Below are positions 1 to 64,000 of a DNA stretch of 64,000 bases, piece by piece; the stretch's first letter is position 1, and each line of letters opens with the position of its first letter. This stretch comes from Luteithermobacter gelatinilyticus (lineage in GTDB: Bacteria; Pseudomonadota; Alphaproteobacteria; Sphingomonadales; Emcibacteraceae). Made by a program: the position numbers and the translations under genes. The DNA is taken from the NCBI RefSeq assembly GCF_005849285.1, contig NZ_CP040517.1:936501-1000500 (forward strand), read 5' to 3'. Below the pieces are notes generated by a model, which was given only the letters and a program-made list of their open reading frames with translations, made no database searches and was not told where the DNA came from.

Positions 1-1488
1 AGTGCTCCAAATGTTCTCATCGCCGTAGATCCCACCCGGGCCTTTCCAGGGTTTCATAACAATGTCAAGGTCGGCGACTGTGCAATTCCAGAAAATAATC
101 CTGAATGTTTTTCAAGCCGCTATATCGGCAGCCCATTTACTACATATTCTACGCAAGTCAGCGCATCGGAAATTGATTACTGGGGTGTAGGGATAACTCT
201 GGACTGGCGACTGGGTGCCGTGAATTTGAAGTCTATTACCGCTTATCGCAATCTGGAAAGCTATTCTACCCGAGATGCGGATCACGCACCGATGGTGATT
301 TTTGAAACTGAGGATACGATTGATCAGGACCAGTTCAGTCAAGAGCTACAGTTTTCCGGCCTGGCACTGAATGACAAATTGAAATGGGTGATGGGTCTGT
401 ATTATTTCGAAGAAGAAGCCAACAATAATAACTTTGTTGATATCTCCGTTGGAACTTTCAGATCCGGTGGTTTGGTTAAAAATGATAACAAGGCTGTTTT
501 CGTAAATGCAACATATGACATTACATACGATCTTCATGTGACAGCGGGTCTCCGTTACACCAAGGAAAATAAAGGTTTTACGCCTGATCAGGTTTTGCTT
601 ACTCCTGTGGCGGCTGGCCCGGGGATAACGATCCCCGCTGGCACGCGCGTATTGCCTTTTGTTGAGAAAAAAACGTCTGTGGATGAATGGACGCCGCATT
701 TGAATATTTCCTATGATATATCCGAAAATCTGATGGTTTACGGGACATATTCAGAAGGTTTTAAGAGTGGCGGTTTTACACAGCGGGTTTTCCCCCCGAT
801 TGTCCCGGCTCCTGGTCAGGATCCGGCTGAAGTAATCCCAAGTTATGATCCGGAATTTGTGACATCTTATGAAGTCGGGTTCAAATCATCCTTCTGGGAA
901 AAACGCGGACGATTGAATGTAGCGGCGTTTTATTCGGACTATTCCGATATGCAGATACTGATCCGTGAGGCCGTTGCATCTGTCACGGTGAACGCGGGGG
1001 AAGCAACAATGAAGGGGTTTGAAGCCGAGTTGACACTCCTGCCGATAGAAGGGTTGCTGGTGCAAGGGGGGATTGGTTATCTGGATGCCCGCTATGACAG
1101 CTTGAGCCCTAATGCCGTTGGGGTCACTATTAATAGCAAATTTTCCAATGCACCGGAATGGATGGTAAGCGGCTCCGCTGCTTATACATGGGAACTTGGG
1201 GGAGGCGCTGGAATATTAACTCCGCGAATTGACGGGGTATATACCAGTAAGGTTTATAATGACGCCATTAATACACCGGAGGTGGTGCAGGATGGATTTC
1301 TATTGTTGAATGCCAGCCTCACCTATGAAACGGACGATGAGAACTGGCGTGTTGTACTCGGGGTTCGGAATTTGACCGATAAGGTCTATCTTAATTCAGC
1401 CAGTGCCAATATGAGAACAGGGGGATATGTGGAAGGCAGTTACGCACGTCCCCGCGAATGGTCTTTGACCATAAAAACCTATTTCTAA
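1..1488 (+). CDS. TonB-dependent outer-membrane receptor, 3' part (starts before the window)
   Basis: The frame is open from base 1, so the gene enters from the left; 495 codons are visible. The protein is the beta-barrel of a TonB-dependent receptor, which imports a substrate across the outer membrane using TonB energy. Visible signs are alternating aromatic/polar strands, the motif GLRYTKENKGFTP, the stretch NLMVYGTYSEGFKSGGF, the late barrel motif RNLTDKVYLNSA, and the terminal Phe (IKTYF) used for barrel insertion. Plug domain and signal peptide lie outside the window. The amidase-like and MFS genes follow in the same direction, which suggests one uptake/catabolic unit. The substrate cannot be told. 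Confidence 0.9.
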   Translation, partial: SAPNVLIAVDPTRAFPGFHNNVKVGDCAIPENNPECFSSRYIGSPFTTYSTQVSASEIDYWGVGITLDWRLGAVNLKSITAYRNLESYSTRDADHAPMVIFETEDTIDQDQFSQELQFSGLALNDKLKWVMGLYYFEEEANNNNFVDISVGTFRSGGLVKNDNKAVFVNATYDITYDLHVTAGLRYTKENKGFTPDQVLLTPVAAGPGITIPAGTRVLPFVEKKTSVDEWTPHLNISYDISENLMVYGTYSEGFKSGGFTQRVFPPIVPAPGQDPAEVIPSYDPEFVTSYEVGFKSSFWEKRGRLNVAAFYSDYSDMQILIREAVASVTVNAGEATMKGFEAELTLLPIEGLLVQGGIGYLDARYDSLSPNAVGVTINSKFSNAPEWMVSGSAAYTWELGGGAGILTPRIDGVYTSKVYNDAINTPEVVQDGFLLLNASLTYETDDENWRVVLGVRNLTDKVYLNSASANMRTGGYVEGSYARPREWSLTIKTYF

Positions 1489-1552
1489 ATGCGACGGGGT
1501 GTTGGAAAAGACACCCCACTGACATGATGCTTTTTCGTGTTTCACTCTTTAT

Positions 1553-2635
1553 ATGGAACTGCTTATGACTATTGAACCCTATAATGCCGTTGGTCTTATT
1601 CCTACAGTTTGGGGGATTTCCCGGCGTGAGGACATATTGCGCAACATTGAACATCATCGTCATATGATCAAAGCTGCCTGTTGGCTATCAGGACTAGACC
1701 TTCCTGTGAAGCTGATAGCTTTGCCAGAAGGAGCCCTTCAGGGATTTAATGATGAGGTGATGGACCTGGATCATGTGGAGTTTGCCAATAGTTGCTGCAT
1801 TGATATTCCGGGTAAGGAAACGGATCTGATCGGGGAAATTGCCAAAGAATATGGTGTCTATATTATGGCGCAGGCAAAAGCCCGGCACCCGGAAGTCAAG
1901 GATCGCTTTTTTAATGTAGGGTTCATCATCAATCCCGAAGGTGAGATCATTCTACAGCATTATAAGCTTACGCCACTTTACCCTGTGGAACACTCCGTTT
2001 GCCCTCATGACATTTATGACTGGTGGATTGACCGGTATGGGCGCACGCTGGACAGTTTCTGGCCGGTGGTGCGGACCGAAATTGGTAACTTGGGGATTAT
2101 GATGGCCAATGAAGGGTCATATCCGGAAAATGCAAGAGCCTTGGCACTTAATGGTGCCGAGGTTGTGTATCGGGCCTCTATTCCACACCCGGCCGCTTCT
2201 AATGACTATTATGAAATTCAAAGCCGTGCCCGTGCCCTCGACAATAACATGTATATTATTGCCCCCAATATGGGGACCTATTATCTGACGCAGGACTCGG
2301 ATACGCCGATTGATACATTTGGCGGTCGTTCGGCAATCATTGATTACAGGGGGCAGATTGTCGGGCGTCAGGATTATGGGGGTGTCTCTACATCGGTTTG
2401 CGGGCCAGTAAATATTGAGGCTCTCCGGTATCATCGCCAGAATTCCCAATGGACAAACTGGGCAAAGGATCTGCGTACGGAAATGTACCAAATAGTCTAT
2501 GAAGAGCCCATTTACCCTAAAAATCTGTATCTCGATCGGAAGCCTATGAAACATGAAGAATACAGGGAAAAAGTAATCAATCGTCAAATTCAGCATATGC
2601 AGAAACGTAAAATCTGGGAAAAACCCGGGCAGTAA
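1553..2635 (+). CDS. Carbon-nitrogen hydrolase fold protein (amidase/nitrilase superfamily), catalytic Cys absent
   Basis: 360 residues with the nitrilase-superfamily layout. The Glu of the usual Glu-Lys-Cys triad is E59 (LPEGALQG) and the Lys is K138 (HYKLTPLYPVEH). The nucleophile elbow reads LGIMMANEGSYPE, where the AmiE/formamidase branch has a cysteine at this spot; here residue 185 is Ala (codon gcc at 2105-2107). Hydrolysis by the standard mechanism therefore looks impossible; a binding role or another chemistry is inferred. Start at 1553 or the in-frame ATG at 1565; neither has a strong ribosome-binding site. It lies between a TonB receptor and an MFS transporter, 28 bp before the latter, so probably co-transcribed. 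Confidence 0.8.
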   Translation: MELLMTIEPYNAVGLIPTVWGISRREDILRNIEHHRHMIKAACWLSGLDLPVKLIALPEGALQGFNDEVMDLDHVEFANSCCIDIPGKETDLIGEIAKEYGVYIMAQAKARHPEVKDRFFNVGFIINPEGEIILQHYKLTPLYPVEHSVCPHDIYDWWIDRYGRTLDSFWPVVRTEIGNLGIMMANEGSYPENARALALNGAEVVYRASIPHPAASNDYYEIQSRARALDNNMYIIAPNMGTYYLTQDSDTPIDTFGGRSAIIDYRGQIVGRQDYGGVSTSVCGPVNIEALRYHRQNSQWTNWAKDLRTEMYQIVYEEPIYPKNLYLDRKPMKHEEYREKVINRQIQHMQKRKIWEKPGQ

Positions 2636-2663
2636 ACAAAATAACAGAAGATGGGAAAACAGC

Positions 2664-4010
2664 ATGGCTGAAGTGATTACTGAGACTGGCAAGGCACTGG
2701 AGAAGAAATCATATGCATATCCCTGGTATGTGGTTTTTATCTGTATGGTCGCCTATATCTTTTCATATGTGGACCGACAGATATTGTCTTTGTTGATTGA
2801 ACCGATCAAAGCGGATTTGAAATTATCCGATACCCAGTTTAGTTTGTTGCATGGTTTGGCATTTTCGCTGTTTTATGCTTCCATGGGCATTCCCATGGCT
2901 TATTTGGCGGACCGTTTTTCGCGCCCCAAGGTTATTGCAATTGGCGTTTTGGTCTGGAGTATTGCGACGGTGGCGTGTGGCATCACCAAAAACTTTATCC
3001 AAATGTTTCTGGCCCGGATGAATGTTGGCATTGGTGAGGCAGCGCTTTCTCCTGCAGCTTATTCCATGATTGCAGATTATTTTCCGAAAGAAAAATTGGG
3101 GCGGGCATTGGCTGTGTATTCCATTGGCTCCTTTATCGGCGGGGGGCTGGCCCTGATTATTGGTGGGGCCGTCATTGATATGGTAAGCAGTGCTGATGAA
3201 ATTTCTCTTTGGGGAATTGGGATTGTGCGGCCATGGCAGGTAACATTTTTTATCGTCGGGTTTCCGGGCATCCTGGTTGCTTTAGTGATATATCTGACTG
3301 TAAAAAATCCGCCACGCCGTAATCTCGTCGCAGTTAAAAATAATGCCGAGGAGGACGCCGTTTCGTTCTGGCGTGCGCTTCACTTTATGAAACAGCACAG
3401 CAGGACGTTTGTGTATATGTTTTCAGGATTTTCCTTTGCGGCTATGGGACTTTTTTGTGTGCTAAGCTGGTCTCCGGCATTTTATATGAGGCGTTTTGGG
3501 ATGACGGCTGGGGAAGTGGGGTATGTCATTGGAGTCATCATGCTCATATGTAACACACTGGGTGTTCTGGGCAGTGGCTGGCTTACCGATTATTTTCAGA
3601 AAATTGGAAAATCCGATGCGTCTATCCGGGCGGGCATGTGTGGTGGGATCGGGCTGCTGATCCCCATAAGCCTGTATCCTGTTGCTGATAATATGATGGT
3701 ATCGTTTGTTTTGTTGGCGGCAGCCCTGTTTTTCTCATCTTTTCCCTTGGCAACGTCGGCAGCAGCCATGCAGATTTTGGTTCCCAACCGTATGCGAGCT
3801 CAGGTTTCGGCCCTGTTTCTGTTTTTTTCAAATATTTTCGGGTTAACCATAGGTAGTCTCCTTGTGGCAACCATGACCGACAGGGTCTTTCAGGATGAGA
3901 CGGCGGTGGGATATTCGATTATGACAGTTGGCGGGGTGGCGACCCTAGCTCATATTATTCTGCTATATAAGGGGTTGAAGTATTTTCGGGAAAGTCTGAG
4001 CAGGCATTGA
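2664..4010 (+). CDS. MFS transporter
   Basis: 448-residue inner-membrane protein with about 12 hydrophobic segments, typical of the major facilitator superfamily. The first helix region contains YIFSYVDRQILSLL, and the loop 2-3 signature is MAYLADRFSRPKVIAIG, close to the G-x-L-a-D-r-x-G-r-r pattern. A central hydrophilic loop (about residues 215-235) separates the two six-helix halves. This sequence style resembles the sphingomonad/alphaproteobacterial family often placed beside TonB receptors and catabolic genes; substrate unknown. It closes the three-gene group, with a terminator-like hairpin about 160 bp downstream. Confidence 0.88.
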   Translation: MAEVITETGKALEKKSYAYPWYVVFICMVAYIFSYVDRQILSLLIEPIKADLKLSDTQFSLLHGLAFSLFYASMGIPMAYLADRFSRPKVIAIGVLVWSIATVACGITKNFIQMFLARMNVGIGEAALSPAAYSMIADYFPKEKLGRALAVYSIGSFIGGGLALIIGGAVIDMVSSADEISLWGIGIVRPWQVTFFIVGFPGILVALVIYLTVKNPPRRNLVAVKNNAEEDAVSFWRALHFMKQHSRTFVYMFSGFSFAAMGLFCVLSWSPAFYMRRFGMTAGEVGYVIGVIMLICNTLGVLGSGWLTDYFQKIGKSDASIRAGMCGGIGLLIPISLYPVADNMMVSFVLLAAALFFSSFPLATSAAAMQILVPNRMRAQVSALFLFFSNIFGLTIGSLLVATMTDRVFQDETAVGYSIMTVGGVATLAHIILLYKGLKYFRESLSRH

Positions 4011-4168
4011 GAGGATAAGAGGAAAATTGATGATGGGGCTTGATTACTGAGTTTCAGGGACTGGAAAGTTTTCTTGTGCGCTTTCGTCTAATCCTTGCCA
4101 TGGTTAAGCCTAAACTCAAGTCGCGTTTATTTACGAACGGCCTTCGTGGCTTTAACCCCATCCCCTTT

Positions 4169-4204
4169 AAAAGGCCAGCCTAAAAAAGGCGGGCCTTTTT
4201 TCAT
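4169..4204 (+). terminator. Intrinsic terminator downstream of the MFS gene
   Basis: A 12-nt arm at 4169-4180 pairs with 4188-4199 (one mismatch) around a 7-nt A-rich loop, and runs into a T stretch. It probably ends the TonB receptor/amidase-like/MFS transcript. The 4011-4168 gap before it shows no gene. Confidence 0.7.
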
Positions 4205-4400
4205 TAGAATGGATAATGCGATTGTATGTTACACTGACCTGGGTCTTGGCTAAATGCCATTCTGTACCTGTCAGTATGTGATTTTGGTGGTGCTGGAGAT
4301 TTGTATCTTTGGGGTATTTCTTTCTGAATTTTGCCCGTTCTGACCGTATCCGAAAATTGATTTTCATTTTAATTTAAAACTATCGTCATGATAATGCTTT

Positions 4401-4838
4401 ATTAGGCCGTAAACCCATAAGAGGGTTTTCAATCCGGCGGAGATATGATTCAAACCCTTTAGGTAACGAAAGAGGTTTTGAGCCGTCGTCGGTATGAACT
4501 GACCGATTATAATTGGTCGGTTGTCCAGTCCTTGCAGCTGAACAAGCCACGTGGTGTTGGCCGTGTTGATGATAGAAAAGTGCTCAACGGCATCTTGTGG
4601 CGGTTCTGGCCAGCACGCCGTGGGCGGATATTCCCGCCCTAGACCAACAGAAAACAAGCCTTCCAATTCAGCAAGCGGTCGTATCGACAAAGAAACCTGG
4701 TAGGACACTTTTTCGCCAAGCTGCAAAACGATTGCGGTATCGCAACCCGATACAACAAAAAGCCAGAAAAATCCTTCGTTGCTGTCTATCTGGCTTCAAT
4801 GCGCGTTTGGCCGAGACATTATGAGTCTACGGCCTAAT
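4401..4838 (+). mobile_element. Internally deleted IS5-family element with intact terminal repeats
   Basis: The ends at 4401-4420 and 4819-4838 are inverted repeats matching at 18 of 20 positions. Between them are only the first and last parts of an IS5-family transposase. The element is 438 bp, well below the 0.8-1 kb of a full member, so it cannot move by itself; with its ends kept, it could still be mobilised in trans. No clear target duplication is seen. Confidence 0.75.
4487..4837 (+). pseudogene. IS5-family transposase remnant (N-terminus joined to C-terminus)
   Basis: Frame 4487-4620 reads RRYELTDYNWSVVQSL followed by LNKPRGVGRVDDRKVLNGIL, the classic IS5 OrfA start. The frame then shifts by one (STPWADIPALDQQ appears in another frame, near 4612-4650). 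The last part, about 4690-4837, reads RNLVGHFFAKLQNDCGIATR then YNKKPEKSFVAVYLASMRVW and ends PRHYESTA-stop, which is the IS5 C-terminus. The DDE catalytic core between is missing. The right inverted repeat overlaps the stop codon, as in compact IS5 members. Clearly non-functional. Confidence 0.8.
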
Positions 4839-4910
4839 GTGGTGAATTTGAAGTTTCTGTCATTATTGATGTCATGCAGTCTGGGAACTTCACATTTAAA
4901 AACCACACTA

Positions 4911-5176
4911 GAGTGAATTGTGAATAGGTTGGCTCAATTCTGTTGGCGGATTGTGGCCCGCCTCACGCGGAAGACGGCGCCGGGCGATGCGGGGCATCGG
5001 GCCAGGCGTCTGACAAGGTGAGCGGCCCCAAGCCGCCAACCCGAAGGGCCGGGCCGATCTGGTCCAGTTCCGGCGGGGTTTGGCTTGGCCGTACCGCCAG
5101 TATGGCCTGCGCCAAACCCCTGGCTCCTGAACCAGACCTGACCGGCAGAATGGGTCAACCTATTCACAATTCACTC
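4911..5176. repeat. MITE-like repeat with 24-bp perfect inverted ends at CTAG sites
   Basis: Bases 4908-4931 and 5156-5179 are perfect reverse complements of each other, including a CTAG at each outer edge (4908-4911 and 5176-5179), so the element proper begins GAGTGAATTG and ends CAATTCACTC. The inverted similarity continues imperfectly inward for about ten more bases. The interior is much more GC-rich than its AT-rich surroundings and contains no credible gene. Shorter copies of the end occur at 59017-59049 and 62678-62688. CTAG or TA duplication would fit an IS5/IS427-type transposase acting in trans; that is inference. Confidence 0.75.
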
Positions 5177-5296
5177 TAGATTTAAATCATTAACCAATCT
5201 TCTTATTGACTCTGGAATTTGAAGAACCTGACACAAATATGATACGAATTTCAGAGTCAGCACTCTGCTAATATAAAATCTAATATTAAAGTAAAT

Positions 5297-6439
5297 TTAG
5301 GCCATGGGGATCCAAATTTTGACGTTTGTCCCTTTTCCAAGAGTACTTTGTATCTCCAGCTTACCAAGAGATTGCTGAAGCAGCTTATCGGCTGCCGTGA
5401 GGCCCAGTCCCAGTCCACCGTGCTTGCGGGTATAACTGGGGTCAGCCACTTCAAATGCTTTTGTGGCAGACTTTATCATCTTTTCAGACATGCCAACACC
5501 GTTATCGGCAATGCTAATTATTGCCCACTTCTGATTAACGCGTTCAATTTTGATAAATATTTTCCCTTCTGTTTCGGTGTATTTTATAGCGTTATCCAAA
5601 ATATACAGAACGGCCTGTTTAAGGTTTGTCTTTGAGAACAGAACCGGGATATGTTTTGTTGTATATATGATGGACACATCTCGTGGGGTTTGGTCAAGGA
5701 GATTTTGAAGATGGTCGTGAATATCGCTATGCCAGAACCTAACGAGGTCAAATTTTTCTTTGGGTATCGACTCGTGTGAAGCGGCGATTTCGATGGCCTT
5801 TTCAACTTTTGCCAGTAAATCTTTACCTGCGGATTTGATTGCTTCTATACTCCATTCGTCCGTCTTGTACTTCGGATTGGACAACAGGAGTTCAGAGAAA
5901 CCGATTATATGGTTTAAGGGTGTCCGTAGTTCATGGTTGAGGTTTGCAATAAATAATCGACGGGATTCAGCTAGTGCTTCCGCTTTATTACGTTCCTTTA
6001 TCAAAGCTGCCCTTGAAAGTTGTGCCTTGTGAGCAATCATAATAACAGGTGCGACAGCATTAATTATTGCAAGTTCGTGCTTGGAAGGGGCTCTTGATTC
6101 TGAATAATAAATGACCAAGATGGCAATAACATTTCCATGATCATCCCTTACGGTGTGTGACCAACAGGAGGCCAGGCCCTCTGCAAGGGCCAATTTGCTC
6201 AGTTTTCTGTAGAGCGAATTGGGGTGGCTGGCAATATCCTCAGCAAAAATCAATCGGTTTGTAAAGGCAGTGGTTTCTGAACCGTCAATATTTCCAGAAA
6301 TTTCCATAGAATCTATGGCGTTTATATATTTTGATGTCAAATTCCGGGCTGTCAGGTGCCTTAAACAGCGTTGTTGATCAATCTCGAACACAGAAAGCGC
6401 CATTGATGGATCAACTGCAAGAAGTTGATCAAGGATCAC
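5297..6439 (-). CDS. Sensor histidine kinase, GAF-HisKA-HATPase part of a frameshifted gene
   Basis: 380 residues from a GTG at 6439, which is almost certainly not the real start. Order: GAF-like domain (about residues 1-140), coiled linker, HisKA box with phospho-accepting H169 (NHELRTPLN), N box (LDNAIKYTE), G1 (ADNGVGM) and G2 (GGLGLGLT) of the ATPase domain. It would autophosphorylate and signal to a response regulator, but none is adjacent. The natural protein should continue upstream into the PAS-domain frame at 6436-6822; one extra base in the six-base C run at 6462-6467 (plus strand) joins them as EISRGGSFKSACNVILDQ. As sequenced the gene is broken. Confidence 0.75.
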   Translation of the reverse strand: MILDQLLAVDPSMALSVFEIDQQRCLRHLTARNLTSKYINAIDSMEISGNIDGSETTAFTNRLIFAEDIASHPNSLYRKLSKLALAEGLASCWSHTVRDDHGNVIAILVIYYSESRAPSKHELAIINAVAPVIMIAHKAQLSRAALIKERNKAEALAESRRLFIANLNHELRTPLNHIIGFSELLLSNPKYKTDEWSIEAIKSAGKDLLAKVEKAIEIAASHESIPKEKFDLVRFWHSDIHDHLQNLLDQTPRDVSIIYTTKHIPVLFSKTNLKQAVLYILDNAIKYTETEGKIFIKIERVNQKWAIISIADNGVGMSEKMIKSATKAFEVADPSYTRKHGGLGLGLTAADKLLQQSLGKLEIQSTLGKGTNVKIWIPMA

Positions 6440-6822
6440 ATTACATGCCGACTTAAAGCTGCCCCCCTAGATATCTCCATAAGTGCAAGGCGCTCAGCCT
6501 CGATAAGAATAGAGGAGAGCTTCTGTCTAGTGACATCAGTACGAACCGCAATATAACCTTCTATCCTACTATTAGAATCTAAAATTGGGCCTATTGTGCT
6601 TTCCACCCAGTAGAGACCCCCATTTTTTTTGCGGTTACAGATTTCACCATGCCATGTTTCCCCACGGCAGATAGTTTGCCACAGGTCGTTCCAGAAAGCG
6701 CGACTATGATGACCTGAATTGATAATAGCATGTGACTGGCCGATTAATTCATCACGGTCATAGCCGGAAATTTCGCAAAATTTGTCATTGACATCGGAGA
6801 TGATTCCCCTTGTGTCAGTCAT
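6436..6822 (-). CDS. PAS sensor domain, N-terminal part of the frameshifted histidine kinase
   Basis: 128 codons. A PAS domain reads TRGIISDVNDKFCEISGYDR, then GQSHAIINSGHHS, FWNDLWQTICRGETWHGEI and NRKKNGGLYWVESTIGPI, followed by a PAC-type tail (YIAVRTDVTRQK). The frame stays open upstream past 6822 (KSHAIVAM precedes MTDTRG) to a run of ten G on the plus strand at 6882-6891. Just beyond it is an ATG at 6914 with a GGAAG ribosome site, but in a different phase; 11 G would connect them. The frame ends by sliding four bases into the kinase part. The intact protein was probably a PAS-GAF-HisKA-HATPase cytosolic sensor spanning 6914 to 5297. Confidence 0.65.
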   Translation of the reverse strand: MTDTRGIISDVNDKFCEISGYDRDELIGQSHAIINSGHHSRAFWNDLWQTICRGETWHGEICNRKKNGGLYWVESTIGPILDSNSRIEGYIAVRTDVTRQKLSSILIEAERLALMEISRGAALSRHVM

Positions 6823-7176
6823 TGCGACAATAGCATGAGATTTAACAATATTAATCAGGTCGTTATCGACCTTTTTTTGTAGGGGGGGGGGACAAAGCCT
6901 GTTGTGTCATCCATTTGTTGTGTCTTCCATTTTTAGTCTCGCCAATTCTGTTTACAGTCAATTGACCTTCTTCATATGTCCTTTCCTTATGTGATGAATT
7001 CTACTTTTTAAATGGAGGAAGTTAAAGGGCTCAGGTCACCTTTGCTTCTTAATTGCGTTATCGATCAAAAAAGGTTGCGCGGATTATCAAGATTTTTCCT
7101 TATCTGTGTCCATATAATCATTCCATCTCCAGATAAAAAATTTCTCAATCAATATAAATGCCTAGAGCCTAAGAAA

Positions 7177-7538
7177 TGGAAGGTTATGTGGACGTTACTT
7201 ATGGAGCTTATGATCAGGTTAGGCTCGAAGGGGCGGTTGGCGGCCCGCTGAGTGAAAATATTTTGGGGCGGCTGTCCGCAATGTATAATCGTCATGACGG
7301 TTACCTGAAAAATGGTTGTCCGGAGCAAACTTATGTGCCAGCAGATCTTGAGCCCGGTTTGGATAACGGTCTACCACAACCGGCAGGAGCTGGATCCGAT
7401 CTTGGCAATGATGACACTTGGGCTGTGCGTGGCCAGTTACTTTTTAAGTTAAGCGATACCGTTGACCTTCTGGTTACTGGTTTTGGCACTGAACCCACTA
7501 TGTCCGTTAGCGCTTCATCGGCTGCGGACAGAAGTTTG
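7177..7538 (+). pseudogene. TonB-dependent receptor fragment
   Basis: The frame reads GYVDVTYGAYDQVRLEGAVG, then GPLSENILGRLSAMYNRHDG and later DDTWAVRGQLLFKLSDTVDL, typical of the first barrel strands after the plug of TonB receptors. A stop codon lies just upstream (taa at 7173-7175) and similarity fades after about 7490, so both ends of the gene are gone. It covers a region corresponding to that just before the visible part of the receptor at 1-1488, so it may be a piece of a paralogue. Confidence 0.7.
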
Positions 7539-7959
7539 TGAAGACCGGAGGCCGGGCGCCCTACTGGATGGAAGACATCCTAAAGTACAAAGTTCTGCAC
7601 CTTGCTAATACAATCAAATCCCGGGTCCACCACACAAAGCCGGCGAAATCACCAACCAAGCCAGCTAGCATGCCACAAACAACCACGCTGTCAGCTGAGC
7701 TGGTAGAGCCTGATCGGAAACCAATCACTACGGAAATACAGAAGGGGCTACCGATCTTTGAGATCCCGCCAGCCTTTCAATGCAACGGTGGTAAACTGGA
7801 ACATTGCCTTATCAACGGCGAGCTTCGCCTCCGGCCAAATAGAATGCCATTGGGGCAAGCGCTGCGTATGGTATCTGGTAGGTAGAGACCTTCACCAGAG
7901 TACCGGGTAAAATCTGCAGCAAGAAGTATGGCTAGCGGTTCAGATCGAACCGACACCAA
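7539..7959. other. Unrecognised remnant stretch before the defence cassette
   Basis: About 420 bp. A 115-codon frame (7538-7885, plus) and a short minus frame have no family signature I recognise and no good ribosome site. Composition differs from the AT-rich sequence on the left. It abuts a truncated TonB fragment, so it is probably leftover mobile DNA. Confidence 0.35.
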
Positions 7960-7980
7960 TTATCATCAATTTGATGATAA
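7960..7980. promoter_or_regulatory. 21-bp perfect palindrome, likely operator of the WYL regulator
   Basis: TTATCATCAA at 7960-7969 and its exact reverse complement at 7971-7980 flank one T. It sits 12 bp upstream of a -35 box and about 90 bp before the WYL regulator start. BrxR/CapW-type WYL repressors are known to bind inverted repeats in their own promoter regions; assignment here is inference. Confidence 0.6.
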
Positions 7981-7992
7981 CAATGGCTATTA

Positions 7993-8022
7993 TTGACATC
8001 GATATGGTATGCAACATATGCT
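7993..8022 (+). promoter_or_regulatory. Sigma-70-like promoter of the defence cassette
   Basis: TTGACA at 7993-7998 is followed after 18 bp by TATGCT (8017-8022). It faces the WYL gene and lies next to the palindrome at 7960-7980. Tight spacing of the five genes downstream suggests it drives all of them. Confidence 0.6.
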
Positions 8023-8071
8023 ACATAGCGAAATTGCGCACTAAAATGCGAGAGGTGTCCCCAATTCGTTC

Positions 8072-8959
8072 ATGGCAAAAACGCAGCTAGAAGACATTAG
8101 CCAGGCACAACAGGAACGATTGTTCCATATCGACTTTAAGTTGAGGTTCCTCGGCGCAGTTAATCGCAATGACCTCACATCGCGGTTTGGCATCAAGGCC
8201 GCGGCGGCTACCCGGGACCTTTCCCTCTATAAGGAGCTGGCGCCCAAGAACCTGGATTACGACACCAAAGCCAAGACTTACATCCAGTCCGATCACTTCA
8301 AACCGATATTCGACTATTCGCAAAGCCAGGCTCTCACTGCACTTTGCCAAGGGCTGGGCGACGACTACGTGGGTACGCACCGGCCGCTGATCAGTGCAGA
8401 GACACCGATCCAGCTCAACGCCCCCCAGATGGCCATTCTCGCTAAGGTCAGCCAGGCCATCTACCAGAAGCGAGTGCTGCAGATCCAATACCGCTCCCTG
8501 TCCAGCGGAGCGACTTTCCGCGAAATTGTGCCCTTTGCCCTGGTGGATAACGGCCTGCGCTGGCACGTCCGCGCCTATGACCGCAAGCGCGAGCGTTTCA
8601 CCGACTTTGTCATCAACCGCATCGCCAAGCCTAGACTGTTGAACGAATCCACCATACCGGCCAACGAAACCAAAGAAGCGGATATTCAGTGGAATCGCAT
8701 CGTCGAGATGCACCTGGTGCCGCATCCGCGGCTGCAATACCCGGAAACGGTCGAATACGAATACGGCATGCAGGACGGCATGCTGAAGGTGAATGTGCGA
8801 GCGGCCGTGGCGGGCTACGTGCTGTGGCGCTGGAACGTCGACTGCTCGGAGAATCACGCCCTCACAGGTGCCGAGTATCACTTATGGCTGAAGAACCAGC
8901 AAACGCTCTATGGCGTTGAGAACTTGGTCATTGCACCAGGTTATGAGTACATGGCTTAG
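8072..8959 (+). CDS. WYL-domain transcriptional regulator (BrxR/CapW-like)
   Basis: 295 residues. The N-terminal part (about 10-80) looks like a winged helix, with RFLGAVNRNDLTSRFGIKAA then AATRDLSLYKEL. The WYL core (about 125-205) contains ISQAIYQKR-like VSQAIYQKRVLQIQYRSLSS, then FREIVPFALVDNGLRWHVRA and YDRKRERFTDFVINRI; a WCX-type tail follows. Length and plan match defence-associated WYL repressors that bind nucleotide or DNA-end ligands. It is the first gene of the cassette, 11 bp before the helicase, and has a palindromic operator candidate upstream, so autoregulation of the restriction genes is likely. Codon use is GC-rich compared with the left flank. Confidence 0.85.
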   Translation: MAKTQLEDISQAQQERLFHIDFKLRFLGAVNRNDLTSRFGIKAAAATRDLSLYKELAPKNLDYDTKAKTYIQSDHFKPIFDYSQSQALTALCQGLGDDYVGTHRPLISAETPIQLNAPQMAILAKVSQAIYQKRVLQIQYRSLSSGATFREIVPFALVDNGLRWHVRAYDRKRERFTDFVINRIAKPRLLNESTIPANETKEADIQWNRIVEMHLVPHPRLQYPETVEYEYGMQDGMLKVNVRAAVAGYVLWRWNVDCSENHALTGAEYHLWLKNQQTLYGVENLVIAPGYEYMA

Positions 8960-8970
8960 GCAGGGAAGAC

Positions 8971-11900
8971 ATGCAGGTTTTAGACAATATCAATGCCTTA
9001 TTGGGTGATGACTTAAAACAAACACTAAAGCCCGGGAGCAGACTCAAGGTCGCCGCGTCTTGCTTCTCGATTTACGCTTTCGAAGCTCTGAAGTCCGAGC
9101 TCTCGAAGATCGATAGCCTGCAGTTTATCTTCACTGCTCCAACCTTTGTGCCGACCGAGGTGACCGACCGCCTTCAGAAGGAACGTCGGGAGTTCTTTAT
9201 TCCCAAGGCGCAGCGGGAAAGCGGTCTCTATGGCACGGAATTCGAGATCCAGTTGCGCAACAAGCTCACTCAACGCGCCGTCGCCCGCGAGTGCGCCGAC
9301 TGGGTCCGCAAGAAGGCCAGTTTCCGATCCAACACGACCAAGGCCCCGATGCAGCAATTTGTGCACGTAGCCGGACCTAAAGGCGAAGCGGCCTACATGC
9401 CAATCAGCGGTTTTACAGCCGTGGATCTTGGCTACCAGAAGGGTGATGCGGTCTCCAACTTCGTAACACGCTTCGATGATCCGGTGCATGCCAAGATGTA
9501 TCTTCAGCTATTCGATCAGATTTGGTCGGACCCGGACAAGGTGAAGGACGTCACCGCTGCTATTTGCGAGTACATCGAGTCCGTCTATCAAGAAAATTCG
9601 CCTGAGCGCATCTATTTCATGATGCTTTACAACATCTTTCGCGACTTTCTGGATGAAGTTGATGAAGACGTTTTGCCAAACGACCTGACCGGTTATCAGG
9701 ACAGTGTTGTCTGGAATAAGCTATTCAATTATCAAAAGGATGCGGCAACCGGCATCATCAATAAACTTGAGGCCTATAACGGTTGTATCCTTGCAGACTC
9801 AGTTGGCCTTGGCAAGACATTCACCGCCCTGGCTGTGATCAAATATTACGAATTGCGAAACCGTTCCGTTCTTGTTCTATGCCCCAAGAAACTTGCAGAT
9901 AACTGGCGAAACTACAACACAAACCTGACGACCAACATTTTCGCAAAGGACAGGTTCAACTATGACGTCCTCTGCCACACGGATCTGTCCCGAACCTCCG
10001 GCGAGTCCTTCGGTATCCCACTTAATCGCGTGAACTGGGGCAACTATGATCTCGTCGTGATCGACGAGTCACACAACTTCCGCAACAACGATGTCTACAA
10101 AGATCGCGAGACGCGCTACCAAAAGCTGATGAACAAGGTCATCCGCGCCGGCGTGAAGACCAAAGTGCTGATGCTATCCGCAACACCGGTGAACAACAGG
10201 TTCTCCGACCTTCGTAACCAGCTGGCGCTTGCCTACGAGGGGCAGTCCGAAGCGCTCAGCGAAAATCTGAAGACACAAACCAGCATCGAAGAGATTTTCC
10301 GCCGGGCCCAGAAAGCCTTCAATGAATGGTCTTCCTTGCCTCCAGAGGAAAGAACTGCAGCGTCAATCCTGAAGGCGCTCGACTTCGATTTCTTTGAACT
10401 TCTTGACGCCGTGACCATCGCTCGGTCGCGAAAGCATATCGAGACGTTTTACGATACCAAGGACATCGGCAAATTCCCCCAGCGGCGCAAGCCGCTTTCA
10501 TTCCATTGCCCGCTCACCGAGCGGTTCGACGTAATGGGGCTCAACGACATCTTCGCGCAGCTTTCGGTGCTGAAGCTCGCGGTCTACGCCCCGATCAGCT
10601 ACATCCTGCCCAGCCGTCTGCGGAAGTATGAGGAGCTCTACGACACACAGGTCGAGGGTGGCCGCGGCAAGCTCAGGCAGGCGGATCGGGAGCGCAGCCT
10701 GCAGGCGCTGATGACGACCAACCTGCTCAAGCGCCTGGAAAGCTCGGTCGCGGCGTTCCGCATCACACTTCGGTCTCTCGGCGCCAACATCTCGCACACG
10801 CTCGACGCCATCGACGAATTCGAGAAAACTGGGCGCAATGAGAGCGTCGGTGACTACCTTGCGGAAGTAAGCGACTTCGACCCGGAAGACGAGGACCTTA
10901 CCGGCCTCGACGAGTTCACGGTCGGCAAGAAAGTGCAGATCAGCCTCGCCGATATGGACTTGCCGTCCTGGAAGCACGACCTGTCGGCAGACCTCGCCCT
11001 TATCGAGGACCTGATCACCTCGATGGAGAAAGTCAAACCGGAGGACGACGCCAAGCTCCAGCACCTGCTCGATCTTATCCAGCGCAAGGTTGATGAGCCA
11101 CTGAATCCGGGAAACCGCAAGGTTCTGATCTTCACGGCCTTCGCCGACACCGCCAACTACCTGTATGACAACATCGCACCCTTCGCGCTGCAGCTCGGGC
11201 TGCATGTCGGAAAGGTCACTGGATCAGATGCGCCCAAGACCACACTCAGGAAGGTCTATGACTTCCAGAGCGTGTTAACACTGTTCTCCCCACGCTCGAA
11301 GGAAAAGGCCATCGTCCTGCCGGAGGAATCCAATGAACTGGATATCTTGATCGGTACAGATTGTATTTCGGAAGGCCAGAACCTTCAGGACTGTGATTTC
11401 TTGGTTAATTACGATATCCACTGGAACCCGGTACGCATTATTCAGCGCTTTGGGCGTATCGATCGGATCGGTTCCCCCAACAGCCAGATCCAGCTGGTCA
11501 ACTATTGGCCGGACATCACGCTCGACGAATACATCAACCTCAAGGAACGAGTTGAAAACCGGATGGTGATCACCGACATCACCGCCACCGGTGACGACAA
11601 TGTTCTCACCGCCAAATCGACTGATATTGCCTACCGTAAAGAGCAGCTTAAGCGCCTGCAGGAAGAAGTCATCGAGCTTGAGGATGTGAAGGCCGGTATA
11701 TCCATCACCGACCTTGGGCTGAACGACTTCCGGATGGATCTGCTCAATTACATTAAGGTGCACGGCGAACTCGACAACCTCCCACCCGGCATGCATGCGG
11801 TCGTCCCCGCGCAGCCGGAGCTAGGCCTACACCCTGGCGTCATCTTCGCGCTGAAAAACATCCACGACAGCGTGAACGTCAACCAGCAGAACCGCTTGCA

Positions 11901-12243
11901 TCCGTTCTACCTGGTTTATATCGGCGACGACGGCCAGATCATCGCCGACCACACCGAGGTCAAGCGTCTGCTCGATTTGATCCGCACCAGTTGCAAGGGG
12001 CGGACGGAACCACTGCACGATCTTTGCCGCATCTTTAATGAACGAACCGATAACGGACGCAGGATGGACCGCTATTCCGACCTGCTCTCCAGTGCGATCC
12101 GCTCTATGATTGAGGTCAAAGAAGAGAAGGACATCGACAGCCTGTTCAGCGGCGGGCGCACTACGGCGCTGAGCCACACCATCAAGGGGCTGGACGATTT
12201 TGAACTGATCGCCTTTCTGGTCATCGAAGGGGGCGGGCCATGA
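8971..12243 (+). CDS. SNF2-type helicase with N-terminal PLD-like domain
   Basis: 1090 residues. The N-terminal ~200 residues resemble a phospholipase-D-like domain (LKVAASCFSIYAFEALKSEL; HAKMYLQLFD near the end) but I see no complete HxKx4D motif, so nuclease activity is doubtful. The superfamily-2 motor follows: Walker A GLGKT at 279-283, DESH at 365-368, motif III LMLSATPVNNRFSDL, and motif VI QRFGRIDRIGS starting at Q825. The C-terminal ~200 residues are partner-specific. It should translocate on DNA using ATP. It overlaps the DUF4391-like gene by ATGA, which suggests translational coupling. Such helicases recur in defence islands; its exact task beside a type III system is unknown to me. 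Confidence 0.88.
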   Translation: MQVLDNINALLGDDLKQTLKPGSRLKVAASCFSIYAFEALKSELSKIDSLQFIFTAPTFVPTEVTDRLQKERREFFIPKAQRESGLYGTEFEIQLRNKLTQRAVARECADWVRKKASFRSNTTKAPMQQFVHVAGPKGEAAYMPISGFTAVDLGYQKGDAVSNFVTRFDDPVHAKMYLQLFDQIWSDPDKVKDVTAAICEYIESVYQENSPERIYFMMLYNIFRDFLDEVDEDVLPNDLTGYQDSVVWNKLFNYQKDAATGIINKLEAYNGCILADSVGLGKTFTALAVIKYYELRNRSVLVLCPKKLADNWRNYNTNLTTNIFAKDRFNYDVLCHTDLSRTSGESFGIPLNRVNWGNYDLVVIDESHNFRNNDVYKDRETRYQKLMNKVIRAGVKTKVLMLSATPVNNRFSDLRNQLALAYEGQSEALSENLKTQTSIEEIFRRAQKAFNEWSSLPPEERTAASILKALDFDFFELLDAVTIARSRKHIETFYDTKDIGKFPQRRKPLSFHCPLTERFDVMGLNDIFAQLSVLKLAVYAPISYILPSRLRKYEELYDTQVEGGRGKLRQADRERSLQALMTTNLLKRLESSVAAFRITLRSLGANISHTLDAIDEFEKTGRNESVGDYLAEVSDFDPEDEDLTGLDEFTVGKKVQISLADMDLPSWKHDLSADLALIEDLITSMEKVKPEDDAKLQHLLDLIQRKVDEPLNPGNRKVLIFTAFADTANYLYDNIAPFALQLGLHVGKVTGSDAPKTTLRKVYDFQSVLTLFSPRSKEKAIVLPEESNELDILIGTDCISEGQNLQDCDFLVNYDIHWNPVRIIQRFGRIDRIGSPNSQIQLVNYWPDITLDEYINLKERVENRMVITDITATGDDNVLTAKSTDIAYRKEQLKRLQEEVIELEDVKAGISITDLGLNDFRMDLLNYIKVHGELDNLPPGMHAVVPAQPELGLHPGVIFALKNIHDSVNVNQQNRLHPFYLVYIGDDGQIIADHTEVKRLLDLIRTSCKGRTEPLHDLCRIFNERTDNGRRMDRYSDLLSSAIRSMIEVKEEKDIDSLFSGGRTTALSHTIKGLDDFELIAFLVIEGGGP

Positions 12244-13016
12244 CCGCCTCTGAGATTCTCTACGACTGGCCCCGCGCTTCTGCCTTCGGGCGCGTGATCC
12301 CCAAGAGCAAGATCTACGAACATGCCAGCGCCAACACAGCGTTGAAGGACCTCTTCGTGCGCGAGGTGGACCAGATTGTCTGGTCGCATAAGCTGGCGCC
12401 CGAGACGATTAATCTGACCGCCACGAAGCAGGTTGCAGAAATTCAGGTCTTCTGTATCACCGCGCGCACCGCAACACTGGATGAAAAGGTGCTGCGTGCC
12501 ATCGACAAGGCCATTCCTTTCCCACTGATCTTTGAGATTGCCCATGGCGGGAACATTCAAATGGCTGCGGCTTACAAACGGCCGTCTTTGAATAATCGGG
12601 GCGAGGCTGACAGCACCCGTTGGGTGGTGGGGGACTATTTCGAAAGCGATTGGTTGCCCGAAGATGCGCTGCGCACCCCGCTTCCGGTGGCGCTGAACCT
12701 GGGCGCGTTGTATGAGCGATTGCTCGAGCCGCTGGTGGCGGGGCAGACGGCGCGGCGGGTCGCCGGTATGGGTGAGGCACTTCAAGCGCCCTTCACCGCT
12801 GCTGAGCCGGAAAGGCCCATGTCGCTGGAAAAGCGCATCGCGCAGGCCGAGGCGATCGAACGCCAGACGCGCGAGGTCGAGCGGATCAAGGCGCGGCTTA
12901 AGCGCGAGAAACAATTCAACAAGCGCGTGACCATCAATGCCGAGCTGCGCGCAGCCAAGCAGGAACTGGAGCGGCTCATCCATAATGGGCTGGTCAACAT
13001 CGATTTAAATCGCTAA
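12240..13016 (+). CDS. DUF4391-like protein
   Basis: 258 residues, start ATG overlapping the helicase stop. The N-terminal ~190 residues match what I recall of DUF4391: start ILYDWPRASAFGRVIPKSKI, then VDQIVWSHKLAPETINL and IDKAIPFPLIFEI. The last ~70 residues are a highly charged predicted coiled coil (EAIERQTREVERIKARLKRE and so on), fit for binding a partner. No catalytic motif is evident. Function is unknown; its fixed place between helicase and Mod suggests an adaptor linking the two. The gene ends ten bases before the likely Mod start. Confidence 0.75.
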   Translation: MTASEILYDWPRASAFGRVIPKSKIYEHASANTALKDLFVREVDQIVWSHKLAPETINLTATKQVAEIQVFCITARTATLDEKVLRAIDKAIPFPLIFEIAHGGNIQMAAAYKRPSLNNRGEADSTRWVVGDYFESDWLPEDALRTPLPVALNLGALYERLLEPLVAGQTARRVAGMGEALQAPFTAAEPERPMSLEKRIAQAEAIERQTREVERIKARLKREKQFNKRVTINAELRAAKQELERLIHNGLVNIDLNR

Positions 13017-13026
13017 GAGGATGTCC

Positions 13027-14964
13027 ATGGATAAACTGAAAATGCACAGCCCCGACCTGAGCCAGGACAACATCGCCAAGATCCGCGAGCTGTTCCCCGG
13101 CTGCGTGACCGAGGCGCGGGACGAGAAGACGGGCAAGCTGCGTCTGGCAGTGGACTTCGATCAGCTTCGGCAGGAGCTGAGCGACCACATCGTGGAAGGG
13201 CCGCAGGAGCGGTATCGGCTGGACTGGCCGGGCAAGCGGCAAGCGCTGGCGCTGGCCAATGCGCCCATCGCCAAGACGCTGCGACCCTCTCCTCAAGAGA
13301 GCGTCGAATTCCAATCAACGCAAAATCTAGTCATCGAAGGCGATAACCTCGAAGCATTGAAACTGGTGCAGGAAACATATCTGGGTGCGATAAAATTCAT
13401 ATACATTGACCCACCGTACAACACTGGTAACGATTTTGTTTACGAGGACGATTTTGGCGCAAGCGCCCAAGACTTTCTCATAAAATCGAATCAGGTCGCG
13501 GGGTCGGGAGAACGACTCGTCGCAAATACAGACAGCAGCGGCCGGTTTCACTCTGATTGGCTTGATATGATCTACCCACGAGTTCGTATTGCGCGCAACC
13601 TCTTGGCTGAAGACGGAATTATTGTTGCATCAATTGACGAGAACGAGATATCGAATCTTCGAAAGGTGTTCGATGAAGTGTTCGGAGAAGATAATTTACT
13701 TTTCCAGATAACTCTTTTGTGCAACCCAAAAGGCAGGTCGCAAGATAAATATGTCGCCAATTGCCACGAATATTTGGTAGGGTATTCAAAGCAGCAACTT
13801 TCGAAGGGGGCTGTAAATGTTCCCAAAAGTGACGATGAGATAGCTGCAAACTACAAGCTAAAGGACAAGCGCGGACGCTACCGTGAGCTTGAGCTGCGCA
13901 ACACGCATAGAGAGTTTGGAAAACACAATCGTCAGAACCTATATTACCCGTTTTTTGTAAGCGCTAAGGGCGAAGTCGCGCTGGAGCCCGGCGACGGTCG
14001 AAAACCTGTCTATCCGGATTGGGAAGATGGCTTCGAAGGGTGCTGGACCTGGGGATTAGAGAAGGCTCGCGCCCAATTAGATGAGATCGTCGCGAGAGAG
14101 GTTAAAGGCACGTGGAAGATTTTCCGCAAGAACTATGCGACGGGTGACGATGGAGAAGCTACAAAGCAAGTCAAATCAATTTGGACTGATAAGATGTACC
14201 ATACCGAAAAAGGTCAAGCCGCGTTCAACGCGTTGTTTGAAACTCGTGAAAAGATCTTTCAGTCCCCTAAGTCCGTCGACACTCTTCGAGAGCTAATTCG
14301 AATGGCCACTCGGCAGGACTCTATCGTACTGGATTTCTTCGCGGGTTCAGGAACGACAGCGCACGCCGTTCTTGCTCAGAACGCAGAAGACGGCGGCAAT
14401 CGCAGGTTCGTTATGGTTCAAATTGCGGAACCAACGCCGGAGGGATCGGAGGCGCGAAAAGCAGGATTTGCGACTGTCGTGGAAATTACAAAAGAACGCA
14501 TCCGCCGCGCGGGTGAGAAGATCCTAGAAAGCCAATGCCACCCCGACTGGAACCGCGATGTCGGCTTCCGGGTGCTCAAGGTCGATACTTCGAACATGAA
14601 GGACGTCTACTACCGCCCGGACGAGCTGAAGCAGTCCGACCTGCTCGACATGGTGGACAACGTGAAGGAAGACCGCACGGCGGAAGACCTGCTGTTCCAG
14701 GTGCTGGTCGATTGGGGCGTGGACCTGACGCTGCCCATCCGCCGCGAAACGGTGCAGGGCAAGACCGTGTTCTTCGTCGACGACAACGCCCTCGTCGCCT
14801 GCTTCGACCGCGGGATCACCGAGGATCTGGTGAAGGAGCTGGCAAGCCACGAGCCCCTGCGCGTTGTCTTCCGCGACAACGGCTTCGTCTCGGACGCGGT
14901 GAAGATCAACGTCGAACAGATCTTCCGCCAGCTCTCGCCCACCACCGAAGTCAAAGCGATCTGA
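13027..14964 (+). CDS. Type III restriction-modification methyltransferase (Mod)
   Basis: 645 residues from ATG 13027, preferred to ATG 13021 because AAGAGG is then spaced six bases away. Motif [10 protein letters not shown] (128-131) comes before motif I FAGSG (438-442), the beta-class order of N6-adenine type III Mod enzymes. The intervening region includes the target-recognition part (about 200-400). Mod gives sequence specificity to the Mod-Res complex and methylates one strand. Bases about 13310-14510 are visibly more AT-rich than the gene's two ends, as if this recognition segment came from another source. Res follows after eight bases. Confidence 0.9.
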
Positions 14965-14972
14965 GGCCGGAC

Positions 14973-17900
14973 ATGAAACTCAAGTTCAAGGTCCAGCCCT
15001 ATCAGACCGCTGCGGTGGAATCGGTTGTCGATTGCTTCGAAGGCCAGCCCAAGCTGGACGGTCTGAGTTACCGTATAGATCCCGGAAACGTAAAGCCAGA
15101 TGCAATGGGCTATAAAGGATCGGCGCAAGCCTTCGAGGAAGGCTTCAAGAACGCCGACCTCGCCCTGAGCGACGTGCAGATCCTGGAGAACATCCAGAAG
15201 GTGCAGCAGCGCCAGAACCTGCCCGTCTCGCAGTCGTTGACAGACTTCACGACCTTCGACAACAAGGGCGCCCGCGTCCCCGTCAAGGCCGCCTACAAGA
15301 AACAGGCCATGGCCGCGAGCCGCATTCATCTCGACGTCGAGATGGAGACCGGCACGGGCAAGACCTATTGCTACATCAAGACCATCTTCGAGATGAACAA
15401 ACGCTATGGCTGGTCGAAATTCATCGTGATCGTGCCATCCATCGCCATCCGCGAGGGGGTCTTCAAATCGTTCCAGGTCACGGCCGACCATTTCACCGAG
15501 ACCTATGGCAGACGCGCGCGGTTTTTCATCTACAATTCCAAGCGCCTGCACGAGGTGGAAAGCTTTTCCTCGGACGCCGGGATCAACGTGATGATCATGA
15601 ACATCCAGGCGTTCAACGCGCGCGGCAAGGACAACCGACGGATCTATGAAGAGCTGGATGACTTCCAGTCGCGTCGGCCCATCGATGTGATCGCCGCGAA
15701 CCGCCCGATCCTGATTCTGGACGAACCTCAGAAGATGGAAGGTCAGGCAACGTTGGAGGCTCTGCCGAAGTTCAAGCCGCTGTTCATCCTGCGCTATTCG
15801 GCGACCCACCGCACCCAGCACAACCGCGTTCATCGGCTGGATGCGCTGGACGCCTACAACCAGAAACTGGTGAAGAAGATCGCCGTGCGGGGCATCCAGA
15901 CCCGCGGGCTGGCGGGTACGAATGCTTACCTTTACCTGGAAGGTATCGACATCTCGAAAAGGGCCCCCGTGGCGCGGATCGAGATGGAGGTGAAGCTGAA
16001 GTCGGGCGAGATCAAGCGCCAGCTTCGGAGGCTCGAATTCCGCGACGACCTGTTCGTGGAGTCGGGCGAGTTGGATCAGTATCGCGGCTTCACGATCAGC
16101 CAGATCGACGCCGTCAACGACACGGTCGAATTCACCAACGGGGAAATGCTGAGGGCTGGTGAGGCAAACGGCGACGTCTCTGAACGCGACATCCGCCGCA
16201 TCCAGATCCGCGAGACGATCAAGGCCCATCTGGACACGGAAAAGCAGCTGTTCGCACAGGGCATCAAGGTCTTGTCGCTGTTTTTCATCGACGAGGTGGT
16301 GAAATACCGGGACTACAATCAGGCCGACGAGAAAGGAGAGTATGCCCGGATCTTCGAGGAAGAGTACACGTTGTTAAGAGACGAGTACCTGTCGGAGCTT
16401 GCAATCGACAATGAGGCGTACCGGAAATATCTTGAGGGCCTCGACCCAGCCAAGACCCACAATGGCTATTTCTCGATCGACAAGAAGACGAAGCGCCTCA
16501 AGGATCCGGCCGTTGGTGCCCGCTCGGTCGATTCCGACGACGTGGATGCCTACGATCTGATCCTGAAGGACAAGGAGCGCCTGCTGTCGTTTGCAGAGCC
16601 GACGCGCTTCATCTTCTCCCACTCGGCACTGCGCGAAGGGTGGGACAACCCGAACGTCTTCGTCATGTGCATGCTGAAGCACAGTGACAACACCATCTCC
16701 CGCCGCCAGGAGGTGGGACGCGGCCTGCGGCTGAGCGTCGATCAGCACGGGGACAGGATGGACCACCCGGCGGTGGTGCACGACATCAATGTGCTGACTG
16801 TCGTGGCGAGCGAGAGCTACAAGGACTTCGTCGCCGGACTCCAGAAGGAGATCGCGGAAACCCTTTCGTCGCGTCCGCGGCAGGCAACAGAGGACTACTT
16901 CACGGGCAAGACACTCGCGACTGAGCATGGCCCGGTTGAGGTGACTGCCGCCATGGCCAAGCAGATCTACCGCTATCTGGTGAAGAATGACTACACCGAC
17001 GATGCGGACCAGATCGCAGACGCCTACCACGAGGCCAAGGCGGCGGGAAAACTAGCCGACTTGCCCGAGGAACTGAAGCCGCACGCCGAGCAGGTGTTCC
17101 AGCTCATCGACAGCGTCTTCAGCGACGCGCAACTGCCCAAGGTCGATGACGGCCGCAAGCCTAAGACCAATCCCCTGAATGCGAACTTTGAGAAGAAGGA
17201 GTTTCAGGCGCTCTGGGCGCGGCTCAATCGCAAAGCGGTCTATAGGGTTGAGTTCGACTCAACGGAACTGATCCAGATATGCGTGAATGCACTAAACAAA
17301 GAACTGTGCGTCACACCACTCCAATATACGGTGCAGGCAGGTATCCAGCAGGATGGACTGACCGACGAGCAGCTACGCCAGGGCGGAGGATTTGAGGTTC
17401 AGGAGACGAAAACAGAATATGGTGACTCCATTCACTCGCGCGTGAAATACGATCTTGTAGGCAAGGTTGCTGAAAATTCTAGACTAACTCGCAAAACAGT
17501 GGCGGAAATTCTTGGTAAAATTCAGCCTGTTGTTTTTGGCCAATTCAATAAGAATCCTGAGCATTTTATCGCCGAGGCTTCGCGTATCATTACCGAGCAG
17601 AAGGCCGCTATGGTGATCGAGCGTCTGGCCTACGATGAGCTGAATGAGCGGTACGATGTCGATATCTTCACGGCCAACCAGACTGGACAAGACTTCTCAC
17701 GTGCCACAAAGAAACTAAAGAAGCACGTATACGACTACGCGATCGTGGATTCCGAAGTTGAACGCAAGTTTGTTTCGGAAATGGATACAGGAGCCGAGAT
17801 TGTTGTTTATGCCAAATTGCCGCGTGGCTTCCTAATACCAACGCCTGTTGGGGATTACAACCCGGACTGGGCCATTTCGTTTGAAGAAGGTCGAGTGCGG

Positions 17901-18116
17901 CATATTTATTTTGTCGCAGAAACCAAAGGAACCATGTCTTCCATGAAATTGCGAGGCATCGAGGAGAAAAAAATCGACTGTGCACGAAGATTTTTCGAGA
18001 AAATCAGCAAGGACGTTACTGACAATCCTGTTAAATATGACGTCGTGGATAACTATGCGAAGTTAATGGATCTGGTGGGCCATACTGGCGCGGGGCAAAC
18101 AAGACCTGGCAGCTGA
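14973..18116 (+). CDS. Type III restriction enzyme, Res subunit
   Basis: 1047 residues from ATG 14973, eight bases after mod; the frame is open farther upstream inside mod but the family start [15 protein letters not shown] fits this ATG. The SF2 motor shows Walker A GTGKT (127-131), DEPQ (250-253) in place of DEAD, as usual for Res, the SAT motif LRYSATHR, and motif [13 protein letters not shown]. The C-terminus carries a PD-ExK nuclease: D965 (NPDWAI) and ETK at 983-985. It cleaves unmethylated phage DNA after ATP-driven communication between two sites. All key residues are present, so the system looks functional. The last ~900 bases are less GC-rich than the rest. Confidence 0.92.
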
Positions 18117-18151
18117 CCCGGTAACTGGAATCAGCTTGCAGGTGCACAGAT

Positions 18152-18445
18152 CTATGAAGTTTCGTGGGATCCACCTGAGTAGAGGATGAATTCTGCAGCA
18201 CGACGTTTGATGAGACTGGAAAGTTTCCGGTCTCCCGCCCACACCCATCGCATGAACTCCGTTGGCACCTCGTCATGCTCATTCCGATTTACCTTCCGCT
18301 GCAGAGTTGAACGCTGCAGCGCCCCGGCGCCCAAGTTGAAGGTGAAAGATACAAGCGCATCGAACTGACCATCGGTCAGCGATAGCTTGACAGCCTCACT
18401 CTTGAAGTTTTCTGAATGTATTTTTCGGATCATAATTTCCTCCAT
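18152..18445 (-). pseudogene. Phage lysozyme (GH24) C-terminal remnant fused to a transposase-like start
   Basis: From about 18390 down, the minus frame reads LTDGQFDALVSFTFNLGAGA, LQRSTLQRKVNRNEHDEVP and EFMRWVWAGDRKLSSLIKRR, the C-terminal half of phage T4-type lysozymes. The catalytic N-terminal Glu region is missing. The first ~20 residues (IRKIHSENFKSEAVKL) instead resemble the start of IS3-family OrfA, with GGAGG before the ATG and a possible IS end farther upstream; that part is uncertain. It is best read as a junction between prophage debris and an IS fragment. It converges on the res gene. Confidence 0.65.
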
Positions 18446-18500
18446 AAAATATCAATAATTCTTTTGGAGGTCCTGTCCACTCTTCTAAGACAAGTACAAG

Positions 18501-18713
18501 CTGGATCAATTAGATCGAAGCTGGTTCGCTGAACTGACACGCAAACAACTCAAGCGAGGCGTTCATTCTTCAGTGAAGGAACTGGAGACTGATATCATGA
18601 ATTTTGTCGCGCATCATAACAACAACCCGGAGCCCTACACGTGGACATAATCTGCTGACCAGATACTTGCTTCTGTCAAACGATTCTGCCTCAAAACCGG
18701 CGTCGAATTATGA
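18501..18713 (+). pseudogene. IS630-family transposase C-terminal remnant
   Basis: The frame reads LDQLDRSWFAELTRKQLKRG, VHSSVKELETDIMNFVAHHN and NNPEPYTWT, then a stop (taa at 18648-18650), and continues SADQILASVKRFC. This is the C-terminus of IS630 transposases, here with an in-frame stop and no N-terminal DDE domain. It directly abuts the transposase-like/lysozyme remnant on its left, indicating repeated insertion at this spot. Confidence 0.8.
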
Positions 18714-18824
18714 GGCGAATTTTCGATTCACCTCACTGGGGTTTAAAATTCTCACAGGGAGGGGGGATCAAATCTCTGGGGCGCAATATTCGGGAACCGC
18801 GCGGTGGGGTTCGCTTTTCATTAA

Positions 18825-18890
18825 CTGCAACAAAAAAGATTTCAACTGCAATAAAAAAGATTTCCCACCTTTGCAACAAAAAGGCTGATT
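18825..18890 (+). repeat. Three imperfect AT-rich direct repeats near tRNA-Thr
   Basis: CTGCAACAAAAAAGATT at 18825, CTGCAATAAAAAAGATT at 18846 and TTGCAACAAAAAGGCTGATT at 18871 are spaced 21 and 25 bp apart. They lie about 70-130 bp from the 3' end of tRNA-Thr. They could be integrase arm-binding sites of an attachment region, which is inference. The rest of 18714-18958 contains no gene I can support. Confidence 0.45.
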
Positions 18891-18958
18891 TTGCTACCCC
18901 AAATGTTACCCCGGAAGAAAAGGGGATTGGCTGATATGTGCTAACTTATTGAGAAGTA

Positions 18959-19034
18959 TGGTGCCCCCACACGGACTCGAACCGCGGACCTACTGATTAC
19001 AAATCAGTTGCTCTACCAACTGAGCTATAGGGGC
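18959..19034 (-). tRNA. tRNA-Thr (UGU)
   Basis: The minus strand folds into a cloverleaf: acceptor GCCCCTA pairing with TGGGGGC, a D arm AGCTCAGTTGGTAGAGC, an anticodon loop TTTGTAA giving UGU, and T arm GGTTCGAGTCC. CCA is encoded (18959-18961). Its 3' end faces the phage/IS debris, as expected for a tRNA used as an integration site. Confidence 0.95.
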
Positions 19035-19204
19035 CTCCATAGGCGGAATTAGGCGCAACCTAGTGCGCCTTGGCGGTAAAATCAAGTCCAAAAATCAGCG
19101 CAAGCGTATTTTCACTAAAGTGCGGTCTCAGAGCCCCTGAGCGCCTTATCCCCCGGAGGTTTCTTGAGGCATCTTGAGGCATCTTGAGGTTTGTTGACGT
19201 TTCC

Positions 19205-20098
19205 CTACCGGGAGCGACGGGAAAATTCATAGAGCGCGATGGCGGCGGCGTTGGAGACGTTCAGGCTGTCAACCCGCGGATTGATCGGCAGTTTGATCAA
19301 GGCATCGCAATGGTCCCGCGTGCCTTTGCGCAACCCCCGACCTTCGGCCCCGAGGACAAGCGCAATCGTGGTTCCGAAATCGGCAGCCTCCGCCAAAAGT
19401 TTCGCGCTTCCGTCCAGGCCCAGCCGCCAGTAGCCCATGTCCGCCAGCTGCTCCAATGCCCGGGCGAGATTGGTGACCCGGACCCAGGGAACAAGTTCCA
19501 GGCCCCCCGAGGCCGCTTTGGCCAGCGCGCCGGATTCCGGGGGGGCATGGCGGTCGGGGGTGATAAGGGCCCTTGCGCCGAACGCGGCGGCGGAGCGGAT
19601 AATGGCGCCCACATTATGCGGATCTGTCACCTGATCCAGGACCAGAACCAGATTCTGCTCAGCGGCGAGGGGGGCACAGCTGTCTTCCAGATGGCGCCGG
19701 GGCAGGGGGGCGCAATTGAGCGCAATGCCCTGATGGGGGCTGTCCGGCGGGACCACGCGTCCCAGCTCATCAGGATCCACAATCTCCAGAGACAAATTCT
19801 CCGGCAGATTCGGCAGCTCCGCCAGCTGATCCATATACAGGGTGGATTGCGTGCGGCTGATCAGCAGGCGTTTTTTTTGCCGTTCCGGATTGTTAAGGGC
19901 GGCAAAGGTGGCATGCCGACCATACAGCCACAGTCCGCCGGCCCGGTCGGGGACGGTATTCTGACCGGGATGCAGGGCAGTGCCAGCTTGGGCGGAGTTG
20001 CGTTTTGCGGTTCTTGGTCCCGGTGTTGCCGACCCCTTTCGGCCGGTGGCGTGCGGCGCCTTCTTTGCGGACGGTGTGGCTTTGTTTTTTCTTTTCAT
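19205..20098 (-). CDS. rlmB: 23S rRNA (guanosine-2'-O-)-methyltransferase RlmB/TrmH family
   Basis: 297 residues. After a basic, Ala/Lys-rich N-terminal extension of about 50 residues comes the substrate-binding domain (LWLYGRHATFAALNNPERQK) and the SPOUT knotted catalytic domain with its three motifs: LDQVTDPHNVGAIIRSAAAF, LVLGAEGRGLR and INPRVDSLNVSNAAAIALYE. RlmB transfers a methyl group from SAM to the ribose of G2251 in the 23S P loop. The family also contains tRNA methylases, so the exact nucleotide is inferred from overall resemblance. It is divergent from the tRNA-Tyr operon; the 19035-19204 gap behind it shows no gene. Confidence 0.9.
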   Translation of the reverse strand: MKRKNKATPSAKKAPHATGRKGSATPGPRTAKRNSAQAGTALHPGQNTVPDRAGGLWLYGRHATFAALNNPERQKKRLLISRTQSTLYMDQLAELPNLPENLSLEIVDPDELGRVVPPDSPHQGIALNCAPLPRRHLEDSCAPLAAEQNLVLVLDQVTDPHNVGAIIRSAAAFGARALITPDRHAPPESGALAKAASGGLELVPWVRVTNLARALEQLADMGYWRLGLDGSAKLLAEAADFGTTIALVLGAEGRGLRKGTRDHCDALIKLPINPRVDSLNVSNAAAIALYEFSRRSR

Positions 20099-20220
20099 TT
20101 CCTAGCTATAAGACAGGATGATGAGCGAGGCAATAACTTTGATAAATCATCAGTTTTTGATAAAATAACGCGAAAAGCGGGGGCAAGGCATTTTTTATTC
20201 AAAAATCTTGCAAAATACCG

Positions 20221-20249
20221 TTGACATCGCGTGAGAAATGTCCATATTG
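20221..20249 (+). promoter_or_regulatory. Promoter of the tRNA-Tyr/tRNA-Gly/tuf1 operon
   Basis: TTGACA at 20221-20226 with a -10-like CATATT/ATATTG 16-17 bp farther on (20243-20249), about 45 bp before tRNA-Tyr. No closer promoter is evident before tuf1, so the tRNAs and tuf1 are probably co-transcribed, as in the classical tRNA-tufB arrangement. Confidence 0.65.
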
Positions 20250-20291
20250 CGGCTTCACAGCTGCCCATTTATGGGAAGCTAATCCACCCAT

Positions 20292-20376
20292 GGAGGGGTG
20301 GCTGAGCGGTCAAAAGCAGCGGACTGTAAATCCGCCGGGTTTCCCTACGCAGGTTCGAATCCTGCCCCCTCCACCA
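20292..20376 (+). tRNA. tRNA-Tyr (GUA)
   Basis: Acceptor GGAGGGG pairs with CCCCTCC, the anticodon stem-loop carries GTA in GGACTGTAAATCC, and a long variable arm typical of tRNA-Tyr is present. T arm AGGTTCGAATCCT and encoded CCA complete it (85 nt). Confidence 0.95.
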
Positions 20377-20430
20377 TTCCCCTGTTTTGTGTAAGAGTTG
20401 AAGAAGGGGGGCGGGTGGCAGAAATCTTGA

Positions 20431-20504
20431 GCGGGTGTAGCTTAATGGTAAAGCCCCAGCCTTCCAAGCTGGTTACGTGGGTTCGATTCCCATCACCCGC
20501 TCCA
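20431..20504 (+). tRNA. tRNA-Gly (UCC)
   Basis: Acceptor GCGGGTG pairs with CACCCGC; the anticodon loop CTTCCAA gives UCC; the T arm is GGGTTCGATTCCC and CCA is encoded. It sits between tRNA-Tyr and tuf1. Confidence 0.95.
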
Positions 20505-20656
20505 ATTTTCTTATCTGCGGGGATAGGATAAGAAGAGGTGAGCATCACTGTACGCAGTGTCTTGATGTGGTGAATGCGGCATATCGCCCATTTACTGACT
20601 TGAATTGAAATGGCTTCGCCGTGACGGCGGGGCGCTAGATTTAGGTGGTAACGAAG

Positions 20657-21847
20657 ATGGCAAAAGAGAAGTTTGAACGTACGAAGCCGCATTGTAACAT
20701 TGGGACAATCGGCCATGTTGACCATGGGAAGACGACGCTGACGGCGGCGATTACGAAGGTTTTGGCCGAGCAGGGCGGCGCGGAATTTACGGATTACGCG
20801 AACATTGACAAGGCGCCAGAGGAGCGCGAGCGCGGGATCACGATTTCGACGGCTCATGTTGAGTATGAGACGGAGAAGCGGCACTATGCGCATGTGGACT
20901 GCCCTGGTCACGCGGACTATGTGAAGAACATGATCACGGGTGCGGCGCAGATGGATGGTGCGATATTGGTTGTGAATGCGGCGGACGGTCCGATGCCGCA
21001 GACCCGCGAGCACATTCTTTTGGCGCGCCAGGTTGGGGTTCCGGCGTTGGTTGTTTTCCTGAACAAGGTTGATCAGGTTGACGACGAGGAGCTTCTGGAG
21101 CTTGTGGAGATGGAGGTTCGGGAGCTGTTGAGCGAATATGATTTCCCGGGGGATGATATTCCGATCATTGCGGGGTCAGCGCTGGCGGCTCTTGAGGGTC
21201 GTGATGACGCGATTGGCAAGGAGAAGATCCTTGAGCTGATGAAGGCGGTTGACGAGTATATTCCGCAGCCGGAGCGTCCGAAGGATCAGCCGTTCCTGAT
21301 GCCGATTGAAGATGTGTTCTCCATTTCCGGTCGCGGGACTGTGGTGACGGGCCGCGTGGAGCGTGGGGTGATCAAGGTTGGTGAAGAAGTTGAGATTGTG
21401 GGCATTCGCGAGACCCAGAAGACGACGGTGACGGGTGTTGAGATGTTCCGCAAGCTTCTGGACAGCGGGGAAGCTGGGGACAATATCGGGGCTCTGTTGC
21501 GCGGGATTGGCCGTGATGAGGTGGAGCGCGGTCAGGTTCTGGCGCATGTGGGCACGATTACGCCGCACACCAAGTTTACCGCTGAGGCCTATATTCTGAC
21601 CAAGGAAGAGGGCGGTCGTCATACGCCGTTCTTTAGCAATTATCGTCCGCAGTTTTATTTCCGGACCACGGATGTGACCGGGGTGGTGAGCCTGCAGGAA
21701 GGCACCGAGATGGTGATGCCGGGCGATAATGTGACCATTGATGTGGAGCTGATTGCCCCGATCGCCATGGATGAAGGTCTGCGTTTCGCCATCCGCGAAG
21801 GCGGCCGCACCGTCGGCGCCGGCGTCGTCTCCAAAATTATCGAATAA
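20657..21847 (+). CDS. tuf: Elongation factor Tu, copy 1
   Basis: 396 residues from ATG 20657 ([14 protein letters not shown]); the upstream in-frame GTG at 20645 is not needed. GTPase motifs are GHVDHGKTT (P loop), DCPGHADY (G3) and NKVD (G4), followed by domains 2 and 3. EF-Tu carries aminoacyl-tRNA to the ribosome. The gene appears base-for-base identical to the copy at 37686, from about nine bases before the ATG through the stop, with unrelated flanks, so gene conversion keeps the copies alike. Thr and Ala codons are mostly ACG/GCG in the first ~900 bases and shift toward ACC/GCC afterwards. It lies in the tRNA-tuf-tRNA-secE-nusG unit. Confidence 0.98.
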
Positions 21848-21870
21848 TTTCGGTAACGCCGATAAAAGCA

Positions 21871-21892
21871 CGGGGCGGAATTTTCCGCCCCG
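21871..21892 (+). terminator. Perfect GC-rich hairpin after tuf1
   Basis: CGGGGCGGAA (21871-21880) and its exact complement (21883-21892) are separated by two bases. There is no T run, so it may be a weak terminator, processing site or mRNA-stabilising stem between tuf1 and tRNA-Trp. Confidence 0.5.
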
Positions 21893-21992
21893 CTTGCGTT
21901 CCGGCCAAGGGGTCGGAGAATTTTTTTGAAAGTGGCATCATTTTCGCGTTGAACTTGAGATGATGCCGCTTTATAACGTGCCCACGAACTGG

Positions 21993-22068
21993 AGGAGTGT
22001 AGCTCAGTTGGTAGAGCACCGGTCTCCAAAACCGGGTGCCGGGGGTTCGAGTCCCTCCACTCCTGCCA
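21993..22068 (+). tRNA. tRNA-Trp (CCA)
   Basis: Acceptor AGGAGTG pairs with CACTCCT, the anticodon loop TCTCCAAA gives CCA, T arm GGGGTTCGAGTCCC, and CCA is encoded. tRNA-Trp directly before secE-nusG is a common bacterial arrangement. Confidence 0.95.
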
Positions 22069-22165
22069 TTTCGTGATGTCCAATCCCGGCTTTGTGGTGA
22101 TGTGTCGCCTGGATTTTCGGGATTTGACGAAGGGGGTATACCCAAACAAACGGATTATTGAAAAA

Positions 22166-22363
22166 ATGGCAAAAACCAGCCCTGCAGAATTTGTCCGGCA
22201 AGTCCGGCAGGAAGTGTCCAAGGTAACCTGGCCGACCCGCAAGGAAACCATGGTGACCACGGTTATGGTGTTTATCATGGCGGCATTTATGGCTCTTTTT
22301 TTCCTGCTTGTTGACCAGGGGCTGTCTTATATCGTTTCGCTTATCCTGGGGCTTGGAGGTTGA
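22166..22363 (+). CDS. secE: Preprotein translocase subunit SecE
   Basis: 65 residues from ATG 22166, the short alphaproteobacterial form with one membrane helix. It starts [20 protein letters not shown], followed by the conserved amphipathic motif TWPTRKET and a hydrophobic helix (about 30-60). The in-frame extension up to 22073 runs back toward tRNA-Trp and is rejected. SecE clamps SecY in the SecYEG channel. The nusG ATG follows three bases after the stop. Confidence 0.93.
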
Positions 22364-22365
22364 TC

Positions 22366-22902
22366 ATGGCGTCACGTGCACGGTGGTATATCATTCAGGC
22401 ATATTCCGGTTTCGAGAAAAAGGTGGCGCAGAGCATCAAGGATCAGGCGGCTCAGCACGGCTTGGAATCCCTTGTTGAAGAAGTGATTGTGCCCACGGAG
22501 GAAGTGGTGGAGGTCAAGCGCGGCCAGAAAGTGACCTCCGAGCGTAAATTCTTTCCTGGCTATGTGTTGGCCAAGATGATCATGAATGACCAGACCTATC
22601 ACCTGGTGAAAAACACGCCGAAAGTTTCCGGTTTTCTGGGGGCTGGCGGCAAACCGACGCCGATTACGGATAAAGAGGCCGAGCGGATTCTGCATCAGGT
22701 TGTTGAAGGGGTCGAACGGCCTCGCGCCAAAGTCTCCTATGAGGTTGGCGAAGAGGTTAAGGTGACCGACGGACCATTTACCTCCTTTACCGGTATTGTG
22801 GAAGAGGTGGATGGCGAGCGTTCCCGGCTTAAGGTTTCCGTGTCCATTTTTGGACGGGCTACGCCGGTGGAGTTGGAATTCAGCCAGGTGGAAAAAGCTT
22901 AA
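22366..22902 (+). CDS. nusG: Transcription termination/antitermination factor NusG
   Basis: 178 residues from ATG 22366; GGAGG six bases upstream supports it over the TTG at 22360. The NGN domain begins [19 protein letters not shown] and includes [10 protein letters not shown]; the C-terminal KOW domain reads [20 protein letters not shown]. NusG binds RNA polymerase across the clamp and links it to Rho or S10. The secE-nusG pair is standard. Confidence 0.97.
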
Positions 22903-23147
22903 CGCGGAAGGTGGGAGTCACGCCGCGCAAGTTCTGTGAAAAGGGCTGGCGTTTTGATCAAAGGGCTGCTATAAGCCTGCCTTTCACGAGTCGCGCCGTT
23001 GATGGCGTGAGACTCAGCCCTTGGGAGCCGGGGCGGGTTTTTACCTAAAGGTTCCCAGATGGTGTGGGAGGTCCGCCATGACTGCACCACGCCCCCTTTC
23101 GGCGGCCCTCTGGGGTCAGGTTTTATTGATTTGTCAAAGGGAAGAAA
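22903..23147 (+). promoter_or_regulatory. Leader/promoter region of rplK-rplA
   Basis: 245 bp without a gene. It contains a TATAAG (-10-like, about 22970), and complementary CCGCC/GGCGG segments near 23073 and 23099 that could form a leader structure before the AGGGAAG ribosome site of rplK. L1 is known to autoregulate the L11 operon in other bacteria; a specific L1 site is not proven here. Confidence 0.4.
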
Positions 23148-23576
23148 ATGGCAAAGAAAATTGATGGATATATCAAGTTGCAGGTCCCCGCGGGGGCTGC
23201 AAATCCGTCGCCGCCAATTGGTCCGGCTCTGGGTCAGCGCGGCGTGAATATCATGGAATTCTGTAAGGCGTTTAATGCCGCCACGCAGGATATGGAAAAG
23301 AATATGCCCATTCCGACCATTATCACTGTGTATGCGGATAAAAGCTTTACTTTTGTCACGAAATCTCCGCCGGCATCTTTCTTGCTTAAGAAGGCGGTGA
23401 ATTTGAAGAGCGGCAGCAAAACCCCGGGGCGCGAGACGATTGCGACCATCTCCGCCGACAAGATTCGTGAGATTGCCGAAATGAAGATGAAGGACCTGAA
23501 TGCCAACTCTCTTGAGGCGGCGATGGAAATCATCAAAGGCTCTGCCCGTTCAATGGGCCTGAAAGTGGAGGGGTAA
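23148..23576 (+). CDS. rplK: 50S ribosomal protein L11
   Basis: 142 residues, normal length. The N-terminal domain has the conserved [20 protein letters not shown] and [18 protein letters not shown]; the C-terminal RNA-binding domain ends [16 protein letters not shown]11 binds the 23S GTPase centre with L10/L12 and is the target site region of thiopeptides. It precedes rplA by four bases. Confidence 0.98.
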
Positions 23577-23580
23577 GACC

Positions 23581-24279
23581 ATGGCTCGTGTCAGTAAACG
23601 TGTGAAAGCGATGCGCGAGGGCCTGAACCCGAACGCGATGCTGCCCATTGAAGAAGCGATCAAGACGATCAAGGAAAGGGCTTCTGCGAAATTTGACGAA
23701 ACCGTAGAGATGGCCGTTGCGCTGGGCGTTGATCCGCGTCATGCCGATCAGATGGTGCGCGGCGTTGTTTCTCTGCCCAATGGCACCGGGAAGACCGTGC
23801 GGGTGGCGGTGTTTGCCCGTGGCGATAAAGCCGAGGAAGCCAAGGCGGCAGGGGCCGATATTGTAGGCGCCGAAGACCTGATGGAGGCTGTGCAGAAAGG
23901 CGAGATCAACTTTGACCGCTGCATTGCGACTCCGGATATGATGGCGATTGTTGGTCGTTTGGGGAAAGTGCTGGGCCCGCGGGGGCTGATGCCGAACCCG
24001 AAACTGGGGACTGTAACCCAGGATGTGGCCGGCGCCGTCAAGGCGGCCAAAGGCGGTCAGGTTGAGTTTCGTGTGGAAAAAGCCGGGATTGTCCATGCCG
24101 GCGTCGGTAAGGTCAGTTTCAGCGAAGAGGCCCTTGTGGAAAACGCGAAAACCCTGATTGATGCTTTGTTGAAAGCCAAGCCGGCCGGAGCCAAGGGAGC
24201 GTATATGAAACGTATCTCTGTCAGCTCCACCATGGGGCCGGGTGTGAAGGTGGATGTGGCTTCCGTTGCGGGAGCCTGA
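23581..24279 (+). CDS. rplA: 50S ribosomal protein L1
   Basis: 232 residues. Starts [16 protein letters not shown] and contains the family signature [16 protein letters not shown]1 forms the mobile stalk next to the E site and in other bacteria represses its own L11-L1 mRNA. A hairpin follows after 22 bp. Confidence 0.98.
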
Positions 24280-24301
24280 TGTCGCCGCAAATAGAATTTT
24301 T

Positions 24302-24332
24302 GGCCTTTTCCCGCATGTTGCGGGAAGGGGCC
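24302..24332 (+). terminator. Hairpin after rplKA
   Basis: GGCC plus TTTTCCCGC pairs with GCGGGAAGG plus GGCC around an ATGTT loop. The T run is absent, so termination may be partial; it marks the boundary between rplKA and the rplJL leader. Confidence 0.5.
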
Positions 24333-24339
24333 GATAAAA

Positions 24340-24661
24340 GAATTCCGTTGGGCTAGCCTGACGGAAACGCAAGGCTCCTGAAAGCAAGCAGCTTTGATGT
24401 ACAGAGTAAGGTGTTTGTGGATCGGGAGCCGCCTGTCCGAAACTGCAGGTGTCCGGAAGTCGCGAGATGAAAGGGCCTAAATGGTGAAACAGCCTGCAAT
24501 AGATGGGGATGTGCTGCCTGGTCGGTGCAGTTTCCGTTTTCCCTTTCCTTTTGGGGTAAAGGGAGAGATGACAGGTGTAAAACGATATGACGGGCACTCC
24601 GTCATATCATGGCTCAACCGGCAAGGGTGTATACTCTTGCGTAACTGAATCGGAGACGAGA
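24340..24661 (+). promoter_or_regulatory. Long structured 5' leader of rplJ-rplL (L10 leader candidate)
   Basis: About 320 bp lack a gene but hold several self-complementary parts, including a perfect 9-bp stem with 5-nt loop at 24585-24607, ending 54 bases before the rplJ start. In many bacteria the L10-L12 complex binds such a leader and represses rplJL translation. Position and length support that role; I have not matched a specific consensus. Confidence 0.55.
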
Positions 24662-25171
24662 ATGGATCGAGCCCAAAAGAAGGAATCTGTTGCCTTCTTG
24701 AAGGACGTCTTCAGTAGCTCGGCTTCCGTTGTGGTGGTCCGCAACGGCGGTTTGAGTGTGGCTGAGATGACGGACCTGCGGAACCAGATGCGTGAAGCAG
24801 GCGCCAGTATCAAAGTGGCTAAGAACCGTCTTGCCCGTCTTGCTCTTGAAGGTTCCGAAATTGAGTCAATCGGAGAATATCTGACCGGTCCAACCGCCCT
24901 TGGGTTTTCCGAGGATCCGGTGGCGCCGGCCAAGATTTTGGTCCAGTTCGCCAAGAAAAACGACAAGCTCGAAATTCTTGGTGGTGCTATGGGAACGACC
25001 TCTCTTGACGTGAATGGCGTGAAGGCGTTGGCAGAACTGCCGTCCCTTGACGAACTGCGCGGAAAGATTGTTGGTCTGTTGCAGGCGCCGGCCGGCAAGC
25101 TGGCTTCTGTCACCCAGGCTCCGGCCGCTCAATTGGCTCGTGTTTTCGGGGCTTATGGTTCACAGGGATAA
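24662..25171 (+). CDS. rplJ: 50S ribosomal protein L10
   Basis: 169 residues from ATG 24662 (MDRAQKKESVAFLKDVF), preceded by GGAGACGAGA. An upstream in-frame start at 24587 would fall inside the leader hairpin and is rejected. L10 anchors the L7/L12 dimers on the 23S stalk base through its C-terminal helix (ASVTQAPAAQLARVFGAYG). rplL follows after 66 bp. Confidence 0.97.
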   Translation: MDRAQKKESVAFLKDVFSSSASVVVVRNGGLSVAEMTDLRNQMREAGASIKVAKNRLARLALEGSEIESIGEYLTGPTALGFSEDPVAPAKILVQFAKKNDKLEILGGAMGTTSLDVNGVKALAELPSLDELRGKIVGLLQAPAGKLASVTQAPAAQLARVFGAYGSQG

Positions 25172-25237
25172 GTGAACCGGGCAACGTGCACTGGTTTTTA
25201 GGTTTTGTACGAATTTATATTTTTAAGGAAATGAACA

Positions 25238-25615
25238 ATGGCTGATCTTGAAAAGCTTGTTGAAGAACTCTCAACCCTGACCGTTCTGGAAGCCGCAGAA
25301 CTGTCTAAAATGCTCGAAGAAAAATGGGGCGTGTCTGCTGCGGCGCCTGTCGCTGTTGCGGCTGCTGGTGCGCCGGCTGCTGGCGGTGAAGCGGCTGCCG
25401 AGAAAGACGAATTTGATGTTGTTCTGGCGGCTGCCGGCGACAAGAAAATCAACGTCATTAAGGAAGTCCGTGCCATCACCGGTCTTGGCCTGAAAGAAGC
25501 CAAGGACCTGGTTGAAGGGGCGCCGAAGACCCTGAAGGAAGCTGTGGCCAAAGCTGAGGCTGAGGAAATCAAAGCCAAGCTTGAAGCCGCTGGCGCAACG
25601 GTCGAGCTGAAATAA
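25238..25615 (+). CDS. rplL: 50S ribosomal protein L7/L12
   Basis: 125 residues. N-terminal dimer domain ([20 protein letters not shown]), Ala-rich hinge around residues 37-55, and the factor-binding C-terminal domain ([20 protein letters not shown]). The multicopy stalk protein recruits EF-Tu and EF-G. A terminator-like hairpin lies 16 bp downstream. Confidence 0.98.
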
Positions 25616-25631
25616 GCTTAATTATCCGGGT

Positions 25632-25661
25632 GGCTGGCCTCAGGGGAGGCCGGCCGCTTTT
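25632..25661 (+). terminator. Terminator/attenuator between rplL and rpoB
   Basis: GGCTGGCCTC pairs with GAGGCCGGCC around a short loop, followed by TTTT. A partial terminator between rplL and rpoB is known in enterobacteria and sets lower rpoBC expression; the same logic is inferred. The remaining 25662-25904 holds no gene. Confidence 0.65.
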
Positions 25662-25904
25662 CCTCTGAATGAAGGGGAGGATGCTGTCAGGCCGCTTTTG
25701 ATTTTGGCAATTCTGGTGAAAAAACAATATATTGCCGTTGAAATTGATAAAAAATTAGTTCATTTTTAGACTGCCGTTTTCAGATTTTCAATCTGAAGCG
25801 GTTTCTGGCGTCTTGATGGTGGTGGTTTCAATTGACCTCAAAAAAAGCTGTTTCCGGTGACTGTTTGGGGCAATTTTCTTTAAATACTGTGGCGAGGATT
25901 GAGC

Positions 25905-28900
25905 ATGGCGACTTCCTATTCCAGTCGTAAAAAAGTTCGCAAGAATTTCGGTCGTATTCAAGAAGTAACGGAAATGCCGAACCTGATCAAGGTTCAGGTC
26001 AGTTCTTATGACCAGTTTCTGCAGGCGGACGTTCCCCCTGAAGAACGGGTCAATGATGGCCTGCAGGGTGTTTTTAAATCCGTCTTTCCGATTACGGATT
26101 TTGCCGAAACGGCTTCCCTGGAATTTGTGTCATACGACCTGGAAGCGCCGAAATATGATGTGGAGGAATGCCAGCAGCGGGACATGACCTATGCCGCGCC
26201 GCTGCGCGTGACGCTGCGCCTTATTGTTTTTGAGGTGGATGAGGAAACCGGCGCCCGTTCTGTTCTCGATATTAAGGAGCAGGACGTCTATATGGGCGAT
26301 CTGCCGCTGATGACCGACAATGGTACGTTTATCATCAATGGTACCGAACGTGTGATCGTGAGCCAGATGCACCGCTCACCGGGTGTGTTTTTCGATCATG
26401 ACAAGGGGAAAACCCATTCTTCGGGCAAGTTTCTGTTCGCCGCCCGGGTCATCCCCTATCGCGGGTCCTGGCTGGATTTTGAGTTTGACGCTAAGGACAT
26501 CGTGCATGTGCGCATTGACCGTCGCCGCAAGATGCCGGTGACGACGCTGTTGTATGCGCTGGGCATGTCGTCCGAGGATATTCTGAATTATTTCTATAAC
26601 GTGGCCAGCTACAAACGCCACAAGGACGGCTGGGTTATTCCCTTTGACGCTGAAAAATGGCGGGGCAGCAAGCCCAATTTCGACCTGATTAATGCAGACA
26701 ATGGCGAAGTGGTGGCCGAAGCCGGCAAGAAAATCACCCCGCGTCTGGCCAAAAAGCTGGAAAATGCAGGGGTGACATCGCTGCTGCTGCCAAAAGAAGA
26801 ACTGGTGGGCCGGTTTGCTGCCGAAGACATGGTCAATGGCAAAACCGGTGAGATTTATATCGAGGCCGGCGAAGAGATCACAGAAGATCATCTGCAGGTG
26901 TTCGAGGATGCCGGTTATGATGTGATCAATACGCTGGACATCGATCATGTTAATGTGGGGCCCTATATCCGCAACACCCTGATGGGGGACAAATGCGAAA
27001 ACGAGGAAATGGCGCTGGCGGAAATTTACCGTGTTATGCGGCCGGGTGAGCCGCCAACCCGGGAGACCGCCGATGCCCTGTTCCACGGTCTGTTCTTTGA
27101 TCAGGAACGTTATGACCTGTCTGCCGTCGGGCGCGTAAAAATGAATATGCGTCTAGGGCTGGATGTGGAAGACAGTGTTCGGGTGCTGCGCAAGGACGAC
27201 ATTCTGGCTGTGGTCAAGACCCTGGTGGAGCTGAAGGACGGCAAGGGCACGGTGGATGATATTGACCATCTGGGCAACCGTCGGGTGCGTTCTGTGGGCG
27301 AACTGATGGAAAATCAGTACCGCATCGGCCTGTTGCGCATGGAGCGCGCGATCCGGGAGCGCATGAGCAGCATTGATATTGATACTGTGATGCCGCATGA
27401 TCTGGTGAATGCCAAGCCGGCCGTGGCCGCCGTGCGGGAATTCTTCGGGTCTTCACAGCTCAGCCAGTTCATGGACCAGACCAACCCGTTGAGCGAGATT
27501 ACCCACAAGCGCCGTCTGTCGGCGCTGGGTCCGGGCGGCCTGACCCGTGAGCGGGCCGGCTTTGAAGTGCGTGACGTTCATACCACTCATTATGGCCGGA
27601 TTTGCCCGATTGAAACGCCGGAGGGGCCAAACATTGGTCTGATCAACTCCCTGGCAACTTTTGCCAAGGTGAATAAATACGGCTTCATCGAAACCCCTTA
27701 CCGCAAGGTTGTCGACGGCAAGGTGACATCCGAGGTGATTTATCTTACGGCCATGGAAGAGGAAAAATACACCGTGGCTCAGGCCAACACGCCATTGAAT
27801 GAAGATGGCACCTTTGTGCCTGAACTGGTGGATTGTCGCGAGGCGGGGGAACACCACCTGAAACAGCCGCAGGATATTGATCTGATGGACGTGTCGCCGA
27901 AACAGGTGGTGTCTGTGGCGGCAGCGCTCATTCCTTTCCTGGAAAACGACGACGCCAACCGCGCCCTCATGGGATCGAACATGCAGCGCCAGGCCGTGCC
28001 GCTTGTGAAGGCGGAATCCCCCTTTGTGGGCACTGGCATGGAACGGGTTGTGGCCCGGGATTCCGGCGCCGCTGTTGTGGCCGAACGGGCCGGGATCGTG
28101 GACCAGGTGGATGCCACCCGTGTCGTGATCCGGGTGACCGAGGAAGTGGAACCGGGAGCGTCCGGTGTGGATATTTATACGCTGCGCAAGTTCCAGCGCT
28201 CAAACCAGAACACCTGCATCAATCAGCGTCCGCTGGTGAAAGTAGGGGATGCGGTCAAGCGTGGCGACGTGCTGGCCGACGGGCCGTCCACGGATATGGG
28301 CGAGCTGGCCTTGGGTCGGAATGTGCTGGTGGCCTTTATGCCCTGGAACGGGTATAACTTTGAGGACTCTATCCTGATTTCCGAACGTATCGTGAAAGAT
28401 GACGTCTTTACGTCCATTCATATCGAGGAATTCGAGGTGATGGCCCGGGATACCAAGCTGGGGCCGGAGGAAATCACTCGCGATATTCCCAATGTGGGCG
28501 AGGAAGGTCTGCGCAATCTGGATGAGGCCGGCATAGTCTATATTGGCGCCGAAGTGCATCCCGGAGACATCATGGTCGGCAAGATCACGCCCAAGGGCGA
28601 AAGCCCGATGACGCCGGAAGAAAAACTGTTGCGGGCGATTTTTGGTGAGAAGGCCGCTGATGTGCGGGATACTTCCCTGCGCCTGCCGCCAGGGGTTGCC
28701 GGAACCGTGGTTGAGGTCCGGGTGTTCAACCGTCACGGCGTGGACAAGGACGAACGTGCCATTGCCATCGAGCGGGAAGAAATCGAACGTCTCAGCAAAG
28801 ACCGCGAAGACGAGCAGAGCATTCTGGACCGCAATATTTACGCCCGCTTGAAACCGATGCTGCTGGGGCATGTGATCACCAGCGGTCCCAAGGAAGTGAA

Positions 28901-30002
28901 AAAAGGCGAAACGGTTACGGAAGAACTGCTGGAGAATCTGTCCCGGGGACTGTGGTGGCAAATTGCCGTCGATGACGAAAAAACAATGGAAGATGTGGAC
29001 AGCCTGCACAAGCAGTTTGAAGAGGCCCGCAACCGTCTGCGTCTTCGTTTCGAGGAAAAGATCGAAAAACTGCAACGTGGTGATGAACTGCCGCCGGGCG
29101 TGCTGAAAATGGTCAAGGTCTTCGTGGCCGTGAAACGCAAGCTTCAGCCCGGGGACAAGATGGCCGGCCGTCATGGGAACAAAGGGGTGATTTCCCGTAT
29201 CCTGCCGGTCGAGGACATGCCGTATCTGGAAGACGGGACGCCGGTGGATATTGTATTGAACCCGCTGGGTGTGCCGTCCCGTATGAATGTGGGGCAGATT
29301 CTTGAAACCCATCTGGGCTGGGCATCTCGTGGTCTTGGCGTTCAGATCAGCGAGTTGCTGGATCAGGTCGGCAAGGACAACAGCGAAAAGGCCCGGGAAC
29401 TGCGGGAGCAGTTCAAGATCATTTACGGCGAAGACCAATATAATGAGGAGATTGCCGGGCTGAACGACGACGATGTCGTAGAGCTGGCGGGTAATCTGCG
29501 CAATGGTGTTCCCATGGCTACCCCTGTCTTTGACGGGGCGCGCGAAGAGGATATCGTCAAAATGCTGGAACTGGCCGGCCTTGACGGTTCGGGGCAGGTG
29601 GATCTATATGACGGGCGGACCGGGGAACGGTTCGACCGCAAGGTGACGGTGGGCTATATCTATATGCTCAAACTGCATCACCTGGTGGATGACAAGATTC
29701 ACGCACGCTCCATCGGTCCGTACAGCCTGGTCACCCAACAACCGTTGGGCGGTAAGGCACAGTTTGGCGGACAGCGTTTCGGGGAGATGGAGGTCTGGGC
29801 CCTTCAGGCTTATGGGGCCGCCTATACCCTTCAGGAAATGCTCACGGTCAAGTCCGATGACGTCAGCGGACGGACCAAGGTTTATGAAGCCATCGTTCGT
29901 GGCGATGACAGCTTTGAAGCCGGTATCCCTGAATCCTTCAACGTTCTGGTCAAAGAGATGAAATCTCTCGGCCTGAATGTTGAATTGATCAGCAACTCTT
30001 AA
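25905..30002 (+). CDS. rpoB: RNA polymerase beta subunit
   Basis: 1365 residues from ATG 25905 ([20 protein letters not shown]), with CGAGG upstream; TTG 25899 is unlikely. The rifampicin pocket reads [20 protein letters not shown] then [11 protein letters not shown], so the residues equivalent to E. coli D516, H526 and S531 are the susceptible types. The conserved [15 protein letters not shown] and the C-terminal [20 protein letters not shown] are present. With beta' it forms the catalytic cleft. rpoC begins 33 bp later. Confidence 0.98.
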
Positions 30003-34229
<4,227 letters not shown>

Positions 34230-34311
34230 AGCCGCAAACACGGCGAAAAATGCTGGAGTCAGGGTTTTGAAGGGATTTCCCTTAGAAACTTGAAAGAAAA
34301 TAACAAATTTT

Positions 34312-34356
34312 AAGGCCGGATCTTCCAAAAAATGTGGAAAATCCGGCCTTTTTTCC
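34312..34356 (+). terminator. Intrinsic terminator after rpoC
   Basis: AAGGCCGGAT with an inner CTTCC/GTGGA-type stem closes onto ATCCGGCCTT and continues into a T run at 34349-34354. It ends the rplJL-rpoBC transcript before the rpsL promoter. Confidence 0.85.
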
Positions 34357-34394
34357 TGAAAAGGTCGCCTTGAAACAGGTGTCTGAATTTTTTC

Positions 34395-34423
34395 TTGACT
34401 GTACATAGTTGCGAACATAGTAT
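34395..34423 (+). promoter_or_regulatory. Promoter of the str operon
   Basis: TTGACT (34395-34400), a 17-bp spacer and TAGTAT (34418-34423) face rpsL. The transcript would have a leader of roughly 190 nt before the rpsL start. Confidence 0.75.
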
Positions 34424-34526
34424 GCGCTCACTCTTTGAGGGGCAGGTGGTAGGTCTTGTTTGAACGGCCTAAACGCTGCGCCTAGGTACTCAGAGAATGA
34501 AAATTCAGGTTTAAGCTGATCAGCCG

Positions 34527-34559
34527 GAGCAGGCGAGTGCTGCTCTTTTGCTTTTTTTT
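34527..34559 (+). terminator. Terminator-like hairpin in the rpsL leader (attenuator candidate)
   Basis: GAGCAG (34527-34532) pairs with CTGCTC (34540-34545) around a seven-base loop, followed by TTTTGC and a run of eight or nine T. It lies inside the leader between the str promoter and rpsL, so it could attenuate the operon. Confidence 0.5.
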
Positions 34560-34621
34560 AGGGAAAGTAGGTGGCTGGTCTTTTTGCTGTACGTAGAGAA
34601 ACGAACGACTAAGGAATCGAG

Positions 34622-34993
34622 ATGCCGACAATTAACCAGTTGGTACGTAAACCGCGTAAAAAGCCCGTAGCCCGTAACAAGGTTCCGGCGCTGGAGGCTT
34701 GTCCTCAAAAGCGTGGCGTGTGTACACGCGTTTATACGACTACGCCGAAGAAACCGAACTCGGCCCTGCGTAAGGTAGCCCGTGTGCGCCTGACAAACGG
34801 CTTTGAGGTGACCAGTTACATTCCCGGTGAAGGGCATAACCTGCAGGAGCACTCTGTGGTGCTGATCCGCGGTGGGCGCGTGAAGGACCTTCCCGGTGTT
34901 CGTTATCACATCCTGCGTGGTGTGCTGGATACACAGGGTGTGTCCAACCGTCGTCAGGGTCGTTCTAAGTATGGGGCAAAGCGTCCCAAATAA
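34622..34993 (+). CDS. rpsL: 30S ribosomal protein S12
   Basis: 123 residues, [20 protein letters not shown] at the start and the conserved [19 protein letters not shown]. The Lys whose mutation gives streptomycin resistance (E. coli K42) is wild type, as is the second Lys region ([12 protein letters not shown]). S12 guards decoding at the A site. First gene of the str operon; rpsG is 36 bp downstream. Confidence 0.98.
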
Positions 34994-35026
34994 GGGGCGG
35001 TTTATCTCAGGATGTAAAGGGAATAG

Positions 35027-35500
<474 letters not shown>

Positions 35501-35524
35501 TAGACGACTTAAGGAATCAGGAAG

Positions 35525-37600
35525 ATGGCACGCACAACCCCGCTCGAAAAATATCGCAATATCGGTATTATGGCGCATATTGATGCCGGTAAAACCACAA
35601 CAACGGAACGTATTCTGTTCTATACCGGCGTGAGCCACAAAATTGGTGAGGTGCATGATGGCGCTGCCACCATGGACTGGATGGAGCAGGAGCAGGAGCG
35701 GGGGATTACGATCACCTCTGCCGCGACCACCTGTTTCTGGAACGATCATCGGATCAATATCATTGACACCCCGGGTCACGTGGACTTCACCATTGAGGTG
35801 GAACGGTCCTTGCGGGTTCTTGACGGTGCGGTGGCTGTGTTCGATTCTGTGGCCGGCGTGGAGCCCCAGTCCGAAACTGTCTGGCGTCAGGCGGACAAAT
35901 ACAAAGTGCCGCGCATGTGTTTTGTGAACAAGATGGACCGTATGGGAGCCAACTTCTTCCGCTGCGTGGAGATGATTAAGGATCGCCTCGGGGCAGTTCC
36001 GCTGGTGACCCAGCTGCCGATTGGCGCAGAAGCCGAATTTGAGGGTATGGTTGACCTGCTGAAAATGAAAGCCATCGTCTGGGACGATGAAAGCATGGGC
36101 GCCAACTATGTTGAAAAGGACATTCCGGCGGATCTGCAGGATGATGCAGACGCTTATCGCATGGAGCTGATTGAAACCGTGGTGGAGCAGGATGAGGCCG
36201 CCATGGAGGCTTATCTTGAGGGTAATGAGCCGGATATGGCGACATTGAAGAAGCTGATCCGCAAAGGCACCATTGCCGGCGATTTTGTGCCGGTGCTGTG
36301 TGGGACGGCCTTCAAGAACAAAGGGGTTCAGCCGCTGCTCGATGCCGTGGTGGATTATCTGCCGTCACCAGTTGATGTGGAAGCCATTCGTGGTGTGTCT
36401 GTGGATGGGGAAAAGGAAATCCTGCGTAAATCTTCCGATGACGAGCCTTTTGCCGCTCTGGCGTTTAAGATCATGAACGACCCGTTTGTGGGGACGCTGA
36501 CATTCTGCCGGATTTATTCCGGGGTGTTGGAGTCCGGCACTCAGGTCACCAACTCCGTCAAGGGCAAGAAAGAAAAAATCGGCCGCATGTTGCAGATGCA
36601 CTCCAATTCTCGTGAGGACATCAAGGAAGCTCGCGCCGGGGATATTGTGGCGTTGTGCGGTCTGAAAACCACCACTACCGGGGACACCCTCTGCGCCAAT
36701 AATGACCAGGTTATTCTGGAACGCATGGAATTCCCTGATCCGGTGATTGAGGTGGCCGTTGAGCCGAAAACCAAAGCCGACCAGGAAAAGATGGGGGTTG
36801 CCCTTAATCGTCTGGCGGCCGAAGATCCCAGTTTCCGGGTGAAAACCGATGAGGAAAGCGGTCAGACCGTGATCGCCGGCATGGGCGAGCTGCACCTTGA
36901 TATTATCGTGGATCGCATGAAGCGGGAATTCAAGGTGGAGGCCAATGTGGGGGCGCCGCAGGTGGCGTATCGTGAATCCATCGCCCGTGAGGTTGAGGTG
37001 GATTACACCCATAAGAAACAGTCCGGTGGTTCCGGTCAGTTCGGTCGGGTGAAAATAGTTGTCACCCCGGGTGAGCGCGGGTCCGGCATTCAGTTTATTG
37101 ATGAAATCAAGGGCGGAAATATTCCGCGTGAATACATCCCTGGTGTGGAAAAAGGGATCCGGGATGTGGCCGACAGCGGTGTGCTGATCGGTTTCCCGAT
37201 CATCGACTTCCAGGTGCGTCTGGTGGATGGGGCTTATCACGATGTTGACTCCTCTGTATTGGCGTTTGAAATCGCCGGTCGCGGGGCCATGCGTGAAGCG
37301 GCCCAGAAGGCCGGTATCAAGCTTCTGGAACCGATGATGAAAGTGGAAGTGGTAACGCCCGAGGAATATATGGGTGACGTGATCGGGGACCTGAACTCAC
37401 GTCGCGGCCAGATTGCCGGCACGGAAGCCCGCGGTCCGGCCCAGGTGGTCACCGCGATGGTGCCGCTGGCCAATATGTTTGGTTATGTCAACCAGTTGAG
37501 GTCATTTACTCAGGGACGTGCGCAGTACAGCATGTTGTTTGATCATTATGCGGAAGTGCCGCAGAACGTCGCTGAGGAAATCAAGGCGAAATATGCCTGA
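35525..37600 (+). CDS. fusA: Elongation factor G
   Basis: 691 residues. GTPase motifs [15 protein letters not shown] (P loop), DTPGHVDFT and [10 protein letters not shown], followed by domains II-V, including the domain IV segment with [16 protein letters not shown] catalyses ribosomal translocation and recycling. The operon continues into tuf2 after 85 bp. Confidence 0.98.
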
Positions 37601-37685
37601 TCATCGAATTGAATATTAACACGCAACTAACTTTTCCCGTGAGGATAAAGCGGGACGCTTGAATATAAGTGAGAAGGTAACGAAG

Positions 37686-38876
37686 ATGGCAAAAGAGAAG
37701 TTTGAACGTACGAAGCCGCATTGTAACATTGGGACAATCGGCCATGTTGACCATGGGAAGACGACGCTGACGGCGGCGATTACGAAGGTTTTGGCCGAGC
37801 AGGGCGGCGCGGAATTTACGGATTACGCGAACATTGACAAGGCGCCAGAGGAGCGCGAGCGCGGGATCACGATTTCGACGGCTCATGTTGAGTATGAGAC
37901 GGAGAAGCGGCACTATGCGCATGTGGACTGCCCTGGTCACGCGGACTATGTGAAGAACATGATCACGGGTGCGGCGCAGATGGATGGTGCGATATTGGTT
38001 GTGAATGCGGCGGACGGTCCGATGCCGCAGACCCGCGAGCACATTCTTTTGGCGCGCCAGGTTGGGGTTCCGGCGTTGGTTGTTTTCCTGAACAAGGTTG
38101 ATCAGGTTGACGACGAGGAGCTTCTGGAGCTTGTGGAGATGGAGGTTCGGGAGCTGTTGAGCGAATATGATTTCCCGGGGGATGATATTCCGATCATTGC
38201 GGGGTCAGCGCTGGCGGCTCTTGAGGGTCGTGATGACGCGATTGGCAAGGAGAAGATCCTTGAGCTGATGAAGGCGGTTGACGAGTATATTCCGCAGCCG
38301 GAGCGTCCGAAGGATCAGCCGTTCCTGATGCCGATTGAAGATGTGTTCTCCATTTCCGGTCGCGGGACTGTGGTGACGGGCCGCGTGGAGCGTGGGGTGA
38401 TCAAGGTTGGTGAAGAAGTTGAGATTGTGGGCATTCGCGAGACCCAGAAGACGACGGTGACGGGTGTTGAGATGTTCCGCAAGCTTCTGGACAGCGGGGA
38501 AGCTGGGGACAATATCGGGGCTCTGTTGCGCGGGATTGGCCGTGATGAGGTGGAGCGCGGTCAGGTTCTGGCGCATGTGGGCACGATTACGCCGCACACC
38601 AAGTTTACCGCTGAGGCCTATATTCTGACCAAGGAAGAGGGCGGTCGTCATACGCCGTTCTTTAGCAATTATCGTCCGCAGTTTTATTTCCGGACCACGG
38701 ATGTGACCGGGGTGGTGAGCCTGCAGGAAGGCACCGAGATGGTGATGCCGGGCGATAATGTGACCATTGATGTGGAGCTGATTGCCCCGATCGCCATGGA
38801 TGAAGGTCTGCGTTTCGCCATCCGCGAAGGCGGCCGCACCGTCGGCGCCGGCGTCGTCTCCAAAATTATCGAATAA
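37686..38876 (+). CDS. tuf: Elongation factor Tu, copy 2
   Basis: 396 residues from ATG 37686; the in-frame ATG at 37659 lacks family support. Protein and, by eye, the whole nucleotide sequence equal those of the gene at 20657; identity begins at GGTAACGAAG just before the ATG and ends at the TAA. This is the str-operon (tufA-type) copy. It is followed after 44 bp by rpsJ, so str and S10 genes form one continuous block. Confidence 0.98.
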
Positions 38877-38887
38877 CAGTTTTAGAT

Positions 38888-38920
38888 AAGGAGCGCGGGC
38901 TTTAGGCCCGCGTATTTAAC
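38888..38920 (+). promoter_or_regulatory. rpsJ: rpsJ ribosome site with an interposed hairpin
   Basis: The Shine-Dalgarno AAGGAG (38888-38893) is 27 bases from the rpsJ ATG, too far for normal initiation. Between them CGCGGGC (38894-38900) and GCCCGCG (38906-38912) form a perfect seven-pair stem with a five-base loop. Folding it leaves eight bases between site and ATG, an ideal distance. It may also work as an S10 control structure or a weak terminator after tuf2. Confidence 0.6.
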
Positions 38921-39238
38921 ATGCTGGAATCACAAAATATTCGCATCCGCCTGAAAGCTTTTGATCATCGTGTGCTTGATCAGGCAGCCGGCGAGATTGC
39001 CAATACGGCGAAAAGAACCGGTGCCAACGTTCGTGGCCCCATTCCACTGCCGACGCGGATTGAGAAATTCACTGTGCTGCGTTCGCCGCACATTGATAAA
39101 AAATCCCGCGAACAGTTTGAGATGCGCACGCACAAGCGCCTTCTTGATATTGTTGAACCCACGCCCCAGACGGTTGATGCGCTGATGAAGCTGGATCTTG
39201 CCGCCGGGGTTGATGTGGAAATCAAGTTGCAGGGGTGA
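38921..39238 (+). CDS. rpsJ: 30S ribosomal protein S10
   Basis: 105 residues. [20 protein letters not shown] at the N-terminus and the conserved loop [21 protein letters not shown]10 is part of the 30S head and, as NusE, binds NusB and NusG in antitermination. First gene of the S10 group; its ribosome site is unusual (see 38888-38920). Confidence 0.97.
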
Positions 39239-39243
39239 GGGAC

Positions 39244-40011
39244 ATGCGTTCAGGACTTCTCGCCAAGAAAGTTGGTATGTCACGTGTTTTTGCCGAAGGG
39301 GGCAAGCATGTGCCGGTGACTATTCTGCATGTGGACAATGTGCAGGTGGTTGCCCATAAAACAATGGACAAAGACGGATATAACGCCGTTCAGCTGGGCG
39401 CCGGTGAGGCCAAGGTCAAACGCACCACCAAGCCAATGCGTGGCCATTTTGCCAAAGCCAAGGTGGAACCCAAGGCTGTACTGGCCGAGTTCCGTGTGGC
39501 TGACGATGGTTTTATTGACGTGGGCGCCGAACTGACGGCCGAACACTTTGTGGTCGGTCAGAAGGTTGACGTGGTCGGCATTTCCAAGGGTAAAGGTTTT
39601 GCCGGGGCGATGAAACGCCATAATTTCGCCGGTCTCAGAGCCACGCACGGGGTATCTGTTTCTCACCGTTCTCACGGGTCCACAGGTCAGAACCAGGATC
39701 CGGGCCGCGTTTTCAAAGGCAAGAAAATGGCCGGTCACATGGGGGACGAGCGGGTGACGGTTCATAACCTGGAAGTGGTTGGCACGGACCCTGAAGAAGG
39801 TCTTTTGCTGGTCAAGGGCGCCGTTCCGGGCGCCAAGGGCAGCTGGATCATGATCAAGGACGCCGTGAAGAAAGAGCAGCCGGAAGGTGTGCCTTATCCG
39901 GGCGCGGTTCGTGTGAATGCCGCTGCCGAGGCTGCCGAAGCTCCGGCCGCTGAAGCGCCTGCCGAAGGCGGTGAGGGTGCAGGTGAAACCGCTGAAGAGA
40001 ATAAGGAATAA
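39244..40011 (+). CDS. rplC: 50S ribosomal protein L3
   Basis: 255 residues from ATG 39244, preceded by GGTGAGGG; the GTG at 39235 overlapping the S10 stop is less likely. Conserved core: [19 protein letters not shown] and [20 protein letters not shown] with the Gln methylated by PrmB in other bacteria. The Ala/Glu-rich tail of about 30 residues is usual in alphaproteobacteria. L3 lies near the peptidyl-transferase centre. Confidence 0.97.
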
Positions 40012-40016
40012 AACCC

Positions 40017-40637
40017 ATGAAAGCCGATGTATTGAAGCTTGATGCCAAAAAGGCGGGTGACGTCGATCTGGACGAGGGTATTTTTGCTCTGCCGGAACGC
40101 GCGGATATTCTTCAGCGTGTTGTGGTCTGGCAGCTGGCCAAACGCCGGGCGGGCACCCACAAGATCAAACTGCGTAATGAGATTAACGCAACCACCAAGA
40201 AATTCCTTCGTCAGAAGGGTAGCGGCGGCGCGCGTCACGGGGACAAGAAAGTTGGTCAGTTCCGTGGCGGGGCCAAAGCTCATGGTCCGGTTGTTCGCTC
40301 TCATGAACACAGCTTGCCGAAAAAAATTCGCCGGCTGGGTCTGAAAACGGCTCTTTCCTCCAAGCTTGCTTCCGGCAACCTGATCATTCTGGATAATATG
40401 GAGATGAAAGCTCCGAAAACCAAGGATCTGGTGGCGGCTCTTGACAAGCTGGGGCTCAAGAATGCGCTGTTTATCGACGGGGCCGATGTGAATGAAAACT
40501 TCAAACGAGCAGCGGCCAATATCCCCAATGTGGATGTTCTGCCGAGCCAGGGCGCCAATGTTTATGACATTCTGCGCCGGGAAAAGCTTGTGCTGACCAA
40601 GGCTGCCGTTGAAAGCCTGACGGAGAGGCTGAAATGA
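40017..40637 (+). CDS. rplD: 50S ribosomal protein L4
   Basis: 206 residues with the extended loop [20 protein letters not shown] that lines the exit tunnel. In E. coli L4 represses the S10 operon through its leader; here the leader is only 44 bases after tuf2, so that mechanism may not apply. The stop overlaps the rplW start (ATGA). Confidence 0.97.
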
Positions 40638-40927
40638 CTGAATTGAAACATTACGACACAATTCTGGGCCCTGTGATTACAGAAAAGTCCACCCTGGTTT
40701 CCGAACAGAACCAGGTGGTTTTCCGGGTGCCTCTCACCGCCACAAAGCCGGAAATCAAAGAGGCTGTCGAAGCCCTGTTTGATGTCAAGGTGGAGGCAGT
40801 GAACACCATCCGTGTCAAAGGCAAGGTAAAACGTTTCCGTGGCCGTATGGGGCGCCGGAGCGATTACAAAAAAGCAATGGTTAAACTGGCCGAAGGTCAG
40901 TCCATTGATGTGACGACGGGGGTCTAA
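40634..40927 (+). CDS. rplW: 50S ribosomal protein L23
   Basis: 97 residues. [20 protein letters not shown] and the loop [20 protein letters not shown] are family features. L23 sits at the tunnel exit and docks trigger factor and SRP. Translationally coupled to rplD by a four-base overlap. Confidence 0.97.
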
Positions 40928-40930
40928 ATC

Positions 40931-41764
40931 ATGGCTTTGAAAACATATAATCCGACTACTCCTGCGCAGCGTAACCTGGTTCAGGTGGACCGCTCCGAAC
41001 TGTGGAAAGGGAAACCGGAAAAGGCGCTGACTCAGGGTCTGACCAAAAGCGGCGGCCGTAACAATACCGGCCGGATCACTTCCCGTCGTATGGGCGGCGG
41101 TCACAAACGGGCCTATCGTATCATCGACTTCAAACGTCGCAAATGGGATATGGAAGCCACGGTCGTTCGTCTGGAATACGACCCGAACCGGACCGCTTTT
41201 ATTGCCCTGATCGAATATGAAGATGGTGAAAAAGCCTATATTCTTGCGCCGCAGCGCGTGGCGCCGGGCGACAAGGTTGTGGCCGGGGAAAAAGTAGACA
41301 TTAAACCCGGTAATGCCATGCCGCTTTACAGCATCCCGGTGGGCTCGATTGTTCATAACGTTGAACTGAAGCCGGGCAAAGGCGGGCAGATGGCCCGTTC
41401 TGCCGGCGCCTATGTCCAGGTTACCGGGCGCGACAGCGGCTATGTGCTGCTGCGTCTGGCTTCCGGTGAACAGCGTTATGTGCGGGCGGAATGTATGGCG
41501 ACAATCGGCGCCGTTTCCAACCCGGATAACCAGAACATCAGCATTGGCAAGGCCGGCCGCAATCGCTGGCTTGGCAAACGTCCATCTGTACGCGGTGTTG
41601 CCATGAACCCTGTTGATCACCCGCATGGAGGTGGTGAGGGGCGGACCTCTGGTGGTCGTCATCCTGTGACACCTTGGGGGCAGCCGACCAAGGGTAAGAA
41701 AACCCGCAGCAACAAGGCGACGGACCGTTTCATCGTTCGGTCTCGTCATGCCCGGAAGAAATAA
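40931..41764 (+). CDS. rplB: 50S ribosomal protein L2
   Basis: 277 residues. [20 protein letters not shown] near the N-terminus and the C-terminal [20 protein letters not shown], which holds the His close to the peptidyl-transferase centre. Normal length; starts three bases after rplW. Confidence 0.98.
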
Positions 41765-41776
41765 GGAGTAATACAG

Positions 41777-42055
41777 ATGGCACGTTCAGTTTGGAAAGGT
41801 CCGTTCGTCGATCTGCATTTGCTCAAGAAGTCAGAACAGATGAGCGAATCCGGCAAGAATACGCCGATCAAGACTTGGTCTCGGCGGTCAACCATTCTGC
41901 CGCAATTCGTCGGACAGACATTTAATGTTCACAATGGCCACAAATTTGTTCCGGTCTATGTTACCGAGGACATGGTGGGCCATAAACTTGGTGAGTTTGC
42001 GCCGACCCGCACCTATTACGGGCATGGCGCCGACAAAAAAGCGAAGAAGAGGTAA
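41777..42055 (+). CDS. rpsS: 30S ribosomal protein S19
   Basis: 92 residues; [17 protein letters not shown] and [20 protein letters not shown]. It forms the head complex with S13 that contacts tRNA. Preceded by an AAGGAG ribosome site. Confidence 0.97.
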
Positions 42056-42060
42056 GGACA

Positions 42061-42441
42061 GTGGGTAAGAATGCAGCACCTCGCCGCGTTGCCGAAAACG
42101 AAGCCGTTGCCGTCGGCAACATGATTCGTGTCAGCCCCCAGAAGCTTAATCTGGTGGCCGGTATCATTCGCGGTCAGAAAGTCGAGAAAGCACTTGCCGA
42201 CCTCACTTTCTCCAAACGCCGTATCGCCAAGGACGTGAAGAAAATTCTCGAGTCTGCCGTCGCCAATGCGGAAAACAACCACGGTCTGGATGTTGATAGC
42301 CTGGTGGTTGCCGAAGCCAGTGTTGGCAAGGCTCTGGTCATGAAACGCTTCCGTCCGCGGGCCCGTGGACGCGTAGGTAAGATTTTGAAACCGTTCAGCC
42401 GGATCCGCATTGTGGTCCGCGAGGTTGAGGAGGACGCATAA
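42061..42441 (+). CDS. rplV: 50S ribosomal protein L22
   Basis: 126 residues with a GTG start at 42061 preceded by GAGGTAAGG. Conserved [20 protein letters not shown], and the tunnel hairpin near [20 protein letters not shown], where macrolide mutations occur. The stop overlaps the rpsC ATG in TAATG. Confidence 0.96.
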
Positions 42442-43139
42442 TGGGTCAGAAGGTTAATCCAATCGGGCTTCGCCTGGGCATCAACCGTACCTGGGATTCC
42501 CGCTGGTATGCCGAAGGTGAAGAATACGGCAATCTTCTGCATGAGGATCTTGCAATTCGCAACTTCATCATGAAGGAACTGAAGGCTGCCGGCGTGAGTC
42601 GCGTTGTCATTGAGCGTCCGGCCAAAAAGGCCCGCGTGACCATTTATTCCGCACGTCCCGGTGTGATCATCGGCAAAAAAGGCGCGGATATCGAAAAGCT
42701 GCGCCAGAAAATTGCCAAAATGACCCGGGCGGCCGATGTGAGCCTGAACATTGTCGAAATTCGCAAGCCTGAGCTGGATGCCCAGCTTGCCGCCGACAAT
42801 GTGGCCCAGCAGCTGGAGCGTCGTGTGGCGTTTCGCCGGGCCATGCGCCGGGTGATGCAGAGCGCACAGCGCCTGGGTGCGGAGGGCATCCGGATCAACA
42901 GCGCCGGCCGTCTAGGGGGGGCAGAGATCGCGCGGACCGAATGGTATCGGGAAGGCCGTGTGCCGCTTCACACTCTGCGTTCCGATATTGATTATGCGGA
43001 AAGCAAGGCCTATACCCCTTACGGGGTGATCGGCATCAAGGTGTGGATTTATAAAGGCGAGATCATGGAGCATGACCCCATGGCCCGTGATAAACGCATT
43101 AACGAGCAGCAAAAAGTTGCTGGCGGCAAAGGCCGTTAA
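42441..43139 (+). CDS. rpsC: 30S ribosomal protein S3
   Basis: 232 residues. [20 protein letters not shown], the KH domain ([19 protein letters not shown]) and the C-terminal [16 protein letters not shown]3 forms part of the mRNA entry site and helicase. Overlaps rplV by one base. Confidence 0.98.
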
Positions 43140-43157
43140 GGAAATTGAGGTAAAATT

Positions 43158-43571
43158 ATGCTTCAGCCTAAAAGAACAAAATTCCGTAAGGCGCATAAAG
43201 GCCGGATTCACGGCAATGCCAAGGGCGGTACATCACTGGCCTTTGGGGCTTATGGTCTGAAGGCGCTTGAGCCGGAACGCATCACGGCCCGTCAGATTGA
43301 GGCCGCCCGCCGTGCCATGACCCGTCATATTAAACGTACCGGTAAAATCTGGATCCGGGTTTTCCCGGATGTGCCGGTCTCTTCCAAACCCGCTGAGGTT
43401 CGTATGGGTAAGGGTAAGGGCTCGCCGGAATACTGGGCCTGCCGCGTGAAGCCGGGTCGTATTCTGTTTGAAATGGATGGGGTGTCACAGGAACTGGCGC
43501 GTGAAGCCTTTGCCCGTGCCGCCGCCAAATTGCCGATCGCCACGCGTTTTGTGGCGCGTCTTGGCGAATAA
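43158..43571 (+). CDS. rplP: 50S ribosomal protein L16
   Basis: 137 residues. [19 protein letters not shown], and [20 protein letters not shown], the loop near A-site tRNA that carries the hydroxylated Arg in E. coli. Normal length. Confidence 0.98.
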
Positions 43572-43586
43572 TCAGGAGAGTTCGTG

Positions 43587-43796
43587 ATGAAAGCATCTGA
43601 ACTTCGTTCGAAAACACTGGATGAGCTGAATAGCCAGCTGAGCGATCTGAAAAAAGAGCAGTTCAACCTGCGCTTTCAGAAAGCAACAGGTCAGCTGGAA
43701 AACACAGCTCGGGTCCGCCAGGTCCGCCGGGACATTGCCCGCATTCAGACGCTGGTCAATGAAAAGCGCGCTGCTGAAAAGCGTATTGGCGCATAA
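43587..43796 (+). CDS. rpmC: 50S ribosomal protein L29
   Basis: 69 residues from ATG 43587; GTG 43584 is one codon upstream and also possible, with AGGAGA serving either. Starts [20 protein letters not shown] and has the signature [18 protein letters not shown]. Sits beside L23 at the tunnel exit. Confidence 0.95.
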
Positions 43797-43818
43797 CCGT
43801 AATCAAGGGTAATTCGAT

Positions 43819-44052
43819 ATGCCTAAACGAATTTTGCAAGGTGAAGTGGTCAGTGACAAAAACGACAAAACCGTTGTTGTTCTTGTTGAGCGCCGTTTCA
43901 AACACCCTCTGCTGAAAAAAGTTGTGCGCCGGACCAAAAAATACCATGCGCATGACGAGAAAAACAGCTGTAAGGTCGGCGACACTGTACGAATTGAAGA
44001 ATGTCGTCCGATTTCCAAGAATAAGACTTGGAAAGTGATCGAAAACGTTTAA
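43819..44052 (+). CDS. rpsQ: 30S ribosomal protein S17
   Basis: 77 residues. [20 protein letters not shown] and the OB-fold end [20 protein letters not shown]. Binds 16S rRNA early in assembly. A 51-bp gap separates it from rplN. Confidence 0.97.
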
Positions 44053-44103
44053 ATAGAACGTTTCTGAAAATTTAAGTTTTAACCAGAAAGTTGGAATAGA
44101 CCA

Positions 44104-44472
44104 ATGATTCAAATGCAAACCAACCTTGACGTTGCCGACAACTCAGGCGCCCGCCGGGTTCAGTGCATCAAGGTGCTGGGCGGGTCCAAGCGGAAAACCG
44201 CCGGTGTCGGTGACATCATTGTCGTCAGCGTAAAGGAAGCCATTCCGCGCGGACGCGTGAAAAAAGGTCAGGTGCATCGTGCTGTCATCGTACGTACGGC
44301 CAAAGAGGTGAAACGCCCCGACGGGACGTCCATCCGTTTTGACCGTAATGCGGCAGTTCTGATTAACAAACAGAACGAACCGATCGGCACCCGCATCTTC
44401 GGCCCTGTTGTTCGTGAACTGCGTGCAGCCAATCACATGAAAATCATTTCTCTCGCTCCGGAGGTTTTGTAA
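44104..44472 (+). CDS. rplN: 50S ribosomal protein L14
   Basis: 122 residues, [20 protein letters not shown] at the start and the C-terminal [21 protein letters not shown]14 forms an intersubunit bridge and is the docking site of RsfS. First gene of the spc part; TAATG joins it to rplX. Confidence 0.98.
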
Positions 44473-44801
44473 TGGCTCAGACCGTAAAATACAAAATCAA
44501 GAAGGGCGATGAGGTTATCGTCCTGACAGGTAAGGACAAAGGCAAGTCCGGTGAGATCATCAAGATGCTGCCGAAAGAAGGCCGCGCGGTGGTCCAGGGA
44601 ATCAATATGGTTAAACGGCATACCCGCCCGACCCAGACCAATCCTGGAGGGATTATTGAAAAGGAAGCGCCGATCCATGTTTCCAATCTGGCTCTGAAGG
44701 ATCCGAAAACCGGCAAACCGACGAAAGTGGGCTTTAAAGTGGAAAAAGACGGCACCAAAGTGCGCGTCGCCAAGGTATCAGGGGAGGTTATCGATGGCTG
44801 A
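44472..44801 (+). CDS. rplX: 50S ribosomal protein L24
   Basis: 109 residues. A KOW motif is visible ([20 protein letters not shown]), followed by [20 protein letters not shown]. It begins one base before the rplN stop ends and overlaps rplE by eight bases. Assembly initiator of the 50S subunit. Confidence 0.97.
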
Positions 44802-45345
44802 TTATCGTCCTCGTCTGCGCGACGTATATGAAAAGGAAATTCGCGGCAAGCTTCAGGAAGAATTCGGGTATAAGAACCCGATGGAAGTTCCCAAGCTTGA
44901 CAAGATCGTGCTGAATATGGGTGTCGGCGAAGCCGTCGGCGATAGCAAGAAAGTGAAAAAGGCCGCCGAGGAACTGGCGCTGATCGCCGGTCAGCGGCCT
45001 GTGATCACTCGTGCCAAGAAGTCTATTGCCGGCTTTAAGGTTCGCGAAGGCATGCCGCTGGGCTGCAAGGTGACCTTGCGCGGTACCCGCATGTACGAGT
45101 TCCTGGACCGTCTGATTCAGGTGGCTCTGCCACGGGTTCGTGACTTCCGGGGCGTGAATGGCAAAAGCTTTGACGGGCGCGGCAACTACGCCTTGGGCCT
45201 GAAAGAACAGATCGTGTTCCCCGAAATCGACTATGACCAGGTTGAGAGCGTACGGGGCCTCGACATCATCATCTGTACGACGGCGAAAACCGACGCGGAG
45301 GCGAAAGCGCTTCTGGCCGGTTTCCAGATGCCGTTTTCAAACTGA
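44794..45345 (+). CDS. rplE: 50S ribosomal protein L5
   Basis: 183 residues. [20 protein letters not shown], the [20 protein letters not shown] signature, and [17 protein letters not shown]. Binds 5S rRNA and contacts S13 in the head bridge. Starts inside rplX. Confidence 0.98.
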
Positions 45346-45370
45346 TTGAAGCGGCAGGAGGAATTAAGAC

Positions 45371-45676
45371 ATGGCTAAAGTAAGTGCCGTTGAAAAGAAC
45401 AAAAAACGCGAACGTCTGGTGGCGAAGTACGCCGCCAAGCGTGAAGCCTTGAAAAAGGCCGCGAAAGATCCGAACCTGTCTCCGGAAGAGCAGTTCATGG
45501 CCCGTCTCCAGCTGGCCAAGCTGCCGCGCAACAGTGCCAAGACACGACTGCGCAACCGGTGTCAGGTCACCGGCCGTCCGCGCGGCTATTATCGCAAGTT
45601 TAAAATGTCTCGTGTCACGCTTCGTGAACTGGCGTCAAACGGCCAGCTTCCCGGCGTTGTGAAATCGAGCTGGTAA
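45371..45676 (+). CDS. rpsN: 30S ribosomal protein S14
   Basis: 101 residues, the long zinc-independent form: only one Cys ([20 protein letters not shown]) where the zinc form has four. The end is [16 protein letters not shown]. Typical of Proteobacteria. Preceded by AGGAGG. Confidence 0.98.
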
Positions 45677-45689
45677 GGAGGACTGACGG

Positions 45690-46088
45690 ATGTCGATGAA
45701 CGATCCTCTGGCAGATATGCTGACACGTATCCGTAACGGACAGCGTGCGAATAAAAAAGTGGTTTCCTCTCCGGCTTCCAAAATGCGTCAGCGCATTCTG
45801 GATGTTCTGGAGCGTGAAGGTTACATCCGCGGATATACCCGCACTGGCGATGAAACCGGCAAACCGGAAATCACCATCGAACTGAAATATCATGAAGGTC
45901 AGCCGGTGATTCAGGAAATCCGGCGCGTGTCCAAACCGGGACGTCGGGTTTATTCTTCTGTGGCGGATCTGCCGCGCGTGCGTAACGGTCTTGGTATTTC
46001 GATTGTTTCAACCCCGAAAGGTGTTCTCTCCGACGCGGAAGCCCGTGCTGAAAATGTCGGTGGTGAGATCATCTGCACAGTATTCTAA
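45690..46088 (+). CDS. rpsH: 30S ribosomal protein S8
   Basis: 132 residues. [20 protein letters not shown] and the C-terminal [21 protein letters not shown]8 binds the central domain of 16S rRNA and in E. coli represses the spc operon at the L5 start; not testable here by eye. Confidence 0.98.
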
Positions 46089-46099
46089 GGAAACGAAGA

Positions 46100-46633
46100 A
46101 TGTCTCGTATTGGTAAAAAACCGGTCGCTGTGCCCCAGGGGGTGGAAGCCAACCTTAACGGGCGCGACCTGACAGTAAAAGGACCGAAAGGTCAGCTTGC
46201 CATGACCTTTATGGAAGAGGTCGACGTCAAGTTTGAAGACGGGCAGATCACCGTAATGCCGATTGGTGAAACCAAACGTGCGCGTTCCATGTGGGGCATG
46301 CAGCGCACTCTCGCCCAGAATCTGGTGACCGGTGTAACCGAAGGATTCAGCAAAACCCTGAATCTGGTTGGTGTGGGGTATCGTGCCTCTGTTCAAGGGA
46401 AGAACCTGCAGTTGCAGCTTGGCTACAGCCATGATGTGCTTTATCCGATTCCGGAAGGCATTGATATCAAATGTCCGGACCAGACGACCATTGTCATCTC
46501 TGGCATTGATAAACAGAAAGTCGGTCAGGTTGCGGCGGAAATTCGTAAATGGCGTAAACCCGAGCCCTATAAAGGCAAAGGGATTAAATACGCTGACGAA
46601 TATATCTTCCGTAAAGAAGGTAAGAAGAAATAA
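46100..46633 (+). CDS. rplF: 50S ribosomal protein L6
   Basis: 177 residues. [20 protein letters not shown] and the signature [20 protein letters not shown]. Lies near the sarcin-ricin loop. Follows rpsH after 11 bp. Confidence 0.98.
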
Positions 46634-46645
46634 TAGGTGGTCGTT

Positions 46646-47008
46646 ATGCTTACTAGTCAAGATCTCTTTAAACGTCGCCGCCAGCGGGTCCGGACACAGA
46701 TTCGCAAGGTGGCAGCAGGACGGCCCCGTCTTTCTGTTCATCGTACCAACCAGCATATTTATGCTCAGGTAATTGACGATGAAAAGGGCGTGACGGTTGC
46801 CGCAGCATCCACACTGGATGCTGACCTGCGCAGCAAGCTGAAAGTCGGCAGCAATACTCAAGCCGCTGCCGAAGTTGGAAAATTGATCGCAGACCGCGCC
46901 AAAAGCGCCGGTGTGACGGAAGTGGTTTTCGACCGTGGTGGGTTTCTTTATCACGGTCGTGTGAAGGCCCTTGCCGAAGCCGCGCGTGAAGCTGGTCTCA
47001 ACTTCTAA
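46646..47008 (+). CDS. rplR: 50S ribosomal protein L18
   Basis: 120 residues from ATG 46646, with TAGGTGG five bases upstream; the in-frame GTG at 46637 would overlap that site. [20 protein letters not shown] and the C-terminal [20 protein letters not shown]. Binds 5S rRNA with L5. Confidence 0.96.
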
Positions 47009-47028
47009 GAGCGAGAAAGGAAGACAGT

Positions 47029-47583
47029 ATGGCTCGGTCAGATAAAGATAACCGCCAGGAAAGCGATCTGGTAGAAAAGCTTGTTCACATTAATCGTGTG
47101 GCCAAGGTGGTCAAAGGGGGCCGCCGGTTTGGTTTTGCCGCCCTTGTTGTGGTAGGAGACCAGAAAGGACGCGTCGGATTTGGCAAAGGGAAAGCCCGTG
47201 AGGTTCCCGAAGCCATTCGCAAAGCGACAGAAGCCGCCAAAAAGAACATGGTGCGGGTGCCGCTGCGCGAAGGACGGACCCTTCATCATGATATTGAAGG
47301 GCAACACGGTGCCGGTAAGGTGGTCATTCGTTCCGCGAAGCCCGGTACCGGGATCATCGCCGGTGGTCCGATGCGTGCGGTTTTTGAAGCGCTCGGTGTT
47401 CAGGACGTGGTCAGCAAATCAACGGGATCTTCTAATCCCTATAACATGATCCGCGGGACCATTGATGCCCTGAAACGTCAGGCTTCGCCGCGCATGGTAG
47501 CCGCCAGGCGCAACAAAAAAGTCAGTGACATTGTCAGCCGTCGCGGGGACAAGGTGACCCAGGCTGCCCAGGCTACGGAGTAA
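47029..47583 (+). CDS. rpsE: 30S ribosomal protein S5
   Basis: 184 residues. [20 protein letters not shown], then [20 protein letters not shown] in the dsRNA-binding fold, and the C-terminal [21 protein letters not shown]5 shapes decoding accuracy and mRNA unwinding. Confidence 0.98.
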
Positions 47584-47589
47584 CAACTG

Positions 47590-47781
47590 ATGGCCACGAA
47601 AAAGAAAACACTCAAGGTGACGCAGGTCGGCAGCCCGATCCGCAGAACCCAGGACCAGCGGGCAACTTTGATCGGTCTCGGTCTGAATAAAATGCACAAA
47701 ACCCGCGAGCTGGAGGATACTCCTGCAGTGCGGGGCATGATTCGCAAAGTCCGCCACATGGTCAAAGTTGAAGAAGCTTAA
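47590..47781 (+). CDS. rpmD: 50S ribosomal protein L30
   Basis: 63 residues. [20 protein letters not shown] and [20 protein letters not shown]. Starts six bases after rpsE and has the normal single-domain size. Confidence 0.97.
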
Positions 47782-47797
47782 AGCAAGGTAAATTGTC

Positions 47798-48298
47798 ATG
47801 AAACTCAACGAAATTGCCAATAAGCCTGGCGCCACCAAGGCCCGCACCCGTATCGGTCGCGGGATCGGGTCCGGCAAGGGCAAAACCGGTGGGCGCGGTG
47901 TAAAGGGCCAGAAGTCCCGTTCAGGTGTTGCCATCAAGGGTTTTGAAGGAGGGCAGATGCCGATTCATATGCGTCTGCCGAAGCGGGGGTTCAACAACAT
48001 CTCCCGCAAGACCTTCGTGCCGCTGAATATCGGCCGGTTGCAGGAAGCAATTGACGCTAAAAAGCTGGATGCCAAAAAACCGATCACCATTGCCACCCTC
48101 AAGGAGGCGGGTCTGGTGAAAAACATCCGGGACGGCATTCGTCTGCTGGCTAAGGGTGAGCTGAAAGCCAAGGTGGATATTGAGGTTTCCGGAGCGTCAG
48201 CCGCCGCCATCAAGGCCGTTGAGGCCGCCGGCGGTAAAGTCACCGTACTGGCTTCTGAGCACAACGCGGCAGAAGACGCCAAAACCGCCGAAGCATAA
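47798..48298 (+). CDS. rplO: 50S ribosomal protein L15
   Basis: 166 residues. [20 protein letters not shown], the Gly-rich RNA-contacting arm, and the C-terminal [20 protein letters not shown] followed by a short Ala/Glu tail. secY follows after 42 bp. Confidence 0.97.
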
Positions 48299-48340
48299 GT
48301 GTTGATATAACCATAATAAGGCAACAGGGAATATAGACAT

Positions 48341-49675
48341 ATGGCCTCAGCAGCGGAACAACTTGCGGCGAACCTGAACTTCAGTGCCTTTTCCAAGGCA
48401 ACGGAGCTGAAGAAAAGGATCTGGTTTACCCTTGGTGCGCTGATTATCTATCGTCTGGGGACTTATGTCCCCCTGCCAGGCATTGACCCTGTTGCCCTGA
48501 GCCAGATGTTCACCCAAAATCAGAGCGGCATCCTCGGGATGTTGGATCTGTTTGCGGGTGGGGCATTGCAGCGCATGAGTATTTTTGCGCTCAACATCAT
48601 GCCTTATATTTCGGCGTCCATTATCATGCAGCTCATGACCTCCATTTCGCCCACGCTCGGCGCGCTGAAAAAAGAGGGACAGGCCGGACGCCGCAAAATC
48701 AATCAGTATACCCGTTATGGGACGGTGCTGCTGACGGCGGTGCAGGGATATGCCATTGCCGTGGGACTGGAAAATAGTATTGCCATTGATCCGGGGCTGT
48801 TTTTCCGGGCGACCACCGTCATTACCCTGGTGGGGGGCACACTGTTGCTGATGTGGCTGGGTGAACAGATCACCGCCCGGGGCGTGGGGAACGGGATTTC
48901 ATTGATCATTTTTGCCGGGATCGTGGCGCAGTTGCCGTCGGCGATTGCCGGAACCCTGGATATGAGCAGCCGGGGGCTTCTGGGCGGCCCGCTGGTCATT
49001 GTCGGTCTGATCGTCATGGTTGTTGTGGTCATTGCATTCATCGTATTTATGGAGCGGGCCCAGCGCAAGGTATTGATCCAGTATCCAAAACGCCAACAAG
49101 CCAATCAGATTGCCCAAGGCGACAAGTCCCATATGCCGCTGAAACTGAATACCGCTGGGGTGATTCCGCCGATCTTTGCATCCTCTTTGCTGCTGATGCC
49201 GATGACGGTGGCGGGGTTTCTGGCCGATGGTGGACCGGAATGGATGACGACGGTAACGGCCTTGCTGGGGCCGGGACAGCCGTTGTATATGGCGTTGTAT
49301 GCTATCGGAATCATTTTCTTCTGTTTCTTTTATACCGCCATTGTGTTCAATCCGGAGGACACCGCGGAGAATCTGAAAAAGTATGGTGGCTTTATTCCGG
49401 GGATTCGTCCGGGTAAAAACACGGCCAAATATCTGGATTTTGTGCTTACCCGTTTGACCGTGGTCGGAGCGCTTTACCTGACACTTGTCTGTTTGCTGCC
49501 GGAGGTTCTGCGGTCTCAATACAGCATTCCCTTTTACTTTGGCGGGACTTCCCTGCTGATTGTGGTTAATGTAACCATGGATACGGTAGGTCAGATCCAC
49601 AGCCATCTTCTGGCGCATCAGTATGAGGGCCTGCTGAAGAAGTCCAAATTGAGAGGGAAGGGACGTCGCAGATGA
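48341..49675 (+). CDS. secY: Preprotein translocase subunit SecY
   Basis: 444 residues with ten membrane helices. The first is preceded by ELKKRIWFTLGALIIYRLGT; the plug region is FAGGALQRMSIFALNIMPYI; the cytosolic C5 loop includes GFIPGIRPGKNTAKYLD. It forms the SecYEG channel with SecE (22166). The stop overlaps the adk start by four bases (ATGA). Confidence 0.98.
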   Translation: MASAAEQLAANLNFSAFSKATELKKRIWFTLGALIIYRLGTYVPLPGIDPVALSQMFTQNQSGILGMLDLFAGGALQRMSIFALNIMPYISASIIMQLMTSISPTLGALKKEGQAGRRKINQYTRYGTVLLTAVQGYAIAVGLENSIAIDPGLFFRATTVITLVGGTLLLMWLGEQITARGVGNGISLIIFAGIVAQLPSAIAGTLDMSSRGLLGGPLVIVGLIVMVVVVIAFIVFMERAQRKVLIQYPKRQQANQIAQGDKSHMPLKLNTAGVIPPIFASSLLLMPMTVAGFLADGGPEWMTTVTALLGPGQPLYMALYAIGIIFFCFFYTAIVFNPEDTAENLKKYGGFIPGIRPGKNTAKYLDFVLTRLTVVGALYLTLVCLLPEVLRSQYSIPFYFGGTSLLIVVNVTMDTVGQIHSHLLAHQYEGLLKKSKLRGKGRRR

Positions 49676-50322
49676 TTATTATTTTGTTAGGTCCGCCGGG
49701 CGCCGGAAAAGGCACACAGGCAAAGCGTATCGAGGCCAGTCGCGGACTGGTGCAGTTGTCCACCGGAGACATGTTGCGCGCCGCTGTGGCCAATGAGACC
49801 GAGGTTGGCAACAAAGCCAAGGAATTCATGGATGCTGGCAAACTGGTCTCGGATGATGTTGTGATCGGAATCATCGAAGACCGTATTGCCCAACAGGATT
49901 GCGAAAAAGGTTTCCTTCTGGACGGTTTTCCGCGCACCGTGGCTCAGGCGGAAGCCCTGGACGAAATGCTTGCGAAAAAAGGCCTGAAAGTCGATGCGGT
50001 GATCGAAATGAAGGTCGATGACGAAGCTTTGATTGATCGCATTGCCGGGCGGTATACCTGTGCGGAATGTAATGCGGGATATCACGACACGAACCTCAAA
50101 CCACGTGTGGCTGGTGTGTGTGACAGCTGTGGTTCTACGAATTTCATCCGCCGGGCGGACGACAATCGTGAAACGGTTGTCTCGCGTCTGGAAGCCTATC
50201 ACGCACAAACGGCTCCTCTGCTTCCCTATTATCGGGAAAAAGGAGTTTTGAAAACGATTGATGGGATGGCCGACATTGATGATGTCACCGCCCAGATCAA
50301 TCAGGTGTTGGACGCGCTTTAA
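49672..50322 (+). CDS. adk: Adenylate kinase with Cys4 zinc-type lid
   Basis: 216 residues. P loop LLGPPGAGKGTQAKRIE, the NMP-binding segment STGDMLRAAV, and DGFPRTVAQA. The lid carries two CxxC pairs (YTCAECNAGY and GVCDSCGSTN), the zinc-binding long form common in Gram-positive bacteria and also found in part of the alphaproteobacteria; E. coli has no such cysteines. Interconverts AMP+ATP with 2 ADP. Coupled to secY by overlap. Confidence 0.97.
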   Translation: MIIILLGPPGAGKGTQAKRIEASRGLVQLSTGDMLRAAVANETEVGNKAKEFMDAGKLVSDDVVIGIIEDRIAQQDCEKGFLLDGFPRTVAQAEALDEMLAKKGLKVDAVIEMKVDDEALIDRIAGRYTCAECNAGYHDTNLKPRVAGVCDSCGSTNFIRRADDNRETVVSRLEAYHAQTAPLLPYYREKGVLKTIDGMADIDDVTAQINQVLDAL

Positions 50323-50351
50323 AAAAAGTGTACAAGTTGGCCTTTGAAAGG

Positions 50352-50379
50352 TTGACTGAGCGTCCTTAATACATATAAT
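50352..50379 (+). promoter_or_regulatory. Promoter before rpsM
   Basis: TTGACT (50352-50357), a 16-bp spacer and a perfect TATAAT (50374-50379) lie 69 bp before the rpsM start. It would give the alpha genes (rpsM, rpsK, rpoA, rplQ) their own transcript in addition to read-through from spc. Confidence 0.8.
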
Positions 50380-50447
50380 CGCGCAACTTCACGGCTATCC
50401 GGGTCGTTGCTGGGACTTTATTGGAAATTTGATCGGGAGATACGATC

Positions 50448-50816
50448 GTGGCGCGTATTGCTGGCGTTAACATACCCACCGCGAAGAGGGTGGAAATTGC
50501 TTTGACCTATATCCATGGGATTGGTCGGACCACGGCCAAGGCCATTTGTGAAAAACTTGGCATTAAACCTGAAACACGGGTCAATGAATTGAGCGATGCG
50601 GAAGTCATCAAAATCCGCGAAACCATTGACAATGATTATGTCGTGGAAGGTGATCTTCGTCGTGAAGTAGCCATGGACATCAAGCGTCTGACGGACCTTG
50701 GCTGTTACCGGGGGCTGCGGCACCGTAAGAAACTGCCTGTACGCGGACAGCGGACAAGCACCAATGCCCGCACCCGCAAGGGTAAAGCTGTTCCGATTGC
50801 CGGTAAGAAGAAATAA
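50448..50816 (+). CDS. rpsM: 30S ribosomal protein S13
   Basis: 122 residues with a GTG start at 50448 ([20 protein letters not shown]), preceded by GGGAGA. C-terminal [20 protein letters not shown] touches P-site tRNA. No rpmJ or infA precedes it, as usual in alphaproteobacteria. Confidence 0.97.
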
Positions 50817-50828
50817 GGTATTTGAAAG

Positions 50829-51215
50829 ATGGCTGCTGAAAAACGTGTTCGTCGCAGAGAGCGCAAGAATATCACCAATGCGGTTGCGCATGTGAATTCG
50901 ACATTCAACAATACGATTATTACCATCACCGATGCTCAGGGAAATGCCATTTCCTGGTCCACCGCCGGGGCGATGGGATTTAAAGGGTCCCGTAAATCTA
51001 CGCCCTATGCGGCGCAGGTGGCGGCTGAGGATGCCGGCAGGAAAGCCCAGGAACACGGCGTGAAGACCCTTGAGGTTGAAGTGAAGGGGCCGGGGTCCGG
51101 ACGTGAATCTGCTCTGCGCGCCTTGCAGGCTGTGGGATTCACCATCACCTCCATCCGGGATGTGACGCCGATCCCGCATAACGGATGCCGTCCGCCCAAA
51201 CGCCGCCGGGTATAA
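50829..51215 (+). CDS. rpsK: 30S ribosomal protein S11
   Basis: 128 residues. [20 protein letters not shown] and the C-terminal [20 protein letters not shown]11 forms the platform near the mRNA exit. rpoA follows directly, without rpsD between them. Confidence 0.98.
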
Positions 51216-51288
51216 AATTACCTAATGCTCTGCCTTTCCGCAGGCGGAAGGGCGCAGGTAACGTGAAAATTTTTACGGGGATTGAACA

Positions 51289-52305
51289 GTGATCCAAAAG
51301 AATTGGCAGGAACTCATTAAGCCGACCAAGCTTGACATCAAACAGGAAGGTGACGAGCGCAGGAAGGCGACTATCGTGGCGGAGCCTCTGGAACGGGGTT
51401 TCGGCATGACTCTGGGCAACGCCCTGCGCCGCGTGCTGCTGTCCTCCCTTCAGGGAGCGGCTGTGACGTCAATCCATATTGACAATGTGCTTCATGAATT
51501 CTCTTCCATTCCGGGAGTGCGGGAAGATGTGACTGACATCATTCTCAACATCAAAAACATGGCCGTCGGGATGGAGGAAGAGGGGCCGAAACGGCTGACC
51601 CTCGAAGCCACCGGGCCCGGTGAAGTGACGGCAGGGCAGATTACCGAAGTGGCCGGTGTGACTATTTACAATCCTAAGCTGGTGATTTGTACGCTGGACG
51701 AAGGGGCTGAGCTGCGTATGGAGCTTACGGTCAATACCGGTAAGGGGTATGTGCCGGCGGTTAACAACCGTCCGGACGATGCTCCCATCGGCCTGATCCC
51801 CGTAGATAGCCTTTACAGCCCGGTTCGCCGGGTCAGCTATCGGGTGGAAAATACCCGTGAAGGTCAGATTCTGGATTATGACAAATTAATCATGACCATT
51901 GAAACTGACGGTACGGTAACCCCCGAAGATGCTCTGGCCTTTGCAGCACGGATCCTGCAGGATCAGCTCCAGACGTTCATCAATTTTGAAGAACCCGAAG
52001 ATGTTGCTGATGAGAAGGAATCCGAAGAGCCGGCCTTTAACCGTAATCTGTTGCGTCGGGTGGATGAACTCGAACTTTCCGTTCGTTCCGCCAACTGCCT
52101 GAAGAATGACAATATTGTCTATATTGGCGATCTCGTGAAGAAAACCGAAGCCGAAATGTTGCGTACCCCCAACTTCGGGCGTAAATCCCTGAACGAGATC
52201 AAAGAGGTCCTCGCTTCCATGGGGCTGCGTCTGGGGATGGAAAACCCGGGCTGGCCGCCGGAGAATATCGAGGAACTTGTCAAGAAAATGGAACAGGAAT
52301 TTTAA
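51289..52305 (+). CDS. rpoA: RNA polymerase alpha subunit
   Basis: 338 residues with a GTG start at 51289 ([20 protein letters not shown]). The N-terminal dimer/assembly domain contains [20 protein letters not shown]; the C-terminal domain (about 255-335) has [20 protein letters not shown], which contacts UP elements and activators. Standard length. Confidence 0.97.
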
Positions 52306-52366
52306 TTAGTTTAACCCAAAATGGGGCAGGGTCCGTTAGAGGATACCCTCCCAAGGAGTAAGGAAC

Positions 52367-52831
52367 ATGCGGCATCGCAAAGCTGGCCGTAAGCTGAATA
52401 GAACAAGCTCTCATCGCAAAGCCATGTTTGCCAATATGGCACATGCGCTTCTCAAGCACGAGCAGATCATTACCACGCTGCCGAAAGCCAAGGAACTGCG
52501 TCCTATTGTGGAACGACTGATTACTCTTGGTAAACGCGGCGATCTGCATGCCCGTCGTCTGGCAGCGTCCAAACTGCCGCAAATTTCCCGGGAAACCATC
52601 AAGGACGGCAAGGAAATTGATGTTCTTGCTAAACTGTTCGGGGAACTGGCAGAACGGTATGCAGACCGTAAGGGCGGTTATACCCGTGTCCTGAAAGCCG
52701 GTTACCGGCATGGGGATGCGGCGCCGGTGGCTGTTATTGAACTGGTTGACCGAAATGAGGAGGCCAAAGGTCAGGCTTCTGGTCCGGTACAGGTGGACGA
52801 TGAAGAGGCCGAGGCTGACGAAGCGGCATAA
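52367..52831 (+). CDS. rplQ: 50S ribosomal protein L17
   Basis: 154 residues. [20 protein letters not shown] and [20 protein letters not shown]. An acidic tail ([11 protein letters not shown]) extends it beyond the E. coli length, as in other alphaproteobacteria. Last gene of the long ribosomal block, closed by a terminator. Confidence 0.97.
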
Positions 52832-52856
52832 GCTTTTTATTACATCAGAAATACAC

Positions 52857-52884
52857 AAAAGGCGGTCCCGAGACCGCCTTTTTT
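52857..52884 (+). terminator. Intrinsic terminator after rplQ
   Basis: GGCGGTC (52861-52867) pairs with GACCGCC (52872-52878) around CCGA, with A-rich and T-rich flanks that pair as well. It ends the ribosomal operon and, read backwards, the converging reverse operon. Confidence 0.88.
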
Positions 52885-52885
52885 A

Positions 52886-53914
52886 TTATGTCCGCACCAG
52901 ATAAAACAGGCAGTCGCTCAGGGCAAGATGAGGTTGGGTCGTCACCATAAACAGCCGCAGGTCACAGGTGGTGAACAATATGCCATCTCTTTCATAAAAC
53001 AGTTCCCTGGCGAGGTTCCGCCCGTCGTAGTCCAGGACCAAAAACCTGTCCAGCCCTTGTTCGTCAAGCCAGCCTAGCGCCACATCCTTGCCGGTGACGC
53101 CAAAGTTGTATCTTTCGATATCTTCATGCAATGTGACATTTATATTGGGCATTCGATGTGGGCCATAGGCCAGTGTTGTGCCGAATTGCAGCTCAACGCG
53201 CAGGGGATGGGCGTAAAGATCAATTTCGGGCCAGGTCGAGGCGTCTGCGGCGGGGGAAAAGAGGGTGTCGAGGCCGCCGAAGGTTTCGATGGCCTTGAGC
53301 GCCGTTCTGTCGGCTTCCATATCCCAACAGCCTCCGGCTTCCAGGGTGATAATCGGGGCGCCGATCTCTGCTTCCATCAGTGCCCCAAGATGAATGCCGG
53401 TATAGATCAGCCGGTGACTGAGCTGCGCCGCCAGCATTTTGTGTTGTTCGGTCAAATGAGAGGTGACGGCAAAATCCGGCCCCGAGCCGGAAGTGTTGTG
53501 AATATCCAGCACGGCTTCCGGTTTTAGCTGTCGCAGATGATGCAGGATCTGTTTGGCGAGTTTGCCTTCGGGGCCGGCGTAGGGCGGCCGGAAACAACGA
53601 TTGATATCCGCATGACCGGGCAGAAACCTGTGACTGAATTCCGGAGGTGTGAGCGCCGCGCGGACCGAACAGATCAGAAAATGCAAGGTAACCTGAGGTA
53701 CGGGCCGGTTTTTCAGCCAGTGAAACAACGCCTTGGCACCGGAAGGTTCATTGCCGTGAAGCAGGGTAACGACTCCGCGGCAGCGGCTGCTGTCCTTGCC
53801 GGTGATCTGGATCCATGTGGGGCCGCCCAAACGGGTCAGAAAGTCTTTCAGGCTGTTTCCCAGCTCTTCTTCCGGCGGGTCGATCCAGATGTTGATGGTA
53901 TCAGATGCAGTCAT
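52886..53914 (-). CDS. Succinylglutamate desuccinylase/aspartoacylase family hydrolase
   Basis: 342 residues if started at ATG 53914, which overlaps the preceding stop as TGATG; ATG 53932 would add six residues. Zinc ligands of the M14-like fold are seen in LLHGNEPSG (His, Glu) and LDIHNTSG (His), and a likely catalytic Glu in ITLEAGG. Members remove acyl groups from N-acyl amino acids. Substrate unknown. It is the last of three reverse genes and is coupled to the GCS2-type ligase, so it may process or balance a gamma-glutamyl or acyl-amino-acid product. Confidence 0.8.
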   Translation of the reverse strand: MTASDTINIWIDPPEEELGNSLKDFLTRLGGPTWIQITGKDSSRCRGVVTLLHGNEPSGAKALFHWLKNRPVPQVTLHFLICSVRAALTPPEFSHRFLPGHADINRCFRPPYAGPEGKLAKQILHHLRQLKPEAVLDIHNTSGSGPDFAVTSHLTEQHKMLAAQLSHRLIYTGIHLGALMEAEIGAPIITLEAGGCWDMEADRTALKAIETFGGLDTLFSPAADASTWPEIDLYAHPLRVELQFGTTLAYGPHRMPNINVTLHEDIERYNFGVTGKDVALGWLDEQGLDRFLVLDYDGRNLARELFYERDGILFTTCDLRLFMVTTQPHLALSDCLFYLVRT

Positions 53915-55404
53915 CAGGAGGCAGCGCTCCATTCGGTCACGGGACGGTCTCGCCCCTGTTCCTGAATATAGTTTTTTAACATGGCCTGGCAGGCTTCCTC
54001 TGTGCCAAGATGTTTTTTGTATTTTTCAAACATTTCCAGTTGCCAGCGCGCCCCGGTCATTCGGGCGTTCAGTCTGTCCCGCAGGATTGTGAACATCTGC
54101 TGGATGAGGGTTTTCTCGACCCTGATCTGGTTAAGTCCTTCCTGCATGACCGGCAGCAGGGCCTCGATCACTTTTGTGATGGGGCGCTCAACCGGGTGAT
54201 GCTGTTTTTCTTCGGGCCACAGAATGCGGGCCTCTAGGCCGTTCTGGGCCGCCCGATAAAAATTATATTCGGCAAAGCGGAACGGCATGGCCGGCAGGAT
54301 GTCATTGATCCGGTCCCGTAACCCGATGGCAAGGCCGATATACAGGGCGGCATTGGCCGTCATGTCAATGAGCGACGGCCCGGCGGGCAGGGCCCGCATT
54401 TCTATGCGCAGATGGCCGCCGTCGCTGGCGGAATAGATGGCCCGGTTCCAGGGCCAGGTGGTTCCCATATGCAGGCATAATTCCTCAAGGCCGGGCAATT
54501 TGCCCTGTTGATAAAGTTTTTTGCTGTCTTCTTCGCAGAGCACCGGGAAGATTGGGGGGAACAGGCGAGCCGTTTCCGCAAAAAGCTCCCAGGCGTCGTT
54601 TCTGACCCAGCCGTGGCCGAAAGTAACACGGGCCGGTTGCCGCCAGGCCACGCTATTCCGTCGGCGGCTGTCAATGGATTGTTTGAACAGGGCGATTCGG
54701 GTTTCCTGCCACAGGCGCCGCCCCAGAAGAAGCGGCGAGTTGGCCGCCATCGCCACGACCAGCGGGGTGATAAGTTGTATAGTGTTGAAAGTGTCGGCGA
54801 ATTTGTCCGGTTCTGTGCGTAAATGGATCTGAAAGGAGGTATTGGCCCCTTCCAGCGTCACGTCGCTTGAGGTCAGGTGCAGCGAATCGCGTCCGTTGAT
54901 ATTCACTTCAAAGGCTTTGCCACGCAGTTTGTGCAGACTGTTGGACAGGCAATGAAACCGGGGAATATCGGTCATATAGGCCGATTGCAGATGTTCTTGA
55001 TGCAAAGTGGGCAGGATACCGATGGGAACCAGACGGCTGTCATAGGCGCCAGCAGCGTTATTGGCGTCGGCAAGCGCCTGTTTCATTTCCCGGTGCAGGG
55101 TGGAAAAGGACGCCCCTGCCGCAAGTGTCGGGGTGACATTGTATTCCAGGTTGAACTGGTTGAGTTCCAGTTGGAAACGGGATGTGTCCAGCTTGTTCAG
55201 AATCTTCTTGTTAATCGGGGAAATTATGCCTTCCCGATCGGTGATATACATTTCAAATTCAGCACCCAGTGTCATGGGGCCCACCCCGAAATCCGGTCGG
55301 GCGAGGATCTTCTTAAGCAGGATTAGCTGCTCATTCAGGCGTTGGGAAAAACTCCGGAAGTCCCGTTCGTCAAATGTTGTTTTGTCGAAATTTTTTCCCA
55401 TCAA
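53914..55404 (-). CDS. Glutamate-cysteine ligase family 2 (GCS2/YbdK-like) protein
   Basis: 496 residues. Early motif LGAEFEMYITDREG is the Glu/Mg-binding start of the GCS2 carboxylate-amine ligase family; GRDSLHLTSSDVTLEGANTS and HLRIEMRALPAGPSLIDMTA follow. Family members join Glu to an amine with ATP, but many are of unproven substrate. The second start codon (two Met in a row) is equally possible. It sits seven bases after the TRIC-like gene and overlaps the hydrolase by the stop, forming one operon. Confidence 0.82.
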   Translation of the reverse strand: MMGKNFDKTTFDERDFRSFSQRLNEQLILLKKILARPDFGVGPMTLGAEFEMYITDREGIISPINKKILNKLDTSRFQLELNQFNLEYNVTPTLAAGASFSTLHREMKQALADANNAAGAYDSRLVPIGILPTLHQEHLQSAYMTDIPRFHCLSNSLHKLRGKAFEVNINGRDSLHLTSSDVTLEGANTSFQIHLRTEPDKFADTFNTIQLITPLVVAMAANSPLLLGRRLWQETRIALFKQSIDSRRRNSVAWRQPARVTFGHGWVRNDAWELFAETARLFPPIFPVLCEEDSKKLYQQGKLPGLEELCLHMGTTWPWNRAIYSASDGGHLRIEMRALPAGPSLIDMTANAALYIGLAIGLRDRINDILPAMPFRFAEYNFYRAAQNGLEARILWPEEKQHHPVERPITKVIEALLPVMQEGLNQIRVEKTLIQQMFTILRDRLNARMTGARWQLEMFEKYKKHLGTEEACQAMLKNYIQEQGRDRPVTEWSAAS

Positions 55405-55411
55405 AATTCCT

Positions 55412-56032
55412 TTACTGATGTTCGGGCCTTTTCCCCAAGGCCGGCAGGGACAGGGAATAGGTCACGGCGACCAGACGGACCATTAGCGTGATCAGGCAGG
55501 AGACCAGCAGGGTCAACACCGGATCTATGGCTGCCTGGGTCATGATATAAAAGCTGCTGCCACCGAGTATAGCAGGGACGGCGTACAGTTCCTTGCGCAG
55601 CACCAGCGGGATTTCATTACACAGAATGTCGCGAATGGCCCCGCCGGCAGCGGCACTCATCACCCCCATGGTGATGGCGACAACGGCGCTAGTGCCGGTG
55701 GTCATGGCTTTCTGGGTGCCAGTGGCGGCAAACAGGGCGAGGCCAAAGGCATCCGCCCAAATCAGGACTTTCATCCGGCTTTCCAGAAACCGGGCCCAGA
55801 ATGGGGTGATGACAGCAGTGGCCAGGATGACGTAAATTGATGTGGGATCAATCACCCAGAATACAGGCAGATCCAGAATAATGTCTCTGAGCGTGCCGCC
55901 GCCTATGGCGGTGACGGTGGCAATGACAATCAGACCGAAAGGGTCGAGCTGCTGACGCAGGGCGGCGAGAGCGCCGGAGATGGAAAAAACGCCGATGCCA
56001 GCCAGTCCCATCCAGTAAATCAAGTTTTCCAT
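55412..56032 (-). CDS. TRIC/YadS (UPF0126) family membrane channel
   Basis: 206 residues, about seven membrane helices in two related halves. Each half has the family motif: GGGTLRDIILDLPVFWV in the first and AGGAIRDILCNEIPLVL in the second. Bacterial TRIC proteins are potassium-permeable trimeric channels; some YadS-type members are linked to glycine transport. Specificity is open. First gene of the reverse operon, divergent from the HtrA-like gene. Confidence 0.88.
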   Translation of the reverse strand: MENLIYWMGLAGIGVFSISGALAALRQQLDPFGLIVIATVTAIGGGTLRDIILDLPVFWVIDPTSIYVILATAVITPFWARFLESRMKVLIWADAFGLALFAATGTQKAMTTGTSAVVAITMGVMSAAAGGAIRDILCNEIPLVLRKELYAVPAILGGSSFYIMTQAAIDPVLTLLVSCLITLMVRLVAVTYSLSLPALGKRPEHQ

Positions 56033-56139
56033 ATTGCCGCCCGGATTTTGCTTTACCTGATTTGTTGTTATCTCTTCACTATAGCGGATGTCGCTCTATA
56101 TTGTAAAAAAGCATAATTGAAGGCAGCCAGGAGACATAG

Positions 56140-57612
56140 ATGAAATTGCCGGTCCTTAAAAAAAAATTCGGAACCCAGAATGTTCTAGGCTTCTTTATCC
56201 TCGGGGTATTGATGATGTCTCTGCCTTATGGCGCGTTTGCGCTGGCGCAGAAACAGGTTCCCCGGAGCCAGGCCGAAATTACTTTGTCCTATTCTCCCGT
56301 TGTCAAGAAAGCGGCACCCGCCGTGGTCAATATTTATACCAAGCGCGTGGTGAAAACCCGCAGCTACCGCTCCCCCTTTTTTGATGATCCGTTTTTTCAG
56401 AGATTTTTTGGCGACGGATTTGGCGGTGTGCCACGGGAAAGAATTGAACGGTCTCTGGGCTCAGGTGTCATTGTTCGGCCCAACGGCGTGATCGTGACCA
56501 ATCATCATGTGATTGAGGGGGCCGATGAAATTATCGTGGCCCTGGCCGATCGGCGGGAATTTGCCGCCCAGGTGATTCTGGATGATCCCCGCACGGATCT
56601 GGCCGTACTCAAGATTGACAGCAGGGGAGAGGCCCTGCCGGTTCTTGAATTTGCGGATTCGGACAGGGTGGAAGTGGGGGATCTGGTGCTGGCCATCGGT
56701 AACCCCTTCGGAGTAGGACAGACGGTCACCAGCGGCATTGTTTCCGCCCTGGCCCGCACCCAGGTAAATGTGGCTGATTACCAGTTTTTTATTCAAACTG
56801 ATGCTGCAGTCAATCCGGGCAACAGCGGCGGGGCGCTGATTGGGATGGATGGCAGACTTCTGGGCATCAATACGGCGATTTTCACCCGTTCCGGGGGCTC
56901 GCACGGAATTGGTTTCGCGATTCCTGCCAATATGGTGAAATTTGTGGTTACATCCGCCTTGTCGGGAGGCAAGGTGGTTCGCCCCTGGTTCGGTGCCCAG
57001 GGGCAGCCGGTCACCAGCGCCATTGCTGAAAGCTTGGGGCTTGACCGGCCGGGCGGCGTGTTAATTGATGATATCTATCCTGACAGCCCGGCAGACCAGG
57101 CTGGGCTAAAACAGGGGGATGTGGTGCTCAGCATCGACGGCAAGGATGTTTTTGATCCGCAGGCGATCCGTTATTATGTCGGTCTGGAGAAGGTGGGCGG
57201 CCAAATCCCGGTCAAAGTCTATCGCCGCAATAAAATCATTACCGTCATGGTGCCCATGCAGCCGCCAGAGGAAAACCCGCCCCGTGACGTGACTATTCTG
57301 GACGGCCGGCATCTGTTTCGCGGGGTCAAGGTGGCCAATCTGTCGCCGGCTTATGCCGATGAACTGGGACTGAGCATGTTCGAGAAAGGCGTTATTGTGC
57401 TGGAGGTTGACCGGGGTAGCCCGATCCGACGTCTGGGCATTATGCGGCCCGGGGACTTTGTCCACAGCATCAATGGTGATAAAGTGGAAACCGTTGATGA
57501 TCTGGAAGCCGCGCTGGAGGACAGCGGCGCCAATATGACGTTCACCCTCAGGCGGGGCGGGCGATTTATTGAATGCGGCGTGCGTGGTACCAGCAGATAT
57601 TATTGCCGATAG
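56140..57612 (+). CDS. HtrA/DegP-like periplasmic serine protease
   Basis: 490 residues. Signal anchor at about 15-36 (GFFILGVLMMSLPYGAFALA). The protease domain has His123 (TNHHVIEG), Asp153 (RTDLAVLKI) and Ser229 (NPGNSGGAL), a full triad. Two PDZ domains follow (about 285-370 and 400-480; PADQAGLKQGDVVLSIDGK, SPIRRLGIMRPGDFVHSING). It should degrade misfolded envelope proteins. The rarA gene follows 11 bp downstream, in the same order as in other alphaproteobacteria. Confidence 0.93.
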   Translation: MKLPVLKKKFGTQNVLGFFILGVLMMSLPYGAFALAQKQVPRSQAEITLSYSPVVKKAAPAVVNIYTKRVVKTRSYRSPFFDDPFFQRFFGDGFGGVPRERIERSLGSGVIVRPNGVIVTNHHVIEGADEIIVALADRREFAAQVILDDPRTDLAVLKIDSRGEALPVLEFADSDRVEVGDLVLAIGNPFGVGQTVTSGIVSALARTQVNVADYQFFIQTDAAVNPGNSGGALIGMDGRLLGINTAIFTRSGGSHGIGFAIPANMVKFVVTSALSGGKVVRPWFGAQGQPVTSAIAESLGLDRPGGVLIDDIYPDSPADQAGLKQGDVVLSIDGKDVFDPQAIRYYVGLEKVGGQIPVKVYRRNKIITVMVPMQPPEENPPRDVTILDGRHLFRGVKVANLSPAYADELGLSMFEKGVIVLEVDRGSPIRRLGIMRPGDFVHSINGDKVETVDDLEAALEDSGANMTFTLRRGGRFIECGVRGTSRYYCR

Positions 57613-57623
57613 GACCTGAATAA

Positions 57624-58943
57624 ATGAATGATCTGTTCGACGCTGCGGGGATGGAGGACATGGCGCCGCATCCCCTGGCGGACCGGCTTCGCCCGGCCTC
57701 TTTGGAGGAGGTGGTGGGGCAGGAACATCTGACCGGCCCCGACAGCGCCCTGTCCCGCATGCTGCGGGCGGGGCGGTTGGCTTCGCTCGTCTTTTGGGGG
57801 CCGCCGGGGACCGGGAAAACCACCATGGCACGGCTTCTGGCCAGGGAAACCGACCTGTATTTTGAACAGATCAGTGCGGTTTTTTCCGGCGTGGCAGATT
57901 TGCGCAAATGTTTCGAGGCCGCGCGGCAACGGCGCAAGACGGGGCAGGGAACGTTGCTGTTTGTGGATGAGATTCATCGTTTTAACCGTTCACAGCAGGA
58001 CGGTTTTCTGCCCTATGTGGAAGACGGCACCATTATTCTGGTGGGGGCGACCACGGAAAATCCGTCTTTTGAACTGAATGCCGCGCTGCTTTCCCGGGTG
58101 CAGGTTCTGACCCTTAACCGGCTGGATGAAGCCGCTATGGCGGAACTACTCAGCCGTGCAGAAGCGCTGGAGAAGAAAAAACTGCCGCTCACGGCGGAGG
58201 CTCGCGATCTGCTTTATGGCATGGCGGATGGAGACGGACGTTACCTTCTTAATCTGGCGGAGGTTCTTCTGGGACTGGATTTTGACAAACCGCTGGATTC
58301 CGCCGGTTTGATGAAGGTTCTGCAAAAACGTGCTCCCGTTTACGACAAAGACCGGGAAGGACATTACAATCTGATTTCCGCGCTGCACAAGTCGCTCAGA
58401 GGATCGGACACCGATGCGGCGCTGTACTGGACCGCGCGGATGCTGGCGGGGGGAGAAGATCCGCTTTATATTCTGCGCCGGCTGGTGCGTTTTGCGGTGG
58501 AAGATATTGGTCTTGCGGATCCGGAAGCCTTGCATCAGACCCTGGCCGCCAAGGACGCCTATGAGTTTCTGGGCTCTCCCGAAGGTGAACTGGCCATCGC
58601 TCAGGCGGTTATCTATCTGGGCACTGCGCCAAAATCCAATGCGGCCTACAAGGCTTTCAAAGAGGTCAGCCGGGCGGCGAAAGAAACAGGGTCCCTGAAC
58701 CCGCCGATGCATATCCTCAATGCACCGACCAGGCTGATGAAGGATTTGGGATATGGCAAGGGATACGCCTATGACCATGATACGGAACACGGGTTTTCAG
58801 GGCAGAATTATTTTCCCGATGGCATGGAACGCCGACAATTTTATACCCCCGGGGAGCGCGGATTCGAGCGCGAAATCCGGAAACGTCTGGAGTATTGGGC
58901 CCGCCTCAGGGAAGACCTGAACACCTCTTCAGAGGGGTCATAG
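57624..58943 (+). CDS. rarA: Replication-associated recombination protein A
   Basis: 439 residues, AAA+ clamp-loader-like ATPase. Start region HPLADRLRPASLEEVVGQEH, Walker A FWGPPGTGKTTMARLLA, Walker B FVDEIHRFNRSQQDGFLP, sensor 1 GATTENPSFELNAALLSR, and the C-terminal tetramer domain GYAYDHDTEHGFSGQNYFPD. RarA acts at stalled forks. Downstream 105 bp contain a short copy of the CTAG-type repeat. Confidence 0.95.
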   Translation: MNDLFDAAGMEDMAPHPLADRLRPASLEEVVGQEHLTGPDSALSRMLRAGRLASLVFWGPPGTGKTTMARLLARETDLYFEQISAVFSGVADLRKCFEAARQRRKTGQGTLLFVDEIHRFNRSQQDGFLPYVEDGTIILVGATTENPSFELNAALLSRVQVLTLNRLDEAAMAELLSRAEALEKKKLPLTAEARDLLYGMADGDGRYLLNLAEVLLGLDFDKPLDSAGLMKVLQKRAPVYDKDREGHYNLISALHKSLRGSDTDAALYWTARMLAGGEDPLYILRRLVRFAVEDIGLADPEALHQTLAAKDAYEFLGSPEGELAIAQAVIYLGTAPKSNAAYKAFKEVSRAAKETGSLNPPMHILNAPTRLMKDLGYGKGYAYDHDTEHGFSGQNYFPDGMERRQFYTPGERGFEREIRKRLEYWARLREDLNTSSEGS

Positions 58944-59016
58944 GGCCAGGGCGATAAAAGTCCTCGATTATTGCGGGGTTCTGAAAAAGGCGCGGTGATC
59001 CACACATCTGCCCCGA

Positions 59017-59049
59017 GAGTGAATGCGAATAGGTTGACTCAATTCACTC
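59017..59049. repeat. Short copy of the CTAG-type inverted-repeat element
   Basis: GAGTGAATGCGAATAGGTTG matches the left end of the repeat at 4911 with one deletion and one substitution, and continues alike to CTCAATTC. The right side closes with CACTC then CTAG, so the outer eight bases are self-complementary. The reverse TAG stop codon of cfa (59051-59049) is made by this CTAG. Confidence 0.65.
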
Positions 59050-60248
59050 TAGTTCTGATTCTGATAAAGATAATCGCGGGTCAGCGGCACGGCATCCTGT
59101 TTTTTGGTAATCTGGATCTGGAATACCACATGTGCCAGATTGCGGAAGGCGCATTCGGCGCTGGCCAGATAATATTGCCACATGCGCAGGAACCGCTCGT
59201 CATAAAGCGCGATGATCTTGTCTTGGGCCTGGTCCACACGGGTGCGCCAGTGTCGCAGGGTTTGGGCATAATGCAGCCGCCAGACTTCAATATCGGTGAC
59301 ATACAGGCCCGCCCGTTCGATCCGGGGCATAATTTCTGACAAGGCCGGGGCATACCCGCCGGGGAAAATATATTTCCGGGTCCACTTGTCGGTGGCCCCT
59401 GGCCCGCTGGCCCGTCCGATGGTATGCAGAAGGGCCACGCCGCCATCTTCCAAGCAGTCGTGAAGCTTGTCAAAAAATGTCTGATACTGCAATAGGCCCA
59501 CATGTTCAAACATGCCCACGGAAACAATCCGGTCATATTTTTCCTGAACCAGACGATAATCCTGCAATGCAAATTCCACCTTGTCATAATTGGAAGCGCG
59601 CTTGCAGGCATATTGGTACTGTTCTTCGCTCAGAGTGATGCCCTTGACCCGGGCGCCGGACAACTCATGCAGGGTCAGCGCCAATCCCCCCCAGCCGCAG
59701 CCGATATCAAGAACTTTGTGGGAAGAGTCGAGCAACAGCTTTTTGGCAATGAGTTCCTTCTTGTTCTGCTGCGCCTGCTCCAGGCTGTCTTCAGGGGATT
59801 TGAAATAGGCGCAGCTATATTGCCGATCCGGATCAAGGAACAGCTCATAAAGTTCACCTGACAGATCGTAATGATGTGCGACATTCTGTTTTGATTTGCT
59901 GACGGGATTGATCTGGTTGAGAAGCCCCGCCAGACGTGTCAGGGAAGACCGTCCGCCATTATAGAGCGGATTATCCCGCCGCCATTCCATGTTTTTGGTG
60001 ACTAGATAGAGAAAATCGTAAATGCTGGTGCCCTCTTCGAGGGTCATTTCCCCGTTCATCCAGGCTTCGCCGGTGATCACCTCGGGATTAAGGAAAATAC
60101 GTCGGGGCAGGCTTTTGCTGTGAAAGCGGATGGTGGCTTTCTCTGGCCCCTCATCCCCCTGGAAAACATGTTTTTTCCCATTGGCATCAATCACGGTCAG
60201 ACGGCCGCGGCGGATCAGTTTCTTCAGAAAAAACGATAACATCAGCAT
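59049..60248 (-). CDS. cfa: Cyclopropane-fatty-acyl-phospholipid synthase
   Basis: 399 residues from ATG 60248 (MLMLSFFLKKLIRRGRLTVI), with AAAGGGG upstream; longer in-frame starts run back over the divergent gene and are rejected. N-terminal lipid-binding region (GEAWMNGEMTLEEGTSIYDF), SAM motif VLDIGCGWGGLALTLHEL, and VSVGMFEHVG plus HTIGRASGPGATDKWTRKYI of the CFA family. It methylenates double bonds of membrane phospholipids. The stop codon lies in a repeat (59017-59049). Confidence 0.93.
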   Translation of the reverse strand: MLMLSFFLKKLIRRGRLTVIDANGKKHVFQGDEGPEKATIRFHSKSLPRRIFLNPEVITGEAWMNGEMTLEEGTSIYDFLYLVTKNMEWRRDNPLYNGGRSSLTRLAGLLNQINPVSKSKQNVAHHYDLSGELYELFLDPDRQYSCAYFKSPEDSLEQAQQNKKELIAKKLLLDSSHKVLDIGCGWGGLALTLHELSGARVKGITLSEEQYQYACKRASNYDKVEFALQDYRLVQEKYDRIVSVGMFEHVGLLQYQTFFDKLHDCLEDGGVALLHTIGRASGPGATDKWTRKYIFPGGYAPALSEIMPRIERAGLYVTDIEVWRLHYAQTLRHWRTRVDQAQDKIIALYDERFLRMWQYYLASAECAFRNLAHVVFQIQITKKQDAVPLTRDYLYQNQN

Positions 60249-60281
60249 TTTCTTGCACCCCTTTCTGCCATAGAGGTTGTT

Positions 60282-61196
60282 ATGATGACACGGATGCGGG
60301 AAACTGACAAGGTCATGAAAGAAAATACAACTTTTGTTGCCATTGACTGGAGCGGCAGCCGGGGCCAACGCCACCGGTCTATCGCGGTGGCCCGGTGTAG
60401 AGCAGGCACTACCGCACCAAATATTGTTTTGCCTGTGGAGAAGAGGGGCTGGTCCCGACGTGCCATTCTGGACTGGATTCTGGCGCTTGAAAAAGCAGGG
60501 GAAGAAGTTCTGATCGGTTTTGATTTTTCTTTCAGCCTGCCGTTTCTGGATTATGGGGCATATTTGCCCGGTCTGCGACAGGGGCCGGAGGATGTTGCGG
60601 CTTTGTGGCGATTTGTGGAGGAAATCTGCGCCGATGCCCTGGACTATTATGCCGGAAACATGGCAGCTCATCCTGTGCTGTGCACTTATTTTCATCGACC
60701 GGGACATCGAGGGGACCGGTATGAGCGGCGCCTGAGGCAGACGGAAATTGCGACCCTGGCTCAGGGAGCAGGCCGGGCGGAAAGCGTATTTCATCTGATC
60801 GGCCCCAGCCAGGTGGGGCTTGGCAGCTTTGCGGGCATGAGAATGTTACGCGCGCTAAAACGGCGTTGCCCGGAAATCGCTATTTGGCCATGGGACAAAA
60901 GACGTCGGCATGGGGTGACGCTGGTGGAAATCTACACCCGGGCCTTTTTAGCGCTGGCCGGGAGGGGGTCTCGTAAAATCCGGAACTGGAACGATCTGGA
61001 TCAGGCCCTGGCCCGGCTGGGCAGTGGGCCGGTTTCGGAAAAGGTTCGGGCGATTGTGGCGAATGATCATCTGAGTGACGCCATCCTCAGCGCTGCGGGG
61101 TTGCGCCATATTGCTGAAAGCGTGGCCTATTGGAAGCCGCAAAGTGCTTCGCCCCGGGGCCTGAAATATGAAGGCTGGACCTTTGGGATCAGGTGA
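60282..61196 (+). CDS. Conserved hypothetical protein, RNase H-like fold possible
   Basis: 304 residues; starts at 60282 or the later ATGs 60285, 60294 and 60315. The opening strand TTFVAIDWSGSRGQRHRSIA and the later VLIGFDFSFSLPF resemble DUF429-type RNase-H-fold proteins; SHLIGPSQVGLG-like text reads FHLIGPSQVGLGSFAGMRML, and the end has ANDHLSDAILSAAGLRHIAE. I do not recognise a function. It is divergent from cfa with only 33 bp between starts, so the two promoters overlap or one is elsewhere. Confidence 0.7.
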   Translation: MMTRMRETDKVMKENTTFVAIDWSGSRGQRHRSIAVARCRAGTTAPNIVLPVEKRGWSRRAILDWILALEKAGEEVLIGFDFSFSLPFLDYGAYLPGLRQGPEDVAALWRFVEEICADALDYYAGNMAAHPVLCTYFHRPGHRGDRYERRLRQTEIATLAQGAGRAESVFHLIGPSQVGLGSFAGMRMLRALKRRCPEIAIWPWDKRRRHGVTLVEIYTRAFLALAGRGSRKIRNWNDLDQALARLGSGPVSEKVRAIVANDHLSDAILSAAGLRHIAESVAYWKPQSASPRGLKYEGWTFGIR

Positions 61197-61296
61197 CTTT
61201 TTACGCCTTATTCGTTTGCATAGGGGGTGGATTTATGGCATTTCCTAGACCTTATTCGGGTTAAGGCCTGGCAGCAGAAGAACGGGAGAACTGGTG

Positions 61297-61677
61297 ATGA
61301 AAACGATCCTGGCGGCCGCAGCAGGCGGGGCGATCGGGGCAGCGGGCCGGTTTCTGGTCGGAAAGCTGATGTTGTCCCTGATGGGGCCTGGTTTTCCCTG
61401 GGGCACGTTGACGGTCAACATTCTGGGCTCATTTATCATGGGTGTGATTGTTCATATGCTGGCCGTCCGCTATCAATTACCGCATGTCTGGCAGGTATTT
61501 CTGGTCACCGGAATCATGGGCGGTTTCACAACCTTTTCAGCTTTTTCCCTGGAACTGGGCGGCATGGTGCAGCAGAATGAAATGAGTCTGGCCGGCCTGT
61601 ACGGCCTGGGATCGGTTTTTCTGGGGGTCGCGTCGTTATATGCCGGCCTTCACGTAGGTAAGTTAGTGACAGTTTAG
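61297..61677 (+). CDS. crcB: Fluoride exporter CrcB/FluC
   Basis: 126 residues from ATG 61297, with GGGAG nine bases upstream; GTG 61294 is less likely. Four membrane helices with GGAIGAAGRFLVGK, the central Asn in TVNILGSFIMG, and the Phe-box GGFTTFSAFSLELG of the dual-topology fluoride channel. A fluoride riboswitch was looked for in the 100 bp upstream and not seen. The rlu gene starts eight bases after it. Confidence 0.93.
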   Translation: MKTILAAAAGGAIGAAGRFLVGKLMLSLMGPGFPWGTLTVNILGSFIMGVIVHMLAVRYQLPHVWQVFLVTGIMGGFTTFSAFSLELGGMVQQNEMSLAGLYGLGSVFLGVASLYAGLHVGKLVTV

Positions 61678-61685
61678 GAGCAGTT

Positions 61686-62678
61686 ATGGTGGGTGTCAGC
61701 CATCAGAAAGTCCGGTCGCAGGAGAGCGACTGGCGGCTGGATAAATGGTTCAAACACTATTATCCGGGACTCAGCCATGGACGGCTGTGCAAATTGTTAC
61801 GTACCGGCCAGATCCGTCTGGACGGTAAACGGGCCAAGGTCAGTACCCGTCTTGCAGCCGGGCAGGAGGTACGGATTCCGCCATTGGATGATGCGCGTAG
61901 CCCGTCGCCGACGCATCGGGCCAAAGTGTCCCGCACACCCGTCTTTTCTGAACAGGACAGGCGCATGATGCAGGAGATGGTCATTTATCAGGATGACAGC
62001 GTGATTGTGCTCAACAAACCGCCGGGGCTGGCGGTACAGGGCGGCAGCAAGACCACCCGGCATGTGGACGGCTATCTTGACCTGCTCAAGGGCAACAAGC
62101 CGGAACGGCCCCGGCTGGTGCATCGTCTGGACAAGGACACCAGCGGGGTTCTGGTGGTGGCGCGCACGGCTGTGGCGGCCAAAAAGCTGACCGAAGCCTT
62201 TCGGGCGCGGGAGACCAAAAAGATCTATTGGGCCCTGGTGGTGGGGCGACCGGATATGGCTGAAGGAACCATCAAGGCGCCACTGGACAAGGAACCCGGT
62301 TCCGGCGGCGAACGCATGCAGGTGTCGGAAAACGGCAAACGGGCCATTACTGACTTCTATGTGATGGATTATGCCCTGGACAAGGCGAGCTGGATTGCCT
62401 TCAAGCCGGTGACGGGGCGTACCCACCAGATCCGCGTCCATGCCACGCTGCTGGGCACGCCGATTGTGGGTGACGGTAAATATGGTGGCAAGGAAGCTTT
62501 CCTCGACGGGGCGGTAAGCCGGAAATTGCATCTTCACGCCCGCCATCTGGATATCCGGCATCCGGACGGGGGCACGCTGTCGGTTACTGCGGAACTGCCG
62601 CGTCATATGCGCGAAAGCTGGGACATGTTCGGGTTTGATGCCGATGACATGTCTGATCCTTTCGCCGAAGAAGTGTAG
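61686..62678 (+). CDS. RluC/RluD-family 23S rRNA pseudouridine synthase
   Basis: 330 residues. An S4 RNA-binding domain (about 15-65; RLDKWFKHYYPGLSHGRLCK) precedes the RluA-type catalytic domain with the nucleophilic Asp in LVHRLDKDTSGVLVVARTAV, and GRTHQIRVHATLLGTPIVGD. The arrangement fits RluC, which modifies positions 955, 2504 and 2580, but RluD is possible. The TAG stop (62676-62678) is the first part of a CTAG-type repeat end. Confidence 0.9.
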   Translation: MVGVSHQKVRSQESDWRLDKWFKHYYPGLSHGRLCKLLRTGQIRLDGKRAKVSTRLAAGQEVRIPPLDDARSPSPTHRAKVSRTPVFSEQDRRMMQEMVIYQDDSVIVLNKPPGLAVQGGSKTTRHVDGYLDLLKGNKPERPRLVHRLDKDTSGVLVVARTAVAAKKLTEAFRARETKKIYWALVVGRPDMAEGTIKAPLDKEPGSGGERMQVSENGKRAITDFYVMDYALDKASWIAFKPVTGRTHQIRVHATLLGTPIVGDGKYGGKEAFLDGAVSRKLHLHARHLDIRHPDGGTLSVTAELPRHMRESWDMFGFDADDMSDPFAEEV

Positions 62679-62688
62679 AGTGAATTGT
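62676..62688. repeat. 13-base partial copy of the CTAG-type repeat end
   Basis: TAGAGTGAATTGT equals the outer end of the repeat at 4909-4921, and its TAG is the rlu stop codon. Similarity stops there. Short, so chance is possible, but two gene stops coinciding with this motif is notable. Confidence 0.45.
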
Positions 62689-62729
62689 ATCCCTCTGTCG
62701 GTGTTTCAGTTCTGAATCTGGAAAAACAA

Positions 62730-63377
62730 ATGAAGCTTGTGGTTTTCGATTGCGACGGCACCCTTGTGGACGGCCAGCACATGATCCTTGAAAGCATGCG
62801 CCATGCCTGCGCGACCTGTGAGGTCATCTATCCCGGTGATGAACCGGTGCGGCGTATTGTGGGGTTGTCTCTTTTGCAAGCCATTGAGGGCATTTTTCCC
62901 GATCTGGACCGGGACCGTCACCTTGCCATTCGGGAAGCCTTTGTCACATGTTTTCAACATCTGCGCCAGGAAGGGCGCACCCAGGAGCCGCTATATGAGG
63001 GGGTGGTTGAGATTCTTGACCACCTCCTGGTTGAGGGCTATCTTTTAGGTATTGCAACGGGGAAATCCCAGAGGGGGCTTAAAAAGACGTTGAGCAATCA
63101 CGGGCTGGAGAAATATTTCCTGACCTTGAACACCGCCGATGACGGCCCCGGAAAACCGCATCCTTCCATGTTGCTGAATGCCATGCGGGAAACAGGGATG
63201 GACCCTGGAAATACGGTCATGGTGGGGGATACCACCTATGACATGGAAATGGCCCGGGCTGCCCGGGTCAGGGGGATTGGTGTAAGCTGGGGGTATCACG
63301 AGGACCGGGAACTGGTGAGCGCCGGAGCCAGTCATGTCATCCATCGCATGGGGGAGCTGCCGGACCTTCTGCTGTGA
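62730..63377 (+). CDS. HAD-superfamily hydrolase (phosphatase, subfamily IA)
   Basis: 215 residues from ATG 62730. Motif I VVFDCDGTLVD with nucleophile D7, a helical cap (about 15-80), motif II LGIATGKSQRG, Lys in GPGKPHPSML, and motif IV MVGDTTYDMEMARAA. Similar to phosphoglycolate-phosphatase-type enzymes; in alphaproteobacteria such a gene often follows the rlu gene. Substrate not determined. Confidence 0.88.
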   Translation: MKLVVFDCDGTLVDGQHMILESMRHACATCEVIYPGDEPVRRIVGLSLLQAIEGIFPDLDRDRHLAIREAFVTCFQHLRQEGRTQEPLYEGVVEILDHLLVEGYLLGIATGKSQRGLKKTLSNHGLEKYFLTLNTADDGPGKPHPSMLLNAMRETGMDPGNTVMVGDTTYDMEMARAARVRGIGVSWGYHEDRELVSAGASHVIHRMGELPDLLL

Positions 63378-63426
63378 AGGCGACAAGAGTGTCTCTCAAG
63401 CATAATCAGAGGACAGGAGCATTTGT

Positions 63427-64000
63427 ATGAAACGTTTTTATAAAACCGTCACCATCGCAGAAGAAGACGGGGGTTTTGTTGTAAAGCTGGATGATCACCG
63501 GCTCAAGACTCCGGAAAAGAAACCACTTATTATTCCCACCCGCGCCATGGCTGAGGTGGTCAAGGAAGAATGGGACAGTCAGGAAGATAGTATTGACCCG
63601 GCCCGCATGCCGATGACCAAGCTGCTGAATACCATGCTGGATCGGGTGGAAGCCCGGCGCGATGAAATTATCGAGGATCTGGTCAGATTCGGGGGCAATG
63701 ACCAGCTTTGTTATCGGGCCAACTCTCCGGAAGACCTGGTGCATCGACAGGAAACTGTTTGGACCCCTTTGTTGAACTGGGTCAAGGACCATTATGACAT
63801 TCATCTGAAAGTGACCAGCGGTGTCCTGCATATGGCCCAGGAACCTGACGAGTTGCTAAAAATTCGCAAAATACTTGAAGGCATGGACAGTTATGAACTC
63901 ACGGCCTTGCATAATATTACAACGCTGACCGGATCTCTGACCATCGGACTTGGCCTACATGCTGGGAAGATTGACATGGAAGAGGCCTGGAAGGCCGGCC
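63427..64000 (+). CDS. ATP12-family F1-ATPase assembly chaperone, 5' part
   Basis: Starts at ATG 63427 with AGGAG eight bases upstream and runs off the window after 191 codons; the family is about 230-260 residues. MKRFYKTVTIAEEDGGFVVK, LDDHRLKTPEKKPLIIPTRA, and the conserved EWDSQEDSIDPARMPMTKLL followed by NTMLDRV. ATP12 helps assemble the F1 alpha subunit in mitochondria and is shared with alphaproteobacteria. Probably in one unit with the HAD gene. Confidence 0.92.
   Translation, partial: MKRFYKTVTIAEEDGGFVVKLDDHRLKTPEKKPLIIPTRAMAEVVKEEWDSQEDSIDPARMPMTKLLNTMLDRVEARRDEIIEDLVRFGGNDQLCYRANSPEDLVHRQETVWTPLLNWVKDHYDIHLKVTSGVLHMAQEPDELLKIRKILEGMDSYELTALHNITTLTGSLTIGLGLHAGKIDMEEAWKAG

Follow-up and report, generated by a model that had tools for sequence, protein, structure and literature searches.

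The textbook type III restriction-modification system consists of Mod and Res; here, and in many bacteria, we found it travelling as a unit with two partner genes, one encoding a SNF2 helicase and the other a protein of the DUF4391 family. The conserved core is helicase-DUF4391-mod-res. On balance, we favor the reading that the cassette is an intact four-component type III system, with an optional WYL regulator, in which a motor and an adaptor aid restriction. An extra helicase beside mod-res was already known in 2021 (PMC8259958); the four-gene form with DUF4391 was not found described. A large share of one type III branch has this uncharacterized motor and uncharacterized protein and, if the pair does extend restriction, the finding would be relevant to the way type III enzymes handle roadblocks and to their need for two inverted sites.

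Organization and regulation of the cassette

The window is the entire 64-kb stretch of DNA analyzed, and all coordinates are positions within it. Five intact, stop-free open reading frames, encoding a WYL regulator, a SNF2 helicase, DUF4391, Mod, and Res, lie on the same strand at 8072-18116, exactly where the original prediction had placed a five-gene cassette. Intergenic spacings are 11, −4, 4 or 10, and 8 bp. Three of the four predicted gaps were reproduced; the third is 10 bp, as predicted, only if Mod starts at the in-frame ATG at 13027, and 4 bp if it starts at 13021. The −4 spacing is the ATGA coupling of helicase and DUF4391 that had been pointed out, and the DUF4391 start codon overlaps the helicase stop by four bases in 45 of 78 loci.

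The first gene (8072..8959, plus strand) encodes a 295-aa BrxR/CapW-family WYL-domain regulator. It matches PF13280 (E = 1e-12) and is homologous over its full length to the BrxR/CapW WYL regulators 7qfz, 7tb5, and 7t8k, from which it differs in preceding a type III cassette. The similarity to the solved structure 7qfz (E. fergusonii BrxR, 295 aa) spans residues 3-292 with E = 3e-95, as expected of the BrxR/CapW-like protein that had been proposed. In the accessible text of Picton et al., BrxR adjoins many defence systems, including islands with type III restriction (PMC9122601). A WYL gene was detected upstream in 2 of 80 helicase loci with a narrow three-sequence profile, and was additionally seen in L016, L067, L076, and E. 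coli CFT073. This gene is an optional addition outside the core; of the regulated, extended system proposed originally, the family identity of the regulator held and its place as a core component did not.

A perfect inverted repeat with 10-bp arms and one central base (7960..7980) is a candidate WYL operator, and is the sole perfect palindrome in the window with arms of at least 10 and a gap of 0-1. The regions preceding the WYL genes of L016, L067, L106, and L176 yielded no comparable repeat, so the operator role stays putative. A sigma-70-like promoter, TTGACA-18-TATGCT, follows at 7993..8022 on the plus strand (10 of 12 matches), with its −10 element inside an imperfect palindrome at 8008-8027. 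This match agrees with the single promoter predicted before the cassette; the number of promoter-like sites in the region (6 vs 5.6 in shuffles) is not above chance. The WYL protein may keep the operon repressed until infection occurs or DNA is damaged.

To the right of the cassette lies a tRNA-Thr gene (18959-19034, minus strand). Two pieces of its 3′ half have no second copy in the window, and integration of the cassette at this gene is therefore unproven.

The four core proteins

Type III enzymes are distinguished by methylation of one strand of an asymmetric site and by ATP-dependent cutting about 25 bp away. Mod (13021..14964, plus strand, 647 aa) is a beta-class DNA amino-methyltransferase that matches PADLOC PDLC03634 (3e-215), with DPPY at residue 130 preceding FAGSG at 440. 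Res (14973..18116, plus strand, 1047 aa) combines an SF2 motor (GTGKT 127, DEPQ 250, SAT 276) with a C-terminal PD-(D/E)XK nuclease (PD...ETK 964-985), and matches PDLC03647 (E = 0) and RE_endonuc (9e-33). Both are homologous to EcoP15I (PDB 4zcf; E = 6e-57 for Mod and 3e-72 for Res), with the same motif order. Having a beta-class Mod with DPPY before FxGxG and an adjacent Res with motor and nuclease, the pair is of type III. Across 54 four-gene loci, window included, the motor, nuclease, and Mod motifs show little or no variation (DPPY in 54 of 54; the last glycine of FxGxG varies), confirming the catalytic completeness claimed for Mod and Res. Mod is most variable around residues 240-420, where the target recognition domain lies. 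DPPY is carried by m6A and m4C methyltransferases alike (PMC8259958).

The first core gene (8971..12243, plus strand) encodes a SNF2/RapA-like SF2 helicase or translocase. Matches to SNF2-rel_dom (6e-12) and Helicase_C (8e-13) establish the second ATP motor of 1090 residues that had been noted. Residues 2-1084 match the PADLOC family C3a139 'HKD+Snf2' (2e-129), and the N-terminal domain is conserved; the structure model is only fair (pLDDT 67.7). The further description of this protein as PLD-like gained no support from catalytic residues. An HAK at residue 173 is shared only with the L012 protein; of 13 full-length and 19 N-terminal sequences, the remaining 11 and 17 lack HxK. A Pfam search with ten N-terminal pieces, extended to E = 5, returned no PLD match, and hhalign of the N-terminal alignment against one plasmid PLD protein returned a probability of 0.4%. 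A PLD fold is named by the PADLOC label only and gained no support from Pfam, profile, or PDB comparisons; a GSxxFTxxGL-like stretch in distant family members resembles the PLD signature. We rejected the idea that the helicase contains an active PLD nuclease.

The DUF4391 gene (12240..13016, plus strand) encodes 258 aa. Its match to PF14335 (4e-56; profile positions 3-232 of 232) scores 190.8 bits where the cut-off is 29.9, which makes the protein, originally called DUF4391-like, a full family member. Its predicted architecture is an alpha+beta domain followed by a C-terminal helical hairpin (196-222 / 226-251; mean pLDDT 91.9), in keeping with the coiled-coil tail first proposed. Nearly invariant residues are K22, K51, E67, D89, K113, and, at the hairpin tip, E223-Q225-N227. 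No relative with known function was found by Foldseek of the model (0 matches at E ≤ 0.001), by a profile search of PDB sequences (best E = 0.7), or among PADLOC 2.0.0 and NCBIfam families (none at E ≤ 0.001); a second structural aligner mostly covered the coiled coil at 189-258 and barely tested the globular part. In the accessible portion of the literature searched, 'DUF4391' appears in a single paper, on Actinomyces hosts of TM7x. The predicted shape and the lack of a recognized enzyme fold suggest that DUF4391 may be a non-catalytic adaptor.

We infer a double-stranded DNA motor and an adaptor acting with Mod2Res. Mod would bind an asymmetric site and methylate one strand, and Mod2Res would cut at unmodified sites, as EcoP15I does. 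DUF4391 would bind the SNF2 motor and dock it on Mod-Res, and the motor, travelling on double-stranded DNA, would aid restriction, for instance by stripping proteins off the DNA or drawing site-bound complexes together.

Comparison with known systems

Classical type III systems such as EcoP15I lack the two extra conserved genes, and neither was present at three EcoP15I-like res loci (L085, L086, and L089; 0/3, with at least 7.5 kb upstream of each). Murray et al. described an extra ATPase gene with type III systems in more than 500 genomes, with Eco86II and BspHIV as three-gene examples whose Mod and Res motifs are intact and whose SF2 helicase gene, as in the window, lies 5′ of mod and res (PMC8259958). 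Partly purified Eco86II cut DNA with helicase peptides undetected, and its methylation did not need the helicase (PMC8259958). The window helicase does not belong to this DrmD-like family: it aligns with that of Eco86II over only 173 motor residues (32% identity), and the helicase profile gives Eco86II 104 bits vs 1333-2079 for the five proteins of the window's own family that were tested. By contrast, the 963-aa helicase of E. coli NCTC86 (Eco86II) shares 46% identity across 969 residues with that of L079, which PADLOC calls DrmD, and 58% with those of L177 and L178. Eco86II also has a larger Mod (1040 aa vs 647 aa), its Res was not matched by the Res profile built here, and a profile search revealed no DUF4391 at the NCTC86 locus. 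In BspHIV, about 140 bp separate the helicase and mod genes (PMC8259958), which is too small a gap for an intervening DUF4391 gene.

An acquired type III nuclease in a DISARM or BREX member would be another origin for the cassette. The helicase motor core is weakly similar to DrmD and BrxH, and class 1 DISARM (DrmD, DrmMI, DrmABC) likewise has a SNF2 helicase adjoining an amino-methyltransferase. Nevertheless, the helicase scores 158 bits against DrmD, whose cut-off is 610, and DrmB, DrmC, PglZ, PglX, and BrxC are absent from the PADLOC matches listed for the five cassette proteins (for the helicase the best 25 of 45, for Mod the best 25 of 33). DrmA similarity among the matches listed amounts to 73 bits on the motor core of the helicase, and ten neighboring frames contain no DrmA/DrmB/DrmC-type Pfam families. 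We consequently rejected membership in either system, and this origin is highly improbable. BREX-related DUF499 systems also have a SNF2 helicase and a methyltransferase in one operon, according to the accessible text (PMC12839542), and the accessible main text contains neither 'DUF4391' nor 'type III restriction'; membership was rejected, as no cassette protein matched the DUF499 family.

The type III systems of C. acnes and P. freudenreichii recognize AGCAGY (PMC7365801, PMC5644110), and from the accessible text of these papers no tie to the window's family could be made. No description of the cassette was found in the accessible parts of PMC12458937, PMC7641849, PMC10853773, PMC12707154, and PMC12255303, nor of the four-gene form in the literature searched, a scope outside supplements, non-PMC preprints, and most subscription papers. 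The combination had been put forward as lacking a known description, which, within the literature searched, holds for the four-gene form and fails for the extra ATPase, already published (PMC8259958).

Linkage, co-divergence and alternative readings

The original prediction asked whether the helicase and DUF4391 accompany mod-res elsewhere, and in nearly all loci anchored on either gene they do. Among 80 helicase-anchored loci (the best-scoring 80 of 571 matching stretches, not a random sample), 73 have helicase, DUF4391, mod, and res in succession on the same strand; six of the remaining seven end at a contig end and one has long insertions. Wherever the 80 loci have enough 3′ DNA, the three partner genes are all present; the exception is L134, in which res was not reached. 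Twelve of 48 plasmid loci, chosen to be diverse, were opened, and every one has the same four-gene order. Nine DUF4391 matches exceeded the cut-off in the class sample; all seven with both flanks, window included, have helicase and mod, and the other two, at contig ends, have one partner each. Starting from res, both extra genes were present at 15 of 19 same-branch loci with 10 kb upstream, and neither was found at seven more distant ones. These samples overlap in part. The four same-branch loci without the pair (L055, L056, L069, and L078) indicate that Mod and Res can probably work alone.

Across 54 loci, Mantel correlations were 0.89 for helicase-DUF4391, 0.85 for helicase-Res, and 0.81 for DUF4391-Res, and none of the 500 permutations run for each pair exceeded 0.19; Mod correlated with the other three at 0.51-0.56. 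Judged from sequence, then, the four genes behave as a unit, with conserved order, coupling, co-divergence of helicase, DUF4391, and Res, intact motifs, and a variable Mod mid-region. Linkage and co-divergence with Res support the idea of an extended type III system, stripped of a core WYL gene, a PLD activity, and the novelty of an extra ATPase.

Two other readings of the pair take it as a module of its own. In the first, helicase-DUF4391 is a separate defence effector linked to type III and set free or activated once restriction is blocked; effectors that lie within type I loci and respond to anti-restriction offer a comparison. Nested genes are indeed common in the cassette (the 46 scanned, of 56 inserted genes, include 13 Schlafen AlbA_2 proteins, RhuM, GmrSD, Fic, Abi_2, and others), mod-res exists without the pair, and Eco86II cut DNA without detectable helicase (PMC8259958). 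Unlike these changing inserts, however, the pair keeps a constant order 5′ of mod-res in many phyla and co-diverges with Res, and, L134 aside, the helicase was never seen without its three partner genes among the 80 loci where enough 3′ DNA was available; we regard a separate effector as possible but the weaker candidate. More doubtful still is the proposal that the pair is a widespread second effector arm, evolutionarily joined to type III, in which DUF4391 is a new fold whose nearly invariant residues make up a working site sensing Mod-Res engagement or phage DNA, and translocation would destroy or silence incoming DNA even if type III sites are absent, head-to-tail, or modified.

That the pair might instead be passengers adding nothing to an ordinary Mod-Res system would fit the complete, EcoP15I-like Mod and Res and the absence of the pair from 4 of 19 same-branch loci. 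It is very unlikely given the invariant motor motifs, the matching evolutionary distances, and the strong conservation of the helicase, whose median pairwise identity (66%) exceeds that of Res (60%), Mod (50%), and DUF4391 (40%).

Four-gene records span Pseudomonadota, Actinomycetes, Acidobacteria, Planctomycetota, and Saprospiraceae. The cassette is also present in dozens of complete E. coli genomes, and several of these copies are broken by insertion sequences.

Gene order and linkage across genomes

The window carries the five genes of the original prediction, all intact and on the plus strand, from 8072 to 18116: a WYL regulator, an SNF2-type helicase, a DUF4391 protein, and type III Mod and Res. 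An ATGA overlap joins the helicase and DUF4391 genes. We analyzed how often the helicase and DUF4391 adjoin mod-res from three sides (helicase, DUF4391, and Res), using partly overlapping samples and fetched loci of other genomes and plasmids (L-numbers). On the helicase side, 84,980 species genomes were scanned, and the best 80 of at least 571 confirmed stretches (58–90% identity) were kept. DUF4391, mod, and res lay downstream on the same strand in 73 of these best 80. Six of the other seven had less than 4 kb of DNA beyond the helicase, and the seventh, L134, has DUF4391 and mod in a locus stretched by insertions. At the genomic level, the predicted extended type III system holds, with helicase-DUF4391-mod-res as its core. 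The DUF4391 frame of L134 (13279–15438) spans about 720 codons and may be a fusion to another domain.

Within the class, 9 of 385 genomes, one of them that of the window, had a DUF4391 match above the Pfam cut-off. Helicase and mod were present in 7/7 of the loci with both flanks; the remaining two end at contig ends, with one partner apiece. Two further matches fell below the cut-off, L010 with mod and L011 with neither partner. DUF4391 also occurs in 48 plasmid records, and the four genes were in order in all 12 loci opened, chosen for diversity, some of which carry extra genes or insertion-sequence breaks. One IMG/VR contig (L012) has all four genes.

Within the phylum, the Res family was found in 44 of 398 genomes. 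From 40 fetched regions, we counted those with Res of at least 900 bits on our Res profile and at least 10 kb upstream. Helicase and DUF4391 were present in 15 of these 19 loci and missing from L055, L056, L069, and L078. Neither gene of the pair was found at the lower-scoring Res loci L079, L082, L083, and L084, or at the EcoP15I-like res loci L085, L086, and L089. Another 14 Res loci, with too short an upstream region or fragmentary, stayed outside the counts; among them, DUF4391 was seen in L060, L061, and L080, and not in L065 (5.6 kb upstream) or the Res fragments L090 and L091 (12 kb).

Co-inheritance and protein families

Distance matrices were compared over 54 loci with four complete proteins, including the window. 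Those of helicase, DUF4391, and Res agreed with one another (r 0.81–0.89; highest of 500 permutations, 0.19), and agreement of Mod with the other three was weaker (0.51–0.56). The variable part of Mod in these loci is residues ~240–420, where the target recognition domain of type III Mods falls. Such a pattern would be expected if helicase, DUF4391, and Res were inherited together while Mod swapped specificity. Median identities were 66% for the helicase, 60% for Res, 50% for Mod, and 40% for DUF4391; catalytic motifs are invariant or nearly so in helicase, Mod, and Res.

The helicase motor resembles RapA and chromatin remodellers, and PADLOC names the family HKD+Snf2. The predicted PLD label was not supported: among the sequences compared, the HxK of PLD nucleases is present in the window and L012 only, and none of the searches supported a PLD domain. 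Distant members contain a GSxxFTxxGL-like stretch, which would presumably fit a dead PLD-like domain.

The DUF4391 model, of good quality (pLDDT 91.9), combines a ~150-residue alpha+beta domain with a helical hairpin whose E-Q-N tip is conserved. Six residues (K22, W48, K51, E67, D89, and K113) are each conserved in 73–75 of 75 sequences. A fold search, which barely covered the globular part, gave no match, and no other Pfam family matched convincingly. We infer that DUF4391 may be an adaptor between the motor and Mod-Res. A study with a small sample (PMC7784981) gives DUF4391 as enriched in Actinomyces strains that do not permit the epibiont TM7x (3/3 versus 1/10 and 1/10 in the other groups).

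Upstream regulators and inserted genes

The WYL regulator is a full-length BrxR homologue (7qfz, E=3e-95). Upstream lies a perfect inverted repeat (7960–7980), unique within the window at arms of at least 10 and a gap of 0–1, followed by a promoter-like TTGACA-18-TATGCT. The WYL gene of L013 also has an upstream repeat, of different sequence, and no repeat with arms of at least 8 was found in the 300 bp upstream of those in L016, L067, L106, and L176. With a profile built from three sequences, a WYL gene was detected upstream in 2 of 80 helicase-anchored loci (73 have at least 1 kb upstream), so the regulator, predicted as part of the system, is not core and is probably one regulator among several possible ones. 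Many other loci have small genes upstream, including a short helix-turn-helix gene in three annotated loci. Elsewhere in the window, a PAS frame (6436–6822) and a GAF/histidine-kinase frame (5297–6439), both on the minus strand (5297–6822) with a 4-base overlap, could represent either a single split sensor kinase or two separate proteins. A truncated phage lysozyme gene (18152–18445, minus strand; PF00959, profile 56–125 of 125), perhaps a mobile-element remnant, sits between the cassette and tRNA-Thr (18959–19034).

The mod-res interval is a landing place; in 34 of 73 loci, the extra DNA there exceeds 250 bp. Inserted genes of at least 100 aa numbered 56; the 46 scanned gave 13 Schlafen AlbA_2, 5 RhuM, and 2 GmrSD matches, and single Fic, Abi_2, YhcG, and other inserts. 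In 13 loci (L096:15917–17572, L098, L100, L102, L118, L120, L121, L126, L127, L138, L145, L149, and L157), a ~549–559-aa protein with Schlafen AlbA_2 and RecG-C-like domains is encoded between mod and res. Tandem pairs of mod genes occur in L065, L154 (13939–17775), and L157 (13976–17730), possibly as a way of holding or switching specificities.

Helicase families and distribution in E. coli

An extra helicase-like gene lies 5′ of mod in Eco86II, BspHIV, and more than 500 genomes; it is dispensable for methylation and undetected in active Eco86II (Murray et al. 2021, PMC8259958). E. coli NCTC86 has SNF2-Mod-Res, with no DUF4391 by profile. The NCTC86 helicase shares 58% identity with its L177 and L178 counterparts and 46% with that of L079 (DrmD per PADLOC); alignment to the window's helicase is limited to 173 motor residues (32%). 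F9792 and B4103-1 (E. coli), listed in PMC8259958 with the same motif, have helicases of the NCTC86 kind. The window's family differs from this published kind, so two helicase families have joined type III systems, the published one and that of the window, which comes with DUF4391. No description of the helicase-DUF4391-mod-res form was found in the literature searched.

The DrmD-like SNF2 helicase-Mod-Res architecture, with no DUF4391 by profile, was seen in L079 (1032–9361), L084 (1144–8998), and L177–L180, L180 being the NCTC86 locus; Res is cut off by the stretch end in L177 and L179. L177 has Abi and AIPR genes in between and a small upstream gene (MAD1 per NCBI), and L179 has AAA and S8-peptidase genes in between.

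Among 5426 E. coli genomes, mod-res of the window's family occurs in its CFT073 form in 54 (44 match at least 80% of the query), and the NCTC11121 form was found in 23 E. coli genomes. The plasmid-borne form, counted by its DUF4391 gene, is in 10, on plasmids in 9. In CFT073, WYL-helicase-DUF4391-mod-res adjoins tRNA-Leu. Several E. coli copies are interrupted: IS30 lies within mod-res in 6 of the 54 CFT073-form genomes, IS5-like elements occur in 2 of the 23 NCTC11121-form genomes, an IS3 element splits helicase from DUF4391 in NCTC11121 itself, and one genome has a mere helicase piece adjoining IS26. The E. coli plasmid L019 (CP057716.1; IncFIB-typed) carries the cassette a few kb from repA, also encodes an AAA ATPase, and has a gene labelled 'porphyrin biosynthesis'; it might be a phage-plasmid.
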